A stretch of 64,000 nucleotides of DNA from Aggregicoccus sp. 17bor-14. Lineage in GTDB: Bacteria > Myxococcota > Myxococcia > Myxococcales > Myxococcaceae. Made by a program: the position numbers and the translations under genes. The stretch lies in the NCBI RefSeq assembly GCF_009659535.1, contig NZ_VJZZ01000001.1:808590-872589 (forward strand). The letters run 5' to 3'. This document shows, in pieces, positions 1 to 64,000 of the stretch. Within the stretch, counting starts at the first letter, position 1; every line of letters starts with the position of its first letter. The notes under the pieces were generated by a model, which saw only the letters and a list, made by a program, of their open reading frames with translations, had not been told where the DNA came from and did not search any database.

Positions 1-2
1 AC

Positions 3-473
3 ACGGGCAAGAGCGCGGTGGTGGTGAAGCAGAAGGAGGGCGAGCCTCCTCACGAGAGCACCCACGAGCTGCCCCCGGGCACCACGGACGTGGCGGGCGC
101 CACCTTCGCGCTGCGCAACCGCCCGCTCAAGGTGGGCGAGAGCTACTCCTACCCGGTGTTCACCGGGAGCAAGAGCTTCACGCTGGCCGCGCACGTGGAG
201 GGGCGCCAGAAGATCAAGACGCCGCTGGGCCTGCGCGACGTGGTGCGCGTGCGGGTGAAGACCGAGTTCAGCGGCAAGCTGGAGAGCAAGCGCGACATCG
301 TCGCCTTCTTCAGCGACGACCCCTTCCACGTCCCCTTGCGCATCGAGGCGGACTTCGTGGTGGGCACCATGGTGGCCGAGCTCACCGACTACAAGCAGGG
401 CCGCGACCTCGCCGCGCTGGGACCGATGCCGGGCTCCACGGCGCCGGCGAGCGGCGGCAGCGGCGGGCGCTAG
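3..473 (+). CDS. DUF3108-like exported protein, C-terminal part (5' end outside window)
   Basis: The reading frame is open to the left edge, so only the last ~156 residues are present. Visible features are a beta-rich stretch with YSYPVFTGSKSF, alternating hydrophobic strands, then PLRIEADFVVGTMVAELTDY and a Gly/Ala/Ser-rich tail. The ending (use of a product-cleared 'P-x-R-I-E-A-x-x-x-V-G' strand followed by a last strand) resembles the end of DUF3108 proteins, a family of periplasmic or outer-membrane-associated proteins of unknown function. The gene at 2296-3168 belongs to the same general type, so the two may be functionally related, separated by one gene. The family call rests on pattern only. 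The true start and any signal peptide lie upstream of the window. Confidence 0.6.
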   Translation, partial: TGKSAVVVKQKEGEPPHESTHELPPGTTDVAGATFALRNRPLKVGESYSYPVFTGSKSFTLAAHVEGRQKIKTPLGLRDVVRVRVKTEFSGKLESKRDIVAFFSDDPFHVPLRIEADFVVGTMVAELTDYKQGRDLAALGPMPGSTAPASGGSGGR

Positions 474-526
474 CCGCGCGCGTCCGCGGCCCACGCAGCA
501 CGAAGGCAGCACGCACGGGAGGGGTG

Positions 527-2260
527 ATGGGGGCTTGGACGGGGCTGTGGGCGCTCGGGGCGCTGCACGCGGTGGCCGCCGCGCCGGCGCCGAGCGCGCC
601 ACGGGTGGTCTCGGTGCTCGAGAAGGTGCGGCCGGGCGCGGCGCCCGCGGGCGCAGCCGAAGCGCGGGTGAGCCTCGCGCGCGGCGAGTGCGAGGGCGTG
701 CAGGTGTGGGTGCCCGGAGGCGACGCGGCGCTCCTCGCCGCGGCGCCCCTCACCCTGCGCGGCCCCGCAGGCGCAGTGCTCCCGGTGACGCTCCTGCGCG
801 AGGCCTACCTGGAGGTGAAGACGCCCTCCAACTCCGAGGGCGCCGCGGGCGCCTGGCCGGACGCGCTCCTGCCCCTCTCCGCGCCCGAGCCGAAGCCGGG
901 CGCCGCGCCGCGCGTGCTCTACGCCGAGCTGTGCGCGCCGGCCACCCAGACGCCCGGCACCTACCGCGGTGAGCTCGCGCTGGGCAAGGCCGGCACGCCC
1001 GGCGCGGCGCGCGTGCCCTTCACGGCGGAGGTGCAGCCCTTCGCCATCCCGGCCACCTCCTCGCTGCCCAACAGCTTCGGCATCTCGCTCTACAGCATCG
1101 CGCGCGGCCACGGGCTCGCGCCCGAGAGCCCCGAGGCGCACCAGCTGCTCGCGGAGTACGCGCGCGCGATGCTCGCCCACCGGGTGAGCCCGCACGGGCT
1201 CTCCATGGAGGCGCCGCCGGTGCACTTCGAGGAGGGCCGCGCGCGCGTGGACTTCCGCGCCTACGACGCCGAGGTGGGGCCGCTGCTGGACGGCAGCGCC
1301 CTGCCCTCCGGCGCGCGCGCCACCACCGCCGAGCTGCGCGACAGCCGCCAGGCGAAGACGGACGCGGAGAAGGCCGCGTACTACCGCGCCTTCGCCGAGC
1401 ACTTCCGCGAGAAGGGGTGGACGGCGCAGCTCTTCTTCTACGCGAAGGACGAGCCGCGCCCCGAGGACGCCGCGCTGGTGCGCGCGCAGGCGGCGCGCGT
1501 GCGGGCTGCCTCCGCGCCGGAGCAGCCCAGCGCCCGGAGCGCGGCCACCCGGGTGCCGGTGCTCGTCACCGCCCCGCTGGACGAGGCCTTCCGCAGCTCG
1601 GCGGACATCCTCGCGCCCACCCTCAACTGCTTCTTCCCGCGCCCGGGGCCGCAGACCTGCCGCAACGTGGTGCCGCTCGCGAGCCTGCGCGCGCGGCTCG
1701 CTCCGGGCACGCGCGTGTGGTGGTACCAGAGCTGCAACTCGCAGGGCTGCACCGGGGGGCCCGCCGCGGACCCCGCCATCGAGCGCGTCTACCGGGGCTG
1801 GGCCTCGTACATGGTGGACCACCCGGCGGTGCTCAACCGCGCCATGGGCCCGCTCGCCTTCGCCACCGGCGTAGACGGCGAGCTCTATTTCGACACCGTC
1901 TTCGCCTACAACACGAAGGACCCCTGGCAGGACCTCTTCGAGTTCGGCGGCAACGGCGACGGCACCCTCTTCTACCCCGGCACGCCGGCGCACCTCGGCA
2001 CGGCGCGCCACGCGCCCGTGGTGTCCCTGCGCCTCAAGCACCTGCGCGACGGGCTCGAGGACTACGAGTACCTGCGCCTGCTCACGCAGCTCGGCGAGGG
2101 GGAGTTCGCGCGGGCCTGCGTCCAGCGGCTCGCCCGCTCGGGCTACGACATCGAGCACGACCCCGCCGTCTGGGAGCAGGTGCGGCGGGACATGACCGCC
2201 CGCCTGCGCGCCCGCTGGGCCCGCTCCAGGCTCGCCGACCGCGCCAGCGCCCCTCCCTAG
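527..2260 (+). CDS. Exported DUF4091-domain protein (glycoside-hydrolase-like)
   Basis: About 577 residues. A short hydrophobic N-terminus ending AVAAAPAPS looks like a signal peptide. The ATG at 527 follows a GGGAGGGG ribosome site; a GTG directly before it (524) is the alternative. The N-terminal ~170 residues are beta-rich (VRLARGECEG-type strand, typical of the domain preceding DUF4091), the middle holds a TIM-barrel-like region with YAKDEPRPED, and the C-terminus has the characteristic LRLKHLRDGLEDYEYLRLL helix of DUF4091 proteins. The family is loosely linked to carbohydrate-active enzymes, but a substrate is not established. It lies 53 bp after the upstream gene and 35 bp before the next, so it may share a transcript with the two DUF3108-like genes. 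Confidence 0.75.
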   Translation: MGAWTGLWALGALHAVAAAPAPSAPRVVSVLEKVRPGAAPAGAAEARVSLARGECEGVQVWVPGGDAALLAAAPLTLRGPAGAVLPVTLLREAYLEVKTPSNSEGAAGAWPDALLPLSAPEPKPGAAPRVLYAELCAPATQTPGTYRGELALGKAGTPGAARVPFTAEVQPFAIPATSSLPNSFGISLYSIARGHGLAPESPEAHQLLAEYARAMLAHRVSPHGLSMEAPPVHFEEGRARVDFRAYDAEVGPLLDGSALPSGARATTAELRDSRQAKTDAEKAAYYRAFAEHFREKGWTAQLFFYAKDEPRPEDAALVRAQAARVRAASAPEQPSARSAATRVPVLVTAPLDEAFRSSADILAPTLNCFFPRPGPQTCRNVVPLASLRARLAPGTRVWWYQSCNSQGCTGGPAADPAIERVYRGWASYMVDHPAVLNRAMGPLAFATGVDGELYFDTVFAYNTKDPWQDLFEFGGNGDGTLFYPGTPAHLGTARHAPVVSLRLKHLRDGLEDYEYLRLLTQLGEGEFARACVQRLARSGYDIEHDPAVWEQVRRDMTARLRARWARSRLADRASAPP

Positions 2261-2295
2261 CGCAGCGCCCCTCCCCTGCACGAGACTCTCTCCCC

Positions 2296-3168
2296 ATGCG
2301 CCCCCTCCGCCTCGCCCTCCTCGGACTCGCTGGCCTGCTGAGCCTTCCCGCCGCTGCCGCCGAGCCCGCGGGCGCCGCGCCCCCGGCGAAGGCGCCCGCG
2401 CCCACGGTGCCGGGCCCCGCGGAGTGCAAGCCGCTGCCCGCGCTGCGCACGGCGCCCACCTTCGCGCGCGGCGAGCTGCTCGAGTTCACGCTCGACGCGC
2501 TGGGCGCCGAGGCCGGCAAGATGACGATGCGCGTGCTGCCGCCCAAGGACGGCACCCTCCCGGTGGAGGTGCACGTGCAGACCAACACCTTCTTCAGCAA
2601 GGTGCGCCGGGTGAACGGCGTGGCCATGAGCTACCTGCACCCGCGCACGCTGCGCCCGCTGCGCCACACCGAGGACACGGTGGAGAACGAGCAGCCGCGC
2701 ACCGTGAACGCGGTGTTCGGCGAGAAGGACCGCAGCGTCACCGTGGACTACACGCAGGGCCGCAGCAAGGGCCACTACGACTACCACTACCTGCACGACG
2801 GGCTGGACGTCGCCGGCGCGCTCTACCTGCTGCGCCAGCTGCCGCTGCAGCAGGGGCTGAGCATGTGCTTCGACGTGTACGGGGTGCGGCGCATGTGGCG
2901 CATGACGGGCACGGTGCTCAAGCGCGAGCACGTCTCGCTGCCGCTGGGCGAGTTCGACGCGTGGCACCTGACGGGCACCGCCGTGCGCATCGACAAGCCG
3001 GAGATGCGCCGCGACGTGCACCTGTGGGTGACCGACGACGCGCGCCGCCTCCCGCTCGCCGCGGTGGGCACGGTGGACCTCGGCGCGGTGCGCGCCACCC
3101 TCACCGCCGTCTCCCGCCCGGGCGAGGCGCCCAAGCGCGCCCAGGGCAAGGAGGAGATGAAGTGGTAG
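2296..3168 (+). CDS. Exported DUF3108-domain protein
   Basis: 290 residues beginning MRPLRLALLGLAGLLSLPAAAAEP, a clear Sec signal peptide, then an Ala/Pro linker. From about residue 55 the pattern FARGELLEFTLDALGAEAGK is the typical start of DUF3108 (a strand binding or lining a beta-sandwich), followed by alternating strands to the end. The protein contains a conserved-looking HYDYHYLHDGLDVAGALYLLR segment. The function of DUF3108 proteins is unknown; they are usually exported. The start is chosen because the signal peptide begins there; an in-frame extension upstream overlaps the preceding gene and lacks coding character. The gene ends four bases before the stop of the oppositely oriented next gene. 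Confidence 0.75.
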   Translation: MRPLRLALLGLAGLLSLPAAAAEPAGAAPPAKAPAPTVPGPAECKPLPALRTAPTFARGELLEFTLDALGAEAGKMTMRVLPPKDGTLPVEVHVQTNTFFSKVRRVNGVAMSYLHPRTLRPLRHTEDTVENEQPRTVNAVFGEKDRSVTVDYTQGRSKGHYDYHYLHDGLDVAGALYLLRQLPLQQGLSMCFDVYGVRRMWRMTGTVLKREHVSLPLGEFDAWHLTGTAVRIDKPEMRRDVHLWVTDDARRLPLAAVGTVDLGAVRATLTAVSRPGEAPKRAQGKEEMKW

Positions 3169-3172
3169 CCGG

Positions 3173-3529
3173 CTAGCGCCCGGAGCGGTGCAGCATCCCG
3201 GCCGCCTGGGAGAGGCGGCGGCGCAGCTGGCACACCACCGTGAGCAGGCCCTCGAGCCGCTGCAGCGCGCGCAGCTCGTCTCCCGCCTCGAGCAGCGCCG
3301 CGGGCGAGAGGCGCGGGGCGCGCAGCGCGTCCAGCACGTCGGTGAAGTGGGCCTCCACGTCGCTCAGCGCGCCGAGCCCCTCGCGCAGGTCGTCCTCGAG
3401 GAGGTCCAGCAGCACCGTGGCGTCCGCGCGCTCGGGCAGCGCCGCGGCGAGCCGCTGCACGGCCTCGCGCAGCGGGTCCGGGGCGTGGCGGCGGTGCGGA
3501 GAGCGCGAGGCGAGTGCGGTGGGGGCCAT
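3173..3529 (-). CDS. Small helical protein of unknown function
   Basis: 118 residues, starting with ATG at 3529. After a basic N-terminus (SRSPHRRH) it is almost entirely alpha-helical with many Leu and Ala, for example REAVQRLAAALPERADATVLLDLLEDDLREGL and RLEGLLTVVCQLRRRLSQAAG, suggesting a helical bundle or dimer. No catalytic motif or signal peptide is visible. It converges on the DUF3108 gene with only four bases between stop codons. I do not recognise a family; it could be a lineage-specific regulator or chaperone-like protein. Coding is supported by codon use (G/C in the third position) over the whole length. Confidence 0.55.
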   Translation of the reverse strand: MAPTALASRSPHRRHAPDPLREAVQRLAAALPERADATVLLDLLEDDLREGLGALSDVEAHFTDVLDALRAPRLSPAALLEAGDELRALQRLEGLLTVVCQLRRRLSQAAGMLHRSGR

Positions 3530-3644
3530 GGCCGAGGACGCTACAGGCCGGTAGCGGCGGGTCAATTTTTCGGGCCGCGCCGCGGCCTGCGCTCCTTGCC
3601 CACGTGAGCCCTCTCCCCAGGGAGCCCGCGCACGTCTCGGGCGA

Positions 3645-5153
3645 CTAGCGCACCGGGACCACGGGCGTGACGGCCGAGGCGGGCGCCGCGTTGAGAGGTG
3701 CCGGCGTCGCGATGAGGGGCGTGGCAGCGGAGGCCGCGGGTGAAGCGTTGAGGGGCGCGGGCGTGGCGGGCAGCGGCACCGCCGCGGCCGCGTTTGCGGG
3801 GGCCGGGCTCGCGGGCAGCGGCGTGACGGGGGTGGCCGGGCTCGCGTTCGCCGGTGCCGGGGTCGCGGGCAGGCCCGGGCTCTGCTCGCGCGGGGCGCCG
3901 GCGACGGCGCTGGTCCCCGTCCCGGTGGCAACGGCCGTGGCCGAGGCGGAGGAGCTGCCCGCGGTGAGCGGCACCACGGTGAAGCCGCCGATGGTGGAGA
4001 CGGTACCGGCCGTCGTCCCCGCGGTCGCTGGAGCGCCGAAGCCCTGCACGTCTCCTGCGGGCGGCAGCTGGCCGTTGGTCGCCACGCCCGGGGTGCCCGA
4101 CTGGGGGCTGGCCGCCAGTTGCACGCTCACGGCCACCGCGGCACCCGAGGTGGGCGGCGCTCCGGTGGTGGAGACCCCGGCGGTGGTCGGCGGGACTGCG
4201 GTGGCGGCAGGAGTGCCGCCGGTCGCGGACTGCACCGTGCCGGGAACGGTGGGCAGCGTGGCGCCGGAGGCCACCGCCGCAACCCCGACCAATCCGACGA
4301 TGCCGCCCTGCAGCGCGGTGGTCGCCGAGGGCTCCGCGAACACCTCGCTGGTCCCCTGCCCCGAGCCGCCGGTCCCCGTGCCGCCCGTCTCCAGCGTGGG
4401 CGCGGCCCCGAGGGAGGCGCCTCCGGGCACCTCGCTCGAGGGCGCCCCGCTGCCGGTGGGCACCACGGCGAGCCGCGGGAGCGACTGGCCCTGCACGTCG
4501 ATGGAGACGTCGTCGAAGACGAACTGGATGAAGCCGCGCGGCTCCAGGTCCACCGGCAGGTTCCACGCGAGCACCACCAGCTCGCTGTCGCCTGCGCGCG
4601 CCGAGGACAGGAGCGCGTGGGTGTCGTCGTCCGCGAAGGCGCCGGCGCTCAGCGCGGCGGCGTGGATGATGGCGTGGTCGGTGAGCAGCTGGCCGTTGCG
4701 GCTGACGCGCCCCACGCCCCACACCGCGGCGGCCGCGTGCACGCGCGTCATGTACGGGAAGCCCACCCCGGTGTCGCCGTACAGGTCCCGGTCCAGCATC
4801 ACGCCGCCCGAGACCGGGTGCCAGATGCTGCGGGGGCCGCCGGCCAGCGGGGGAAAGCCCACCTGGGTGAGCTCCACGCCGTAGGTGGTGCCGCCCAGCC
4901 GGAAGGTGGCGCTGAGGTGGCCCGCGTCCCCGTAGGTGGCGCGCTCGGCGTCCACGCGGTCCTGCACCTCCAGCGTGGCCGAGCCCGTGCCCTGCTCGGG
5001 CACGAGGGTGAAGGGCACGTTGCCGTGGAGGAAGAAGCCGCCTGGCCGCTCGGTCGCCGCCCGGGCGCGCGGCCCCTCGAAGGAGAAGGGGTCCGGAGCC
5101 GCGGCTGCAGTCAGCAGACCGGAAACGACCAGTGAGAAAGCGAGTCCCGCCAT
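3645..5153 (-). CDS. Secreted protein with Ala/Pro/Thr-rich repetitive tail
   Basis: 502 residues. The N-terminus (MAGLAFSLVVSGLLTAAAA) is a signal peptide. Residues ~35-235 form a beta-rich domain with GGFFLHGNVPFTLVPEQG, GTTYGVELTQVGFPP and FIQFVFDDVSIDVQGQSLPRL. The remaining half is low complexity (Ala, Pro, Thr, Val, Gly, Ser) and ends in at least four imperfect copies of a unit like LPATPAPANASPATP (about residues 430-500). No enzyme motif, lipobox or sorting signal is seen. Such tails are common in wall- or surface-exposed linker regions and are good candidates for O-glycosylation, but that is inference. I do not recognise the family. It lies 54 bp downstream of the DUF507 gene on the same strand. 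Confidence 0.65.
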   Translation of the reverse strand: MAGLAFSLVVSGLLTAAAAPDPFSFEGPRARAATERPGGFFLHGNVPFTLVPEQGTGSATLEVQDRVDAERATYGDAGHLSATFRLGGTTYGVELTQVGFPPLAGGPRSIWHPVSGGVMLDRDLYGDTGVGFPYMTRVHAAAAVWGVGRVSRNGQLLTDHAIIHAAALSAGAFADDDTHALLSSARAGDSELVVLAWNLPVDLEPRGFIQFVFDDVSIDVQGQSLPRLAVVPTGSGAPSSEVPGGASLGAAPTLETGGTGTGGSGQGTSEVFAEPSATTALQGGIVGLVGVAAVASGATLPTVPGTVQSATGGTPAATAVPPTTAGVSTTGAPPTSGAAVAVSVQLAASPQSGTPGVATNGQLPPAGDVQGFGAPATAGTTAGTVSTIGGFTVVPLTAGSSSASATAVATGTGTSAVAGAPREQSPGLPATPAPANASPATPVTPLPASPAPANAAAAVPLPATPAPLNASPAASAATPLIATPAPLNAAPASAVTPVVPVR

Positions 5154-5207
5154 CGTGCGCTGCCCTCCTCCAGGGAAGGTAGGCAGCGCGGGCGGTTGCT
5201 GCAGCGC

Positions 5208-5726
5208 CTAGATGAGGCCGCGGGCGCGGCGGATCTGCTCGACGGTCTTGTTGTACTCGATGTCGAAGGCGCTGGTGCCCTCCTGCAGGTGCTTCAGCCG
5301 GGCGCGCGCCTCCTTGTCGATCTCGTCGTCCACGTCCAGGTGCTTCTTGGCCACGGCGAAGATCTTGCCGCGCAGCACGTTGTCGGGCGCGAAGACCTCC
5401 TCGACGTTGCGGCTGATGAGGAGGAACTCGATCATCTGGTTGATGACGTACTCGATGCCCTCGTCCCCCATCTTGAAGCCGCGCACGTCCGCCATCTCGC
5501 GCTTCACCTGGTTGAACTTGGAGTAGTCATAGCCGCGGCGCTCGAGCGCCTCGCGGGTGGCCTGGTTCACGCGCTCCTCGTTGGCGAGGTACTCGCGCAT
5601 GATCGCCGAGAGGTCCATCTCCGCGTCCGCGACGCGCATGGGCTCCACCTCGATGTCCCCGTCCTGCATCAGCTGCTGGATGCACTCCCGCGAGATGATG
5701 GGGATCACCTTCGGATAGAGCCTCAT
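5208..5726 (-). CDS. DUF507 family protein
   Basis: 172 residues. The opening MRLYPKVIPIISRECIQQL and the later stretches REYLANEERVNQATREAL, RRGYDYSKFNQVKREMAD and YVINQMIEFLLISRNVEEVF are the hallmarks of DUF507, a family of about 90-residue units here present as a longer, apparently two-unit protein. It is charged and helical, with no signal peptide, so probably cytoplasmic. Function in the family is unknown. The ATG at 5726 follows an AGAAGGG ribosome site at 6-8 nt. A separate promoter is likely because uvrC ends 140 bp upstream and this gap is AT-richer than its surroundings. Confidence 0.85.
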   Translation of the reverse strand: MRLYPKVIPIISRECIQQLMQDGDIEVEPMRVADAEMDLSAIMREYLANEERVNQATREALERRGYDYSKFNQVKREMADVRGFKMGDEGIEYVINQMIEFLLISRNVEEVFAPDNVLRGKIFAVAKKHLDVDDEIDKEARARLKHLQEGTSAFDIEYNKTVEQIRRARGLI

Positions 5727-5769
5727 ATCGGTCCCTTCTCTCTGAATTGGCGCTCGAAAAGCTGTGTCC

Positions 5770-5799
5770 GCTATAAATCAGCGCCAAGCCGTGTCGCAA
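5770..5799 (-). promoter_or_regulatory. Candidate sigma-70-type promoter for the DUF507 gene
   Basis: On the minus strand a TTGCGA (-35-like, 5794-5799) is followed after 18 bases by TATAGC (-10-like, 5770-5775), 43 bases before the ATG. The region is noticeably AT-richer than the surrounding coding sequence. Seen by eye only. Confidence 0.35.
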
Positions 5800-5867
5800 C
5801 GAAAAAGCCCAGATTCGTTGAGGTTTTGGCGCTTTTTCTGCGGCCAACGCCCCCGGGCAGAAACTAA

Positions 5868-7862
5868 TCACTGCCCCCCTGCTGGCGAGCCTTCCGAGCG
5901 CTTTTCTTCGCTGTTTTCTGCGCCGGCCGCTCCATCTGGCGGCGCAGTGGACACGGCGTCGGCGCTCTCTCCGCCCGCGTCCTGCAGCGAGGCCTCGCGC
6001 ACCTCGTCCTGGCCCTCCGCCTCCTCCGCGTCGCCGTGCAGCGCGGCGTGGATGCGCTCCGCGACGCTGGGGCCCACCACCTCGGCGAGCTCCTCGATGG
6101 CGGCCTCGCGCACGCGCTTGAGGCTGCCGAAGTGGCGCAGCAAGAGCTTCTTGCGCCCCTCGCCCACGCCCGGGATGTCCTCGAGCACCGAGCGGAAGTT
6201 GCGCCTTCGCATCAGCTTCTGCTGGAAGGTGATGGCGAAGCGGTGCGCCTCGTCGCGCATGCGGGTGAGCATGAAGAGCTCGGCGCTGTTCTGCTGCAGC
6301 ACCACCGGGTCCTTGCGCCCGAGCACGAAGATGCGCTCGGGGCTCCTCGCGCTCTCGGCGTCGCGGTCGTGCACCTCGAGGTCGCGGCTCTTGGCGAGCC
6401 CCACCACGTCCAGGTCGGTCACGCCCGCGTCCTTCATCGCCGCGTGGGCGCTGGCGAGCTGGCCCTTGCCGCCGTCGATGACCAGCAGGTCCGGGAGGTC
6501 TCCGTCCTTGAGGCCGCGCTTGAGCCTGCGTCCGATGACCTCGTACATGCTGGCGAAGTCGTCCTGGCTCTCGAGCGTCTTGATCTTGTAGCGGCGGTAG
6601 TTGCTCTTGTCGGCCTCGCCGTCCGTCACGGCCACCTGGCTCGCCACGATGGCCGAGCCCTGGAAGTGGCTGATGTCGAAGCACTCCATGCGCAGCGGGA
6701 GCTTCTTGAGCCCGAGCCGCGTCTGCAGCCGCTGCAGCACCGCCACGGTCTCGTCCTTCGTGCGCTTGCGCTCGCTGAAGGCCTGCTCCGCGTTCTTCGC
6801 CGCCATGCGCACCAGGTCGTGCTTCTGCCCGCGCTGCGGCGCCATCACCCGCACGCGCTCGCCCTTGCGCTCGGTGAGCAGCGCCTCGAGGCCCGCGTGG
6901 TTCTCCGGCATCGAGGGCAGGAGCACCTCCGAGGGCACGAAGTTCTCCTGGTCGTAGTAGAGGTTCACGAAGCTCTCGAGCAGCTCCTCGTCCGGGAACT
7001 CCTGCGCGCCGAGCGGGAAGGCCTGGCCGCCGGTGAGCCGGCCCTGGCGCACGTAGAGGACGTAGAAGAGCAGCCGGTCCGCCTCGCGGTGGAAGGCGAA
7101 CACGTCCTGGTCGGTGAAGTCGTCGGTGGCGATCTTCTGCCGCTCGAGGCTGCGCTCGATGGCGAGCAGCTGGTCGCGGATGCGCGCCGCCTCCTCGAAC
7201 TTGAGCTCCCCGGCCGCGCGCCGCATGCGCAATTTCAGCCCCGCGACGAGCTCCGTCGCCTTGCCCTCGAGGAAGAGCACCACCTCGTCCACGCTCTTCT
7301 GGTACTCGGCCTCGGGCACCGGGTACACGCACGGCGCGGGGCAGCGGCCGATCTGGTGCAGCAGGCAGGGGCGGCGCCGGTTCGCGAGCGCGTGGTCCGT
7401 GCAGGTGCGCAGCTGGAAGTAGCGGTTGATGATGCGCAGCATCTCGCGGATGGACGAGGCGCTGGAGAAGGGGCCGAAGTAGCGCGCGCCGTCCTTCTGG
7501 AAGCGGCGCACCACCTCGAGCCGCGGGTAGGGGTGCGTCTTGTCCAGGCGCAAGCTGATGTACTGCTTGTCGTCCTTGAGCAGGACGTTGAAGCGCGGCT
7601 TGTGCTTCTTGATCAGCTCGTTCTCGAGGAGCAGCGCCTCCTTCTCGTTGTGCACCAGCACCGTCTCGATGTCGCCGAGCAGCTGATCCAGCAGCGAGAC
7701 GAAGACGCGCGTGTCCCCCGAGCGGGTGAAGTAGCTGCGCACGCGGCTGCGCAGGTTCACCGCCTTGCCCACGTACACGATGGTGCCGCGGCGGTCCTTC
7801 ATCAGGTACACGCCGGGCTCCGTGGGGAGCGCTTCGAGCTTCTCCTCGAGCTTGCGGTCCAT
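5868..7862 (-). CDS. uvrC: UvrC, excinuclease ABC subunit C
   Basis: 664 residues. UvrC makes the two incisions around a lesion after UvrA loads UvrB. Visible domains in order: GIY-YIG nuclease ([25 protein letters not shown], ~residues 16-45), the four-cysteine segment RTC...[14 protein letters not shown] (~residues 150-180) that in this family holds an Fe-S cluster, a UVR helix pair ([15 protein letters not shown]), an RNase-H-like endonuclease domain ([21 protein letters not shown]), and a helix-hairpin-helix ([20 protein letters not shown]). The last ~55 residues are an acidic, low-complexity tail not needed for the fold. It starts 6 bp after uvrB, so the two genes are one operon. Confidence 0.97.
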
Positions 7863-7868
7863 GTCCCT

Positions 7869-9983
7869 CTAGCGCTTCGCCCGGGCCCTGGAGGAGCTGC
7901 TGCCGCTGCGCCCGCCCTTCTTGCGCCCCGCCATGCCGGCGGTGTTCTCCTGCTTCACGGGCGCGGCGAGCAGCGCGCGGCTGGGCGGCTTGAGCCCCAG
8001 GTCCATGTCCTTGAGCAGCACGATGCGGTCGCGCGCGGCCGCCGCCTCCTCGAAGCGCATCTCGTCCGCCGCCTTCTGCATCTCGTCGGTGGCCTCCTGG
8101 ATGAGGCGCTTGATGTCCTTCTCGCTGAGCAGGTCCGCGGGGCTGCCTTCCGCCGCGAGCGGGAGCGCGTCGGGGCTCGCGTCGTAGAGCCCGGCGGAGA
8201 GGTCCAGGATGTTGCTCTTCACCTGGCGCGGGGTGATGCCGTGCTGCTCGTTGTAGGCCTTCTGCACCGCGCGGCGGCGGTTGGTCTCCTCGATGGCCTT
8301 CTTCATCGAGTCGGTCATCTGGTCCGAGTACATGAGCACGTGGCCGTGCAGGTTGCGCGCGGCGCGGCCGATGGTCTGGATGAGGCTCACGTGGCTGCGC
8401 AGGAAGCCCTCCTTGTCCGCATCGAGGATGGCCACCAGGCTCACCTCGGGGATGTCCAGGCCCTCGCGCAGGAGGTTGATGCCCACGAGCACGTCGAACT
8501 CGCCGCGGCGCAGGTCGCGGATGATGGCGGTGCGCTCGATGGCGCCGATGTCCGAGTGCAGGTAGCGCACCTTCACGCCCACGTCGGTGTAGTACTCGGT
8601 GAGATCCTCGGCCATGCGCTTGGTGAGCGTGGTCACCAGCACGCGCTCGCCCTTGGCCACGCGCTTGCGGACCTCCTCGAGCAGGTCGTCCACCTGGTTG
8701 CCCGCGGGGCGCGTCTCCACCTCGGGGTCGATGAGGCCGGTGGGGCGGATGATCTGCTCCACCACCACGCCCTTGCTCTTCTGCAGCTCGTACTCGGCCG
8801 GGGTCGCGGACACGTAGACCGCCTGCGGCACCAGCTCCTCGAACTCGTTGAACTTGAGCGGGCGGTTGTCCAGCGCGCTGGGCAGGCGGAAGCCGAAGCC
8901 CACCAGCGTCTCCTTGCGGCTGCGGTCGCCGCGGTACATCGCGCCGATCTGCGGGACGGTCTGGTGGCTCTCGTCGATGACCACCAGCATGTTGCGCGGG
9001 AAGTAGTCCACGAGGCAGGGCGCGGCCTCGCCCGCCTGGCGGCCCGAGAAGTGGCGCGAGTAGTTCTCGATGCCGTTGCAGTAGCCCACCTGCTCGATCA
9101 TCTCGAGGTCGAACATGGTGCGCTGCTCGAGCCGCTGCGCCTCCAGCAGCTTGCCCTCGCGCTTGAACTCGGCGAGCCGCTCCTGCAGCTCGTCGCGGAT
9201 GGTGGTGAGCGCGCGCTTGCGGGTGCTCTCCTCCGTCACGTAGTGGCTCGCGGGGAAGATGACGACCTTCTCGAGCGCCGCGAGCGTGGTGCCGCGCAGC
9301 GGGTCGAACTCGATGATCTTCTCCACCTCGTCGCCGAAGAAGCTGATGCGGACGGCGCGCTCCTCCTCGTAGATGGGGAACACCTCCACCGTGTCGCCGC
9401 GGGCGCGGAAGGTGCCGCGGTGGAAGTCCAGGTCGTTGCGCTCGTACTGCGCCGCCACCAGCTGGCGCATGAAGGTGTCGCGCCCCAGCTCCGCCCCCAG
9501 CGGCACGGTGATGGCCAGGTCCACGTAGGAGCGCGCGTTGCCCAGGCCGTAGATGCAGCTGACGCTCGCCACGATGAGCACGTCGTCGCGGGTGCGCAGC
9601 GAGTGCGTGGCCGAGTGGCGCATGCGCTCGATCTCGTCGTTCACCGAGGAGTCCTTCTCGATGAAGGTGTCGGACGACGGGATGTAGGCCTCGGGCTGGT
9701 AGTAGTCGAAGTACGAGACGAAGTACTCGACGGCGTTCTCGGGGAACACCGCCTTGAACTCGCCGTACAGCTGCGCGGCCAGGGTCTTGTTGTGCGCGAT
9801 GAGCAGCGTGGGCCGCTTCACGTTGGCGATGACGTTCGCCATGGTGAAGGTCTTGCCCGAGCCGGTGACGCCCAGCAGCGTCTGGTGCTTGTCGCCGCGG
9901 AGGATGCCCTCCGTGAGCTCGCCGATGGCCCGGGGCTGGTCGCCCTGGGGCTTGTGATCACTGACGATCTTGAAGTCGGGCAT
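7869..9983 (-). CDS. uvrB: UvrB, excinuclease ABC subunit B
   Basis: 704 residues from the ATG at 9983 ([20 protein letters not shown]); a GTG at 10001 would add six residues. UvrB verifies damage and hands DNA to UvrC. Visible: Walker [15 protein letters not shown], beta-hairpin region [20 protein letters not shown], helicase motif [10 protein letters not shown], motifs V and VI ([31 protein letters not shown]), and a C-terminal UVR domain ([21 protein letters not shown]) that pairs with the UVR helix of UvrC. A basic Ser/Arg/Lys-rich tail follows. It is the first gene of the uvrB-uvrC operon; the M28 peptidase lies upstream on the same strand after a ~108 bp gap. Confidence 0.97.
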
Positions 9984-10091
9984 GGCCTGCGGATCTAACA
10001 CCCGCAGGCCACGGTCGCCGGGTCCTCGCGCCCCTCTTTTTCACCTTTCGGGCCCCGGCTGCCCAGCAGGCGACGGGGCACCGGCCCCGCG

Positions 10092-11804
10092 CTAGCGCGA
10101 GGGGGTCGCGCCGGGCGCCTGCGGGGCCGCCTTCAGGGCCTCGAGCGCCTTCTTGCGCGGGGCCTCGAACTCGTCGCCGGGCTTCCAGGTGGGCATCTGC
10201 GGCTGGCGGGCGAGGTGGGCGCCGAGCAGGAAGGCGAGCTGCATGTCCTCCACCGCGCCGGAGAGATCCCAGTCCGGGCGCAGCTCGTCGGAGGGCTGGT
10301 GGTAGTGCTCCTCCTCCCACGCCTCGCGCTGCTGCTTGCCCCACCCCTCCGGGCGGCCGCGGAAGCTCTGCCCGCTGCTGAAGTAGGCGGCCGGCACGCC
10401 CAGCTTCGCGAAGCTGAACTGGTCCGAGCGGTAGAAGAAGCCGCGGTCGGGCATCTGGTCCGGCTTCACCGTGCGGCCCTGCAGGCGGGCGAGCGCGACG
10501 AGCGGCCCGTCCAGGGTGCTCTTGCCCAGGCCGATGGCGGTCACGTCCGTGGTGCGGCCCCAGATGTTGGCGCCGTCCAGGTTGATGTTCGCCGCGACGC
10601 GCCCGCTGGGCATGGGCAGGTGCTCGGCGAGGTACTGGCTGCCCAGCAGGCCCTGCTCCTCGCCGGCCACCGCGGCGAAGACGATGGTGCGCGGCGGCGC
10701 CTTGGGCAGGGCGCGGAAGGCGCGCGCGACCGCGAGCATCTCGGCCACGCCCGAGGCGTTGTCCACCGCGCCGTTGTAGATGGCGTCCTCGCCCGGCTTC
10801 GCGTCCGCGTTCACCCCGAGGTGATCGTGGTGCGCGGTGTAGAGCACCACCTCCTCGCGCAAGCGGGGGTCACTGCCCGGCAGGCGCGCGAGCACGTTGG
10901 CCGTGGGGCGGCGCGAGACGGTGTTGGTGAAGGCGGTGGACACGCTCACGCCCAGCGGCACCGGGCGGAAGTCGCGCCGCTGCGCCGCGGTGCGCAGCGC
11001 GTCCAGGTCCTTGCCGCCGAGCGAGACGAGCTTGCGCGTGGCCTCCTCGGTGGTCCACGCCTTCACCGCGAGCCGGGGCCCCTGCCCCGCCGGCAGGTCG
11101 AACTGCTCGCCCGTCCACGAGCTCTGCACCACCTTCCACGGGTAGCCCGCGCTCGGGGTGGTGTGGATGATGATCGCGCCCGCGGCGCCCGCCTTCGCGG
11201 CCTGCTCGTACTTGTAGTCCCAGCGCCCGTACCAGAGGCGGGTCTTGCCGGCGAAGAGCGCGGGGTCGTCCTCGGGGTCGCTGTTCATGATGAGCAGCGT
11301 CTTGCCCTTGAGGTCTGCGCCCTTGAAGTCGTCCCAGCCGTACTCGGGCGCCACGATGCCGTAGCCCACGAAGACGAGCTCGGAGTCGGCGAGCTCGGAG
11401 CGCGCCTTCTGCTCGCCGGCCACCGCGATGAAGTCGTCGTGGAAGCGCAGCTCGGTGCGCTTGCTCCCCGCGCGCGCCTCCAGCGTCTGCGGGTGGCCGT
11501 TCACCCCCACCAGGTCGAAGGGCTGCAGGTAGCCGTCGATGCCAGGCCCGGGCACGGGCTCGAGCCCCAGCGCCTCGAGCTGCGCGGCGATGTAGCTCTG
11601 GGCGAGCTTGTCGCCGCGGGTGGCGGGCCCGCGCCCCTCGAGCAGGTCCGAGGAGAGGAAGCGCACGTGGGCGCGCAGCGCGCTCGCATCGAGCGTCTTC
11701 GCGGCGCTGCGCTCGGCCGGCGTGACGAGCGGCTCGGCGGCGAGGGCGGTGGCGGTGACGGCGGGGGTGACGAAGAGGCAGGCGGCGACAGCGAGCGAGC
11801 GCAT
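10092..11804 (-). CDS. Secreted M28 family zinc aminopeptidase
   Basis: About 570 residues. MRSLAVAACLFVTPAVTATALAAEP is a signal peptide; the ATG at 11804 has GAGAGG about 9 nt upstream, while an ATG at 11819 would add five residues. Residues ~120-270 look like the protease-associated (PA) insertion (LVFVGYGIVAPEYGWDDFKGADLKGKTLL). The M28 metal site is visible: TAHHDHLG (His and Asp ligands), GAVDNASGVAEML (bridging Asp), and VAGEEQGLLGSQYL (catalytic Glu pair). These enzymes release N-terminal residues from peptides. It is separated from cysS by ~40 bp on the same strand. A role in predation or nutrient digestion fits a myxobacterium but is not shown. Confidence 0.88.
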   Translation of the reverse strand: MRSLAVAACLFVTPAVTATALAAEPLVTPAERSAAKTLDASALRAHVRFLSSDLLEGRGPATRGDKLAQSYIAAQLEALGLEPVPGPGIDGYLQPFDLVGVNGHPQTLEARAGSKRTELRFHDDFIAVAGEQKARSELADSELVFVGYGIVAPEYGWDDFKGADLKGKTLLIMNSDPEDDPALFAGKTRLWYGRWDYKYEQAAKAGAAGAIIIHTTPSAGYPWKVVQSSWTGEQFDLPAGQGPRLAVKAWTTEEATRKLVSLGGKDLDALRTAAQRRDFRPVPLGVSVSTAFTNTVSRRPTANVLARLPGSDPRLREEVVLYTAHHDHLGVNADAKPGEDAIYNGAVDNASGVAEMLAVARAFRALPKAPPRTIVFAAVAGEEQGLLGSQYLAEHLPMPSGRVAANINLDGANIWGRTTDVTAIGLGKSTLDGPLVALARLQGRTVKPDQMPDRGFFYRSDQFSFAKLGVPAAYFSSGQSFRGRPEGWGKQQREAWEEEHYHQPSDELRPDWDLSGAVEDMQLAFLLGAHLARQPQMPTWKPGDEFEAPRKKALEALKAAPQAPGATPSR

Positions 11805-11843
11805 CGGGGACCCTCTCATGGTCCCCGAAGCGTTAGCACGAAC

Positions 11844-13307
11844 TCAGGCTGGAGCCACCTTCCACGTGGTGCCGGCGGGCGTGTCCATGATCTCCACGCC
11901 CAGCGCCTTGAGCGCCCCGCGCACGCGGTCCGCCTCGGCGAAGTCCTTGCCCGCGCGCGCCGCCCCGCGCGCCGCGATGAGCCGCTCGACCTCGGCCACG
12001 TCGATGCCACGCTCGCGCACGGCGCGCTCGCGGCGGCGCAGCAGCCACTCGGCCGGCGCGTCTCCGAACAGCCCCAGGACGCCGCCGATGCGCCCCACGT
12101 CCGCGCGCAGCGCCTGCAGCGTGCGGCCCACCAGCGCCTTGTCCTTCACCGGCGGGCGGTCGCACAGCTCGTTCATCAGGTTGAAGAGCCCCGAGAGCGA
12201 GGCGAGCGCGCCCGCGGTGTTGAAGTCGTCGTCCATGGCGGCCTCGAACTCGGCGAGGAAGCGCCCCGGCTCGCCGTGCAGCGCGCCCTTCCCGAAGTCC
12301 TTGCCCCCCACCCGCTCGTCCACCTTGCGCAGGGTCTCGTAGAAGTACTCCATGCGCGTCTCTGCATCCGCGAGGCTCTTGTCCGCGAAGCTGAGCGGGC
12401 TGCGGTAGTGCGTGGAGACGAAGAAGGAGCGCAGGGCCTCGGCGTCCACGCGGTCGAGCGCGTCGCGCAGGTGCACCACGTTGCCCAGGCTCTTGGACAT
12501 CTTGGCCCCCTCGAGGTCGAGGAAGCCGCAGTGCATCCAGTAGCGCGCGAAGCGCTTGCCGCTCGCGGCCTCGCTCTGGGCGATCTCGTTCTCGTGGTGC
12601 GGGAAGATGAGGTCCAGCCCGCCGCCGTGGATGTCGAAGCTCTCGGAGAGGTACTTCTCGCTCATCGCCGAGCACTCGATGTGCCAGCCGGGACGCCCGC
12701 GGCCCCAGGGGCTCTCCCACGAGACCTCGCCGGGCTTCGCCGCCTTCCAGAGCGCGAAGTCGAGCGGCTCGCGCTTCTGCTCGCCCGGGTCCACGCGGGC
12801 GCCCGCGCGCAGGTCGTCCACGTTGCGCTTGGAGAGCTTCGCGTAGGCGGGATAGCGGCTGACGGAGAAGTACACGTCCCCCTGCGACTCGTACGCCACG
12901 CCCTTGTCCACCAGCACCGAGATGATGCGGACGATCTCCGGCAGGTGGTCGCTCACCTTGGGGGCCACGTCCGGTTCCAGCAGCTTGAGCCTGCGCGCGT
13001 CCTCCACGAAGGCCTGGATGAAGCGGGCGGAGACCGCCACGGCCTCCTCGCCCGACTCCATCGCCGTCTTGATGATGCGGTCGTCCACGTCCGTGCAGTT
13101 GCGCACGTAGTTCACCCGGAGCCCGCGGTAGCGCAGGTAGCGCACCACCACGTCGAAGAGCGTGAAGGTGCGCGCGTTGCCGATGTGGATGTAGCTGTAG
13201 ACCGTCGGCCCGCACACGTAGATGCCGACGGCGCCGGGCTCGAGCGTCTCGAGCGGTTCCTTCTGCATCGTCATCGTGTTGAAGAGCTTGATCGACGTCG
13301 CGGCCAC
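11844..13307 (-). CDS. cysS: Cysteinyl-tRNA synthetase
   Basis: 487 residues from a GTG at 13307, chosen because a GGGAGG ribosome site precedes it by 8 nt and the family's N-terminus ([13 protein letters not shown]) starts right after. Charges tRNA-Cys. Visible: [17 protein letters not shown] with the zinc-ligand Cys and HIGH-like [18 protein letters not shown] and [13 protein letters not shown] (further zinc ligands), the AKMSKSLGN signature, and a DALR-like helical C-terminus ([18 protein letters not shown]). Length is normal for the family. It faces the FHA gene across about 110 bp that must contain both promoters. Confidence 0.96.
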
Positions 13308-13417
13308 GGCGGGGACCTCCCGGGAGTGCGGGGATGGCGGGGTGAGGGGGGCACTGTAGCGCACCGCCGCGCCGCGGCATGGATTGTCCGGGGCCTTCTG
13401 GGGAAGAATGCGCGCCC

Positions 13418-14536
13418 ATGGCCCCTCCGGACCCGAAGCGCCCGCCGCACCCCGCTTCGCCCGAGGACTCCCAGCCGCTGGAGCTCGGGGACGCCGAGCT
13501 CCCGGACGCCGAGCTCCCCTTCGAGGCCGGCGAGGTGGCGCCGCTGCAGGCAGATGACCCCCGGCCCCAGCGCGTCCCCCAGTTCCCGGCAGGCAAGCGC
13601 TCCCGGGGGCGGCGCAGCGGGCGCAAGGACCGCGAGCTCGCGGCGCGCTACGAGGCCTCCCGCGTCCCCGGCACGGACGAGGCCGGGCTGCCGCAGCGCT
13701 TCCTCTACGTGGAGCGCGGCCCCGGCGCAGGCCAGCTCCTGCCGGTGGAGCCGGGCTCGCTCGTCATCGGGCGCTCCTCCGCCGCGCACCTGCGCCTCTC
13801 GCACCCCTCCATCAGCCGCCGCCACGCCGAGCTCACCCGCCACGGCGAGCGCTTCGCGCTGCGCGACCTGCGCAGCCAGAACGGCACCTTCGTCAACCGC
13901 GCCCGCGTGCGCGGCGAGGTGGAGATCTTCTGCGGGGACGAGCTGCGCCTGGGCAGCGCGGTGCTCCGGCTGCGCGGCGCGGGCGCTCCACGCCGCCCCG
14001 CCGGCCAGCCCGCGGCGCCCCGCGCCTCCTCTCCGCGCCGCACCCTGCTCGGGACGGCCTCCGCCGCGCTGCTGCTCTCCCTGCTCGTGGGCGCGGGGCT
14101 TCAGCTCTGGCGCCCGCCGCGCCGCGTGCCCTCCGCGGGCGCCGAGGCCGCCGTGCTCGCCCGCTACCAGGCGGGAGACCTGGACGCGGCGCTCGCGCTC
14201 GCGCGCGACGAGGGGCTCGAGGCGCTCACGCCCCCGCTCGCCGCGCTGCGCGCCGACTGGCTCGGCGCCGAGCGGGCGCTGCGCGAGGGCGCTCCGGAGG
14301 CGGCCGTCGCCGGGCTGCGCAGCGCGCTGGTGCACGACGCGGCGCTCGCGCACGGCGTGGGGCCGCTCGCACGCGAGCTGCGCGGGCGGCTCTCGCGGGC
14401 ACTCGGAGCGCAGGGCGCGCGCGCCCTGCAGCGCCGGGAGTGGACGGCGGCGCGCGAGGCGCTGGGCGAGGCGCTGCGCCTGGACCCGGACAACCGCGAG
14501 GCGCGCGAGGCGCTCGAGGGGCTGCCCCGCCCCTGA
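13418..14536 (+). CDS. FHA-domain membrane protein with TPR-like C-terminus
   Basis: 372 residues. The N-terminal ~90 residues are Pro/Asp/Glu-rich and then basic (KRSRGRRSGRKDRE). A canonical FHA domain spans ~95-187 with VIGRSSAAHLRLSHPSISRRHAEL and SQNGTFVNRARV, carrying the phosphothreonine-contact Arg, Ser, His and Asn residues. One transmembrane helix (LLGTASAALLLSLLVGAGLQLW, ~209-231) follows, then ~140 residues of Ala-rich helices that look like TPR repeats (AREALGEALRLDPDNREAREAL). FHA modules bind phosphothreonine peptides, usually made by Ser/Thr kinases, which myxobacteria have in large number. The N-terminus would be cytoplasmic. No kinase gene is adjacent. Confidence 0.8.
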   Translation: MAPPDPKRPPHPASPEDSQPLELGDAELPDAELPFEAGEVAPLQADDPRPQRVPQFPAGKRSRGRRSGRKDRELAARYEASRVPGTDEAGLPQRFLYVERGPGAGQLLPVEPGSLVIGRSSAAHLRLSHPSISRRHAELTRHGERFALRDLRSQNGTFVNRARVRGEVEIFCGDELRLGSAVLRLRGAGAPRRPAGQPAAPRASSPRRTLLGTASAALLLSLLVGAGLQLWRPPRRVPSAGAEAAVLARYQAGDLDAALALARDEGLEALTPPLAALRADWLGAERALREGAPEAAVAGLRSALVHDAALAHGVGPLARELRGRLSRALGAQGARALQRREWTAAREALGEALRLDPDNREAREALEGLPRP

Positions 14537-14545
14537 AACGACCGC

Positions 14546-14581
14546 GCCCCGCGGCGCCCCGGAGACGGGGAGCGGCGGGGC
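14546..14581. terminator. GC-rich hairpin between convergent genes
   Basis: Arms 14546-14561 and 14566-14581 pair over 16 positions with two mismatches around a GAGA loop. It sits between the FHA gene stop and the cdnL stop, as expected for a bidirectional terminator. There is no T-run, so intrinsic activity is uncertain. Confidence 0.5.
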
Positions 14582-14605
14582 ACGGGGTACGGCAGGGAGC
14601 GCGGC

Positions 14606-15103
14606 CTAGGCGGCGATGTTGAAGATGCGCTTCAGGTCCGCCTCGATCTCGTCCTCGGTGCACTCCTTGGCGAGCGAGAGCTCCTTGATGAGCAGCGAGC
14701 GGGCGGTGTCGAGCATCTTGCGCTCGCCGAAGGACAGGTCCTTGTCGCCCTTGAGGAGGTAGAGGTCGCGCAGCACCTCGGCGATCTCGAAGACGGAGCC
14801 CGTCTTGATCTTCTCCATGTACTCGCGGTAGCGGCGGTTCCAGGTGGTGGAGTCCACCGAGATGTCCTTCTCCTTGAGGATGGAGTAGACCTGCTTCACG
14901 TCCTCCTCGGAGATGATCTCGCGCAGGCCCACCGAGCCCACCTTGTTGATCGGGATCATGATCCGCATCCCGTTCTCGAGGATCCGCAGGACGTAGAAGG
15001 ACTGGCGCTGACCGGCCACCTCGGTGTGCTCGATGCCCATCACCTCGCCAACGCCCTGGCCGGGGTACACGGCCTTGTCGCCCGTCTTAAAGCTGGTCTG
15101 CAC
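14606..15103 (-). CDS. cdnL: CdnL, CarD/CdnL-family RNA polymerase-binding regulator
   Basis: 165 residues from a GTG at 15103, with AGGAGG 8 nt upstream; this matches the ~164 residues known for Myxococcus CdnL, so longer in-frame starts are rejected. The N-terminal Tudor-like module (FKTGDKAVYPGQGVGEVMGIE, residues ~3-60) is the part that in this family contacts the RNA polymerase beta subunit. The helical C-terminal domain (STTWNRRYREYMEKIKTGSVFEIAEVLRDL) contains the conserved Trp that stabilises the upstream edge of the open complex bubble. CdnL supports transcription from sigma-A promoters such as rRNA and is essential in M. xanthus. It is divergent from comEC. Confidence 0.93.
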   Translation of the reverse strand: MQTSFKTGDKAVYPGQGVGEVMGIEHTEVAGQRQSFYVLRILENGMRIMIPINKVGSVGLREIISEEDVKQVYSILKEKDISVDSTTWNRRYREYMEKIKTGSVFEIAEVLRDLYLLKGDKDLSFGERKMLDTARSLLIKELSLAKECTEDEIEADLKRIFNIAA

Positions 15104-15155
15104 TCGTACAGCCTCCTTGCATGGCTCACACGCCGGCCACTGCGAAAGCCGTCCA

Positions 15156-15184
15156 CTCTTACCACAATCCGCGCCTCCGAGCAA
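15156..15184 (-). promoter_or_regulatory. Candidate cdnL promoter
   Basis: On the minus strand TTGCTC (15179-15184), a 17-base spacer, then TAAGAG (15156-15161). It lies about 52 bases before the GTG start of cdnL, a plausible leader length. Judged by eye against the sigma-70 pattern. Confidence 0.45.
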
Positions 15185-15194
15185 CGCGAGGTGC

Positions 15195-15224
15195 TTGACC
15201 CTTCAGAAGGCGCCCAAGTACGGT
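15195..15224 (+). promoter_or_regulatory. Candidate comEC promoter
   Basis: TTGACC (15195-15200), an 18-base spacer, then TACGGT (15219-15224), 53 bases before the comEC start. The -35 element is close to the sigma-70 consensus and stands out in GC-rich sequence. Its -35 region lies only 10 bp from the cdnL -35 candidate, so the two divergent promoters would be back to back. Confidence 0.45.
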
Positions 15225-15277
15225 GTTGGTTTTCCTGCGGTACGGCGGTTGGGGCGGGTCGGGGTTGGGGGTGAGGG

Positions 15278-17746
15278 GTGGAACGGCTGTCGTGGCGCGA
15301 CCTTGGCGCGCGTCCTCTGGTCTTCCCGGCGCTCGCCCTCGGGCTGGGCGCCGCGTTCCCGGACCCAACGAGCCCCTCTCGCGCTGAATTCCTCGCGCTC
15401 GGAGCGGCGCTCGCCGTCCTGTCCTGGACACTGGGCAGGCGGGCAGGCGCCCACCTGGCCGTGCTCCTCGGCTGCCTCTTCGCGGGGGCGGGGCTCGCGC
15501 GCCGCGAGGCGCGGGTGGAGCTGCCGCCGGGCGTGGGCGCCGGACCGGTGAGGCTGGAGGGCGAGGTGGAGCGGGTCGAGCCCTTCGGAGATGCGACCGG
15601 GGCCACGACGCGCCTGCTGCTGAGGGTGGCGCGCGTGGACGGAGCGCCCGCGCGGCTGCGGGTGGGGCTCACCCTGCGCGGGGCAGCGCCGGCGCTCGAG
15701 CCCGGGCAGCGGGTGCAGGTGCCCGCGCGGCTGCGGCCGGAGGAGCCGGTGGCGAACCCCGGCCAGCCGGACCCGGGCGCCGCGCGGCGCCGGCGCGCCC
15801 AGCGCTACACGGCGAGCGCGCCGGCCGGGGCGCTGCTGGTGCTCTCCCCTGCCCCGCCCTGGCGGCGCTGGGTGAGCCGCGAGCGGGCGCTGCTGGGCGA
15901 GCGGGTGCGGGCGCTCGCCCCCACGCCGGAGTCCGCGGCCCTCTTCCTCACGCTCGCGGCCGGGGAGCGCGCCGCGCTGGACGACGGGCTGGAGGAGGCC
16001 TTCAGCCGCAGCGGGCTCGCGCACGTGCTGAGCGTGAGCGGGCTGCACGTGGCGGCGCTCGCGCTGATGACGCTCGCGCTCTTGCGCCGCGGGCTCGTGC
16101 GCGCGCTGCCGCGGCTGGGCCCCGCGCGCTCGCGCCGCCTGGATGCGCGCCGGCTCGCGGCGCCCGCGGCCGTGCCCTTCGTCTGGGCCTACGTGCTCTT
16201 CACCGGCAGCCAGCCTCCCGCCATCCGCTCCGCCGTCATGGCCACGGTGGTGCTGCTGGGCCTGAGCCTGTGGCGGCGCGCGGACGGGCTCAACTGCCTC
16301 GCGGCCGCCGGCGCGCTGATGGTGGCGTGGGAGCCCGCGGCGGTGGCGGACCTCTCCCTGCAGCTCTCCTTCCTGGCCGTCTTCAGCCTCCTGCTGCTGG
16401 GCCCCGCGCTGCAGCTCGCCCTGCCCGAGGTGACGCCCGCGCCCGAGACGGCGAGCGCATGGCGGCGGGGGCTCTCGCGGGTGCGTGCGAGCGTGCAGGA
16501 GACGCTGTGCGCGAGCGCCGCGGTGGTGCTCGCGAGCCTCCCCCTGGTGGCAGCCACCTTCGGGCGGGTGAGCGTGGCGGGGCTGGTGTCCAACATCGTC
16601 TGCATGCCGCTGTGTGGGCTGCTCACGGGGCTCGCCGCGGGAGGCGCGGCGCTCTCGGTGGCCGCGGCGCCGCTCGCCACGCCCGTGCTGTGGGCAGGGG
16701 CGTGGGCCTCGCAGCTGCTCATCGTGCTCACGCGGGCCTTCGCCGCGGCGCCCTTCGCCACCCTGCCCCTGCACGCGTTCGGGGCGCTGCCCGCCGCGCT
16801 CTATGGCGCGGGGCTGCTCGCGTGGGCGCTGGGCGAGGGGCGCGCGCGCAGGCTCGGGTGGCTCGCGCCAGTGGGGCTGCTCGCTGCGCTCTTCCTGCCA
16901 GCGCTCGCGCCCCAGCCCGGCCTGCGCATCACCTTCCTCTCGGTGGGCCAGGGCGACGCCATCGTGCTCACCTCGGGCGGCGAGAGCGCGGTGGTGGACG
17001 CGGGCGGGGTGCCGGGCGGCGCGGACACCGGGGAGCGCTACGTGCTGCCCTTCCTCGCGGCGAGCGGGGTGCGAAGGCTCGCGCTCGCGGTGCTCTCGCA
17101 CCCGCACCCGGACCACGCGCTGGGCCTGCGCTCGGTGCTCGCGAAGGTGCCCACCGCGCGGCTGTGGCTCTCGGCGGACACGACGGACGGGCCACTCTCG
17201 CGCGCGGTCATCGCCGCAGCGGGGCCGGGCGCGCAGGTGGAGGAGATCGAGGTGGGCCACCCGCCCTTCCCGCTCGGCGAGGCCACGCTGGAGGTGCTGG
17301 GGCCGCCGCGAGACCGGGTGCTCCTGGAGGGGGCGAACGATCGCAGCATCGTGCTGCGGGTGCGCCACGGCGCGGTGAGCGTGCTGCTCGCCGGGGACGT
17401 CGAGGCCGAGGGCGAGGCGGCGCTGCTGCCCTCGCTCGGCCCTGTGACGGTGCTCAAGGCGCCCCACCACGGCTCACGTACCTCCTCGAGCCCCGCGCTG
17501 CTCGAGCGCCTGCGGCCGCGCTACGTCGTGTTCTGCGTGGGGCGGGACAACCGCTTCGGCTTCCCCCACCCCGAGGTGGAGGCGCGCTACCGCCAGATGG
17601 GCACGGAGTGTCTGCGCACGGACATCGACGGGGCGGTGACCCTGGAGAGTGACGGCCGGGACGTACGCCTGGTCCCCTACCTGCCGCGCAGTGCCGGGCG
17701 TGACCTTCCGGCGCTTGCGGCGGCGGGGGGCCATCCCCAGCCTTGA
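15278..17746 (+). CDS. comEC: ComEC/Rec2 DNA-uptake channel protein
   Basis: 822 residues from a GTG at 15278 preceded by GAGGGG. ComEC forms the inner-membrane channel for single-stranded DNA during natural transformation. Visible: several N-terminal transmembrane helices, an OB-like periplasmic part (VRLEGEVERVEPFG), the ComEC core (SGLAHVLSVSGLHVAALALMTLAL), then a C-terminal metallo-beta-lactamase domain with LSVGQGDAIVL, LSHPHPDHALGLRSVL (the HxHxDH-like metal motif reads HPHPDH) and LKAPHHGSRTSS. All three parts are present at normal length. Other competence genes are not in this window. The gene is divergent from cdnL. Confidence 0.93.
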   Translation: MERLSWRDLGARPLVFPALALGLGAAFPDPTSPSRAEFLALGAALAVLSWTLGRRAGAHLAVLLGCLFAGAGLARREARVELPPGVGAGPVRLEGEVERVEPFGDATGATTRLLLRVARVDGAPARLRVGLTLRGAAPALEPGQRVQVPARLRPEEPVANPGQPDPGAARRRRAQRYTASAPAGALLVLSPAPPWRRWVSRERALLGERVRALAPTPESAALFLTLAAGERAALDDGLEEAFSRSGLAHVLSVSGLHVAALALMTLALLRRGLVRALPRLGPARSRRLDARRLAAPAAVPFVWAYVLFTGSQPPAIRSAVMATVVLLGLSLWRRADGLNCLAAAGALMVAWEPAAVADLSLQLSFLAVFSLLLLGPALQLALPEVTPAPETASAWRRGLSRVRASVQETLCASAAVVLASLPLVAATFGRVSVAGLVSNIVCMPLCGLLTGLAAGGAALSVAAAPLATPVLWAGAWASQLLIVLTRAFAAAPFATLPLHAFGALPAALYGAGLLAWALGEGRARRLGWLAPVGLLAALFLPALAPQPGLRITFLSVGQGDAIVLTSGGESAVVDAGGVPGGADTGERYVLPFLAASGVRRLALAVLSHPHPDHALGLRSVLAKVPTARLWLSADTTDGPLSRAVIAAAGPGAQVEEIEVGHPPFPLGEATLEVLGPPRDRVLLEGANDRSIVLRVRHGAVSVLLAGDVEAEGEAALLPSLGPVTVLKAPHHGSRTSSSPALLERLRPRYVVFCVGRDNRFGFPHPEVEARYRQMGTECLRTDIDGAVTLESDGRDVRLVPYLPRSAGRDLPALAAAGGHPQP

Positions 17747-17750
17747 GCCG

Positions 17751-18011
17751 ATGATCTCGGACGACCTCGACCTCCAGCAGCTGGTGAGCGACCTGCGCAC
17801 GTCCCTCGGCCCCGGCGAGCCCGTGGGCTACCTGCGCGGCAAGTCACTGATGCGCGACATCCTCGTGCACCGGCGCAACTTCTCCGAGCTCGAGGCCGAG
17901 GAGCTCGTGGACACGCTCGAGCTGCGCGGCTTCCTGCGCTTCCTCGGCGACCCCACCGAGCGCTCCGTCGCGGACTCCCACTGGGAGTTCCACGACGGGC
18001 TCGGCGGCTAG
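17751..18011 (+). CDS. Small acidic protein of unknown function
   Basis: 86 residues, ATG at 17751, only 4 bases after the comEC stop, so likely translated from the comEC transcript. It is soluble, acidic, and helical: ISDDLDLQQLVSDLRTSL, then GEPVGYLRGKSLMRDILVHRRNFSELEAEELVDTLELRGFLRF. No cysteine pairs, signal peptide or known motif. The charged LxRxLV pattern suggests a partner-binding helix bundle. I do not recognise it. No strong ribosome site is visible, which fits translational coupling to comEC. Confidence 0.6.
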   Translation: MISDDLDLQQLVSDLRTSLGPGEPVGYLRGKSLMRDILVHRRNFSELEAEELVDTLELRGFLRFLGDPTERSVADSHWEFHDGLGG

Positions 18012-18047
18012 GGCCCGCCGGCTCGCAACCCGGCGGCGCGCGGGCCC
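18011..18047. terminator. Hairpin between convergent genes
   Basis: The core stem CGCCGG (18016-18021) pairs with CCGGCG (18030-18035) around an 8-base loop, with GGGCC/GGCCC able to extend it through a bulge. It occupies the short gap between the small acidic protein and the lipoprotein gene that runs toward it. Confidence 0.4.
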
Positions 18048-18053
18048 AGCGCC

Positions 18054-19253
18054 CTACTCGAACACGAGCCAGGCGAAGCGCGGCAGCGCGTGGAAGTCCC
18101 CCACGAAGAGCGGCGAGAGCGCCTGCCCCTGCTGCGTGCGGCGGTCCGGCTGGTCCAGCCGGTAGAGGTTGAAGCGCCAGCGGTCGCCCGCGCGCGGCGG
18201 CAGGTGCGGCACCTCGGCGAGCCGCGCGAGCGGGATCTGCAGCTCCACCGTCCAGCCCTCGTCGCGGTCGCTGGGGTCGTCCAGCGTGCCGCGCACCTTC
18301 ACCGCGGCGCGCATCCCCGAGTCCCACGAGAGGTCCATGCCCTGGCGGCGCGCGGGGAAGTACGCGTCGAAGATGACGCCGTGCGGGGAGACCTCGAGCT
18401 CGTTGTAGGTGCGCCCGTCGGCGTTCGCGTCGAGGAAGATCTCCACCACCTCCTGCTCGTAGATGGGCTCGTCGCGCTTGCGGAAGGTGCCCCACACGTC
18501 CGGGTCCTCCACGTCGAAGGTCACGTAGAGGTTCTGGTCGTCGTAGAGCAGCCGCGCCTGCGTGCGCAGCGGCGCGGGCCGCCCGTCGAAGCTGCCGCGC
18601 AGGGTGACCTGGGGCGCGGCGGCCCACGCGGGCTCGTCCGCGACGCCGTCGATGCGCGGCGGCTTGCGGGTGCGCGGCACGTGGTACTCGGGCAGCGGCG
18701 GCGCCGCGCCCCCCAGCGTGGGGCCGCGCATGCGGTCCGCGCCCGCCGAGGCGCGCGGGTCGTCCACCGGCAGCCGCGCGGACTCCTGCCAGAAGCCCAG
18801 CACCACGAGCGCCGGCGCCGAGGGCATGGGCACGCGGTGCACGTCCTCCATCACCTTGCCCACCGGCCATGCGCCGAGCGGCGCGGCGCCGTCCTGGAAG
18901 TCGTGGTCCGCGTTGAGCACCATCTGACCCGTGGCGGCGTCCAGCACGTGCACGAAGAAGCGCCAGCCCGCGGGCGGCGGCGTGCGCGCGACGAAGTAGT
19001 GGGCGAGCCGCACCTCCTCGCCGGGCCGCGCGTCCGCGGGCGTCACGCGCGAGCCGAGGTACTGCACCGCGCCGCCGCCGAAGGTGGCCCCGCTGCGGAA
19101 GGTGAGATCCGGGGGCGCCGCGTCCAGCACGCGCGGCGCGAGCGCGGGCGGCAGGCGCGCGGAGCGCACGGGCGGGCCGGCCTGCTCGTCGCGGCAGCCA
19201 GGGGTGGCGAGGGCGAGCAGCAGCAGCACGGGGACGGGAGCGAGGGCGCGCAT
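18054..19253 (-). CDS. Lipoprotein with CBM9-like domain
   Basis: 399 residues. The N-terminus MRALAPVPVLLLLALATPGCRDEQ has a lipobox-like ATPGC, so the mature protein is probably lipid-anchored. Residues ~45-190 are a beta-rich domain (VRLAHYFVARTPPPAGWRFFVHVLD). From ~205 a CBM9-like fold is visible: PPRIDGVADEPAWAAAP, ARLLYDDQNLYVTFDVEDPDVWG, EQEVVEIFLDANADG and the late GWTVELQIPLARL, then RWRFNLYRLD. CBM9 modules bind reducing ends of polysaccharides, and related domains occur in exported myxobacterial lipoproteins. A specific ligand cannot be stated. It is oriented away from the FHA gene across ~200 bp. Confidence 0.78.
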   Translation of the reverse strand: MRALAPVPVLLLLALATPGCRDEQAGPPVRSARLPPALAPRVLDAAPPDLTFRSGATFGGGAVQYLGSRVTPADARPGEEVRLAHYFVARTPPPAGWRFFVHVLDAATGQMVLNADHDFQDGAAPLGAWPVGKVMEDVHRVPMPSAPALVVLGFWQESARLPVDDPRASAGADRMRGPTLGGAAPPLPEYHVPRTRKPPRIDGVADEPAWAAAPQVTLRGSFDGRPAPLRTQARLLYDDQNLYVTFDVEDPDVWGTFRKRDEPIYEQEVVEIFLDANADGRTYNELEVSPHGVIFDAYFPARRQGMDLSWDSGMRAAVKVRGTLDDPSDRDEGWTVELQIPLARLAEVPHLPPRAGDRWRFNLYRLDQPDRRTQQGQALSPLFVGDFHALPRFAWLVFE

Positions 19254-19455
19254 CGGAGGGCCGCATCCTAGGGCCCGCGCGCGCGCCGTGTCCCACGTCC
19301 TGATGCGGAGCGGGACGTGCGGCCACGGGCGCAGGCGCCTGGACGGCCCCCGGAGGGCGTCCGGAGGGCGAGACCACGCGCCACGCGGCGGGACGGCGCG
19401 GCGCACTTCTGCCCGGGGCGCCCGCTGGCACCCACGTTGCTCAGTCCTCGTCCCC

Positions 19456-20316
19456 ATGCACTTCGAGTTCGAGCACCTGGGGAGCACGAGCCACTTCGAG
19501 CTGGCGCCGGGCCAGCACCAGCTGGGCGGCGGCGAGGGGGACGCGGTGCGGCTGGAGGGGCTGCCCGCGGCCCTGCTCACGCTGCGCGTGGAGGGCGAGC
19601 GCCTGCTGGTGGAGTCCACCCAGCCCTTGAGCGTGGACGGCGTGCCGCTGCCCTGCGGCGTCGCGCGGCTGCTGCTGCCCGGCGAGGTGCTGTGGCTACC
19701 GGGAGAGATGCGGCTGCGCGCCGTGCCGGGCGCGGCCGCAGAGCGCGGCGTGGGCACGGTGGCACTGCTGCGCGGCCTGCTCGCGGATGCGGCCGCGGCC
19801 CCGCCCTGCCGCGCGGCGAGCCTCACCTGCCTCACCGGGCTGGACCTCGGCCGCAGCTTCCCGCTCGCCGAGGCCGTGCTGGAGGTGGGCCGCGGCGAGC
19901 GCGCGCAGATCCGCCTGCGCGACCGCGCGATGTCGCGCGCCCACGCGCGCCTGCGCCGCGACGGCGAGGGGTACTGCGTGCAGGACCTGGGCAGCCCCAA
20001 CGGCCTCTACCTCAACGGCCACCGGCTGCGCGGCGAGGCGGCGCTCTCGGACGGAGACGTGCTCGAGCTGGGGCACTCGCTGCTGCGCTACCAGGCCCCG
20101 CTCGCCGAGCCCGCAGCCCCCGCCGCAGCGCCTGCTGCGGACGCGCTTGCCGAGCCCGCCGCGGCGTCGGACGCGCCGAGCGAGCCCATGGAGCCCGGAG
20201 AGCCGGTGGAGGCGCGCGGGGAGCAGGGCTCGCGCCTCGAGGGGTGGCTCGTCGGCCTCGGTGCGGCGCTGGCGCTCGCGGGGCTCGCGGCGACCTGGGC
20301 CCTCACCGGCGGCTAG
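19456..20316 (+). CDS. FHA-domain protein with C-terminal membrane anchor
   Basis: 286 residues, ATG at 19456. Residues ~1-95 look like a divergent beta-sandwich (HFELAPGQHQLGGGEGDAVRLEG) that may be a second, degenerate FHA fold. A clear FHA domain covers ~121-213 with LEVGRGERAQIRLRDRAMSRAHARL and LGSPNGLYLNGHRLRG, keeping the Arg, Ser, His and Asn-Gly positions. An Ala/Glu/Pro linker leads to one C-terminal membrane helix (GWLVGLGAALALAGLAATWAL) with almost nothing after it, so this is a tail-anchored protein facing the cytoplasm. With the FHA gene at 13418 it makes two membrane-tethered phosphothreonine readers within 7 kb. Confidence 0.78.
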   Translation: MHFEFEHLGSTSHFELAPGQHQLGGGEGDAVRLEGLPAALLTLRVEGERLLVESTQPLSVDGVPLPCGVARLLLPGEVLWLPGEMRLRAVPGAAAERGVGTVALLRGLLADAAAAPPCRAASLTCLTGLDLGRSFPLAEAVLEVGRGERAQIRLRDRAMSRAHARLRRDGEGYCVQDLGSPNGLYLNGHRLRGEAALSDGDVLELGHSLLRYQAPLAEPAAPAAAPAADALAEPAAASDAPSEPMEPGEPVEARGEQGSRLEGWLVGLGAALALAGLAATWALTGG

Positions 20317-20331
20317 TCCCGCCCGCGCGCG

Positions 20332-20760
20332 TCAGAGCGCGAGGGGGCCGAGCCCCGCGCGCTCGATGAGCAGCGAGGCCAGCGCCCGGTGCTGCTCGAA
20401 GAAGCTGGTGAAGTGCAGGAAGCGGCCGTTGCCGCGCACCGCGTACACCGTCACCGGGCCGGGCAGCACGTCCACCTTGCGGATGTCCTGGAAGGACAGG
20501 CGCAGCGTGCGCAGGATTCCCCGGTAGGTGATGCCCGCCGCGTCCACCACGATGAGCGTGCGGCCGTAGTAGGCGAGCGACACGCCGAAGAAGACGACGA
20601 AGAAGAGCGCGGAGAGGAAGGTCTTGAGCGGGACCTCGTCGAAGCGCAGGAGGTAGACGAGCACTCCGAGCCAGAGCGCGCCCGCCACCCCCATCACCAG
20701 CGCCAGCACCCTGCGCGGGCGGAAGGTCTGCCTGCCCGGCTCTGCGTCGCGCCCCGTCAT
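20332..20760 (-). CDS. Small membrane protein with bacterial PH-like domain
   Basis: 142 residues. After a basic N-terminus two transmembrane helices follow (VLALVMGVAGALWLGVLVYLL and TFLSALFFVVFFGVSLAYY), then a soluble beta-rich part, TLIVVDAAGITYRGILRTLRLSFQDIRKVDVLPGPVTVYAVRG, which resembles the bacterial PH-like (YdbT/DUF304-type) fold: a strand 'ITYRGILR', a short helix and further strands. Function in this group is poorly defined. The gene converges on the FHA gene with 15 bases between stops. Downstream of purA on the same strand after ~170 bp; whether co-transcribed is unclear. Confidence 0.65.
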   Translation of the reverse strand: MTGRDAEPGRQTFRPRRVLALVMGVAGALWLGVLVYLLRFDEVPLKTFLSALFFVVFFGVSLAYYGRTLIVVDAAGITYRGILRTLRLSFQDIRKVDVLPGPVTVYAVRGNGRFLHFTSFFEQHRALASLLIERAGLGPLAL

Positions 20761-20842
20761 GCACCAAAGCTAGTTCGCCTCGGCGAGGGCTGCCACGCGT
20801 CCCTTTCCCTACCCAGCGTTCAGCCGGACGAGGCCCGCACTT

Positions 20843-20906
20843 CGTCTGCAGATGGACGGAGTAAGTTGCAGACGCGCAGCGCCCCGCAGGATGCAACGGT
20901 GCGGGG
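20843..20906. terminator. Two short hairpins downstream of purA
   Basis: CGTCTGCA (20843-20850) pairs perfectly with TGCAGACG (20867-20874), and CCCCGCA (20882-20888) pairs perfectly with TGCGGGG (20900-20906). Both lie just after the purA stop when read on the minus strand and before the PH-like gene. They could end or attenuate purA transcription. No T-run follows. Confidence 0.35.
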
Positions 20907-20932
20907 AGCTGCGACTTCGCCTGCCGCGCCGG

Positions 20933-25909
<4,977 letters not shown>

Positions 25910-25913
<4 letters not shown>

Positions 25914-28900
25914 GGCGCCTCCTCTCCGGCCGGAAGGCGCCGGGCGCTGATGCGGCACACCGCGCGGTAGCCGCAGTCCCCGCAGGCCTTCGGGCGCGCG
26001 GGGAAGCGGCCCTGGCGCAGCGAGCGCACCAGGTCGCGCACGGCGTTGCTCAGGTTGAGGCCCCCCTCCTGCGCCACGCGCGCGCGCACCGCAGGGTCCG
26101 TGGAGAGCAGGTCCTCCAGCTCCGCGTCGGAGAGCAGCTCGGAGAGGTAGGTGGTCTCCCCCGTGCGCAGGCTGAGCCAGCCCGCGCGCCGCGCGCGCTC
26201 ACGCCCGCTCGCGCGTGCAGCGAAGAGGTAGAGCGGGAGCTGGAAGTCGGTGCTCAAGAGCTGCTCACGCAGTTCCCTCGGGGAGTCGAGGAGGCCGGAC
26301 TTGTAATCGAGCACGCCCACCTCTGCACCGGTGTCGAGGCGGTCGATCTTGCCCTCGAAGTGGATGGGCGCCTCGCCGCCCTCCCCCTCCAGCCCCACCT
26401 GCGCCCAGGCGGGGTCGGGCGCGCCGGGGCCGAACTTCAGCTCGAAGGCCTCCGGGGTGAGCGCCGGGAAGGGCAGCCCGCGCGGCGCCCTGGAGAGGAT
26501 GCGCCGGGCCATGGCGCGGGCCCGCTCGCGCGCGAGGCGCCACAGCGCGGGGTGCCCCACCGGGCCTCGCGAGACGATGGCGCCCGCAGCCGCCTCCAGC
26601 GCCGCGTCCAACAGTGCCTCGGGCACCTCCTCGAGCGGGCGGCCGAGCAGCCCCTCCGCGGCGAGGCGCGCGAACAGCTCCTCCATCACCTTGTGCCAGA
26701 AGGTGCCGCGCGCGCGGGGGTCCAGCTCCTCGGGCGCGAGCGGCGGCTCCGGGATGCGCAGGCCGTAGGAGAGCAGCCCGCGGAACGCGCAGTTGCCGAA
26801 GCGGCCCAGGGTGGAGGCGGACAGCGGGCGCTCGGCGCTGAAGGAGAACATCGCCTCGAGCACCGTGCGCAGGTCCTCCGCGTCCACGGCGCCGCTGAAG
26901 GGGCCCGGCGCGCGCGAGGGTTCGCCGAAGAAGCGAAGGCGCTCCTCCTCCGCCGCCGCGTGTGCGCGCGCCTCCTCGAACCAGGGCTCCTGCGCAAAGC
27001 GGCGGGCCCAGAGCGCCGCCGCGGGGTGCGGCGCGCTCGCGCGAAGGCGCACCGGCGCGAGCGCCTCCAGCGCCACGCGCTGGCGCAGCTCCCCCTCCGT
27101 CAGCACCTCGCCGAGCGCGGGGATGGGCGCGAGCGTGCGCGGGAGCGCGCGCAGGCCACTCAGGCGCTCCACCTCCTCGAGGAAGGGCGAGGCGGGCTGC
27201 TCCTGCCCTCCGGGGCTCGCCACCGCGTGGCTCAGCGTGAGCGTGCCGGTGCTCGCGGCGAGCGCGCCGGCGAAGAGCAGCCGGTCCTCGGCGAGCTGCC
27301 ACACGGTGCGCTCCTCGAACTCGCCGCCGGTGAGGCGGAAGGCCTCGCGCCCCAGCAGCCGGTTGAGCTCTGCGCGCTCCGAGTCCCCCAGCACCGGGTT
27401 GGGTGCCCCGCGCCGCGGGAAGTGCCCCTCCTGCAGCCCCATCACGAAGAGGTGCTCGAAGCTGCGCCCGCCGAGCGCCCCCACCTCGAGCAGCTCCACC
27501 GCGCGCGCCGCCTCGCCTCGCGCAGGCAGGCGCACGTCCCGCACGCTCGCGCGCAGCCAGCGCGCGAGCGCCGCGCGCGTGAGCCGTGGGCCACCTCCCG
27601 AGAGCGCGAGCGCCCGCCGCAGCTCCGCCACCCGCAGCTCGAGCGCCGCGCGCGCCGCGTCGTCGCGCGCGCGGGCATCGAGCGCGAGCGCGCCCAGAGC
27701 GGAGGGCTCGAAGGGGCCTTCGGTGTCGGTAAGCCCCAGTGCCCGCACGCACGCCCACCACGCCTCGAGCAGCTCGGCGGCCGGACCTTCCGCGGGCAGC
27801 GCCCGGACGAGCGCGATGAGCCGCAGGCAGCGCTCCTTGAGCAGCCGCACGGCGTGCGCGCGCAGGGGCTCGCGGGCGTGGCGGCGCGCGAGCGCCTCGA
27901 GGCGCACCTCGTACGCGCCGCGCGCTCCGAGCGCGCCCACGCGGTCGTCGCGAACGCCCGCCTCGGAGAGCAGGGTCGCCGGCGCCTCGGGCCCGTGCGC
28001 CACGAGCGCCGCCGCGTAGCGCGCATCGAGCAGCGCGGCCACCCGCTCCACCGGGAAGCCCTCCTCCACGAGCAGGGGCAGCTCCAGCGCGAGCCGCACC
28101 GCGCCCGCCTGCTCCAGCGGCTCCGCGTGGGGCGCGAGCACCGCCACGCCCAGCTCCCGCAGCGCCTCGGCCACGGCCTGCAGCTCGGGGCCCGGCGCGC
28201 GCGCCGCCACGGCGATGCTCTCGGGGGCTGTGCCCTCGAGGAGGATGCGGCGCACCTCGCGTGCCACGAGCCGCGCCTCCTCCTGCGCGCTGCCTGCGCT
28301 CCACAGCGAGAGCGCCCCCTCCGGCCGCAGGCTCCCGGGCGCGGCGCGCAGGTCGAAGAGTGCGCGGGCGAGGGGCGCGAAGGGCCGGCGCTCGAAGCTC
28401 ACGTCCGCCTTGGCCAGCTCCACGTGTCCAGAAGCCTCGCCGAGCCGCTCGAAGGCGCGGAACACCGGCGCGAGCGCCGCATCCGCCGCGGCCGAGCCGC
28501 CCGGAGGCAGCTCCACCTCGAGCACCGCGCCCCGGCGGTCGCAGGCCTGCGCGAGCGCGAGCAGCAGCGCGAGGACGGAGGGCGGCGCATCGTAGACGCC
28601 CGTGAGCTGCAGCCTTCGCAGCCCCCTCCAGGCCTCGGGCCAGCGCCCCTGCTCCAGCCCGAGCCGCGCGCCGCGCAGCACGTCCTCGCGGTCCGCGAGC
28701 CCGAGCGCCTCGAGCCGGTGCTCGTACCCGTCATACAGGCGCGCGAGCGTGCGCAGCCGGGGCTGGCGCTCGGGGGCCAGCGCCTCGATGGCGTCCTGGA
28801 GGGCCGCGGCGCCGAGCCGCGCCCCCTTGAGCGCGAGCACGGCCTCCAGCGCCGCGCGCGCGAACGCAGGCTCGTGCAGCGAGGCGCCGAAGCGCGTGGG

Positions 28901-29116
28901 GCCGAGGGCGGCCGCCTCGGTCGCGAGCAGCGTGCGCGCCTCCAGCGGCGAGCACGCCCGGCGGCCGAGCAGGCGGGCTCCTGCGAGCTCGCCGAGGAAG
29001 TCCTCCCACGTCGCGTGCCGCACGCCCGGATGCAGCCCCGGGCGCGCGCGCACCGCCGCGCGCAGCCGCGCCGCGTCCGGGTGCACCTGCAGGAACTGTG
29101 CGGCGGAGGAGAGCAT
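25910..29116 (-). CDS. addB: AddB-like subunit with PD-(D/E)XK nuclease and Fe-S cysteines
   Basis: 1068 residues. The helicase-like N-terminal part has no Walker A motif; it contains VELLEVGALGGRSFEHLFVMGLQEGHFP, the characteristic 'inactive motif' of AddB/RecC-type subunits. The C-terminal nuclease looks intact: GTFWHKVMEEL (~806), HFEGKIDRLD and VGVLDYKSG (~937), and QLPLYLFAA. Cysteines at FGNCAFRG (~775) and CGDCGYRAVC (~1042-1050) match the four-Cys pattern that holds an Fe-S cluster and braces the nuclease in AddB proteins. It is the first gene of the pair, starting 51 bp from the divergent PAP2 gene. Together with the addA-like gene it would resect DNA ends for RecA-dependent recombination. 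Confidence 0.85.
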
Positions 29117-29167
29117 CCAGGGGACATTCTAGAACCGCGGGTGACGTCCCCTTATGCTGCCCGCCCC

Positions 29168-30064
29168 ATGATGATTCCCCTGCTGCTGGTCGCCTCCACG
29201 CTCGCTGCGTCCGGCGCTCCGGTGCCCCGCGAGGCCCTGCCCCCTGCCCCCCACGCCTCGGACGCCCCGCGGGTGCAGCCGCTGCGCTTCGACTGGGCGC
29301 GCGACCTGGGCCTCACGGGCGGGGCCGCGGCGCTGCTTCTGACGAGCGAGTTCTTCAAGGACGAGCTCGCCCCGGAGCCCTGCCGCTGGTGCGACCGCAA
29401 CGCGGCCGGCGAGGACACCCTCAACGCGCTGGACCGCTGGGGCCGGGGCATCGCCGGCAGCGCGCAGGCGCAGAAGAACGCGCGGACCTGGAGCAACGTC
29501 GTGACGCTGGGCGTGCTGCCCGCGGGGACCTTCGGCACCGGCCTGTACGCGGCCCGCGGCAGCGGCGCGAGCGGCACCGAGCTGGCGCAGGACGCGACGA
29601 TGGTGGCCCAGGCGGTGCTCTTCTCGGCGCTGACGAACCAGGCGGTGAAGTTCATCGCGGGACGCGAGCGGCCCTTCGTGCACGAGCTGCCGGCCTCCGA
29701 GCGCCCCCTCACCGACAAGCCCGAGGACAACAACCTCTCCTTCTACAGCGGACACAGCAGCTTCGCCTTCGCGCTCGTCACCAGCGTGGGCACGGTGGCC
29801 GAGCTGCGCGGCTACGAGCACGCGGGCTACATCTGGGCGGTGGGGCTGCCCATCGCGGCGACCGTGCCGCTCTTGCGCATGGCCGCGAGCAAGCACTACC
29901 TCACCGACGTGGCCACCGGCGCCGTGGTGGGCGCGGCCTTCGGCGTGGGCATCCCGCTGCTGCTGCACCCTCGCCTCTCGCAGGCGCCGGGCGCGGCGGC
30001 GCAGGGTGCGCAGCTGAACCTCTCGGCGGGCCCGGGCAGCCTCGCGCTCTCCGGCCGCTTCTAG
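29168..30064 (+). CDS. Exported PAP2-family phosphatase
   Basis: 298 residues. MMIPLLLVASTLAASGAPVP is a signal peptide. The PAP2 active-site motifs are present in order: KFIAGRERPF (KxxxxxxRP-type), SFYSGHSSFAFAL (SGH) and ASKHYLTDVATGAV (the R/S..H...D motif, here with SKHYLTD). Several membrane helices surround them, and an N-terminal CRWCDR pair could form a disulfide. Family members dephosphorylate lipid phosphates or related diphosphates on the periplasmic side. The ATG at 29168 is followed by a second ATG. Its TAG stop shares the CTAG with the opposite gene's stop. Confidence 0.85.
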   Translation: MMIPLLLVASTLAASGAPVPREALPPAPHASDAPRVQPLRFDWARDLGLTGGAAALLLTSEFFKDELAPEPCRWCDRNAAGEDTLNALDRWGRGIAGSAQAQKNARTWSNVVTLGVLPAGTFGTGLYAARGSGASGTELAQDATMVAQAVLFSALTNQAVKFIAGRERPFVHELPASERPLTDKPEDNNLSFYSGHSSFAFALVTSVGTVAELRGYEHAGYIWAVGLPIAATVPLLRMAASKHYLTDVATGAVVGAAFGVGIPLLLHPRLSQAPGAAAQGAQLNLSAGPGSLALSGRF

Positions 30065-30978
30065 GCCATCCCCGGAGACTCGGCGTCCGCGGCGGCGTCC
30101 TGCCCGCGCACGGGCAGCGACTCGAGGCTCCAGCGGCCGGGGGCCTCCCACGCGGGCGAGGCGGAGGTGCCCCACCCGGCGCGCACGGGCGAGCGGCCCT
30201 CCCACTCCATCCAGAGCAGCGACTCGTCGGGCCGCGCGGCCTGGTCCAGGCAGGCGATGCGGGTGAGCGGGTGCGCGCCGCCGCCCACCGTGGCCGCGAA
30301 GGCGCGGTGCGAGTGGCCGCACAGCACCCACTGCGGGCGCACCGCCTCGATCACCTTGCGCGTGATGGGGTTGCCCACCCACGAGGAGGGCAGCGGGCGG
30401 CCTCCGGGCGGAAGCTCTCCCTCGCGCAGCCGCGGCACGAGTCCCCGCGGCCACTCGTGCACGAGCAGCAGGTCCACGTCGCGCAGGCCCGAAACGCGCT
30501 CCACCTCGGCCTGACGGAAGTAGCCGGCCTGCTTCGAGGTGTCGAGCGTGCGCGGGCGCAGCAGCGGCTGCTCGAAGAAGCGCGGGGCGTGGATGCCCGA
30601 GAGGTAGGCCACGCGCAGGCCCAGCAGCTCACGCAGGCCCGCGCGGCCGAGGTAGTGCACGTCCGGCGCGAGCTCGAAGCCTCCGGGCGCATCGTGCAGC
30701 GCCTCGAAGTCCTCGTTGTTGCCGCCGATGAAGTAGAGCGGCCGGCGCACCCGGCGGCTGCCGTCCGCGTACTCGGCGAACTCGGCGGGCATCGCGCGCT
30801 TGGCGGCCTTGCGGCGGTGGTCGTCCGCGCGGCGGAAGGCCTCCACGTCTCCCACCGCCAGCACGGCGTCCACCGGCCGGCCGTGCGCTGCCTCCAGGGC
30901 CTCCAGCCAGGTCTCCACCCGGTGGAACCGCCCGTGAATGTCTCCGACCGCGGCGATGAGCAGCGAGTCCCGTGGCAT
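30061..30978 (-). CDS. Metallophosphoesterase (calcineurin-like)
   Basis: 305 residues from the ATG at 30978 (MPRDSLLIAAVGDIHGRFHRVE). The metal-binding motifs are visible: GDIHGRF, LAVGDVEAF, IGGNNEDF (Asn replaces the usual GNHE), LLVHEWPRG and LCGHSHRAF. Their spacing and the GDIHGRFHRVETWLEALE start resemble the lariat-debranching (DBR1/CWF19-like) group of calcineurin-fold enzymes that also occurs in bacteria; a bacterial substrate is not known. It is soluble. The last 4 bases overlap the PAP2 gene end. A longer start at 31005 adds nine residues and is less likely. Confidence 0.8.
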   Translation of the reverse strand: MPRDSLLIAAVGDIHGRFHRVETWLEALEAAHGRPVDAVLAVGDVEAFRRADDHRRKAAKRAMPAEFAEYADGSRRVRRPLYFIGGNNEDFEALHDAPGGFELAPDVHYLGRAGLRELLGLRVAYLSGIHAPRFFEQPLLRPRTLDTSKQAGYFRQAEVERVSGLRDVDLLLVHEWPRGLVPRLREGELPPGGRPLPSSWVGNPITRKVIEAVRPQWVLCGHSHRAFAATVGGGAHPLTRIACLDQAARPDESLLWMEWEGRSPVRAGWGTSASPAWEAPGRWSLESLPVRGQDAAADAESPGMA

Positions 30979-31064
30979 CGGCCACCGACTCAAGCGCGCC
31001 CACACCGCCCTGTCGAGCCCCGCGTGGCCCCAGCGGCCAGAAAGTGACGCGCACCCCCGGAAAG

Positions 31065-31985
31065 CTACGGGTCCGCCGGATCAGGACCCGCGGGCGCCGG
31101 CGCCGCTGCGAAGAGGCGCAGGTGCACGCCCGTCCCCCAGAGCACGCCCCCCATGCACACCAGCGCCCCCACCAGCGCGAGCGGCAGGATGGGCTCTCCG
31201 AGCAGGAGCGCGCCCAGCAGCCAGCTGAAGGCCGGCGTGAGCTGCGTGGCGACGCCGCCGGTGGCCGTGCTCACGAAGCCCAGCGCATACGTCAGCAGCA
31301 TCTGCGCCACCACGCTGGTCACCCCCACGCCGAGCACCGGCCAGAGGAGGCTCCAGTCGAGCGGCTGCCACCCCACGGGCGCGAAGGGCAGCGCGAAGAG
31401 GAAGCCGAAGAGGTTGAAGGAGAGGAACACGGTGGGCGCATCCGTGTCGCTGCGCAGCGCGCGGACCACGGTGACGGCCGCGCCGCTGAGCACCGCCGAG
31501 GCGATGCCCGCCCAGGCCCCCAGGCCCACCGTGAGCGCCACGCCCGTGCGCACCGTGCTCCAGATGACCAGGCCTGCGCCCACGGTGGTGAGCACGAGCC
31601 CCGCGCCCAGGTGCGAGCTCACGCGCTCGCGCAGGAAGACGAGGCTGAACAGCGCGGCCCACAGCGGCCAGAGGCAGTTGAGCAGCGTGGCGGGGCCCAC
31701 CGCGAGCCGGTCGATGGCGAGGAAGTAGAGGAACACCGCCGCCCCGCCGAAGAGCCCCCGCGCCGCCCACAGCCAGGGCCGTCCGAAGCGCGGGCGCTGC
31801 CGCCGCCCCCCGAAGTAGACCGCGAGGAAGGCGAGCCCCATCAGGAAGCGGGCGCACACCAGCTGCCCGGTCCCGATGCGCCCGGCCGTCAGGCGCGCGC
31901 AGAAGGCCATCAGCGCGAAGATGAGGCTGGAGAGCACCAGCATCGGGGTGCCGCGCAGGCGCGGAGGGAGGGCGGCAGGGGACAT
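31065..31985 (-). CDS. EamA/DMT-superfamily transporter
   Basis: 306 residues from the ATG at 31985. About ten transmembrane helices arranged as two EamA repeats: repeat one contains LVCARFLMGLAFLAVYF and LDRLAVGPATLLNCLWPLWAALFSLVFLRERVSS, repeat two has LSFNLFGFLFALPF and GVATQLTPAFSWLLGALLLGEPILPLALVGALVCMGGV. Family members export amino acids, sugars or metabolites; the substrate cannot be predicted. An ATG at 32006 would add seven residues. The upstream ~175 bp to uvrA is divergent and carries both promoters. Confidence 0.85.
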   Translation of the reverse strand: MSPAALPPRLRGTPMLVLSSLIFALMAFCARLTAGRIGTGQLVCARFLMGLAFLAVYFGGRRQRPRFGRPWLWAARGLFGGAAVFLYFLAIDRLAVGPATLLNCLWPLWAALFSLVFLRERVSSHLGAGLVLTTVGAGLVIWSTVRTGVALTVGLGAWAGIASAVLSGAAVTVVRALRSDTDAPTVFLSFNLFGFLFALPFAPVGWQPLDWSLLWPVLGVGVTSVVAQMLLTYALGFVSTATGGVATQLTPAFSWLLGALLLGEPILPLALVGALVCMGGVLWGTGVHLRLFAAAPAPAGPDPADP

Positions 31986-32161
31986 GGCCCGCGCCGTGTA
32001 CACCATCCGCGCCCTGCGCCCCAGCGCGCGCCTCCCCGCCCGCCTGCCCAGGGGCCGGCGCAGGGATTCACGTTGAAACACCGCGCGTTCCCCTGCACCT
32101 AAGGCGCGGATTTTCTCTTCGTCCGCACCTGACCGCCCTTTCAGTGGTACACACACACTCC

Positions 32162-35074
32162 ATGTCCGAGCCCGACTACATCTCCATTCGCGGTGCCAAG
32201 GAGCACAACCTCAAGAACGTCTCCCTGGAGATCCCCAAGAAGAAGCTGGTGGTCTTCAGCGGCGTCTCGGGGTCCGGCAAGAGCTCGCTCGCCTTCGACA
32301 CGCTGTACGCGGAGGGCCAGCGCCGCTACGTGGAGAGCCTGTCGGCCTACGCGCGGCAGTTCCTCGGGCAGATGGAGAAGCCCAAGTACGACACCCTGCG
32401 CGGGCTCTCCCCCACCATCTCCATCGAGCAGAAGGCGGCGAGCAACAACCCGCGCTCCACGGTGGGCACGGTCACCGAGGTGCACGACTACCTGCGCGTG
32501 CTCTACGCCTCCATCGGCGTGCAGCACTGCCACAACTGCGGGCGCAAGGTGGGCCGCCAGAGCGCGCAGCAGATCGTGGACGAGATCCTCAAGAGCCCCG
32601 CCGGCACCAAGGCGATGGTGCTCGCGCCGATCGTGAGCAACCGCAAGGGCGAGCACAAGGATCTCATCACCGAGGCCGCCAAGCGGGGCTTCAGCCGCGC
32701 GCGCATCGACGGCAAGGTGAAGAGCCTCGAGGAGAAGATCGAGCTCGACAAGAAGAGCAAGCACGACATCGCGCTCATCATCGACCGGCTCGTGCTCAAG
32801 CCGGACGTGCGCAACCGCCTGACGGACTCGGTGGAGACGGCGCTCAAGGAGGGCAAGGGCACCCTCATCGTCACGGACGAGACCGGCGCGCCCGCGAGCG
32901 ACCGCGTGATGAGCGAGCTCAACGCCTGCCACCACTGCGGCCTCTCCTTCGGCGAGCTCACCCCCGCGGCCTTCTCCTTCAACAACCCGCTGGGCATGTG
33001 CCCGGAGTGCAGCGGCCTGGGCACGCGCGCCGAGATGGACCCGGACCTCATCGTGCCGGACCCCACGCGCAGCATCCGCGACGGCGCCATCGAGCCGTGG
33101 GCGAGCGGCATGAACCGCGGCGAGGGCTGGACGGCGGACTTCGTGGACAGCCTCGCCGCCGCCTTCAAGATCGACCTCGACACCCCGTACGAGAAGCTGA
33201 GCGCGCGCGAGCGGGACCTGCTGATGAACGGCAGCTCGGGCAAGACCTTCACCGTCAAGTGGGGCGAGGGCGGCCGCTACAAGATGGAGTGGGAGGGCCT
33301 GGTGCCCAAGCTGATGCGCAGCTTCAAGACGACCACGTCCGAGGCGATGCGCACCTACTACCAGAAGTTCTTCAGCGACAAGCCCTGCCCTGCCTGCAAG
33401 GGCGAGCGCCTCAAGCCCGAGAGCCGGGCGGTGAAGGTGCACGGGCGCACGCTGGTGGAGCTCGCGCGCAACACCATCTCGGACGCGCTCGCGTTCCTCG
33501 GCGGCATGCAGCTGAGCGCGAACGAGCAGAAGATCGCGAGCGAGCTTCTCAAGGAGATCCGCAGCCGCCTGGGCTTCCTCGTGGACGTGGGGCTCAACTA
33601 CCTCACGCTGGACCGCACCGCCTCCACCCTGTCCGGCGGCGAGAGCCAGCGCATCCGGCTCGCGAGCCAGATGGGCTCGGAGCTCACCGGCGTCATCTAC
33701 ATCCTGGATGAGCCGAGCATCGGGCTGCACCAGCGCGACAACGGCAAGCTGCTCACCACGCTCAAGAAGCTGCGCGACCTGGGCAACAGCGTCATCGTCG
33801 TGGAGCACGACGAGGAGACGATGGAGGACGCGGACTACATCGTGGACTTCGGCCCCGGCGCAGGGGAGCTGGGCGGCGAGGTCGTGGCGCAGGGCACCCC
33901 GGCCCAGCTGATGAAGGACACGAAGAGCCTCACCGGCGGGTACCTCAGCGGGCGGCTCGAGATCGAGGTGCCCCCGCAGCGGCGCAAGCCCGGCAAGCAG
34001 TTCATCAGCATCAAGGGCGCGCGCGAGAACAACCTCAAGAACGTGAGCGTGGACCTGCCGCTGCAGACCTTCCTCGCGGTGACGGGCGTGTCCGGCGCGG
34101 GGAAGTCCACCCTCATCAACGAGATCCTCTTCCCTGCCCTCGCGCGCCACCTCTACGAGAGCCGCGAGATCCCGGGCAAGCACGCGAGCCTCACCGGCGT
34201 GGAGCACCTGGACAAGGTGATCGACATCGACCAGCGGCCCATCGGGCGCACCCCGCGCAGCAACCCGGCCACCTACACCAAGGTGTTCGACGCCATCCGC
34301 GAGGTGTTCGCGCTCACCCCCGAGGCGCGCGCCTTCGGCTACACGAGCGGCCGCTTCAGCTTCAACATCAAGGGCGGGCGCTGCGAGGCCTGCCAGGGTG
34401 ACGGCGTGAAGCTGGTGGAGATGCACTTCCTCGCGGACGTGTACGTGCCCTGCGAGGTGTGCGAGGGCAAGCGCTTCAACGAGGCGACCCTGCGCGTGCG
34501 CTACAAGGGCAAGAACATCGCCGAGGTGCTCGAGATGAGCGTGCGCGAGGCGATGCTGCACTTCGGCGCGCACCGCGACATCATGCGCGTGCTGCAGACC
34601 CTGGACGACGTGGGCCTGGGCTACATCCGGCTCGGCCAGAGCAGCCCCACGCTGTCGGGCGGCGAGGCGCAGCGCATCAAGCTCGCGCGCGAGCTGTGCA
34701 AGGTGGCCACCGGGCGCACGCTGTACATCCTCGACGAGCCCACCACGGGCCTGCACTTCGAGGACATCCGCAAGCTCTTGCTCGTGCTCAACCGGCTGGT
34801 GGACGCGGGCAACAGCGTGCTCGTCATCGAGCACAACCTGGACGTCATCAAGAGCGCGGACTGGGTCATCGACCTGGGGCCCGAGGGCGGCGCGGGCGGC
34901 GGCCTGCTCCTGGCCGAGGGCACCCCGGAGCAGGTGGCCGAGGTGCCGGAGAGCCACACCGGGCGCTACCTGAAGCACGTGCTGTCCAAGGCGCGCAAGG
35001 CGCGCGTGGGCCGCCGGCTCGAGGCGGTGCCCGGCTCGGGCGGCGAGCGCCCCGCACAGCGCGCCGCGTCGTAG
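32162..35074 (+). CDS. uvrA: UvrA, excinuclease ABC subunit A
   Basis: 970 residues from the ATG at 32162 (MSEPDYISIRGAKEHNLKNV). UvrA finds bulky DNA damage and loads UvrB. Visible: Walker A GVSGSGKSSLAFDTLYAEGQRRY, CHHCGLSFGELTPAAFSF...CPEC (zinc site 1), LSGGESQRIRLASQ with DEPSIGLHQRD, a second Walker A GVSGAGKSTLINEIL, zinc site 2 (CEACQGDG...CEVCEGKRF) and LSGGEAQRIKLAREL with DEPTTGLHFEDIRKL. It has the extended C-terminal tail common to the family. The gene stands apart from uvrBC by ~22 kb in this window. The gap after it contains the hairpin annotated at 35109-35181. Confidence 0.97.
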   Translation: MSEPDYISIRGAKEHNLKNVSLEIPKKKLVVFSGVSGSGKSSLAFDTLYAEGQRRYVESLSAYARQFLGQMEKPKYDTLRGLSPTISIEQKAASNNPRSTVGTVTEVHDYLRVLYASIGVQHCHNCGRKVGRQSAQQIVDEILKSPAGTKAMVLAPIVSNRKGEHKDLITEAAKRGFSRARIDGKVKSLEEKIELDKKSKHDIALIIDRLVLKPDVRNRLTDSVETALKEGKGTLIVTDETGAPASDRVMSELNACHHCGLSFGELTPAAFSFNNPLGMCPECSGLGTRAEMDPDLIVPDPTRSIRDGAIEPWASGMNRGEGWTADFVDSLAAAFKIDLDTPYEKLSARERDLLMNGSSGKTFTVKWGEGGRYKMEWEGLVPKLMRSFKTTTSEAMRTYYQKFFSDKPCPACKGERLKPESRAVKVHGRTLVELARNTISDALAFLGGMQLSANEQKIASELLKEIRSRLGFLVDVGLNYLTLDRTASTLSGGESQRIRLASQMGSELTGVIYILDEPSIGLHQRDNGKLLTTLKKLRDLGNSVIVVEHDEETMEDADYIVDFGPGAGELGGEVVAQGTPAQLMKDTKSLTGGYLSGRLEIEVPPQRRKPGKQFISIKGARENNLKNVSVDLPLQTFLAVTGVSGAGKSTLINEILFPALARHLYESREIPGKHASLTGVEHLDKVIDIDQRPIGRTPRSNPATYTKVFDAIREVFALTPEARAFGYTSGRFSFNIKGGRCEACQGDGVKLVEMHFLADVYVPCEVCEGKRFNEATLRVRYKGKNIAEVLEMSVREAMLHFGAHRDIMRVLQTLDDVGLGYIRLGQSSPTLSGGEAQRIKLARELCKVATGRTLYILDEPTTGLHFEDIRKLLLVLNRLVDAGNSVLVIEHNLDVIKSADWVIDLGPEGGAGGGLLLAEGTPEQVAEVPESHTGRYLKHVLSKARKARVGRRLEAVPGSGGERPAQRAAS

Positions 35075-35108
35075 GAAGGCGCGCAAGCCGCACGCGGCGT
35101 GGGTGGCA

Positions 35109-35181
35109 GAGGGGGAACTTTCCCGTAAGGTAGGGGGCCGCTTTTTCCAGGTCCTACCCTTCCGTACCGGAGTTCCCCCTC
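35109..35181 (+). promoter_or_regulatory. Two-stem inverted-repeat leader before the first POT gene
   Basis: GAGGGGGAACT (35109-35119) pairs perfectly with AGTTCCCCCTC (35171-35181), and inside it GGTAGG (35129-35134) pairs with CCTACC (35153-35158) around an 18-base loop. The right outer arm ends three bases before the ATG and overlaps the only ribosome-site candidate, GGAG at 35169-35172. Read as RNA this could hide the start region; as DNA it could be an operator. It may instead be a terminator for uvrA. Confidence 0.5.
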
Positions 35182-35184
35182 CCC

Positions 35185-36648
35185 ATGGCCGCTGCTGCAC
35201 CCCGCGCTGACGCGCGCACCGACCGCTTCCCGCCCCAGATTCCCTTCATCATCGGGAACGAGGCCTGCGAGCGCTTCAGCTTCTACGGCATGCGCGCCGT
35301 GCTCACGATCTTCCTCGCGGACTACCTGCTGCGCGAGACCGTGGGGCCGGGCGAGGACCGGGCGGCGATCGCGAAGAGCCACTTCCACCTCTTCATGTTC
35401 GGCGTGTACTGGTTCCCGCTGGTGGGCGGGTGGCTCGCGGACCGGGTCTTCGGCAAGTTCAAGGTCATCTTCTGGCTGAGCCTCGTGTACTGCCTCGGGC
35501 ACGCCTGCCTCGCCTTCTTCGAGGACGTGCCCACGGGCTTCTACCTGGGGCTCCTGCTCATCGCGGTGGGCTCCGGCGGCATCAAGCCCTGCGTGGCGGC
35601 CATGGTGGGCGACCAGTTCACCGAGGCGAACAAGCACCTCATCAACAAGGTGTTCTCGGTCTTCTACTGGAGCATCAACCTCGGCTCCTTCTTCGCGGCG
35701 CTGTTCATCCCGGCGGTGCTCGCGAAGTGGGGCCCCGCGGTGGCGTTCGGCATCCCGGGCGTCCTGATGCTCCTGGCCACGATCATCTTCTGGGCGGGGC
35801 GCCGGCACTACGTCGTCGTGCCGCCCACGCGCCACGACCCGCACTCGTTCCTGCGCGTGGTGGGCTCCGCGCTGCGCGGGCGCGGGAAGAAGGCCCCGGG
35901 CTCGCACTGGCTGGATGCGGCGCGCGCGGAGCACCCGGAGCTCGCGGTGGAGGGCAGCAAGGCGGTGCTGCGCCTGGTGCTGCTCTTCATCCCCGTGATG
36001 TTCTTCTGGATGATCTTCGACCAGAAGGCCTCCACGCTGGTGCTGCAGGCCAAGGTGATGGACCCGCACGTGGGGCCCTTCACCTTCCAGCCCAGCCAGA
36101 TCCAGATCATCAACCCGGCCCTGGTGATGCTGCTCATCCCGCTGCTCACGCTCGGGGTGTACCCGCTGGTGAAGCGGACCGGCTGGGAGCTCACGCCGCT
36201 GCGGCGCATGCCGCTGGGCATGGTGCTGTGCGCGGCGAGCTACGCCATCGCGGGGCTGTTCCAGATCCGCATGGACGCGGGCCAGGTGCTGAACATCGCG
36301 TGGATGGTGCTGCCCTACGCGGTGCTGACGGTGGCGGAGATTTTGGTCTCCACCACGGGCCTGGAGTTCGCGTACACGCAGGCGCCGCGCGAGATGAAGA
36401 GCGTGGTGCAGTCCCTGTGGCTGATGGCCACCGCGCTCGCGAACATCTTCGTGGCCTTCATCGCCCGCATCGACGCGTTCAAGGGCCCGAGCCAGTTCTT
36501 CTTCTACGGCACGCTCGCGCTGCTCGCGGGCCTGATGCTCTGGCTCGTGGCGCGCAAGTTCAAGGTGCGCGACTACTACCAGGGCGGTGGCACCCCCGTG
36601 CCCACGGACGGGCGCGAGGCGGCCGGCACCCAGGCGCGGCCCGCGTGA
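35185..36648 (+). CDS. POT-family proton-dependent peptide transporter
   Basis: 487 residues, about 12-14 membrane helices. The POT signature ExxER is in helix 1 (GNEACERFSFYGMRAVL), with GGWLADRVFGKFKVIFWLS and SGGIKPCVAAMVGDQF in the right places and a long cytoplasmic loop in the middle. The family imports di- and tripeptides with protons. The later stretch TVAEILVSTTGLEFAYTQAPREMKS is also typical. Its TGA stop overlaps the GTG of the acetyltransferase gene (GTGA), so the two are co-translated. Peptide import fits a predatory or proteolytic lifestyle. Confidence 0.9.
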   Translation: MAAAAPRADARTDRFPPQIPFIIGNEACERFSFYGMRAVLTIFLADYLLRETVGPGEDRAAIAKSHFHLFMFGVYWFPLVGGWLADRVFGKFKVIFWLSLVYCLGHACLAFFEDVPTGFYLGLLLIAVGSGGIKPCVAAMVGDQFTEANKHLINKVFSVFYWSINLGSFFAALFIPAVLAKWGPAVAFGIPGVLMLLATIIFWAGRRHYVVVPPTRHDPHSFLRVVGSALRGRGKKAPGSHWLDAARAEHPELAVEGSKAVLRLVLLFIPVMFFWMIFDQKASTLVLQAKVMDPHVGPFTFQPSQIQIINPALVMLLIPLLTLGVYPLVKRTGWELTPLRRMPLGMVLCAASYAIAGLFQIRMDAGQVLNIAWMVLPYAVLTVAEILVSTTGLEFAYTQAPREMKSVVQSLWLMATALANIFVAFIARIDAFKGPSQFFFYGTLALLAGLMLWLVARKFKVRDYYQGGGTPVPTDGREAAGTQARPA

Positions 36649-37166
36649 GGACGCCCTCGCCGCTGCTCACCGAGCGCCTCGAGCTGATCCCGGCGACCCG
36701 GGAGCTCACGCACGTGGAGCTCTCGGGGCCCGCGGCGCTCGGCGCAGCGCTGGGCGTGGAGGTCTCCCGCGCGTGGCCTCCGGGCGAGCTGGACGCCGGC
36801 GCGCAGGCCTTCTTCGCGGACATGCTCGCGCGCCACCCCGAGCAGAGCGGCTGGTGGAGCTGGTACTGGGTGCGGCGCGAGGGGCGCGTGCTGGTGGGCG
36901 CCGGCGGCTTCAAGGGCCCCCCGAGCCCCGGCGGCGAGGTGGAGGTGGGCTACTCGGTGCTCGAGGCGCACCAGCGCCAGGGCTACGCGCAGGAGGCGGT
37001 GGAGGCGCTCATCGCCTGGGCCTTCGCCCACCCCGAGGTGAACCACGTGGCGGCCGAGACCACTCCGGGCAACGTGGCGTCGCTTCGCGTGATGGAGCGC
37101 TGCGGCCTGCGCTACCTGCGCCCCGGCGACGAGCCCGGCACGCTGCGCCACCTGCGCACGCGCTGA
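36645..37166 (+). CDS. GNAT-family N-acetyltransferase
   Basis: 173 residues from the GTG at 36645, which overlaps the POT gene stop by 4 bp. It looks like the RimJ-type GNAT group: LLTERLELIPATRELTHVEL at the N-terminus, GGFKGPPSPGGEVEVGYSVLEAHQRQGYAQEAVEALIAWAF with the acetyl-CoA loop QRQGYA, and AETTPGNVASLRVMERCGLRYL near the end. Substrate is unknown; relatives modify ribosomal protein N-termini or small amines. Overlap with a peptide transporter suggests a link to amino-acid or peptide derivatives, which is inference. Confidence 0.85.
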   Translation: MRTPSPLLTERLELIPATRELTHVELSGPAALGAALGVEVSRAWPPGELDAGAQAFFADMLARHPEQSGWWSWYWVRREGRVLVGAGGFKGPPSPGGEVEVGYSVLEAHQRQGYAQEAVEALIAWAFAHPEVNHVAAETTPGNVASLRVMERCGLRYLRPGDEPGTLRHLRTR

Positions 37167-37180
37167 GCGCCGGAAAGACA

Positions 37181-37218
37181 GAGGGCCCGGAGGCACGGGA
37201 GCGTGCCTGCGGGCCCTC
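37181..37218. terminator. Strong hairpin between convergent genes
   Basis: Arms 37181-37197 and 37202-37218 pair over 17 positions with one mismatch around a 4-base GGAG loop. It lies between the acetyltransferase stop and the stop of the second POT gene, so it can serve both. There is no T-run. Confidence 0.65.
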
Positions 37219-37241
37219 GGGAAACCCACGCGAGCGTGGAC

Positions 37242-38843
37242 CTAGCTCATCGCCGTCTTGCTGGTGCTCTGGCGCGTCTGGTCCAGCTCCGTGGGCTGCT
37301 GCGGGAGCGGGATGGCGCGGTTCTCGTCCGTGCCGTGCATGAGCGCCTTCACCTTGCCGGAGAGCACCCAGAGCAGGCCGCCGCCCACCACGCCCACCGC
37401 CACCAGCATGGTGAACACGCCGAGCTCGCCCAGCTTCTCGCTGTAGCCGCCCACCACGCCGGACAGCTTGTTCGCGAGCGCGTTGGAGAGGAACCACACG
37501 CCCATCATCGCGGACACCATGCGCGGCGGGGCGACCTTGGTCACCATGGAGAGGCCCACGGGGCTGAGGCACAGCTCGCCCACGGTGTGGAAGAGGTAGG
37601 CCATGATCACCCACCAGGCCGCGGCCTTGGTCATCACCGCGCTCTCGCGCGCGGCGCCCACCATGAAGAGGAAGCCCAGGCCCATGAAGATGAGGCCCAG
37701 CGCCATCTTCACCACCACGTTGGGGTCCTTGCCCTTCGCGGCGAGGCGGGTCCACATCATCGCGAACAGAGGCGCGAGCGTGACGATGAAGAAGGAGTTG
37801 AAGTTCTGGAACCAGGTGGTGGGGACCTCCCAGCCGAACATGCCGCGGTCCACCTTGGAGTCCGTGTAGAGGTTCATCAGGCCGCCGGCCTGCTCGAAGC
37901 CCATCCAGAAGATGACGACGAACACCGCGATGATGAGGATCGCGATGACGCGGTCCTTCTCCTGACGGGTGAGCGCGCCCGCCTCGGCGGCCGTCTCGTG
38001 GTGGCTCTTGCGCAGCATCGTCCCGCCCACGCGCGCGAGCACCGCGAACACGACGGCGGCGATCAGCATGCGCACCAGCGTGGAGTCCGCCAGCGCAGGG
38101 AGCTGCGCGAGCGCGTAGAAGACGCCGGTCGCGACCGCGGTCGCCACGGCGTACACGCCCACCTTCTGCCAGGCCTCGCGGCGCTGCTTCTCGTTGATCT
38201 CCGGCGCGAGCCCCACCTTGCCCAGCAGGCCGCGCGAGAACGCGAGGAAGCCCAGCAGGCCGAGCCCCATGCCCACACCCGCGGAGCCGAAGCCCCAGTG
38301 CCAGCCCACCTTCTCGCCGAGGGTGCCGCACACGAAGTTGCCGAGCACCGCGCCCAGGTTGATGCCCATGTAGAAGATGGTGAAGGCGCCGTCGCGGCGG
38401 CCGTCACCGGGGGCGTAGAGGCCACCCACCATGGTGGAGATGTTGGGCTTGAAGAAGCCGTTGCCCGCGATCAGGAACCCGAGGCCCGTGTAGAAGATGG
38501 TCTGCCCCGGGAGCGCCAGCAGCAGGTGGCCGATCATCATCAGCACGCCGCCGAACACCACCGCCTTGCGCTGCCCGATGAGGTTGTCCGCGATGTACCC
38601 GCCCGCAATCGGCGTGAGGTACACGAGGCCCGTGTACGTGCCGTAGAGCGCGAGCGCGTCGCCGGTGGACCAGGACCAGCCGTGCACCTTGTCCGTGAGG
38701 AAGAGCACCAGCAGGCCGCGCATGCCGTAGTAGCTCATGCGCTCCCACATCTCGGTGAGGAACAGCAGGTACAGCCCCTTGGGGTGACCCTTCGGGGCTG
38801 CGACCGGAGTCGCGGCAGCCGGGGCGACGGCGGCAGTGTGCAT
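37242..38843 (-). CDS. POT-family proton-dependent peptide transporter (second copy)
   Basis: 533 residues with about 14 membrane helices. It has the POT motif at the first helix (LTEMWERMSYYGMRGLLVLFL), then GGYIADNLIGQRKAVVFGG and GNGFFKPNISTMVGGLY, all normal. The Ala-rich N-terminus (HTAAVAPAAATPVAAPKGHPKG) is unusual. The late region GELCLSPVGLSMVTKVAPPRM is the bacterial DtpT-like signature. It is clearly different in sequence from the POT protein at 35185, so the two are not a recent duplication. They face each other with the acetyltransferase gene and a hairpin between. Confidence 0.9.
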   Translation of the reverse strand: MHTAAVAPAAATPVAAPKGHPKGLYLLFLTEMWERMSYYGMRGLLVLFLTDKVHGWSWSTGDALALYGTYTGLVYLTPIAGGYIADNLIGQRKAVVFGGVLMMIGHLLLALPGQTIFYTGLGFLIAGNGFFKPNISTMVGGLYAPGDGRRDGAFTIFYMGINLGAVLGNFVCGTLGEKVGWHWGFGSAGVGMGLGLLGFLAFSRGLLGKVGLAPEINEKQRREAWQKVGVYAVATAVATGVFYALAQLPALADSTLVRMLIAAVVFAVLARVGGTMLRKSHHETAAEAGALTRQEKDRVIAILIIAVFVVIFWMGFEQAGGLMNLYTDSKVDRGMFGWEVPTTWFQNFNSFFIVTLAPLFAMMWTRLAAKGKDPNVVVKMALGLIFMGLGFLFMVGAARESAVMTKAAAWWVIMAYLFHTVGELCLSPVGLSMVTKVAPPRMVSAMMGVWFLSNALANKLSGVVGGYSEKLGELGVFTMLVAVGVVGGGLLWVLSGKVKALMHGTDENRAIPLPQQPTELDQTRQSTSKTAMS

Positions 38844-38948
38844 TCGCTGGAGTCCTTGTCTGACGGAAAAGTCCCGCAGGGCTTTCTAGCAGATCCAACG
38901 ACCTGCCGACATGCCCATACCGGGCGTGCGCGGGGCCGACTTTCCGGC

Positions 38949-38967
38949 CTCTGGCGTGCGGCCAGAG
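38949..38967. terminator. Short perfect hairpin near the end of the hybrid kinase gene
   Basis: CTCTGGC (38949-38955) pairs with GCCAGAG (38961-38967) around 5 bases. It is in the 176 bp gap between the kinase gene stop (minus strand, 39020) and the second POT gene start. Reading on the minus strand it lies about 50 bases past the kinase stop. No T-run follows. Confidence 0.3.
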
Positions 38968-39019
38968 CGAGCGCTCGGCATGCCGCAGAGCGTCAGCGCC
39001 GTGCAGCGAGCTTCGGGCC

Positions 39020-41971
39020 TCAGGGCTCGCCGGGCCAGACGGGCTCGGCGTCATTGGCGCTGGCGGCCTCGGCCCATTCACCCGCAGTGCGCGAGAGCGG
39101 CAGGCGCACCTCGCACTCGGTGCCCTGCCCCGGCTCGCTGCGCAGGCTGATGCGCCCACCGTAGCGGCGCAGGATGCGGCGGCTGAGCGCGAGCCCGAGG
39201 CCGGTGCCCTGCCCCGCGGGCCGGGTGGAGAAGAAGGGCTCGAAGAGGCGGCGCAGCACGTCCGGGGCGATGCCCTCGCCGGTGTCCTTGATGCGCACCA
39301 CGGCCTCGTTGCCCTCGCGCAGCGTGTGCAGCGTGAGGCGGCCGCGCCCGTTCATCGCGCGCAGCGCGTTGTCCAGCAGGTTGGTCCACACCTGGTTCAG
39401 CTCGCCGCCGTCCCCCACGATGGGGCCGCGGAAGTCGTAGCGGCGCTCCACGGTGATGTCCGGCGGCAGCTTCCAGCCGAGCATGTGCAGGGTGGAGTCG
39501 AGCAGCTCGCCGAGGTCCAGGGGGCCCGGGCCATCCCCGCTGCGCACGAACTGCAGCAGCGCCTCGGCGAGGTGGTGGATGCGCTCGCCGCAGTCCTCGA
39601 TGAGCCCGAGCATCTGCCCGGCCACGGCCGGGTCTCCGCCGGGCTCGAGGCTCTCGCGCAGGGGGCCCAGCGCGTTGATGAGGCCGTTGAGCGGGTTGCG
39701 CACCTCGTGGGCGAAGCCGCTGGTGAGCATGCCGGTGGCCGCGAGCCGCTCGTTCTGCGCGGCGCGCACCGCCGCGTCGCGCAGGCGCAGCTGCACGTCG
39801 ATGCGGGCGAGCAGCTCGCGGGAGCTGAAGGGCTTGCCCAGGTAGTCGTTCGCGCCCACCGAGAGCCCGCTCACGCGCGCCTCCACCTCCTGGCGCGCGG
39901 TGAGCAGGATGACCGGGATGTCCGCCGTCTCGGGCGCGCTGCGCAGCCGCTGCAGCATCTCGAGGCCGGACATCACCGGCATCATCACGTCCGAGACGAT
40001 GAGCGTGGGCCGCTCGCTCTGCGCGAGCAGCAGGCCCTGGGCGCCGTCCTGCGCCTCCACCACGTGGTAGTGCTGGCGCAGGATGCTGGAGAGGAAGCGG
40101 CGCATCTCCACGTCGTCCTCCACCAGCAGCAGCGAGCGCGCGCCGTCCGCGGGCCGCAGGTCTCGCGCGGGCTCCTCGCCCGGCGCGTCCACCGCGTGGG
40201 CGGCGAGCCCCCAGGCGGTGGCCGAGGCGGGCAGCTCCGGCTCGCCGAAGGCGGGCATCTCCAGGGGCGTGCGCCGCGCCGGATAGGGCGCCTCGCGCAG
40301 CTCCTCGCGCACGTGGGCGGTGCCCTTGGGCAGGCGCACGCGGAAGGTGGTGCCCTCGCCCGGGGTGCTCGCCACCTCGATGTGGCCCTGGTGCAGCTCC
40401 AGCGTCTCCTTCACCAGCGCGAGCCCGATGCCGGTGCTCTTGTAGCGCAGGCTCGCGCCGCTCTCGGCGAGCGCGAAGCGGTCGAAGAGCACGGGCAGGA
40501 GCTGCTCGGAGACGCCGGGCCCGGTGTCGCTCACCTCCATCTGCACGCTCGCCGCGTCCTCGCTCACGCGCACGCACACCCCGCCCTTCTGGGTGAACTT
40601 GAGCGCGTTGGAGACGAGGTTCTGGAAGACGCTCTCCATCTTCGCCGGGTCCACCTCCACCGGCGCCACCGCCTCGCCCACCAGCGCGAGGCTGAGGCGC
40701 TTCTGCTCGGCCACCACGCGGAACGGCAGCAGCAGGGACGCGAGCAGCGAGCGCATCTCCACCGGCTGGTAGCGCAGCTTCGCCTTGCCGCTCTCGATGC
40801 GCGCGAGATCCAACAGGTTGTTGATGACGCCGAGCAGGCGCGCGGCGCTGCGGTCCAGGGTCTGCAGGTGCTGGCGCACCGGCGCGGGCAGGGAGGCGCT
40901 GCTCTCCTCGAGCACCGTCTCCACGGTGAGCAGGATGAGCGTGAGGGGCGTGCGCAGCTCGTGGCTGAGGTTGTCGAAGAACTCGCTGCGGCGCCGGTAC
41001 TGCTCCTGCTCGCGGGCGAGCGCCTCCTGCAGCTGCGCGTTGGCCTCGGTGAGCTGCAGGGTGCGCTGGGCCACGCGCTCCTCGAGCAGCACGTTCTCGG
41101 TGAAGATCTCCTCGTTGCGCTGCTGCAGGTCCTGCACCGAGCGCACGAGCCCGTCCTGCTGCTCGAGCAGGCGGCGGTCGCGCATGCGCAGCCCCGACCA
41201 GGCGCGCAGCCACGCGCCCAGCAGCGCACCGGTGGTGGCGAGCGTGGGCAGGGCGAAGGAGAGCGGCGCGAGCTGCAGCGCCTGCGCGCCGAGCCCCGCG
41301 AGCGCCCCGCCCAGCGCGCCCAGCAGCGGCTCGCGCCAGGCCGCCTGGGTGCGCTCCTCCCAGCGCACGTGGTACTCGCAGGCGGGCGCGCCCTGCACCT
41401 GGCAGCGCAGCTCGCGCACCTGGGCGGCGGGCCTGCCCCACAGCGTGGGCACCGCGGTGAGCGTGGCCATGCGCGCGCGGCACAGCAGCCGCTGGCGCTC
41501 GCGCACCCAGCTGGTGTGCGACACGCGCATCTCCTGGCCGCCCAGCTGCTCGATGCGCATCACCCCCACGCGGCTGTAGCTCGCGCCCAGCTCCACCGCG
41601 CGGCGGAACGCGGCGCGGGGGCTCGCGAGCGCGCGCAGGAGCTGGCTGAAGAGGCCCACCGCCTCGGCCAGCGCGATGCGCCGGCCCGCCTTCTCCACGA
41701 ACTCGGGGTCCGCCGAGGCCTCGGTGAGCACCTCGAGCAGCCGCTCGACGAAGGCGACGGACACGTAGTGCTGCGCCGCCTCCACGTACGCGAGCGGCAG
41801 CGCGAGCCGCTCGCGCTCCCACACCTGCACCAGGCGGCGGCGCCCGTAGGTGCTGGTGAAGTACAGCAGCACCCCGCGCAGCAGCCGCGTGCTCACCTCG
41901 GGCGCCTGGGCCGAGGCCTGCCGGGACGGCGCCGGGCCAGGCAGCGGGGTCTGGGGGGTGGGCTCGAGCAT
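39020..41971 (-). CDS. Hybrid two-component protein: sensor, kinase, receiver, second kinase
   Basis: 983 residues. The N-terminal ~210 residues resemble a V4R/heme-NO-binding-associated sensor (RARMATLTAVPTLWGRPAAQVRELRCQVQGAPACEYHVRW, Cys190 and Cys198). Two hydrophobic segments (~215-255) follow, then a coiled coil (~265-325). Kinase 1 has His337 in FFDNLSHELRTPLT, NLVSNALKFT, DTGPGV and GIGLAL. The receiver has LLVEDD, Asp661 in IVSDVMMP and Lys713. Kinase 2 has His755 in SGFAHEVRNPLNG, NLLDNALRAM, DTGEGI and GTGLGLAL. Both kinases look intact. No separate response regulator is nearby, so output partners are elsewhere. It diverges from nadA. Confidence 0.88.
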   Translation of the reverse strand: MLEPTPQTPLPGPAPSRQASAQAPEVSTRLLRGVLLYFTSTYGRRRLVQVWERERLALPLAYVEAAQHYVSVAFVERLLEVLTEASADPEFVEKAGRRIALAEAVGLFSQLLRALASPRAAFRRAVELGASYSRVGVMRIEQLGGQEMRVSHTSWVRERQRLLCRARMATLTAVPTLWGRPAAQVRELRCQVQGAPACEYHVRWEERTQAAWREPLLGALGGALAGLGAQALQLAPLSFALPTLATTGALLGAWLRAWSGLRMRDRRLLEQQDGLVRSVQDLQQRNEEIFTENVLLEERVAQRTLQLTEANAQLQEALAREQEQYRRRSEFFDNLSHELRTPLTLILLTVETVLEESSASLPAPVRQHLQTLDRSAARLLGVINNLLDLARIESGKAKLRYQPVEMRSLLASLLLPFRVVAEQKRLSLALVGEAVAPVEVDPAKMESVFQNLVSNALKFTQKGGVCVRVSEDAASVQMEVSDTGPGVSEQLLPVLFDRFALAESGASLRYKSTGIGLALVKETLELHQGHIEVASTPGEGTTFRVRLPKGTAHVREELREAPYPARRTPLEMPAFGEPELPASATAWGLAAHAVDAPGEEPARDLRPADGARSLLLVEDDVEMRRFLSSILRQHYHVVEAQDGAQGLLLAQSERPTLIVSDVMMPVMSGLEMLQRLRSAPETADIPVILLTARQEVEARVSGLSVGANDYLGKPFSSRELLARIDVQLRLRDAAVRAAQNERLAATGMLTSGFAHEVRNPLNGLINALGPLRESLEPGGDPAVAGQMLGLIEDCGERIHHLAEALLQFVRSGDGPGPLDLGELLDSTLHMLGWKLPPDITVERRYDFRGPIVGDGGELNQVWTNLLDNALRAMNGRGRLTLHTLREGNEAVVRIKDTGEGIAPDVLRRLFEPFFSTRPAGQGTGLGLALSRRILRRYGGRISLRSEPGQGTECEVRLPLSRTAGEWAEAASANDAEPVWPGEP

Positions 41972-42003
41972 GGGTGGGGCGCGCGCGGGGGAGCGAGCGC
42001 CGT

Positions 42004-42015
42004 CTTATAACCGCG
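42004..42015 (-). promoter_or_regulatory. -10-like element before the hybrid kinase gene
   Basis: The minus-strand sequence CGCGGTTATAAG lies 32 bases before the kinase ATG. The same 12 bases occur at 49491-49502 before the A-type carrier gene, at almost the same distance. A -35 element is not evident for either. Confidence 0.4.
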
Positions 42016-42136
42016 AATTCCCCACGCTTACATCCCTGCCAACCCCTTTCCTCCGTGGCCCTGGCCTCCGTGATTCCCGCCGGTTACAAGGGACTGCAGA
42101 GGCGTCAGGCACAGCAGGCGTGCGAGGGAGACCGGA

Positions 42137-43066
42137 ATGGCGGCCGCAGTGGACTTCGAGAGCGAGATCCAGAGGCTCAAGCAGGAGATGAACGCGGTCA
42201 TCCTGGCGCACTACTACCAGGAGAGCGAGATCCAGGATCTCGCGGACTTCGTCGGCGACAGCCTCGCGCTCGCCCAGGCGGCGGCGCGCACGAAGGCGGA
42301 CGTCATCGTCTTCTGCGGCGTGCACTTCATGGCGGAGACCGCGAAGATCCTGAACCCGGGCAAGCAGGTGCTCCTGCCGGACCTCAAGGCGGGCTGCTCG
42401 CTCTCGGACCGCTGCCCGCCGGCCGCCTTCAAGGCCTTCAAGGAGAAGCACCCGGGCCACTTCGTGGTGAGCTACGTGAACAGCTCGGCCGCCGTGAAGG
42501 CGATGAGCGACGTCATCTGCACCTCGTCCAACGCGGTGAAGATCGTGAACCAGGTGCCCGCGGGGCAGCCCATCCTCTTCGCGCCGGACCAGCACCTGGG
42601 CCGCCACGTGATGAAGCAGACGGGCCGCGACATGGTGCTGTGGCCGGGCAGCTGCATCGTGCACGAGCTGTTCAGCGAGAAGAAGCTGGTGCAGCTCAAG
42701 GTGGAGCACCCGGACGCGGAGGTGGTGGCCCACCCCGAGTGCGAGCAGGCGGTGCTCGCGCACGCGGACTTCATCGGCAGCACGAAGGCGCTCCTGGACC
42801 ACGTGGTGGCGAGCCCGAAGCAGAAGTTCATCGTGGTGACGGAGGCGGGCATCCTCCACCAGATGAAGCGCGGCGCGCCGGACAAGACCTTCATCCCCGC
42901 GCCGCCGGACAACGGCTGCGCGTGCAACGAGTGCCCCTACATGCGCCTCAACACGCTGGAGAAGCTCTACCGGTGCATGAAGGACCGCACCCCGGAGCTG
43001 CTCCTGCCCCCGGACCTGCAGCTGGCGGCGCGCGCCCCCCTGCAGCGCATGCTCGAATGGTCCTGA
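42137..43066 (+). CDS. nadA: Quinolinate synthase A
   Basis: 309 residues, ATG at 42137. It condenses iminoaspartate with dihydroxyacetone phosphate to quinolinate in NAD synthesis and needs a [4Fe-4S] cluster. Visible: [20 protein letters not shown], the Cys-containing [13 protein letters not shown] (Cys87), GSCIVHE (Cys173), HPECEQ and the late [19 protein letters not shown] (Cys266). Length and order are normal for the short NadA type. No nadB or nadC lies within the window. It is divergent from the hybrid kinase gene with a ~165 bp gap that carries the kinase -10-like element. Confidence 0.96.
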
Positions 43067-43132
43067 GGCGGCGCTGCGGGCGACTGTCGGGGCACCAGCA
43101 CTCGGGGTGATTCGCGCCTTGCGCCCCCGCAG

Positions 43133-43762
43133 GTGGGGTGCCAAAGAAACCCCGTGGGCTTCCGATTCTTCTCCATCCCCGGCCATCAGCTTACGGAGCA
43201 AACCCCGACGCTCGCGCTCGAGGAGAGCCTCGAGCCCGACCTTCCGCCCTTGCACGAGGCGGTGGAGCGGGCGCTCGCGGGCGCTGCCTTCCGCGACCTG
43301 CGCGCGCGCGACCGGCTGCGCACGCTGCTGCAGGGAGACCGTCCGCCCTCCCTCGGCACGCCGGGGGCGGGCTACGGCCCCTCGGCCGTCTTCGCCCAGC
43401 CGCCGCAGGACCTGCCCGCGCTGCTGCGCCTCGCGGACGAGCTGGAGTCGCTCGCGCAGCGCGAGGCGGGTGAGCGCGCGCTGGTGTGGAAGTGCCAGGA
43501 GTGCGGCGCGCGCTACGCGGTGCCGGTGGCGCTGGTGCGCCAGGTGTCCATCCGCTGCGAGCGCTGCGGGCAGCCCGTGGAGCTCAACGCGAACCGCAGC
43601 CTCGGCGAGGAGTCGCTCATCGACCCCTTCCTCGGCTCGGTGAACCAGGCGCGCCGCGAGCTCGCCGGCTTCTTCCGCGAGGCGATGGCGCGCGGCTGGC
43701 CCGTGCTGGTGAGCGCGGACCTGCCGGGTGCCGCCGGCGCCCCGCGCCGTCCGAAGCAGTAG
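43133..43762 (+). CDS. Zinc-ribbon-containing protein of unknown function
   Basis: 209 residues if it starts at the GTG at 43133; a GTG at 43154 is the alternative, so the start is uncertain. The centre has WKCQECGARYAVPVALVRQVSIRCERCGQPVEL, two CxxC pairs 19-22 residues apart, the kind of zinc ribbon also found at the N-terminus of MJ0042-type proteins. The N-terminal part is helical with repeated Leu/Glu and Arg. No enzyme domain is visible. It lies 66 bp after nadA on the same strand, a likely operon, but a shared role is not shown. Confidence 0.65.
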   Translation: MGCQRNPVGFRFFSIPGHQLTEQTPTLALEESLEPDLPPLHEAVERALAGAAFRDLRARDRLRTLLQGDRPPSLGTPGAGYGPSAVFAQPPQDLPALLRLADELESLAQREAGERALVWKCQECGARYAVPVALVRQVSIRCERCGQPVELNANRSLGEESLIDPFLGSVNQARRELAGFFREAMARGWPVLVSADLPGAAGAPRRPKQ

Positions 43763-43780
43763 CGGCGGGGCCCTGCGGGC

Positions 43781-44170
43781 CTAGAGCAGCACGCCGGCGG
43801 AGGCGTCGTAGCGGACGTCGGCGTCCAGCGCCTGGCCCCCGCTCTGGCCCTCCAGCGCCTCGACCATGCCGGCGCGCCCCTCGTGGCGGCCGCCACACTT
43901 GGCGCACTGGCACTGGCCCTTCTTGCAGGTGCAGTCGCCCTTGCTCCCGCAGCTGCACTTGGCCGCGAGCAGCTTCTGGCCTGCCTTCACGAGCGCGTCG
44001 TGCGCCTGCTGCTGTTCTGTCGTGGCCTGGGCCGCGGCCGGGGCCGGCTTCGCCTCGGCGTGGGCGCAGTGGCAGGGCTTGCCCTTCTCGCACGCGCGCG
44101 CCGCACCCGGCACCCCCACTAGCGAGGCGACCAGCAGCACCGCACCGAACGTTCCCTTGCGCATCATCAC
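43781..44170 (-). CDS. Exported cysteine-rich metallothionein-like protein
   Basis: 129 residues. MMMRKGTFGAVLLVASLVGVPGAARA is a Sec signal peptide with an AxA cleavage site directly before Cys27. The mature protein has 10 cysteines, nearly all as CxC or CxxxxC clusters: CEKGKPCHC at its N-terminus and CSCGSKGDCTCKKGQCQCAKC (residues 72-92) in the centre, separated by a helical Ala/Gln linker. This cluster is metallothionein-like and would bind Cu, Zn or Cd. Export makes a periplasmic metal buffer likely. It converges on the zinc-ribbon gene with 18 bases between stops. Confidence 0.75.
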   Translation of the reverse strand: MMMRKGTFGAVLLVASLVGVPGAARACEKGKPCHCAHAEAKPAPAAAQATTEQQQAHDALVKAGQKLLAAKCSCGSKGDCTCKKGQCQCAKCGGRHEGRAGMVEALEGQSGGQALDADVRYDASAGVLL

Positions 44171-44323
44171 GACCTCACGAGCCTTCGAGCCTTCGGGGTC
44201 CCGCTATAGCGCAGACCGGCGCACCGGACCAGCGGGGCCGGCCGGCCGATCAGCAGCCAGCCAACATCCCACACGGAGCGGCGCCGGCCGCGTAGAGTCC
44301 CCGCCCCGAACGGGGTCCCCGCC

Positions 44324-45949
44324 TTGCCTGACCGCCCAGCACCCGCGCGTATTCACCGCCAGCTCGACGCCCGCGCCGTCGCCTCCCGCCTCGTCGATGT
44401 GCGCTTCCTCTATGCGCTGGGGCTCGCGCTCGGGGTGCTGCCCCTGTGGGTGGGCGCCCACCTGCCCATGGTGGACCTGCCGCAGCACCTGCACCTCATC
44501 TCGGCGCTGCACCGGCTGGACGACCCCACCACGCTCTACCCGCAGCTGCTCACCACCCGCGGGGAGCTCACCCCCTACCTCGGCTACTACTACGCGGTGA
44601 GCGCGCTCAACTGGGTGCTGCCGCTGGAGCTCGCCAACCGGCTCTTCCTCTCGCTCTACGTCGCCGGGCTGCCGCTCGCGCTCGCCTTCCTCCTGCGCGC
44701 GCTGGGCCGCCCCCGCTGGCCGAGCCTGCTCGCCCTGCCCTTCGCCTACGGGGACAGCTTCGGGTGGGGCTTCGTGAACTACCTGGCCGCGCTGCCGCTC
44801 GCGCTGCTGTGCGCGGGGCTCTTCGTGCGCAGCGTGACGGACGCGGCGCGCAGGCGCGCGTGGGCCGTGGGGATGGGGCTCGCGCTGGTGGTGGTGCTGC
44901 TCTTCCACGTGCAGGCCTTCGCCTTCCTCGCGCTCGCCCTGCCCTGGCTGCTGCTCACCACGCGCACGCCCGCGGGCGAGCGCTGGTGGCCTGCGCGCGT
45001 GCCCGCGCTCGTGGGCGTGGTGCCCGGCGTGCTGCTCTTCCTGCTGTGGGTGGGCCTGCGGCTGGGGGCGCCCGCGGAGGTGGAGCCCGGGGTGCCCTGG
45101 AAGGCGTGGGGCCCGATGCTCAGTCCCCAGAACCTCGCCTACAAGCCCTTCGCGCAGAACCTCGACGAGCTGCCGCGGGTGCTGGGAAACCTCCTGCGCG
45201 ACGGCAGCGACCGGCTGCCGGTGTGGGCCGTAGGCGCGGTGGCGCTGCTCGCGCTGGGGGCGTGGGCGGTGGAGAGCGCGCGCCGGGGCACGGGGGCTCC
45301 GCGCGAGGGCGCGCTCGAGGCGGCGCGGCCCCTGGGGCTGCTCGCCATCGCGCTCGCGCTCTACTTCCTGCTGCCCTTCGACATCCGCGGGTACATGTAC
45401 TACCTCAACACGCGCTTCGCGCACCTCGCCGCGGCGCTCGCGGTGGCGGCGCTCCCGGCCGTGCACTCGCGGGGCCTGCGCCGGGCGCTGCTGGGGCTCG
45501 CGGCGGGCTGCGCGCTCCTGCTCGCGCTGGTGCTGGGCACGGGCTTCCTGCGCTTCTCGCGCGAGGCCTCGGAGCTGGACGCGCTGGTGGCGGCCACCGC
45601 GCCGCGGCCGCGGGTGATGGGGCTGGTCTACGACTGGAGCTCGCGCGAGGTGCGCTTCCCGGTCTACCTGCACGCGGCGGCGGTGCTCGCGCGGGCGCGC
45701 GGCGGGGTCGCGAACTTCAGCTTCGCGCTCACGCCGCACTCGCCGCTCAAGTACCGGGGCGTGCCGCCACCCACCTTCCCCTCGGAGTGGCACCCAGAGG
45801 CCTTCGTGCCCGAGCGCGAGGGGGCGGCGTACGACCACTTCCTCGTGCGCGGGGTGCACCCCTCGCGCGTGTTCGGCGAGCGGCTGGTGGGCGGCGACCT
45901 GGTCATCGCCGCCCACGCGGGCCAGAGCTGGCTGGTGCGGAGGCGGTGA
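44324..45949 (+). CDS. Large multi-span membrane protein, GT-C-like
   Basis: 541 residues from a TTG at 44324; GTG at 44399 is possible, so the start is uncertain. It has about 10-12 transmembrane helices with a first external loop MVDLPQHLHLISALHRLDD, then ALPFAYGDSFGWGFVNYLAALPLAL, and a soluble C-terminal ~140 residues (PRVMGLVYDWSSREVRFPVYLHAAAVLARARGG). The first loop with acidic and His residues and the overall layout resemble GT-C glycosyltransferases such as dolichyl-phosphate-mannose-dependent enzymes, but no signature is certain. I do not assign a reaction. It runs opposite to the metallothionein-like gene and converges on the SprT-like gene with 3 bases between. Confidence 0.65.
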   Translation: MPDRPAPARIHRQLDARAVASRLVDVRFLYALGLALGVLPLWVGAHLPMVDLPQHLHLISALHRLDDPTTLYPQLLTTRGELTPYLGYYYAVSALNWVLPLELANRLFLSLYVAGLPLALAFLLRALGRPRWPSLLALPFAYGDSFGWGFVNYLAALPLALLCAGLFVRSVTDAARRRAWAVGMGLALVVVLLFHVQAFAFLALALPWLLLTTRTPAGERWWPARVPALVGVVPGVLLFLLWVGLRLGAPAEVEPGVPWKAWGPMLSPQNLAYKPFAQNLDELPRVLGNLLRDGSDRLPVWAVGAVALLALGAWAVESARRGTGAPREGALEAARPLGLLAIALALYFLLPFDIRGYMYYLNTRFAHLAAALAVAALPAVHSRGLRRALLGLAAGCALLLALVLGTGFLRFSREASELDALVAATAPRPRVMGLVYDWSSREVRFPVYLHAAAVLARARGGVANFSFALTPHSPLKYRGVPPPTFPSEWHPEAFVPEREGAAYDHFLVRGVHPSRVFGERLVGGDLVIAAHAGQSWLVRRR

Positions 45950-45952
45950 GCC

Positions 45953-46792
45953 CTAGGCCGCGGGCCGCGCGCGCAGCAGCAGGTCCAGGTTCTCGTCCTC
46001 CCAGGCCTGGGCGCGCCGGTAGTCGTGGAAGCGGCGCTCGTGCTCCATGAACTCGGGCGGGTGCACGCAGCGCCGGCCGCTCTCGCCGCGGCGGATCTTG
46101 TAGATGTGGTGCAGCATCTCGTGGAAGACGATCCACTCCACGAAGTAGCGGGGCACCAGGGGCTGATCCAGCGCCGGGTGGATGCGGATGACGCGCGAGT
46201 CCGCCGAGTAGGAGCCCATCTTGATGCTCTTGCGCGGCCCCTTCACCTTGGGCGCGGGCCCGTAGGTGATGGCGGCGTTGATGCGGTTCTCGAAGTAGCG
46301 CTCGTTGAGGCGCTCGAAGATGCGCGCGAGATCGTGGTGGCGCCCGGCCGGGTCCAGCCGCAGCCGCTTGCGCAGCTGCGCCGGGGTCACGCGCCGGATG
46401 TAGGCCTTGTTGCGCTCGATGTAGCGGTCCAGCAGCGCGCTCGCCGTGGGGTCCGCGTCGCGCACGAAGTCCGCGAGCGCGCCGATGACCTCGTCCGGCG
46501 CGGCGAGGAACATGTGGTGCAGCCGCAGCCGCCACTGCCCGCGCCGGCGCTGGAAGGTGAGCATGGTGTGCGTGTTGTCGTGCACCTCCACCGCCACGCT
46601 GCCGCGCAGCCGGGTGCGCAGGCGCCGCTCCAGCACGCGCCGCCACACCTTGAGCAGGCGGTTGGGCTCGGGGGCCGTCGGAAGCTGGCGGGCCGTGCGC
46701 CCTGCGGGGGCGTAGGCTCGCTTCCTCACTGGGCTCTTCTTCGAGCCCCGCGGGGGGCTCTGCTCGAGGCTCTTTTTCGTCGCGCGCGCCAT
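45953..46792 (-). CDS. SprT-like metallopeptidase
   Basis: 279 residues from the ATG at 46792. The N-terminus is a basic low-complexity stretch (KKSLEQSPPRGSKKSPVRKRAYAPAGR). The core has FVEWIVFHEMLHHIYKIRRGESGRRCVHPPEFMEHERRF, a zinc HExxH motif followed by a third ligand His, in the SprT-like arrangement. Upstream the fold shows FERLNERYFENRINAAITYGP, a hallmark of the SprT N-terminal helix-strand region. Relatives clear DNA-protein crosslinks in eukaryotes; bacterial roles are unclear. It converges on the membrane protein gene and is divergent from the GDPD gene. Confidence 0.82.
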   Translation of the reverse strand: MARATKKSLEQSPPRGSKKSPVRKRAYAPAGRTARQLPTAPEPNRLLKVWRRVLERRLRTRLRGSVAVEVHDNTHTMLTFQRRRGQWRLRLHHMFLAAPDEVIGALADFVRDADPTASALLDRYIERNKAYIRRVTPAQLRKRLRLDPAGRHHDLARIFERLNERYFENRINAAITYGPAPKVKGPRKSIKMGSYSADSRVIRIHPALDQPLVPRYFVEWIVFHEMLHHIYKIRRGESGRRCVHPPEFMEHERRFHDYRRAQAWEDENLDLLLRARPAA

Positions 46793-47050
46793 GGGAACGC
46801 CGTCGACTCTACGGGCCCGGTCTGACGTTTTCAATCCGCTGCAGTGTGGGGAAAACCTTGGAATTTCAGCACGTTAATTACACTCAAGGTTCAACCCGCC
46901 CACCTGGCTACCCGGCGTGGGAGAGGGCTCGGCTCGGCCAAGTCCGCGGACTCCCAAGGGGTCGTACCCGGAGCGCTCGAGGGGTGCACTTGCAGTGGAG
47001 GCACTCTACCCACCCCCACCCACATGGCCTCACCTACTAGGGTTCACCCC
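46793..47050. other. Divergent intergenic region, ~258 bp
   Basis: The longest gene-free stretch of the window, between the SprT-like gene and the glycerophosphodiesterase. The part around 46850-46900 is AT-richer, with GTTAATTACACTCAAGG. It probably holds both promoters, but I cannot name a clear -35/-10 pair. In-frame ATGs upstream of 47051 lack coding character. Confidence 0.4.
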
Positions 47051-47875
47051 ATGGCCTCTCCCCCTCCCTACCTCCAGAGCCTCCAGAACCTCCAGGGCCA
47101 GTGCCCCACGCTGCACATCGCCCACCGCGGCGGCGCGCTGCTCGCGCCCGAGAACACGCTGCCGGCCTTCCGCCAGGCGGTGGAGCGCTACCGCACGGAC
47201 ATGCTCGAGCTGGACGTGCACCTGAGCCGCGACGGAGAGCTGGTGGTGAGCCACGACCCCACGCTCGAGCGCTGCACGGACGGCGAGGGGCCGCTCGCGG
47301 AGCGCACGCTCGCGCAGCTGCAGCAGCTGGACGCGGGCTACCACTTCACGCCGGACGGGCAGCGCTTCCCCTTCCGCGGCCAGGACGTGCGCCTGCCCAC
47401 GCTGCGCGAGGTGCTGCGCGCCTTCCCCGGCATGCGCCTCAACGTGGAGGCGAAGCCGGACGTGGCGGGCATCGAGGACGTGCTCGCGCGGCTGCTGCGC
47501 GCAGAGGGCGCCGTGGACCGGGTGTGCGTGGGCAGCGAGCTGGACGCGGTGGGCGAGCGGCTCGCGCGCGCCCTGCCCGAGGCCTGCCACTTCTACCCGC
47601 GCGACGCGCTCACCGCGCTGGTGATGGGGCTCAAGTCGGGAGAACCGCCCCCCGAGGAGCCGCGCTACCACGTGCTGGACATGCCGCTGTACTTCGGCGG
47701 CGTGCGGCTCATCGACCCGCCCTTCCTCGCGGCCGTGCGCGCGCTGGGCAAGTGGGTCAACGTGTGGACCGTGGACGACGAGGCCGAGATGCGCCAGCTG
47801 GTGGCCGAGGGCGTGGGCGGCGTGATGACCGACCGCCCGGACCTGCTGCGCCGCGTGCTGGACGCGGCCCGCTAA
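47051..47875 (+). CDS. Glycerophosphodiester phosphodiesterase
   Basis: 274 residues from the ATG at 47051. Hydrolyses glycerophosphodiesters to glycerol-3-phosphate and alcohol. Visible: AHRGGALLAPENTLPAFRQAV with the catalytic His and the ENT motif, DMLELDVHLSRDGELVVSHDPTLERCTDG with the second His and metal ligands, MRLNVEAKPD, and the final KWVNVWTVDDEAEMRQLVAEGVGGVMTDRPD, typical of GlpQ/UgpQ. No signal peptide, so cytoplasmic (UgpQ-like). It converges on the PYP-like gene with 14 bases between. A longer start at 47024 would add nine residues. Confidence 0.9.
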   Translation: MASPPPYLQSLQNLQGQCPTLHIAHRGGALLAPENTLPAFRQAVERYRTDMLELDVHLSRDGELVVSHDPTLERCTDGEGPLAERTLAQLQQLDAGYHFTPDGQRFPFRGQDVRLPTLREVLRAFPGMRLNVEAKPDVAGIEDVLARLLRAEGAVDRVCVGSELDAVGERLARALPEACHFYPRDALTALVMGLKSGEPPPEEPRYHVLDMPLYFGGVRLIDPPFLAAVRALGKWVNVWTVDDEAEMRQLVAEGVGGVMTDRPDLLRRVLDAAR

Positions 47876-47889
47876 AGGCGCGCTCGCGC

Positions 47890-48306
47890 CTAGCGCGGGG
47901 GCTGGGTGACCGAGGTCTGCGAGACCAGCACCCAGACCGAGTCGGTCTTCTCGCTGTACATCATGGTGATCGCCACGTTGCGCCAGCCGTGGTCGAACTT
48001 GAAGACGAAGCCGAAGGTCTCGTAGAGGCTGCGCTTCTCCAGCCCCTCCTGGAAGCGGCCGTAGAACTCGCGCACCTTCGTGCAGGGGGCCACGTCGTCG
48101 AAGAAGTTGCGGCCCAGCTGGCGCTCCTGGTTGATGCGCGCCAGGTTCGCCTCGGTGCGGTTGAACTTGAGGATGCGGCCCGTGCGATCCAGCTGGATCA
48201 TGCCGAAGGGCAGCGCGTCCAGGTCCCCGGGGCCCATGGAGTCCACCCGCTTGAGCAGCTCTTCGGCGGTGGGCGCGGGCATCGGGGCGAGGGAGGGCGT
48301 GGCCAT
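47890..48306 (-). CDS. pyp: Photoactive yellow protein homologue
   Basis: 138 residues from the ATG at 48306, with AGGAG 8 nt upstream. The sequence follows the PYP scaffold: LDALPFGMIQLDRTGRILKFN, then NFFDDVAPCTKVREFYGRFQEGL, then a beta-scaffold ending SVWVLVSQTS. The chromophore cysteine is kept (Cys75, matching Cys69 of Halorhodospira PYP) and so is the buried glutamate (Glu52 for Glu46). The pocket differs at Phe48 (Tyr42), Ala56 (Thr50) and Ile58 (Arg52). PYP binds p-coumaric acid and senses blue light. No tyrosine ammonia lyase or coumaroyl-CoA ligase gene is in the window, so chromophore supply is unproven. It is divergent from a thioesterase. Confidence 0.85.
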   Translation of the reverse strand: MATPSLAPMPAPTAEELLKRVDSMGPGDLDALPFGMIQLDRTGRILKFNRTEANLARINQERQLGRNFFDDVAPCTKVREFYGRFQEGLEKRSLYETFGFVFKFDHGWRNVAITMMYSEKTDSVWVLVSQTSVTQPPR

Positions 48307-48344
48307 GGGGAGAGCTCCTGGGGGGTGACGCGGCGTGTCCGCGG

Positions 48345-48374
48345 TTTGTACGGAGATTTTGCGTGTGGGCGCAA
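48345..48374 (-). promoter_or_regulatory. Candidate promoter of the PYP gene
   Basis: On the minus strand TTGCGC (48369-48374), an 18-base spacer, then TACAAA (48345-48350), 38 bases before the ATG. The spacer and -10 region are unusually A/T-rich for this genome. Confidence 0.45.
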
Positions 48375-48472
48375 CCAACGAAGCCGTGACGGATCTTCAG
48401 TCCCGTGTATGCATACGCTGGCGAACAGGCGCCCCGGCGCCGCTCCTCCAAACCTTGAACACAGGTGACCCC

Positions 48473-49003
48473 GTGACCGCAGCCGCCCCGCCGCTGGCCA
48501 AGAGCCCGCGCGACTCCGAAGTGACGATGACCCAGATGATCCTCCCCTCGGACGCGAACCCGGTGAATGCGGCGTTCGGCGGGCGGGTGATGGAGTGGAT
48601 CGACATCTGCGCGGCGGTGGCCGCCCAGCGCCACTGCCGTCAGACGGTGGTGACCGCCTCGATGGACGACCTGCACTTCCACGCGCCCATCAAGATCGGC
48701 TGGATCGTGACGCTGCACGGGCGGGTGATCGCCGCGTTCCGCACGTCGATGGAGGTGGGCGTCACCGTGACGGCGGAGAACCCGCTCACCGGCGAGCGCC
48801 ACATGGCCACCAGCGCGCTGCTCACCTTCGTGGCGATCAACAAGGATGGCGGCAAGATGCCGGTGCCGCCGCTGCGGCTCGAGACCGACGCGGAGCGCAG
48901 CGCGGCGACGGAGGCGGAGTCGCGGCGCAGCGAGCGCATCGCGCGCAAGAGCGAGAGCCACAACTGGCAGCGCGTGTTCCCCGCCTCGGCGCTGATCAAG
49001 TAG
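48473..49003 (+). CDS. Acyl-CoA thioesterase (hotdog fold)
   Basis: 176 residues from the GTG at 48473, with AGGTG 5 nt upstream. Hotdog signatures: MILPSDANPVNAAFGGRVMEWIDICAAVAAQRHC with the NxxG..GG..M-WID pattern of YciA/ACOT-type enzymes, ASMDDLHFHAPIKIGWIVTLHGRV and ATSALLTFVAINKDG. It hydrolyses acyl-CoA; chain-length preference cannot be read from the sequence. The charged C-terminal helix (ERSAATEAESRRSERIARKSESHNW) is typical. It is divergent from the PYP gene across ~166 bp. Confidence 0.9.
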   Translation: MTAAAPPLAKSPRDSEVTMTQMILPSDANPVNAAFGGRVMEWIDICAAVAAQRHCRQTVVTASMDDLHFHAPIKIGWIVTLHGRVIAAFRTSMEVGVTVTAENPLTGERHMATSALLTFVAINKDGGKMPVPPLRLETDAERSAATEAESRRSERIARKSESHNWQRVFPASALIK

Positions 49004-49007
49004 GCCG

Positions 49008-49047
49008 GCGCCTCGAGGGCAGGAGCCGTGGCTCCTGCCCGAGGCGC
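49008..49047. terminator. Strong hairpin between convergent genes
   Basis: Arms 49008-49026 and 49031-49047 pair completely except for a 2-base bulge, around a CGTG loop. It lies between the thioesterase stop and the A-type carrier stop. A bidirectional terminator is the simplest reading; no T-run. Confidence 0.65.
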
Positions 49048-49075
49048 GCGGGGTGCGACCCGGTGCTGGGTGAGG

Positions 49076-49462
49076 CTAGGTGCTGAACGACGTGCCGCAG
49101 CCGCAGGACTGCTTCGCGTTCGGGTTGATGAACTTGAAGCCGGAGCCGGTGACGCCGGAGACGAAGTCCACCTCGGTGCCGAGCAGGTACTTGCTGCTGA
49201 GCGCGTCCGTGGTGATGCGCACGCCCTCCTGCTCCCAGACGTGATCGTTGGCCTTGGCCTCCTTCACGAGGTTCAGGTCGTATCCCAGGCCGCTGCAGCC
49301 GGCGGGCACCACGCGGATGGAGAAGAAGTAGCCCTCGAAGTTCTGCTGGGCCATCACGGCCTTCACCTGCTGCACGGCCGCGGCGGTGAGGCGCACGGGG
49401 GTGCGGGGGTCCACCTGGGCGGCGGCGGGGGCGACGGGGTTCTGAGGCTGGGTGCTTTCCAT
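49076..49462 (-). CDS. A-type Fe-S carrier protein (IscA/ErpA-like)
   Basis: 128 residues from the ATG at 49462 (MESTQPQNPVAPAAAQVD), with AGGAG about 11-12 nt upstream. The conserved cysteines are present: VVPAGCSGLGYDL and SCGCGTSFS at the C-terminus. This family carries [4Fe-4S] or [2Fe-2S] clusters to target proteins. The core FRFINPNAKQ-like strand reads FKFINPNAKQ. The Pro/Ala-rich first 25 residues are longer than in most ErpA. NadA and the AddB-like protein in this window need Fe-S clusters, but a specific link is not implied. Confidence 0.88.
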   Translation of the reverse strand: MESTQPQNPVAPAAAQVDPRTPVRLTAAAVQQVKAVMAQQNFEGYFFSIRVVPAGCSGLGYDLNLVKEAKANDHVWEQEGVRITTDALSSKYLLGTEVDFVSGVTGSGFKFINPNAKQSCGCGTSFST

Positions 49463-49490
49463 GGTCTTGGCGTGTCTCCTTGCGCGTCGC

Positions 49491-49502
49491 CTTATAACCG
49501 CG
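49491..49502 (-). promoter_or_regulatory. -10-like element before the A-type carrier gene
   Basis: The minus-strand CGCGGTTATAAG lies 28 bases before the ATG and is identical over 12 bases to the element at 42004-42015. Confidence 0.4.
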
Positions 49503-49708
49503 CGCCGCCGAAAATCCATGCACCCCGCCCTGTGTCCTGTCATCCCCACGGCGCGGGCCTTCCCCCCGGGTCGCGCCCCACCCCGCGCCTGCCCGCCCGG
49601 CGGGGAGGCGGGCGGGAGCGAGCCGCGGGCGTCCGGCGCCCAACCGCGCGTCCTGCCAGGGTGGGAGGCGGTGGAAGTGGCGCCCCCCGGCGGCTAAGAG
49701 GAGAGGCC

Positions 49709-50869
49709 ATGGCGCCCACCTTCCGCGACCTCCTGTCCGATGCCCGCGCGGCCATCCGCGAAGTGTCCGTGGAGGAGCTCAAGCGCGCGCTCGACGCGGG
49801 GGCACCCCCGCGGCTCGTGGACGTGCGCGAGGTGGAGGAGTACGCGGCGGGGCGCCTCCCGGGCGCGCTCTCGCTCCCGCGCGGCTTCCTGGAGCTGCGC
49901 ATCGAGGAGCGGGTGCGGCGCGACGAGGACCTGGTCCTCTACTGCGCGGGCGGCACCCGCTCGGCGCTCGCGGCCAAGACGCTGCAGGACATGGGCTACA
50001 CGCGCGTGCGCTCGCTCGCGGGCGGCTACGGGCGCTGGAGCGACCGCGCCTTCCCGGTGGAGAAGCCCCGGGTGCTCAGCCGCGAGCAGCGCGAGCGCTA
50101 CCGGCGCCACCTCTCGCTGCCCGAGGTGGGCGAGGAGGGCCAGGCGAAGCTGCTCGGGGCGCGCGTGCTGCTGCTGGGCGCGGGCGGCCTGGGCTCGCCC
50201 GCGGCGCTGTACCTCGCGGCGGCCGGGGTGGGCACGCTGGGCATCGTGGACATGGACGTGGTGGACCTGAGCAACCTGCAGCGCCAGGTGCTGCACACCC
50301 AGGAGCGCGCCGGCCAGCCCAAGACGGCGAGCGCGAAGGCGGCCATCGAGGCGCTCAACCCGGACGTGCAGGTGCGCACCTTCCAGACCCGCCTCACCTC
50401 CCAGAACGTGGTGGAGATCCTCGAGGGCTTCGACCTCGTGCTCGACGGCGGCGACAACTTCCCCACCCGCTACCTGCTCAACGACGCCTGCGTGCTGCAG
50501 GGCAAGCCCAACATCCACGGCTCGGTGTTCCGCTTCGAGGGCCAGGTGACGACGTTCGTCCCCGGCCAGGGCCCCTGCTACCGCTGCCTCTACCCGGCGC
50601 CGCCGCCGCCCGAGCTCGCGCCCTCGTGCGCCGAGGCCGGCGTGCTCGGGGTGCTGCCCGGGCTCGTGGGGATGCTGCAGGCCAACGAGGCCCTCAAGCT
50701 CATCCTCGGAATCGGCGAGCCGCTGGTGGGGCGCCTGCTCACGCTGGACGCGCTGGGCACCCACTTCCACACGCTCAAGCTGCGCCGCGACCCGGCCTGC
50801 CCCACCTGCGCGCCGGGCGCCCAGGTGCGCTTCATCGACTACGAGCAGTTCTGCGCCTCTGGCACCTGA
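49709..50869 (+). CDS. Rhodanese-MoeB/ThiF E1-like adenylyltransferase
   Basis: 386 residues, ATG at 49709 with AGGAGAGG 3-8 nt upstream. Residues ~15-115 form a rhodanese domain with the active-site loop LYCAGGTRSAL. The rest is the MoeB/ThiF fold: RYRRHLSLPEVGEEGQAKLLGARVLLLGAGGLGSPAALYLA, DMDVVDLSNLQRQVLH, LVLDGGDNFPTRYLLND, CYRCLYP and CPTC (zinc cysteines). It adenylates a ubiquitin-like sulfur carrier (MoaD or ThiS). The order rhodanese then MoeB is the reverse of the eukaryotic MOCS3 layout. The next gene, a stand-alone rhodanese, is 6 bp downstream. Confidence 0.9.
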   Translation: MAPTFRDLLSDARAAIREVSVEELKRALDAGAPPRLVDVREVEEYAAGRLPGALSLPRGFLELRIEERVRRDEDLVLYCAGGTRSALAAKTLQDMGYTRVRSLAGGYGRWSDRAFPVEKPRVLSREQRERYRRHLSLPEVGEEGQAKLLGARVLLLGAGGLGSPAALYLAAAGVGTLGIVDMDVVDLSNLQRQVLHTQERAGQPKTASAKAAIEALNPDVQVRTFQTRLTSQNVVEILEGFDLVLDGGDNFPTRYLLNDACVLQGKPNIHGSVFRFEGQVTTFVPGQGPCYRCLYPAPPPPELAPSCAEAGVLGVLPGLVGMLQANEALKLILGIGEPLVGRLLTLDALGTHFHTLKLRRDPACPTCAPGAQVRFIDYEQFCASGT

Positions 50870-50875
50870 GCCCTC

Positions 50876-51214
50876 ATGCCCATCCCCGAGATCCTCCCCG
50901 CCGAGCTCGCCGCGCGCCTGAGCGGGCCCGCCGAGCAGCGCCCTGCCCTGCTCGACGTGCGCTTTCCCCACGAGCACGCGTACGTGGCGCTGCCGGACTC
51001 GGTGCTGATCCCGCTGCCGGAGCTGGAGGAGCGCGCGGACGAGCTCGAGGCGCTCGCCGCAAGGCCCGGCCCCGTCGTCGTCTACTGCCACCACGGCGTT
51101 CGCAGCCTGGACGGCGCGGCCTTCCTGCGCGCGCGCGGCGTGGACGCGGTGTCGCTGCGCGGCGGCATCGACCTCTACAGCCTCCAGGTTGATCCACGCC
51201 TGCCGCGCTACTGA
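50876..51214 (+). CDS. Stand-alone rhodanese-like sulfurtransferase
   Basis: 112 residues, 6 bp after the rhodanese-MoeB gene. The catalytic loop YCHHGVRSL contains the active cysteine, and the scaffold is normal: ALLDVRFPHEHAYVALPDSVLIPLPEL and FLRARGVDAVSLRGGIDLYSL. It moves sulfane sulfur, presumably feeding the same carrier activated by its upstream neighbour. The pair therefore carries two rhodanese modules for one pathway. No MoaD, ThiS or cysteine desulfurase is nearby. Confidence 0.85.
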   Translation: MPIPEILPAELAARLSGPAEQRPALLDVRFPHEHAYVALPDSVLIPLPELEERADELEALAARPGPVVVYCHHGVRSLDGAAFLRARGVDAVSLRGGIDLYSLQVDPRLPRY

Positions 51215-51424
51215 GGGCTCCACGGGGCTGAACGTCTGTAACTTCGAAAGACCGCACGGCCCCCTGGATCAGTACTTTTCTTCCGTGTGACGCCCCCGTT
51301 GCACCCACGCCACGCCGTGCGCTGCCCCGAAGAGGGCGTTGAACTGTCCTTCCGTGGATAGCGGCAGCGCTGGGCACCCCTGTTGCAGTGCAGCCGTGCG
51401 GGCTGCGGTGGGGAGGCGGGGGCA

Positions 51425-52690
51425 ATGGGCGGGTCAACGGTTTTCGTGCATGGGCGGCGGGGCCTCCTCGCTGCAGTCCTCCTGATTTCGTTCCAGGCTG
51501 CGCAGGCGCGCGCGGCCGGAGCGCCCGATGCGGAGCCCGAGGCGGCTCCGCTGGAGGCTCCGGGCGACGCTCCGGGCGACGCTCCGGGCAACGCCGTGAG
51601 CGTGGGTGACCTGGATGCACCGGTGGCGCTCGCCGCCGCCGAGACGGACGAGGCGCCCGCGGGGGGCCTCGCGCTGCCCGCGGCGCCGGCGCAGCCTGCG
51701 CAGCGGGAGCTGCCGACGGAGCCTTCTGGCGCGCTCGTGGCGCCCGAGGAGCCCGTGACGGCGCCCTCCGAGGGGCGCGAGCGCGCCTCCGAGCCCGTGC
51801 GCAAGGAGCCCAAGGTGCGCGTGTCCGGCCGCGTGTACGCGGGCGGCAGCGCGGACGAGCGCAAGGACTACAAGCGCAAGCTGGGCGTGAGCGAGGCGCG
51901 CGTGGGCGTGGAGGCGCGCTACCGCAACGTCGAGGCGGAGGTGAGCGCGGACCTCTCCTCCAAGGCCATCCTCAAGGACGCGTACGTGCGGCTCGCGGAC
52001 GACGCGAAGCGGCTGCGCCTGTATGCCGGGCAGTTCAAGGCACCCTTCCTCGCGCGCGAGCTGGAGTCGTCCTGGAGCCTGCCGCTCATCAACCGCGGCC
52101 TCGTGCAGAAGTACCTCGTGGACGACCACCAGCTGGGCGGGCGGCGCATGGGGCTGATGGGCGAGGTGAAGGCACAGGGGGCCTGGGCGCTGCGCGCCTC
52201 CGCGGGCGTGTTCCGCGGCGCGCTGGACGAGTTCGGCACGCCGGCGAGCGAGGACGTGTCCGGCCGCATCGCCGTGCAGCCCTTCTCCGCGCTCACGCTG
52301 GGCGCGAGCACCTACCTCACCGAGGCCTTCAAGGGCGTGCGCAACTACGCGGGCGCCGCGGACGCCTCGCTCGAGCTCGGCGCGCTGCGCCTGAGCGCGG
52401 AGGGCAGCGCGGGCCACCTGCCCGTGGGCCGCTTCCTCGCCCAGACGGCGCTCGCCAGCTACACGCTGCCCGTGGGCACGGGGCCCTGGGCGCTGCAGCC
52501 GCTGGTGGGCGCGGAGCTGATGCAGCTGCGCAGCGAAGCCCAGCGCGCGCAGGGGCATGCGGTGCTCGGCGGCGTGAACGTGCTGTACGCGGAAGTGTTC
52601 AAGGCCCAGCTGCAGGCCGAGCGCGCGCTGCGCCCGGGGGACGAGGCGCCCGGCCTCGAGCTCTCCGTGCAGCTGGCCACCCGCTTCTAG
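51425..52690 (+). CDS. Outer-membrane porin-like protein
   Basis: 421 residues from the ATG at 51425. A basic N-terminus leads into LLAAVLLISFQAAQARAAGA, a signal peptide. A ~100-residue Ala/Pro/Glu-rich linker follows, then from ~150 a beta-barrel with alternating strands (VRVSGRVYAGGSADERKDYKRKLGVSEARVGVEARYRNVEAEVSADLSS) and a C-terminal aromatic residue (LSVQLATRF), as required for outer-membrane insertion. The pattern LYAGQFKAPFLAREL is like phosphate/polyphosphate-selective OprO/OprP proteins, but the channel specificity is not proven. It starts the row of phosphate-related genes and is 13 bp before the polyphosphate polymerase gene. Confidence 0.75.
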   Translation: MGGSTVFVHGRRGLLAAVLLISFQAAQARAAGAPDAEPEAAPLEAPGDAPGDAPGNAVSVGDLDAPVALAAAETDEAPAGGLALPAAPAQPAQRELPTEPSGALVAPEEPVTAPSEGRERASEPVRKEPKVRVSGRVYAGGSADERKDYKRKLGVSEARVGVEARYRNVEAEVSADLSSKAILKDAYVRLADDAKRLRLYAGQFKAPFLARELESSWSLPLINRGLVQKYLVDDHQLGGRRMGLMGEVKAQGAWALRASAGVFRGALDEFGTPASEDVSGRIAVQPFSALTLGASTYLTEAFKGVRNYAGAADASLELGALRLSAEGSAGHLPVGRFLAQTALASYTLPVGTGPWALQPLVGAELMQLRSEAQRAQGHAVLGGVNVLYAEVFKAQLQAERALRPGDEAPGLELSVQLATRF

Positions 52691-52703
52691 AGGACCTGCA
52701 CCC

Positions 52704-53417
52704 ATGATCCGCTTTGCCGAGGGAGAGGTCACCAAGCTGCGGCGCGAGTTCAAGCTCGTGCTCGGCGCAGACGAGGCGCAGGCGCTGTGCGAGCGGCTCT
52801 CGGGGGAGCTGCTCGGGCCGGTGCCCCTGCCCACGCGCATCACCTCCGTGTACTTCGACCGGTTGGGCCACCCGCTCACCGAGCGCGCGCTGCGCACGCC
52901 GCACGACTGCCTCAAGGTGCGCACGAAGGAGTACGCGCCGGACGTGGGCGCGGACGGCGTGGCGCGCGTGGTGCTCGAGGTGAAGCGCGAGCGCAACGGG
53001 GTGACGCAGAAGCGCCGCGTGTGGGTGCCCCGCGGGCAGCTCCGCACGGTGATGCGCGGCGGCGTGGGGCTCTTGCCCCTCATCGCCGGCGGCAGCCTGC
53101 ACCCCACGCTCGGGGTCACCTACGCGCGCACCGTGTACCAGGGCAGCGACGCGTGGCGCGTCACGGTGGACCGCCACATCGCGTACCACCGGGTGACCGC
53201 GGAGCTCGCCTTCTCCGAGCAGGCGCTGAATGCCGAGCGCCTCGGGGCGCCGGTGCTGCGCGACCCGGAGGTGATCGTGGAGGTGAAGCACCTGGGGCGC
53301 GAGCTGCCGGAGTGGATCTCCGCGCTGCAGCGCGCGAGTGACCGGGGCTACAGCAAGTTCGCAGTGGGAATGGCGCAGCTCGAGGAGCGCGCCATGGGTG
53401 GCAGCGTCGGGGGGTAG
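52704..53417 (+). CDS. VTC-type polyphosphate polymerase domain protein
   Basis: 237 residues. It matches the VTC catalytic tunnel in order: LRREFKLVL, TRITSVYFDRLGHPL, CLKVRTKEY, ARVVLEVKRERNGVTQKRRVWVP, YARTVYQGSDAWRVTVDRHIAY, VIVEVKHLGRELPEW and RGYSKFAVGM. The basic residues that grip the nucleotide and phosphate chain and the metal-binding Glu are all there. VTC proteins make polyphosphate from ATP and push it across a membrane; this protein has no membrane helix itself. The DUF4956 protein two genes downstream is a well-known partner of such polymerases. The gene is 8 bp before the kinase-repeat fusion. Confidence 0.85.
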   Translation: MIRFAEGEVTKLRREFKLVLGADEAQALCERLSGELLGPVPLPTRITSVYFDRLGHPLTERALRTPHDCLKVRTKEYAPDVGADGVARVVLEVKRERNGVTQKRRVWVPRGQLRTVMRGGVGLLPLIAGGSLHPTLGVTYARTVYQGSDAWRVTVDRHIAYHRVTAELAFSEQALNAERLGAPVLRDPEVIVEVKHLGRELPEWISALQRASDRGYSKFAVGMAQLEERAMGGSVGG

Positions 53418-53425
53418 GGGTTCTC

Positions 53426-55135
53426 GTGTTCATCGACTTCGAAGGCATCGACGGCAGTGGCAAGACCACGCTTTCCAACCTGCTCGCGGCGCGGCTCAAG
53501 CGCCTCGGCTACCGGGTGACGCACGCGCGGGAGGGCGGCGAGCTGCAGAGTCCCATCGCGCGGCGCATCCGCGAGCTCACGCGCGATGCGCGCCTGCTGG
53601 AGATGGGGGCGCGCACCGAGTTCTTCCTCAACCTCGCGCGCGACGCCCAGCAGCTCGAGGAGGTGATCGCCCCGGCGCTCACCCGCGGCGACGTGTGCAT
53701 CACCGACCGCTACCTCTACTCGCAGCTCGCGCTGAGCGGGGGCGGGCGCGGCCTGCCCCAGGCGGAGCTGCAGCCCTCCTGCGAGCTGGCCTCGCAGGGC
53801 CTGTGGCCGGACCTGGTCATCCTGGTGGACGTGGACCCGGACCTCGCCCGGCTGCGCAAGCGCCTGGGCAAGCTCAAGGAGCGGCGCGAGAAGGACAGCG
53901 ACAGCCGCAAGGGCCTGGTGGGCGCGGGGCTGAGCGTGCGCGTGCGCGAGCAGTTCCGCGAGCTCGCGCGCCAGGAGCCCAGCCGCTGGCTGGTCATCGA
54001 GAACAACGAGCAGCCCCTGTGGGTGCTCGAGCAGCGCATCGTGGACGCGGTGGTCGCGCGGCTCGAGGGGCGTGAGCCGACCATCCAGCGCATCGCGGCG
54101 CCGCCTGCGGCCCCCGCCCCGTTCAGCCCGGAGCCTGCGGCGATCGAGCAGCGCTTCTACGACGTGCTGGACGGGCTGGAGACGCGCGAGCCCGCGCTGG
54201 GGGTGTTCCTGCTGGGCGGCATGCCGGGCACGGCCGCGCACAAGCGCCGGCTCGCGGCCGCCGAGCGCTTCCCCGAGCTCACCGCCCGCAGCCTCACCGG
54301 CCTCTTCGACGAGGCCGCGTGGGATTTGCGCGAGCTGCTCGCCCCGCGCGCCCCGGCCGAGGTCGCGCAGAGCCTCGTGTACGATGCGTCCGCCCGTGCG
54401 GACGCGCTGCGCACCCGCCTCTTCCCGCTCGCCCCGCGCGACGTGCTCCAGAGCCTCAAGCGCGTGGACACGGAGGTGGCCTGGGCGCTGCGCGAGCACG
54501 GCCTGCACGCGGGCCAGCTCGCGGACGTGCTGTGTGGGCTCGCCGGCGTGGACACCGCGGCGGCGTGGGTGATGCGTGAGCGCGGCGTGGCGGCGGGCCT
54601 GTACGCGGACGTCGCGCGCAGCCTGCAGGGCGTGGCGGGCGAGCGCGCGGATGCGCTGCGCGAGCGGCTGCTACCCAACGACCGGCTCGCCGTGCTGCGC
54701 AGCGTGACGGGGCTGGACTCCCCGTTCGCGAGCGCCCTGCGCGCCTCGCTCGAGCAGCACGCGCTCAAGCTGGTGATGCGCTCGCTCACGGGGCTCACCA
54801 CCGACGAGGCCTTCGCGCTGCGCGAGCGCGGCGCGGCCCGCTCGAAGGAGGCCATCGACTCGCTGGACGGGCTGGACCACCCGCGCGCGTGGGCCCTGCG
54901 CGAGGCGTACGCCGCGCGCTGGCCGGCCACCGTGCTCTCGTCCATGCGCGGCCTGCCGCTGGGCGAGCGCACCCGGGCGCTGCTCGCGCGCGTGCTGGAG
55001 GCCTCGCCCTCGCGCCTGCCCTTGCTGCGAAACGCCTGCGCCGTCGTCACCAGCGCGCCTGCGCCGCAGGCGCCCTCCTCCATCCGCATCGCCGAAGTGG
55101 CGCCCGAGCGTAGTGCGCTCCTGGCGCCGACCTAG
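53426..55135 (+). CDS. Thymidylate-kinase-like protein fused to a 27-residue tandem-repeat domain
   Basis: 569 residues. Residues ~1-215 are a dTMP-kinase fold: FIDFEGIDGSGKTTLSNLL (Walker A, Lys13), ITDRYLYSQLALSG (DRY, ~94-96), and LVDVDPDLARLRKR. From ~289 to ~505 come eight tandem copies of a helical unit with pattern SLxGLdtxxAWaLRexxxxxxxxxVlx, beginning at residues 289, 316, 343, 371, 399, 426, 453 and 479, with a partial ninth at 506. The spacing is 26-28 residues. No known thymidylate kinase has this part. The unit looks like a short alpha-solenoid. Gene order with VTC polymerase and DUF4956 suggests a role in polyphosphate formation or regulation rather than DNA precursor supply. 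Confidence 0.85.
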   Translation: MFIDFEGIDGSGKTTLSNLLAARLKRLGYRVTHAREGGELQSPIARRIRELTRDARLLEMGARTEFFLNLARDAQQLEEVIAPALTRGDVCITDRYLYSQLALSGGGRGLPQAELQPSCELASQGLWPDLVILVDVDPDLARLRKRLGKLKERREKDSDSRKGLVGAGLSVRVREQFRELARQEPSRWLVIENNEQPLWVLEQRIVDAVVARLEGREPTIQRIAAPPAAPAPFSPEPAAIEQRFYDVLDGLETREPALGVFLLGGMPGTAAHKRRLAAAERFPELTARSLTGLFDEAAWDLRELLAPRAPAEVAQSLVYDASARADALRTRLFPLAPRDVLQSLKRVDTEVAWALREHGLHAGQLADVLCGLAGVDTAAAWVMRERGVAAGLYADVARSLQGVAGERADALRERLLPNDRLAVLRSVTGLDSPFASALRASLEQHALKLVMRSLTGLTTDEAFALRERGAARSKEAIDSLDGLDHPRAWALREAYAARWPATVLSSMRGLPLGERTRALLARVLEASPSRLPLLRNACAVVTSAPAPQAPSSIRIAEVAPERSALLAPT

Positions 55136-55152
55136 GCCCCAAGGTCCCGACC

Positions 55153-55860
55153 ATGCTCTTTCCCCAGCTCCAATCGCTGGCCGAGTCGGCCTCCGCGGTG
55201 CCCATGCCGGTGCAGGCCAGCACCATGGTGCCGCGCCTGCTCGCCGCGACCCTCATCGGCACGGTGCTCAGCCTGCGCCCGTGGCGCCTGCTCTTCGGGC
55301 GCCCGCTGCCCAAGGCCGAGATGATGCAGGCGCAGATCCTCCTGTGCGCGGCCGCCGCCGTCATCACCCTGGTGGTGGGCGAGAGCATGGCCAAGGCCTT
55401 CGGGCTGGTGGGCCTGGGCGGCTTCGTGCGCTTCAGGTCCGGGCTCAAGGACCCGCGCGACGCGGCCGTGCTCTTCCTCGTCATCGGGCTGGGCATGGCC
55501 TGTGGCCACGGCACGCTGGGCATCGCGTTCGCGGGCGCCTCGTTCGTGGCGCTGATGCTCTTCGCGCAGGACCTGCTGAACAAAGAGGAGAAGCCCTCGA
55601 AGCAGCGCGTGGTGGTGAGCGCGCAGGCGGATGACCTGGTGGGGGCGGAGGCCTCGCTGCGCCAGGCGCTCGGCGCGCGCAACGTGCTGGTGAAGGGCTG
55701 CGCGCTCGACTTCGACGCGCGCCGCCTGGAGCTCGAGGTGGAGGAGCGCGAGCCCGGGGTGCTCGCCGCGGCGCTCAGCGGCACGAACGGCAGCGCCCTG
55801 CGCGGACTGCGCTGGACGACGGTGTCCCCGAAGTCGGGGGCAAGGGAGGAGCTGACATGA
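55153..55860 (+). CDS. DUF4956 membrane protein
   Basis: 235 residues. Four to five membrane helices are visible in the first ~140 residues: LLAATLIGTVLSLRP, MQAQILLCAAAAVITLVVGESMAKAFGLVGLGGFVRFRSGLKDPRDAAVLFLVIGLGMACGHG. The GLVGLGGFVRFRSGLKDPRD stretch is the DUF4956/MgtC-like signature. A soluble C-terminal domain follows (QRVVVSAQADDLVGAEASLRQAL). In other bacteria DUF4956 genes sit beside VTC-type polymerases, as here. Its stop overlaps the next gene by 4 bp (ATGA). It starts 17 bp after the kinase-repeat gene. Confidence 0.85.
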   Translation: MLFPQLQSLAESASAVPMPVQASTMVPRLLAATLIGTVLSLRPWRLLFGRPLPKAEMMQAQILLCAAAAVITLVVGESMAKAFGLVGLGGFVRFRSGLKDPRDAAVLFLVIGLGMACGHGTLGIAFAGASFVALMLFAQDLLNKEEKPSKQRVVVSAQADDLVGAEASLRQALGARNVLVKGCALDFDARRLELEVEEREPGVLAAALSGTNGSALRGLRWTTVSPKSGAREELT

Positions 55861-56594
55861 AGACGCAGAAGACGAAGGTGCTCGCCGCATTCGCGGCGCT
55901 GGTGTTCACGGCGGGCTGCGGGGGCGGAAGCCTTCCCACCGACGACGGCTCCGGGGTGGACCCGGGCCCGGTGAACCCGCAGCCCAATCCGCCCGCGAGC
56001 GCCACCAGCCTGTGGCCGCTCACCACGGGCTCCACCTGGACCTACGCCATCACCGAGAAGGACGGACGGCGCTACACCAAGGACGTGACGGTGAAGGGCC
56101 TCCAGGACGTCCCCAACCAGCCCGGGGTGCAGGCCATCCAGGTGGAGAGCGTGCAGCAGCGCACCCCCGTGTATCTGGAGCGCTCCTGGCAGCAGGAGTC
56201 CGGTGGCCTCGTCACCCGCCTGCGCGAGGAGGACCACCACGACGGGCAGCTCTACAGCGTCAGCGTCTGGTCTCCCGCCACGCTCAAGTCCATCTCCGCG
56301 TCGCACGAGGTGGGCTGGACCTACACCCAGGGTGAGGTGACGGAGAAGGTCGCGTACACGGACGGGACCCCGGCCACGAGCGAGCCCATGAAGCCCTACC
56401 TGTGGCGCATCATCGCGGTGAACGAGACCGTCGAGGTGCCTGCCGGCAAGTTCACCAACGCCGTGCACCTGCAGCGCGACCGCACCGACAAGGACGGCAA
56501 GGTGCGCGACTACTGGCTCGTGCCGGGCGTGGGCAAGGTGAAGGAGGACGGCGAGCGCCTCGAGGAGCTCTCCAGCTACAGCGTGAAGCCGTAG
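55857..56594 (+). CDS. Lipoprotein of unknown function in the polyphosphate locus
   Basis: 245 residues, ATG at 55857 overlapping the DUF4956 stop by 4 bp. A lipobox follows the signal (VFTAGCGGGSLPTDDGSG), so it is anchored in a membrane. After a Pro/Gly/Asn-rich linker the rest is beta-rich: SLWPLTTGSTWTYAITEKDGRRYTKDVTVKG, RSWQQESGGLVTRLREE and DYWLVPGVGKVKEDG. The shape is like other myxobacterial lipoproteins that follow polyphosphate or exopolysaccharide genes. No catalytic motif seen. Translation is coupled to DUF4956. Confidence 0.75.
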   Translation: MKTQKTKVLAAFAALVFTAGCGGGSLPTDDGSGVDPGPVNPQPNPPASATSLWPLTTGSTWTYAITEKDGRRYTKDVTVKGLQDVPNQPGVQAIQVESVQQRTPVYLERSWQQESGGLVTRLREEDHHDGQLYSVSVWSPATLKSISASHEVGWTYTQGEVTEKVAYTDGTPATSEPMKPYLWRIIAVNETVEVPAGKFTNAVHLQRDRTDKDGKVRDYWLVPGVGKVKEDGERLEELSSYSVKP

Positions 56595-56680
56595 CCTCAC
56601 GCAGAGCAGGCGGGCAGGCAGGCGCCCCGCTCCCCTGGTGGGAGAGGGAACTTCGTAGACCAGCCGACGGTTTCACTCTG

Positions 56681-56703
56681 CGCCCGGGGAGCTTCCCCGG
56701 CGC
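56681..56703 (+). terminator. Hairpin between the lipoprotein and phosphatase genes
   Basis: CGCCCGGGGA and TCCCCGGCG pair with one bulged base around a 3-base loop at 56681-56703. It lies immediately before GGAGG (56704-56708) and the phosphatase ATG, so it could terminate the operon or attenuate translation of the phosphatase. Confidence 0.45.
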
Positions 56704-56712
56704 GGAGGCCGA

Positions 56713-58320
56713 ATGCACCGTCGAGACGCACTGTCCCCTCGCCTGCTCCTTCCTGCCCTGCTCCTCGCGCTCGTGGGTGCGACGCAGGGTGCGCGTGCGG
56801 CCACCCTCACCCGCGCCCCGTATCTCCAGAACGTGAAGCCGGACGCGGCCACGGTGGCCTTCCGGATGAGCGGCACCTGCGCCGCCACGGTGCGCTACGG
56901 CAAGGGCAGCAGCACGGACCTGAGCGCGAACGCCGGCAGCAGCGCCGCGGTGCAGGCCGTGACGCTGCGCGGCCTCGAGCCGGCCACCCGCTACTCGTAC
57001 GTGGTGGACGCGTGCGGCAGCAGCAGCCCCGCGAAGAGCTTCGTCACCGCGCCGCTGCAGGGCACCCAGAAGGTGCACTTCGCCGCGGTGGGGGACTTCG
57101 GCACCGGCGGCACCCAGGAGAAGCAGGTCGCGGACGCGATGCTCGCGCTGCACCCGGAGCTCTTCGTCGCGCTGGGCGACAACGCATACGACGCGGGCAC
57201 CGAGGCGCAGTTCCAGACCAACCTCTTCGCGCCCATGGCCGGGCTGCTCGCGGAGGTGCCGCTCTTCCCCAGCGTGGGCAATCACGAGTACGTGACGAAC
57301 GAGGCCCAGCCCTACCTGGACAACTTCTACCTGCCCACGAACAACGCGCTGGGCAGCGAGCGCTTCTACTCGTTCGACTGGGGCTTCATCCACTTCGTCT
57401 CGCTCGACTCCAACTGCGCGCTGGGCATGTCCGGGGCGGACAAGTGCACGCTGGCGGCGCAGAAGGCCTTCGTGGAGCAGGACCTCGCGGCGAGCACGGC
57501 GGCGTGGAAGGTCGTCTTCTTCCACCACCCGCCCTTCTCCAGCGGCGATCACGGCAGCCAGCTCACGATGCGCCGCGAGTTCGGCCCCCTCTTCGAGAAG
57601 TACGGGGTGGACCTGGTGCTCACCGGGCACGACCACAACTACGAGCGCAGCTACCCGATGAAGGGCGACAACGTGGCGAGCAGCGGCGGCATCCCCTACC
57701 TCGTGGTGGGCAGCGGCGGCGCCACCCTGCGCCCCTTCACCACCGCGAAGCCCTCCTGGAGCGCGGTGCGCAACGACACCGACTACGGCTTCCTCGACGT
57801 GAACGTCGAGGGGGGCACGCTGCAGGCCCGCTTCCTCAACCCCTCGGGCCGCGTGGTGGACAGCTTCACGCTCACGAAGCAGGTGGCCGCGCCGCCCTCC
57901 GCCGCGAGCCTGAGCGTCGCGGTGGACAAGGACAGCGGCACGGCGCCGCACCAGGCCCAGTTCACCGCCACCACCTCGCTGTCCAATCCGACCCTGAACT
58001 GGAGCTTCGGCGATGGCGGTACCTCCACGGGCGCGCAGGCGAGCCACACCTTCACCGAGCCGGGCCAGTACACCGTGAGCGCCACCGCGACCTCGGGCGC
58101 CCAGAGCGTGACCCGCAGCCTCACCGTGCTGGTGGTGGCCCCGGGCCAGCCCCTGCCCCCGTCGGCCGGCGGCGGCGTGGCCCAGCAGCCTCCGGCCGCC
58201 CTCAATCCCTCGGACGGAGCGCAGTCGGGGGGCTGCAGTGCGAGCCCTGCGGCGGCGCTGCTCCCGGTCGCGGGGCTGCTCGCCGCGGGCTTCGCCCGTC
58301 GCCGCCGGCGCCGCGCCTGA
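56713..58320 (+). CDS. Secreted purple-acid-phosphatase-like metallophosphatase with PKD and MYXO-CTERM tail
   Basis: 535 residues. Signal peptide, then an Fn3-like N-terminal domain (LTRAPYLQNVKPDAATVAFRMSGTCAATVRYG, to ~115) as in purple acid phosphatases. The calcineurin-fold core has VGDFGTGG, LGDNAYDAG, VGNHEYVT, FFHHPPFSSGDHGS and TGHDHNYERSYP. A PKD domain follows (NWSFGDGGTSTGAQASHTFTEPGQYTVSATAT, ~430-475). The end, GGCSASPAAALLPVAGLLAAGFARRRRRRA, is MYXO-CTERM-like: a Cys, a hydrophobic stretch, then an Arg cluster. The enzyme likely releases phosphate at the cell surface, feeding the porin and polyphosphate genes upstream. GGAGG precedes the ATG. Confidence 0.88.
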   Translation: MHRRDALSPRLLLPALLLALVGATQGARAATLTRAPYLQNVKPDAATVAFRMSGTCAATVRYGKGSSTDLSANAGSSAAVQAVTLRGLEPATRYSYVVDACGSSSPAKSFVTAPLQGTQKVHFAAVGDFGTGGTQEKQVADAMLALHPELFVALGDNAYDAGTEAQFQTNLFAPMAGLLAEVPLFPSVGNHEYVTNEAQPYLDNFYLPTNNALGSERFYSFDWGFIHFVSLDSNCALGMSGADKCTLAAQKAFVEQDLAASTAAWKVVFFHHPPFSSGDHGSQLTMRREFGPLFEKYGVDLVLTGHDHNYERSYPMKGDNVASSGGIPYLVVGSGGATLRPFTTAKPSWSAVRNDTDYGFLDVNVEGGTLQARFLNPSGRVVDSFTLTKQVAAPPSAASLSVAVDKDSGTAPHQAQFTATTSLSNPTLNWSFGDGGTSTGAQASHTFTEPGQYTVSATATSGAQSVTRSLTVLVVAPGQPLPPSAGGGVAQQPPAALNPSDGAQSGGCSASPAAALLPVAGLLAAGFARRRRRRA

Positions 58321-58450
58321 GGCCGTCCGGCCGGCCGCCCTGCGCTCGGCCCTTGTCAAGGCCCGCCGGGGATGCGATGCGCCTTCCCCGGACCGCCGCC
58401 GCGAGCGCGCAAGGGGTCCCCGGGCGCCCGCCCAGAAGAGGAACACCGCT

Positions 58451-59956
58451 TTGAAGAACCGCCGCCCCGCCCCCTCCTCCGCCCCGCGCAAGGCCGCGCA
58501 TGCCAAGGGCCGCCCCGGTCCGCGCGCCGCCGGGCGTCCCCCGCAGCGCGAGCCGGAGCTGCCGCCGCGCTCCGCCACGCCGCGCTCGGCGGCACCGCGC
58601 GCCGGGGAGGCGCACCGCGAGCGCCCGCTGCGCGAGGACCTGGTGCTGCAGGCCTGCCTCGAGGCCTACGGGCTCGTCACCCGCGAGGGCCGGCTCGCCG
58701 ACCGCGCGCTGGACTTCACCCTGCGGCGCAAGACGAACCTCTACTCCAACGAGCGGCGCGCCGTGGCCGAGCGCGTCTACGCGCTGCTGCGCCGCCGGCG
58801 CACGGTGGACTTCCTGCTGCAGCACGCGCGGCCCCGCTTCGAGCGGCTGGATCCCTCGCGCCAGGACGTGCTGCGGCTCGCCGCGAGCCGCGTGCTGCAC
58901 GGCGAGCCGCCCGAGCTCGTCGCGCGCGGCTCCTCGCTCCTGCAGGAGGATGCCCAGTGCCTCCTCGCCCTGCCCGAGGCGGCCGCCGCGCTCGAGGCCC
59001 TGCCCGAGGCGCAGCGCTTCCCCATCGCCGCGTCGCTGCCGGACTTCCTCGCGCGTGCCTTCCAGGAGACCTTCGGCCCGGACGCGGCGCGCGCCGCCGA
59101 GGCGATGAACGAGCGCGCCCCGCTCACCGCCCGCCTCAACGCGCTGAAGACGGACCGCGCGAGCCTCAAGGCGCGGCTCGCCGAGGAGGGCGTGGAGGCG
59201 CGCGAGACACCCCTGTCCGCGCTCGGCCTGGTGCTCGACAGCCGCCTCAACGCCTTCTCGCTGCCCAGCTTCAAGGACGGCCTCTTCGAGCTGCAGGACG
59301 AGGGCAGCCAGCTGCTCGGCATGCTGGTGGACGCGCCGCCCACGCGCGTGGTGGACGCGTGCGCGGGCGCGGGCGGCAAGACGCTGCAGCTCGCGGCGCA
59401 GATGAAGAACCGCGGCGACCTGCACGCGCTGGACGTGGACGAGAAGCGCGTGGACGAGCTGCGCAAGCGCGCGCGCCGCGCCGGCGTGCACAACGTGCGC
59501 ACCCAGGTCATCCCCGCGGAAGGAGCCGCCGCGGACGAGGCGATTGCCGCGCTCGCCGGCAAGGCGGACCGCGTGCTGGTGGACGCGCCCTGCACTGGCA
59601 CCGGCACCTACCGCCGCAAGCCGGACGCGCGCTACCGGCTCACGCCCCAGGATCTCACCGTGCACGTGGAGCGGCAGAAGACGCTGCTCGAGCGCTTCGC
59701 CACGATGGTGAAGCCCGGCGGCCGCCTCATCTACGGCACCTGCAGCGTGCTGCGCGCGGAGAACGAGGACGTGGTGGCGCACTTCCTCTCGCGCCACCCG
59801 GACTTCCAGGTGCGCCCGGTGGCCGAGCTGCTGGGGCCCGAGCTCGCCGAGCGCCTGGGCTCGGGGCCCTTCCTGCGGCTCGCCCCGCACCTGCACAACA
59901 CGGACGGCTTCTTCGGCGCCGTGCTCGTGCGCGCGAAGGAGGCGCCGCGCAGCTGA
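58451..59956 (+). CDS. RsmB-like RNA (cytosine-5) methyltransferase
   Basis: 501 residues from a TTG at 58451 (AGAGGA upstream); longer in-frame forms start inside the preceding gene. The first ~60 residues are a Pro/Arg-rich extension. A NusB-like helical N-terminal domain follows (LADRALDFTLRRKTNLYSNERRAVAERVYALLRRRRTVDFLL). The SAM domain shows VVDACAGAGGKTLQLA, HALDVDEKRVDELRKRA, LVDAPCTGTGTYRRKPDARYRL (PC motif, one catalytic Cys) and LIYGTCSVLRAENEDVV (TC motif). These are the two Cys of RsmB/NSUN enzymes that methylate 16S rRNA. The stop overlaps the next gene by one base. Confidence 0.85.
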   Translation: MKNRRPAPSSAPRKAAHAKGRPGPRAAGRPPQREPELPPRSATPRSAAPRAGEAHRERPLREDLVLQACLEAYGLVTREGRLADRALDFTLRRKTNLYSNERRAVAERVYALLRRRRTVDFLLQHARPRFERLDPSRQDVLRLAASRVLHGEPPELVARGSSLLQEDAQCLLALPEAAAALEALPEAQRFPIAASLPDFLARAFQETFGPDAARAAEAMNERAPLTARLNALKTDRASLKARLAEEGVEARETPLSALGLVLDSRLNAFSLPSFKDGLFELQDEGSQLLGMLVDAPPTRVVDACAGAGGKTLQLAAQMKNRGDLHALDVDEKRVDELRKRARRAGVHNVRTQVIPAEGAAADEAIAALAGKADRVLVDAPCTGTGTYRRKPDARYRLTPQDLTVHVERQKTLLERFATMVKPGGRLIYGTCSVLRAENEDVVAHFLSRHPDFQVRPVAELLGPELAERLGSGPFLRLAPHLHNTDGFFGAVLVRAKEAPRS

Positions 59957-61776
59957 TGCCCCCGTCCCCTGCCCCGGCCACCGTGGACTACCGGGTCGCG
60001 ATGCCGCGGCCCCACTCGCACCTCTTCGAGGTGGAGGCGCGCTTTCCCGCGCTCGCGGTGCGGGGCGGGCAGCTCGACGCGCTGTTCCCGGTGTGGACCC
60101 CGGGCAGCTACCTGGTGCGCGAGTACGCGCGCCACGTGCAGGACGTGCAGGCGGTGGACGAGCGCGGCGCTGCGCTTCCCGTCACGCGCATGGACAAGCG
60201 CACCCTGCGCGTGAGCGGCGCCGAGGGCGCGGTGACCCTGCGCTACCGCGTCTACGCGAACGAGCTCACGGTGCGCACGAGCCACCTGGACGGCAGCCAC
60301 GCCTACTTCAACGGCGCGACGTTGTTCCTCTACACCGAGCGCACCCGCGCGCTCGCGCACCACGTGCAGGTGGAGGCACCCGAGGGCTGGCGCACCTTCA
60401 CCGCGCTCGAGCGCGGCGAGGATGGGGCCTTCGTCGCCGCGGACTACGACGTCCTGGTGGACAGCCCCTTCGAGGTGGGCCCGCACACGCCCGTGCGCTT
60501 CGCTGCCGGCGGCGTGCCCCACGAGCTGGTGGTGTGGGGAGACACGCTCGCCGAGCCCGAGCGGCTCGCGCAGGACCTGCAGCGCCTCGTGGAGACGGAG
60601 GCGGCGCTGTTCGGCGGCCTGCCCCTGCAGCGCTACCTCTTCCTCCTCTACCTCACGGACAAGGGGCGCGGCGGGCTCGAGCACGCGAGCTCCACGGCGC
60701 TGCTCTTCCCGCGCGCGGGGCTCGCGAGCGCGCGCGGCTGGGAGGACCTGCTCACCCTGGCCGCGCACGAGTACTTCCACCTGTGGATGGTGAAGCGGGT
60801 GAAGCCGCGCGCCTTCGTCCCCTTCGACTACGGCCAGGAGAACTACACCACCCTGCTGTGGGCCTTCGAGGGCGGGACGGCGTACTACGACAACCTCGTG
60901 GTGCGCCGCGCGGGGCTGATGTCCGCCGCGCGCTACCTCACCCGCCTGGGCGAGACGCTGAGCCAGCTGCACGCCACCCCCGGCCGGCGCGTGCAGAGCC
61001 TCAGCGACGCCTCGCTGCTCAGCTGGGTGAAGCAGTACCGGCCGGACGAGAACTCCCCCAACAGCGCCATCTCCTACTACCTGAAGGGCGAGGTGGTGTG
61101 CGCGCTGCTGGACCTGGAGCTGCGCCGCCTCACCCGGGATGCCTTCAGCCTCGACCACCTGATGCGCGCGCTCTTCGAGCGCTACGGGGACGGCTCCGGG
61201 GTGCCGGAGGACGGCGTGGAGGCGCTCGCGCGCGAGCGCGTGGAGGCACTCGCTGGTGCAGAGGCTGCGGCCGAGCTCGCGCGCTTCTTCGAGCACAGCG
61301 TGCGCGGCACCAGGGAGCTGGACTACGCCCCCTTCGCGCACGTGGGGCTGGAGCTGCGCTTTCGCGTGCGCGAGTCCGCGAGCGACAAGGGCGGCAGCGG
61401 CCCCCGCGTGCGCGCAGCCGACAGCCGGCCCCGCGGCTGGCTCGGCCTCACCCCGCGCGGCAGCGCCACGGTGGCGAGCGTGCTGGAGGGCAGCCCCGCG
61501 CAGGAGGCGGGCCTCTACCCCGAGGACGACCTGGTGGCGCTGGACGGCTTCAAGGTGGACGGGGCGTCGCTGCTCGCGCGCTGCGAGGAGAAGCGCCCGG
61601 GAGACTCCGTGCGCATCGCGCTGTTCCGGCGCGACCGGCTGATGGAGGTGACGGTGGTGCTGGGGCAGAAGCCCGCGGACGCCGCCTACCTGGTGCGCGT
61701 GGAGCGCCCCACGGATGCCCAGCGCGCCGCCTTCCAGGCCTGGCTGGGCTCGCCACTGGACGATCTCCCCGGCTAG
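59956..61776 (+). CDS. M61-family glycyl aminopeptidase-like protein with PDZ domain
   Basis: 606 residues; the ATG at 59956 uses the last base of the methyltransferase TGA, so translation is coupled. N-terminal beta-domain (VDYRVAMPRPHSHLFEVEARFPAL). The zinc site is visible: LTLAAHEYFHLWMVKRVKPRAFVPFDYG (HExxH), preceded by GGLEHASSTALL, and later ISYYLKGEVVCALLDLELRR. A C-terminal PDZ-like domain (WLGLTPRGSATVASVLEGSPAQEAGLYPEDDLVALDG) follows. No signal peptide is seen. These proteins cleave peptides with N-terminal Gly or Ala in known cases. Confidence 0.88.
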   Translation: MPPSPAPATVDYRVAMPRPHSHLFEVEARFPALAVRGGQLDALFPVWTPGSYLVREYARHVQDVQAVDERGAALPVTRMDKRTLRVSGAEGAVTLRYRVYANELTVRTSHLDGSHAYFNGATLFLYTERTRALAHHVQVEAPEGWRTFTALERGEDGAFVAADYDVLVDSPFEVGPHTPVRFAAGGVPHELVVWGDTLAEPERLAQDLQRLVETEAALFGGLPLQRYLFLLYLTDKGRGGLEHASSTALLFPRAGLASARGWEDLLTLAAHEYFHLWMVKRVKPRAFVPFDYGQENYTTLLWAFEGGTAYYDNLVVRRAGLMSAARYLTRLGETLSQLHATPGRRVQSLSDASLLSWVKQYRPDENSPNSAISYYLKGEVVCALLDLELRRLTRDAFSLDHLMRALFERYGDGSGVPEDGVEALARERVEALAGAEAAAELARFFEHSVRGTRELDYAPFAHVGLELRFRVRESASDKGGSGPRVRAADSRPRGWLGLTPRGSATVASVLEGSPAQEAGLYPEDDLVALDGFKVDGASLLARCEEKRPGDSVRIALFRRDRLMEVTVVLGQKPADAAYLVRVERPTDAQRAAFQAWLGSPLDDLPG

Positions 61777-61868
61777 GCGTGCCGCCCACCGGGGTGCGGG
61801 CACTTGCAACGCCGTCCGCTCGACACCTCCCCTTGCTGGGGGGCAGGCCCGTCACTACCTCCTCCCGC

Positions 61869-62261
61869 ATGACGTGGCCTGCCCTGCACCTGCTCGTGCT
61901 CTCCTCCGTGCTCGTCCCTCTCGTCGCGTGCGTGGAGCCGCCTCCGCCACCTCCGGACCGCCCCGATGCGTGCTCCGTGGAGCTGGTGCTGCTGCGGGTG
62001 AAGGTGGTGGACGCGGAGGGGGCGCCCGTGGAGGGCGCCGTGGTCACCGCGCGCAACGAGGGCAGCGGCAAGACGCTGATCGGCACCACGGATGCGCGCG
62101 GCGCCACGCTCGCGGTGAACGAGGAGATCGGCGACGGGGCGGTGGAGGTGCAGGCCGAGCGCGCGCCCAAGACGAGCCCGGCCGTGGCGGTGGGCTGGAC
62201 CTGCGACGCCTGCCACTGCTACCCGAGCACCGCCGAGCTCACGCTCGCGCTGGATCGCTAG
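61869..62261 (+). CDS. Small lipoprotein with carboxypeptidase-regulatory-like beta domain
   Basis: 130 residues. [29 protein letters not shown] has a lipobox (LVAC). Next come a proline run and a beta-sandwich: [64 protein letters not shown], typical of a CarboxypepD_reg-like or Big-type fold. Five cysteines, with CDACHCYP near the end, could form disulfides. Such small lipoproteins are common in myxobacteria; the role is unknown. It lies 92 bp after the M61 gene. Confidence 0.7.
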
Positions 62262-62334
62262 GCGCCCGCCGGGCAGACGGCGGGGCGAGCAGCGTTGTGG
62301 GGCGGCCCCCTGGCCGCTAGCGTTGCCCTCACCG

Positions 62335-63255
62335 ATGCCCCGCGCCACGCCCCCGCCCGACCCCTCTGGAGATCCCCTGCAGGAGCTGCTGCGCCAGCCC
62401 GTGAGCGCGCTCACCCTGCGCTTCGTGGAGCAGGCGCAGCCCGTGCCCCACGGGCTGCTCGCGGCGCTGGAGGCGGACCCGCGCCAGGCGGCGCGCGCGC
62501 TCGCCCGGCGGCTGCGCACGCGCGAGGGGCGCAACCGCGCGGAAGGGCAGCGGCTGCGCAACCTGCTGCGCTTCGAAGTAGAGCTGTGGGAGCAGGGGCT
62601 CGAGCACGTGGCGGGCGTGGACGAGGCCGGCATGGCGCCGCTCGCCGGCCCCGTGGTGGCGGCCGCCGCGGTGCTCCCGCGCGGCTACCGGCTGCGCGGC
62701 CTGGACGACTCGAAGAAGATCCTGGACGAGCGCCGCCGCGAGGAGCTGGCCGAGGCCATCAAGCGCGACGCGCTCGCGTGGGGCGTGGGCGTGGCCGAGG
62801 TGGAGGAGATCGACCGGCTGAACATCTACCACGCGGGCCTGCTCGCCATGCGCCGCGCGGTGGAGGCGCTGGGGCTGGTGCCCCATTTCGCGCTGGTGGA
62901 CGCGCGCAAGATTCCCGAGTGCCCCTGCCCGCAGCGGGGCATCATCCACGGGGACGCGCTCTCGCTAAGCATCGCGGCCGCCAGCGTGCTGGCGAAGACC
63001 ACGCGCGACCGGATGATGGTGGAGCTGGACCGGCAGCACCCGGGCTACGGGCTCGCGGTGCACAAGGGCTACCCCACGCCGAAGCACCTGCAGGCGCTGC
63101 GCGAGCGCGGCGTGCTGCCCATCCACCGCCGCAGCTTCGCCCCGGTGCGCGAGGCGCTCGGGCTGCCGCGCGCGCAGGGCGAGCTGTTCCCGGCGCCCGC
63201 CGCGGCCGCGGTGCCCGTCCCCTCGCCGCCGCCGAGCCCGGACCCGGCGCCGTGA
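62335..63255 (+). CDS. rnhB: Ribonuclease HII with altered GRG motif and N-terminal extension
   Basis: 306 residues from the ATG at 62335 (TTG at 62323 possible). The first ~95 residues are an extra helical domain absent from most RNase HII. The catalytic domain follows: [21 protein letters not shown] (Asp and Glu), [43 protein letters not shown] and [21 protein letters not shown]. All acidic catalytic residues are kept, but the usual Gly-Arg-Gly after DEx reads Gly-Met-Ala. In this family that motif recognises the ribonucleotide. The stop overlaps the next gene by 4 bp (GTGA). Confidence 0.88.
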
Positions 63256-63881
63256 GCGCGGACCGCGACATCGACGGGTGGCTCGCCGAGCGCGGGCTCA
63301 CGCTCGCCGACAGTCGCACCCGCGCGCGCGCCGCCCTCGAGGAGGGCGGGCTCACCCGCGCCGGCAAGGCCCGCATGAGCGAGGAGAAGCTCGCGCGCGC
63401 CTCCGCCCTCCTGGACGGGCGCTTCTTTCCCCACTGCGGCGCCCCCGCCTGCCTCGCCGCGGCGCAGGGCAGCGGCCGCGAGCCCCTGCACGTCACGCCG
63501 CGCAGCCACTGCGCGCACTGCGGCGGCTCGGACAACCGGCGCGCGGAGCGGGCCTTCCTCGAGGCCTGCCGCGGCGCAGGCGTGCAGCGGGTGGTCATCG
63601 TGGGAGGCTCCCCTGCCGTGCGCGAGGAGCTGGGGACGATCGCCGGCGCCGAGGTGGCGCTGCGCCTGGTGGACGGCACCGAGCGGCGCACGGCGGACCG
63701 GGCGCGCGGGGACCTCGAGTGGGCAGACCTGGTGCTGGTGTGGGGCGCCACCGAGCTGCACCACCAGGTGAGCACCCACTACACCGCGGCGCCGCCGCCC
63801 CTGCGCCGCAAGGTGCTGCACGTGCCCAAGCGCGGGGTCGCGGCGCTGCTCGCCGCGGCCATCACCCACCTGCAGCGCTAG
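63252..63881 (+). CDS. Cysteine-rich protein overlapping rnhB, possibly DUF2325-like
   Basis: 209 residues from a GTG at 63252 that overlaps the rnhB stop by 4 bp. The N-terminal ~60 residues are helical and look DNA- or RNA-binding ([38 protein letters not shown]), resembling an S4-like segment. Then [16 protein letters not shown] and [21 protein letters not shown] give three Cys pairs, a possible zinc site. The C-terminus ([64 protein letters not shown]) has the Rossmann-like shape and the [11 protein letters not shown] motif of DUF2325 proteins. Role unknown. Overlap suggests it is made with RNase HII. Confidence 0.65.
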
Positions 63882-63897
63882 TTGGACTGCGCGAGAT

Positions 63898-63921
63898 GCG
63901 CACGCGCAGTGCGGCGTGCGC
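63898..63921. terminator. Perfect 8-bp hairpin after the last gene
   Basis: GCGCACGC (63898-63905) pairs with GCGTGCGC (63914-63921) around 8 bases, starting 17 bases after the stop of the last gene. The remaining ~80 bases to the window edge show no coding pattern I can support. Confidence 0.4.
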
Positions 63922-64000
63922 CCTTAGCGTGAGGGCGAGCGGGCGAGGTGGCGCGGAGGCGGGGCGCGCGCCCCGTGCGCGTGCCAGTGGCCCTCTCGGG

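What the first reader, a model, noticed from the sequence alone, without database searches (positions are those of the whole stretch)
53426..55135. Thymidylate-kinase fold fused to eight 27-residue helical repeats inside a polyphosphate operon
Seen directly: a complete dTMP-kinase-like domain (Walker A GIDGSGKTT, DRY) is followed by eight tandem units with a common SLxGLdtxxAWaLRE core, each 26-28 residues, from residue 289 to 505, plus a partial ninth. The repeats differ enough to be old, but the phase is kept. Known: dTMP kinases are ~210 residues with no such tail; PPK2 polyphosphate kinases share the same P-loop kinase fold. Inference: the protein may bind or transfer phosphate from polyphosphate, or scaffold the VTC polymerase and DUF4956 membrane protein encoded beside it, instead of making dTDP. 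I know of no described family with this architecture.
Basis: partly seen in the sequence, partly recalled or inferred. Interest (0 to 1): 0.8.

Follow-up and report, generated by a model that had tools for sequence, protein, structure and literature searches.

The report
Repurposed thymidylate kinase with helical-repeat tail
In myxobacteria, a gene labelled "thymidylate kinase" has replaced the residues that grip thymidylate in known enzymes, carries a long repeat tail predicted to be a helical solenoid that may close into a ring, and sits in a conserved cluster of predicted phosphate genes, so it likely does a different phosphate-transfer job there, perhaps on polyphosphate.

Summary
ORF 53426-55135 (569 aa) is a Tmk-fold kinase (residues 1-213) fused to ten 26-28-residue two-helix repeats (256-527). 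The fusion is old: it occurs in 75 of 145 genomes of the order.

It is probably not the cell's dTMP kinase. Another Tmk match of at least 115 bits is listed for 72 of the 75 fusion genomes. Thymine-contact positions differ in 151 of 151 fusion rows, while the P-loop lysine and the DR motif are kept. The LID gains a basic motif (RKGL), R161 and K162 in 150 of 151.

The neighbours are predicted phosphate genes: VTC (polyphosphate polymerase), a porin, DUF4956, and, by lineage, CotH, PhoU_div, a Na/Pi cotransporter or a phosphatase-like gene. The tail has no Pfam family; its model most resembles the PC-repeat toroid of proteasome Rpn1/Rpn2, at a score only modestly above chance for helical models. 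One Arg per repeat is conserved in nine consecutive units.

Best reading: a Tmk-derived phosphotransferase repurposed as an accessory of VTC. Its acceptor (polyphosphate or another nucleotide) and the tail's role are inferred. PPK2 membership is not supported.

The parts
53426..55135 (+). Tmk-fold kinase fused to helical-repeat tail (569 aa)
53426..54064 (+). kinase domain, residues 1-213
53444..53470 (+). Walker A GIDGSGKTT (residues 7-15)
   Evidence: K13 in 151 of 151 fusion rows
53903..53947 (+). basic LID motif SRKGLVGAGLSVRVR (residues 160-174)
   Evidence: R161 and K162 in 150 of 151 fusion rows; at the K162 column canonical Tmk rows have E, D or N
54191..55006 (+). ten two-helix repeat units (residues 256-527)
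   Evidence: Arg ladder R275-R492
52704..53417 (+). VTC-domain protein, predicted polyphosphate polymerase
   Evidence: PF09359 66.8 bits, cut-off 23; 18 polar positions conserved in at least 57 of 59 rows
55153..55860 (+). DUF4956 protein, predicted membrane protein
   Evidence: PF16316 41.6 bits, cut-off 30.6
51425..52690 (+). porin-like protein, weak similarity to phosphate-selective porins; ATG start chosen by me (the ORF list gives TTG at 51383)
   Evidence: PF07396 16 bits, below cut-off 20.9; the paralogous-locus gene scores 33.8 bits, above it
55857..56594 (+). lipoprotein-like protein (by eye) conserved in most main loci
   Evidence: no Pfam hit over cut-off
56713..58320 (+). purple-acid-phosphatase-like metallophosphatase with PKD domain
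   Evidence: PF00149 3.3e-14, PF14008 2.3e-7, PF18911 3.5e-13

Best explanation
The gene encodes a thymidylate-kinase-like protein that keeps the phosphate-transfer residues but has replaced the thymine-contact residues, and it most likely works as a repurposed phosphotransferase accessory to the neighbouring, predicted VTC polyphosphate polymerase, with a helical-repeat tail that would dock or hold a partner. Shown by sequence: P-loop lysine and DR motif kept, thymine site replaced, a new conserved basic LID motif, linkage to VTC in most loci, and a separate Tmk match in nearly every genome. Predicted: the Tmk fold of the kinase domain, the solenoid tail and, less surely, its closure into a ring. 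Inferred: that it is catalytically active, that its acceptor is polyphosphate or a non-thymidine nucleotide, and that the tail contacts VTC, DUF4956 or the polyphosphate chain. On this reading VTC makes polyphosphate from ATP and the fusion moves phosphate between that pool and a nucleotide, or primes or trims chains.
For: Substrate site (151 fusion rows, 30 canonical Tmk rows plus the T. thermophilus reference; rows are not independent): human F72/R76 (PMC8679000, passages) and M. tuberculosis F70/R74 (PMC6920704, passages) contact thymine. I matched them to T. thermophilus F65/R69 by motif and F-x3-R spacing. R69 is R in 30 of 30 canonical rows and D/E in 151 of 151 fusions. F65 is F/Y in 30 of 30 canonical rows; in fusions N in 129, Y in 21, L in 1. 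Y99 and Q100 are kept in 30 of 30 canonical rows and 0 of 151 fusions. LID E148 (E/D/N in 30) is K in 150. The Walker K, D90 and R91 are kept in 151 of 151 fusions. Another Tmk of at least 115 bits is listed for 72 of 75 fusion genomes (my count). Context: porin-VTC-fusion-DUF4956 in 29 of 29 loci L003-L031 and in 10 of 10 further main loci, L037-L045 and L053. Other lineages add CotH and PhoU_div or a Na/Pi cotransporter. In 145 genomes: both 70, fusion only 5, VTC only 5, neither 65; three of the five fusion-only genomes have VTC beside the fusion by BLAST. Tail model pLDDT 97. PPK2s are thought to share a P-loop ancestor with Tmk and bind polyphosphate between core and lid (PMC8776046, passages); yeast Vtc4p makes polyphosphate from ATP (PMC4641920, passages).
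Against: TIGR00041 calls it a dTMP kinase above its curated cut-off. No PPK2 match, and this genome has separate PPK1 and PPK2 matches, so polyphosphate-nucleotide transfer may already be covered. Five genomes have VTC without the fusion, so VTC does not need it; G139 has the fusion without a VTC match, beside RsmB. CotH, poly-phosphate polymerase and DUF4956 genes also adjoin Pel exopolysaccharide operons (PMC7112168, passages), so the cluster need not be for storage. In L049 the fusion has CotH and DUF4956 beside it, and VTC and porin lie on another contig. VTC activity itself is untested; I did not map its residues onto those that separate polymerases from tripolyphosphatases. The LID columns of the alignment contain gaps, so pairing there is less sure. 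The conserved Arg in each repeat may be structural. No activity was measured.
Confidence: 0.5

Rival explanations
1. It is a nucleotide- or phosphate-sensing regulatory scaffold of VTC/DUF4956 with little or no turnover, doing for bacterial VTC what SPX domains do for yeast VTC (the SPX role is recalled).
For: Large conserved repeat tail with a near-invariant Arg in nine units; one tail in a single ORF with DUF4956, P0201; linkage to VTC.
Against: The Walker lysine K13 and D94-R95 are invariant in 151 of 151 rows, which a pure scaffold would not need.
Confidence: 0.22
2. It is still a thymidylate kinase or a broad NMP kinase; the tail only localises it.
Against: Thymine-contact positions replaced in every row; separate Tmk match in 72 of 75 genomes; the lysine-less type is the only PF02223 match in G126, 99% complete.
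Confidence: 0.13
3. The cluster makes or modifies an extracellular phosphorylated polymer or matrix (CotH, VTC and DUF4956 as beside Pel operons), and the kinase serves that export or modification path.
For: CotH in the seven paralogous loci and in L121; Pel association of the CotH/poly-phosphate polymerase/DUF4956 set; porin, lipoprotein-like and phosphatase-like neighbours.
Against: PhoU_div and Na/Pi cotransporter neighbours point to phosphate handling; Pel genes were not sought.
Confidence: 0.12

Closest known systems
Bacterial thymidylate kinase (Tmk, PF02223, TIGR00041)
   Different: Thymine-contact residues replaced in all 151 fusion rows; basic LID motif; helical-repeat tail of about 310 residues; a second Tmk match in the genome
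PPK2 polyphosphate kinases (PF03976)
   Same: P-loop kinases with a basic lid, thought to share ancestry with Tmk (PMC8776046, passages); polyphosphate setting
   Different: No PPK2 profile match; PPK2 is a separate match in this genome
PC-repeat toroid of proteasome Rpn1/Rpn2
CotH / poly-phosphate polymerase / DUF4956 gene sets beside Pel operons (PMC7112168, passages)
   Same: The same three kinds of neighbour in the paralogous loci
   Different: No Tmk-repeat fusion in the passages read; myxobacterial loci add porin, PhoU_div or a Na/Pi cotransporter

Membership tests
dTMP kinase (Tmk) | Tmk fold and Walker A | tested here: met
   (predicted model)
dTMP kinase (Tmk) | thymine-contact residues (F65, R69, Y99, Q100 in T. 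thermophilus numbering) | tested here: not met
   R69 acidic in 151 of 151; Y99 and Q100 kept in 0 of 151
dTMP kinase (Tmk) | it is the genome's only Tmk | tested here: not met
   another PF02223 match of at least 115 bits listed for 72 of 75 fusion genomes, own genome included
dTMP kinase (Tmk) | phosphorylates dTMP | not testable with these tools
   needs an assay
PPK2 | PPK2 sequence profile | tested here: not met
   no PF03976 among matches up to E 1
PPK2 | PPK2-like fold details and polyphosphate channel | tested here: inconclusive
   the 50 listed rows are Tmk chains in both calls; PPK2 chains lower down are not excluded
PPK2 | polyphosphate-nucleotide transfer | not testable with these tools
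   needs an assay
PC-repeat toroid | PC repeat sequence profile | tested here: not met
   tail alone gives only DUF883 at E 2.1 in Pfam
PC-repeat toroid | closed ring of helical hairpins | tested here: inconclusive
VTC cluster accessory | conserved adjacency to VTC | tested here: met
   29 of 29 loci, 10 of 10 further main loci and 6 of 7 paralog loci; exceptions L036 and L049; none seen in L125; L054 and L118 cut by contig ends

The most novel reading that the evidence does not exclude
A second, independent route from thymidylate kinase to a polyphosphate enzyme: the fusion grips the chain made by VTC in an arginine-lined repeat ring and moves phosphate between polyphosphate and a nucleotide, forming with VTC and DUF4956 a bacterial polyphosphate synthesis-and-use machine.
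Probability: 0.2. Interest if true: 0.85.

Novelty: new variant of a known kind. Interest (0 to 1): 0.6.

Why it matters
Many proteins of this family carry the name dTMP kinase in the listings, and that name is probably wrong, which matters for metabolic models. As far as I know, bacterial VTC systems are little studied; this names a conserved partner that can be deleted or assayed in Myxococcus xanthus. If the kinase uses polyphosphate, it would be a separate origin of such activity from the Tmk fold.

Tried and rejected
Rejected: PPK2 membership (no profile match); recent fusion or assembly artefact (same architecture in 75 of 145 genomes of the order); the repeat as a curated domain (no Pfam family over cut-off; PDB sequences gave one chance hit at E 0.83). 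Tail-only search: 30 hits. Apart from P0149 they are Tmk fusions, pieces that I take for partial genes (mostly short contigs), the tail-only ORF P0143 (on a 2.99 Mb contig) and the chimeric ORF P0136. Distant-tail profile search: 125 hits, best 120 listed; apart from P0201 (tail plus DUF4956) and P0143 these are Tmk fusions or tail pieces. Both searches scored only about 8000 candidates in a limited length range. No tail match in plasmids, no P0149 match in phages. The genome-contig scan with A4 confirmed nothing; the scan with A5 gave 11 loci, of which L123 and L126 repeat L047 and L046. Foldseek of the tail gave no match at E 0.001. The named rows of the viral library are mostly dTMP or deoxynucleoside kinases. 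Six paper searches that bear on the system listed no paper that by title or abstract start describes this architecture; one search listed 8 of 824 papers, one search found none, and searches were for Tmk and Rpn2 background. Most subscription papers are not held.

Dropped rows: 1 of 120 listed proteins (P0110, 400 aa) was left out for length, and my motif search matched 30 of 31 canonical Tmk loci (not L071). Some rows are the same gene twice (L047/L123).

Full report

Family. A search of 145 genomes of the order found it in 75 (two of these, G059 and G121, are cut by contig ends); 195 genomes of the phylum searched with the tail profile again gave 75. Protein searches gave 755 hits for the full protein (best 120 listed), 30 for the tail and 125 for a distant-tail profile (best 120 listed). 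Named hits are mostly Myxococcota, among them Myxococcus xanthus DK 1622, Corallococcus, Archangium, Hyalangium, Anaeromyxobacter, Polyangiaceae, Kofleriaceae and Haliangium; a few carry other labels (a Pseudomonadota MAG and a Comamonas record; Proteobacteria and Deltaproteobacteria MAGs). A tree of 47 kinase domains puts the 33 fusions on one side of a branch with support 100/99 against 14 canonical Tmk; the canonical sample is narrow and the tool warns of long branches.

Is it the dTMP kinase? Probably not. In this genome a second Tmk scores 143.6 bits against 99.2 for the fusion; a third match, 21.5 bits, is below the cut-off. In the order, 72 of 75 fusion genomes list another Tmk of at least 115 bits. 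The second Tmk of this genome has T where the Walker A lysine should be (GAGTTT). That type is the only PF02223 match in G126, a 99% complete genome, so it presumably works. In the fusions the position of the thymine-contact Arg (human R76, M. tuberculosis R74; passages of PMC8679000 and PMC6920704) is D or E in 151 of 151 rows, while canonical rows have R in 30 of 30. Y99 and Q100 are kept in 30 of 30 canonical rows and in no fusion. The LID gains a basic stretch, with K at the place where canonical rows have E, D or N, in 150 of 151. The one exception, G139, is also the fusion genome without a VTC match; that is a single case. The profile TIGR00041 still names the protein dTMP kinase.

Context. 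Porin-VTC-fusion-DUF4956 holds in 29 of 29 close loci, L003-L031, and in 10 of 10 further main loci, L037-L045 and L053. L054 is cut at the contig end. A paralog, 41-44% identical, sits in CotH-VTC-porin-fusion-DUF4956 loci: of seven (L046-L052) all have CotH and DUF4956 and six have VTC and porin; in L049 VTC and porin are on another contig. A PhoU_div gene follows DUF4956 in L046 (the same contig as L126) and L052, and a BLAST relative of it lies beside the moved VTC and porin of G083 (L143). L121 has CotH, VTC, porin, fusion and DUF4956. In Polyangia-type loci the order is porin-fusion-lipoprotein-like-VTC-Na/Pi cotransporter: VTC was found by BLAST or Pfam in L116, L117 (a partial hit), L119 and L120 but not in L125; the cotransporter was confirmed by Pfam in L116, L120 and L125, the ones tested. 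L118 is too short to tell. L036 (G139) lies beside RsmB, with no BLAST hit to the other cluster genes. Presence in 145 genomes: both 70, fusion only 5, VTC only 5, neither 65, Fisher p 8e-29 without correction for kinship. Of the five fusion-only genomes, G107, G013 and G014 have VTC beside the fusion by BLAST, so the profile search misses some; G059 ends at a contig edge; G139 shows none. In the VTC-only genome G052, VTC and DUF4956 stand with a PPDK_N gene. VTC keeps 18 polar positions in at least 57 of 59 rows; whether it makes polyphosphate was not tested.

How it likely works. Kept phosphate-transfer residues, a replaced base site, a basic LID motif and recurring phosphate-gene neighbours point to a phosphotransferase with a new acceptor in the VTC system. 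PPK2s are thought to be related to Tmk and hold polyphosphate under a basic lid (PMC8776046, passages), so polyphosphate is a fair candidate, but this is inference, and PPK1 and PPK2 are present elsewhere in the genome. A sensing scaffold is the main rival.

Novelty. Six paper searches that bear on the system listed no description of the architecture. It is a new variant of known kinds: a P-loop kinase, a solenoid and a VTC cluster.

Noticed in passing
G000:C8:98712-99275 (L055) and 17 more loci among L056-L085: The ordinary myxobacterial Tmk has GAGTTT in place of GxGKT, a Walker A without its lysine, in 18 of 30 canonical rows; it is the sole Tmk match of a 99% complete genome (G126). Worth an enzymology look.
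   Followed up: partly
P0201 (560 aa, protein search): A repeat tail without kinase in one ORF with a DUF4956 domain; it could be a real fusion or a sequencing or assembly error.
   Followed up: partly
P0149 (247 aa, protein search): Four 28-residue units like this repeat (by eye; E 5.8e-5) in a protein with no kinase, source unknown; the repeat may exist outside the family.
   Followed up: partly
L140:5823-7850 and L125:1036-3204: A PPDK_N-domain protein (ATP-binding domain) lies beside VTC in L140 and upstream of the porin and fusion in L125.
   Followed up: no
L036 (G139): Fusion without a VTC match, beside RsmB; it lacks R161 and K162 of the LID motif, which the other 150 rows keep.
   Followed up: partly
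G000:C1:796184-796855 (L137): The genome's PPK2 match lies about 12 kb before the window; it is reported with one TGA inside.
   Followed up: no
window 58439-59956: RsmB/F 16S rRNA methyltransferase gene downstream of the cluster; an RsmB relative also lies near the fusion in L036, L043-L045, L053, L054 and L139.
   Followed up: no
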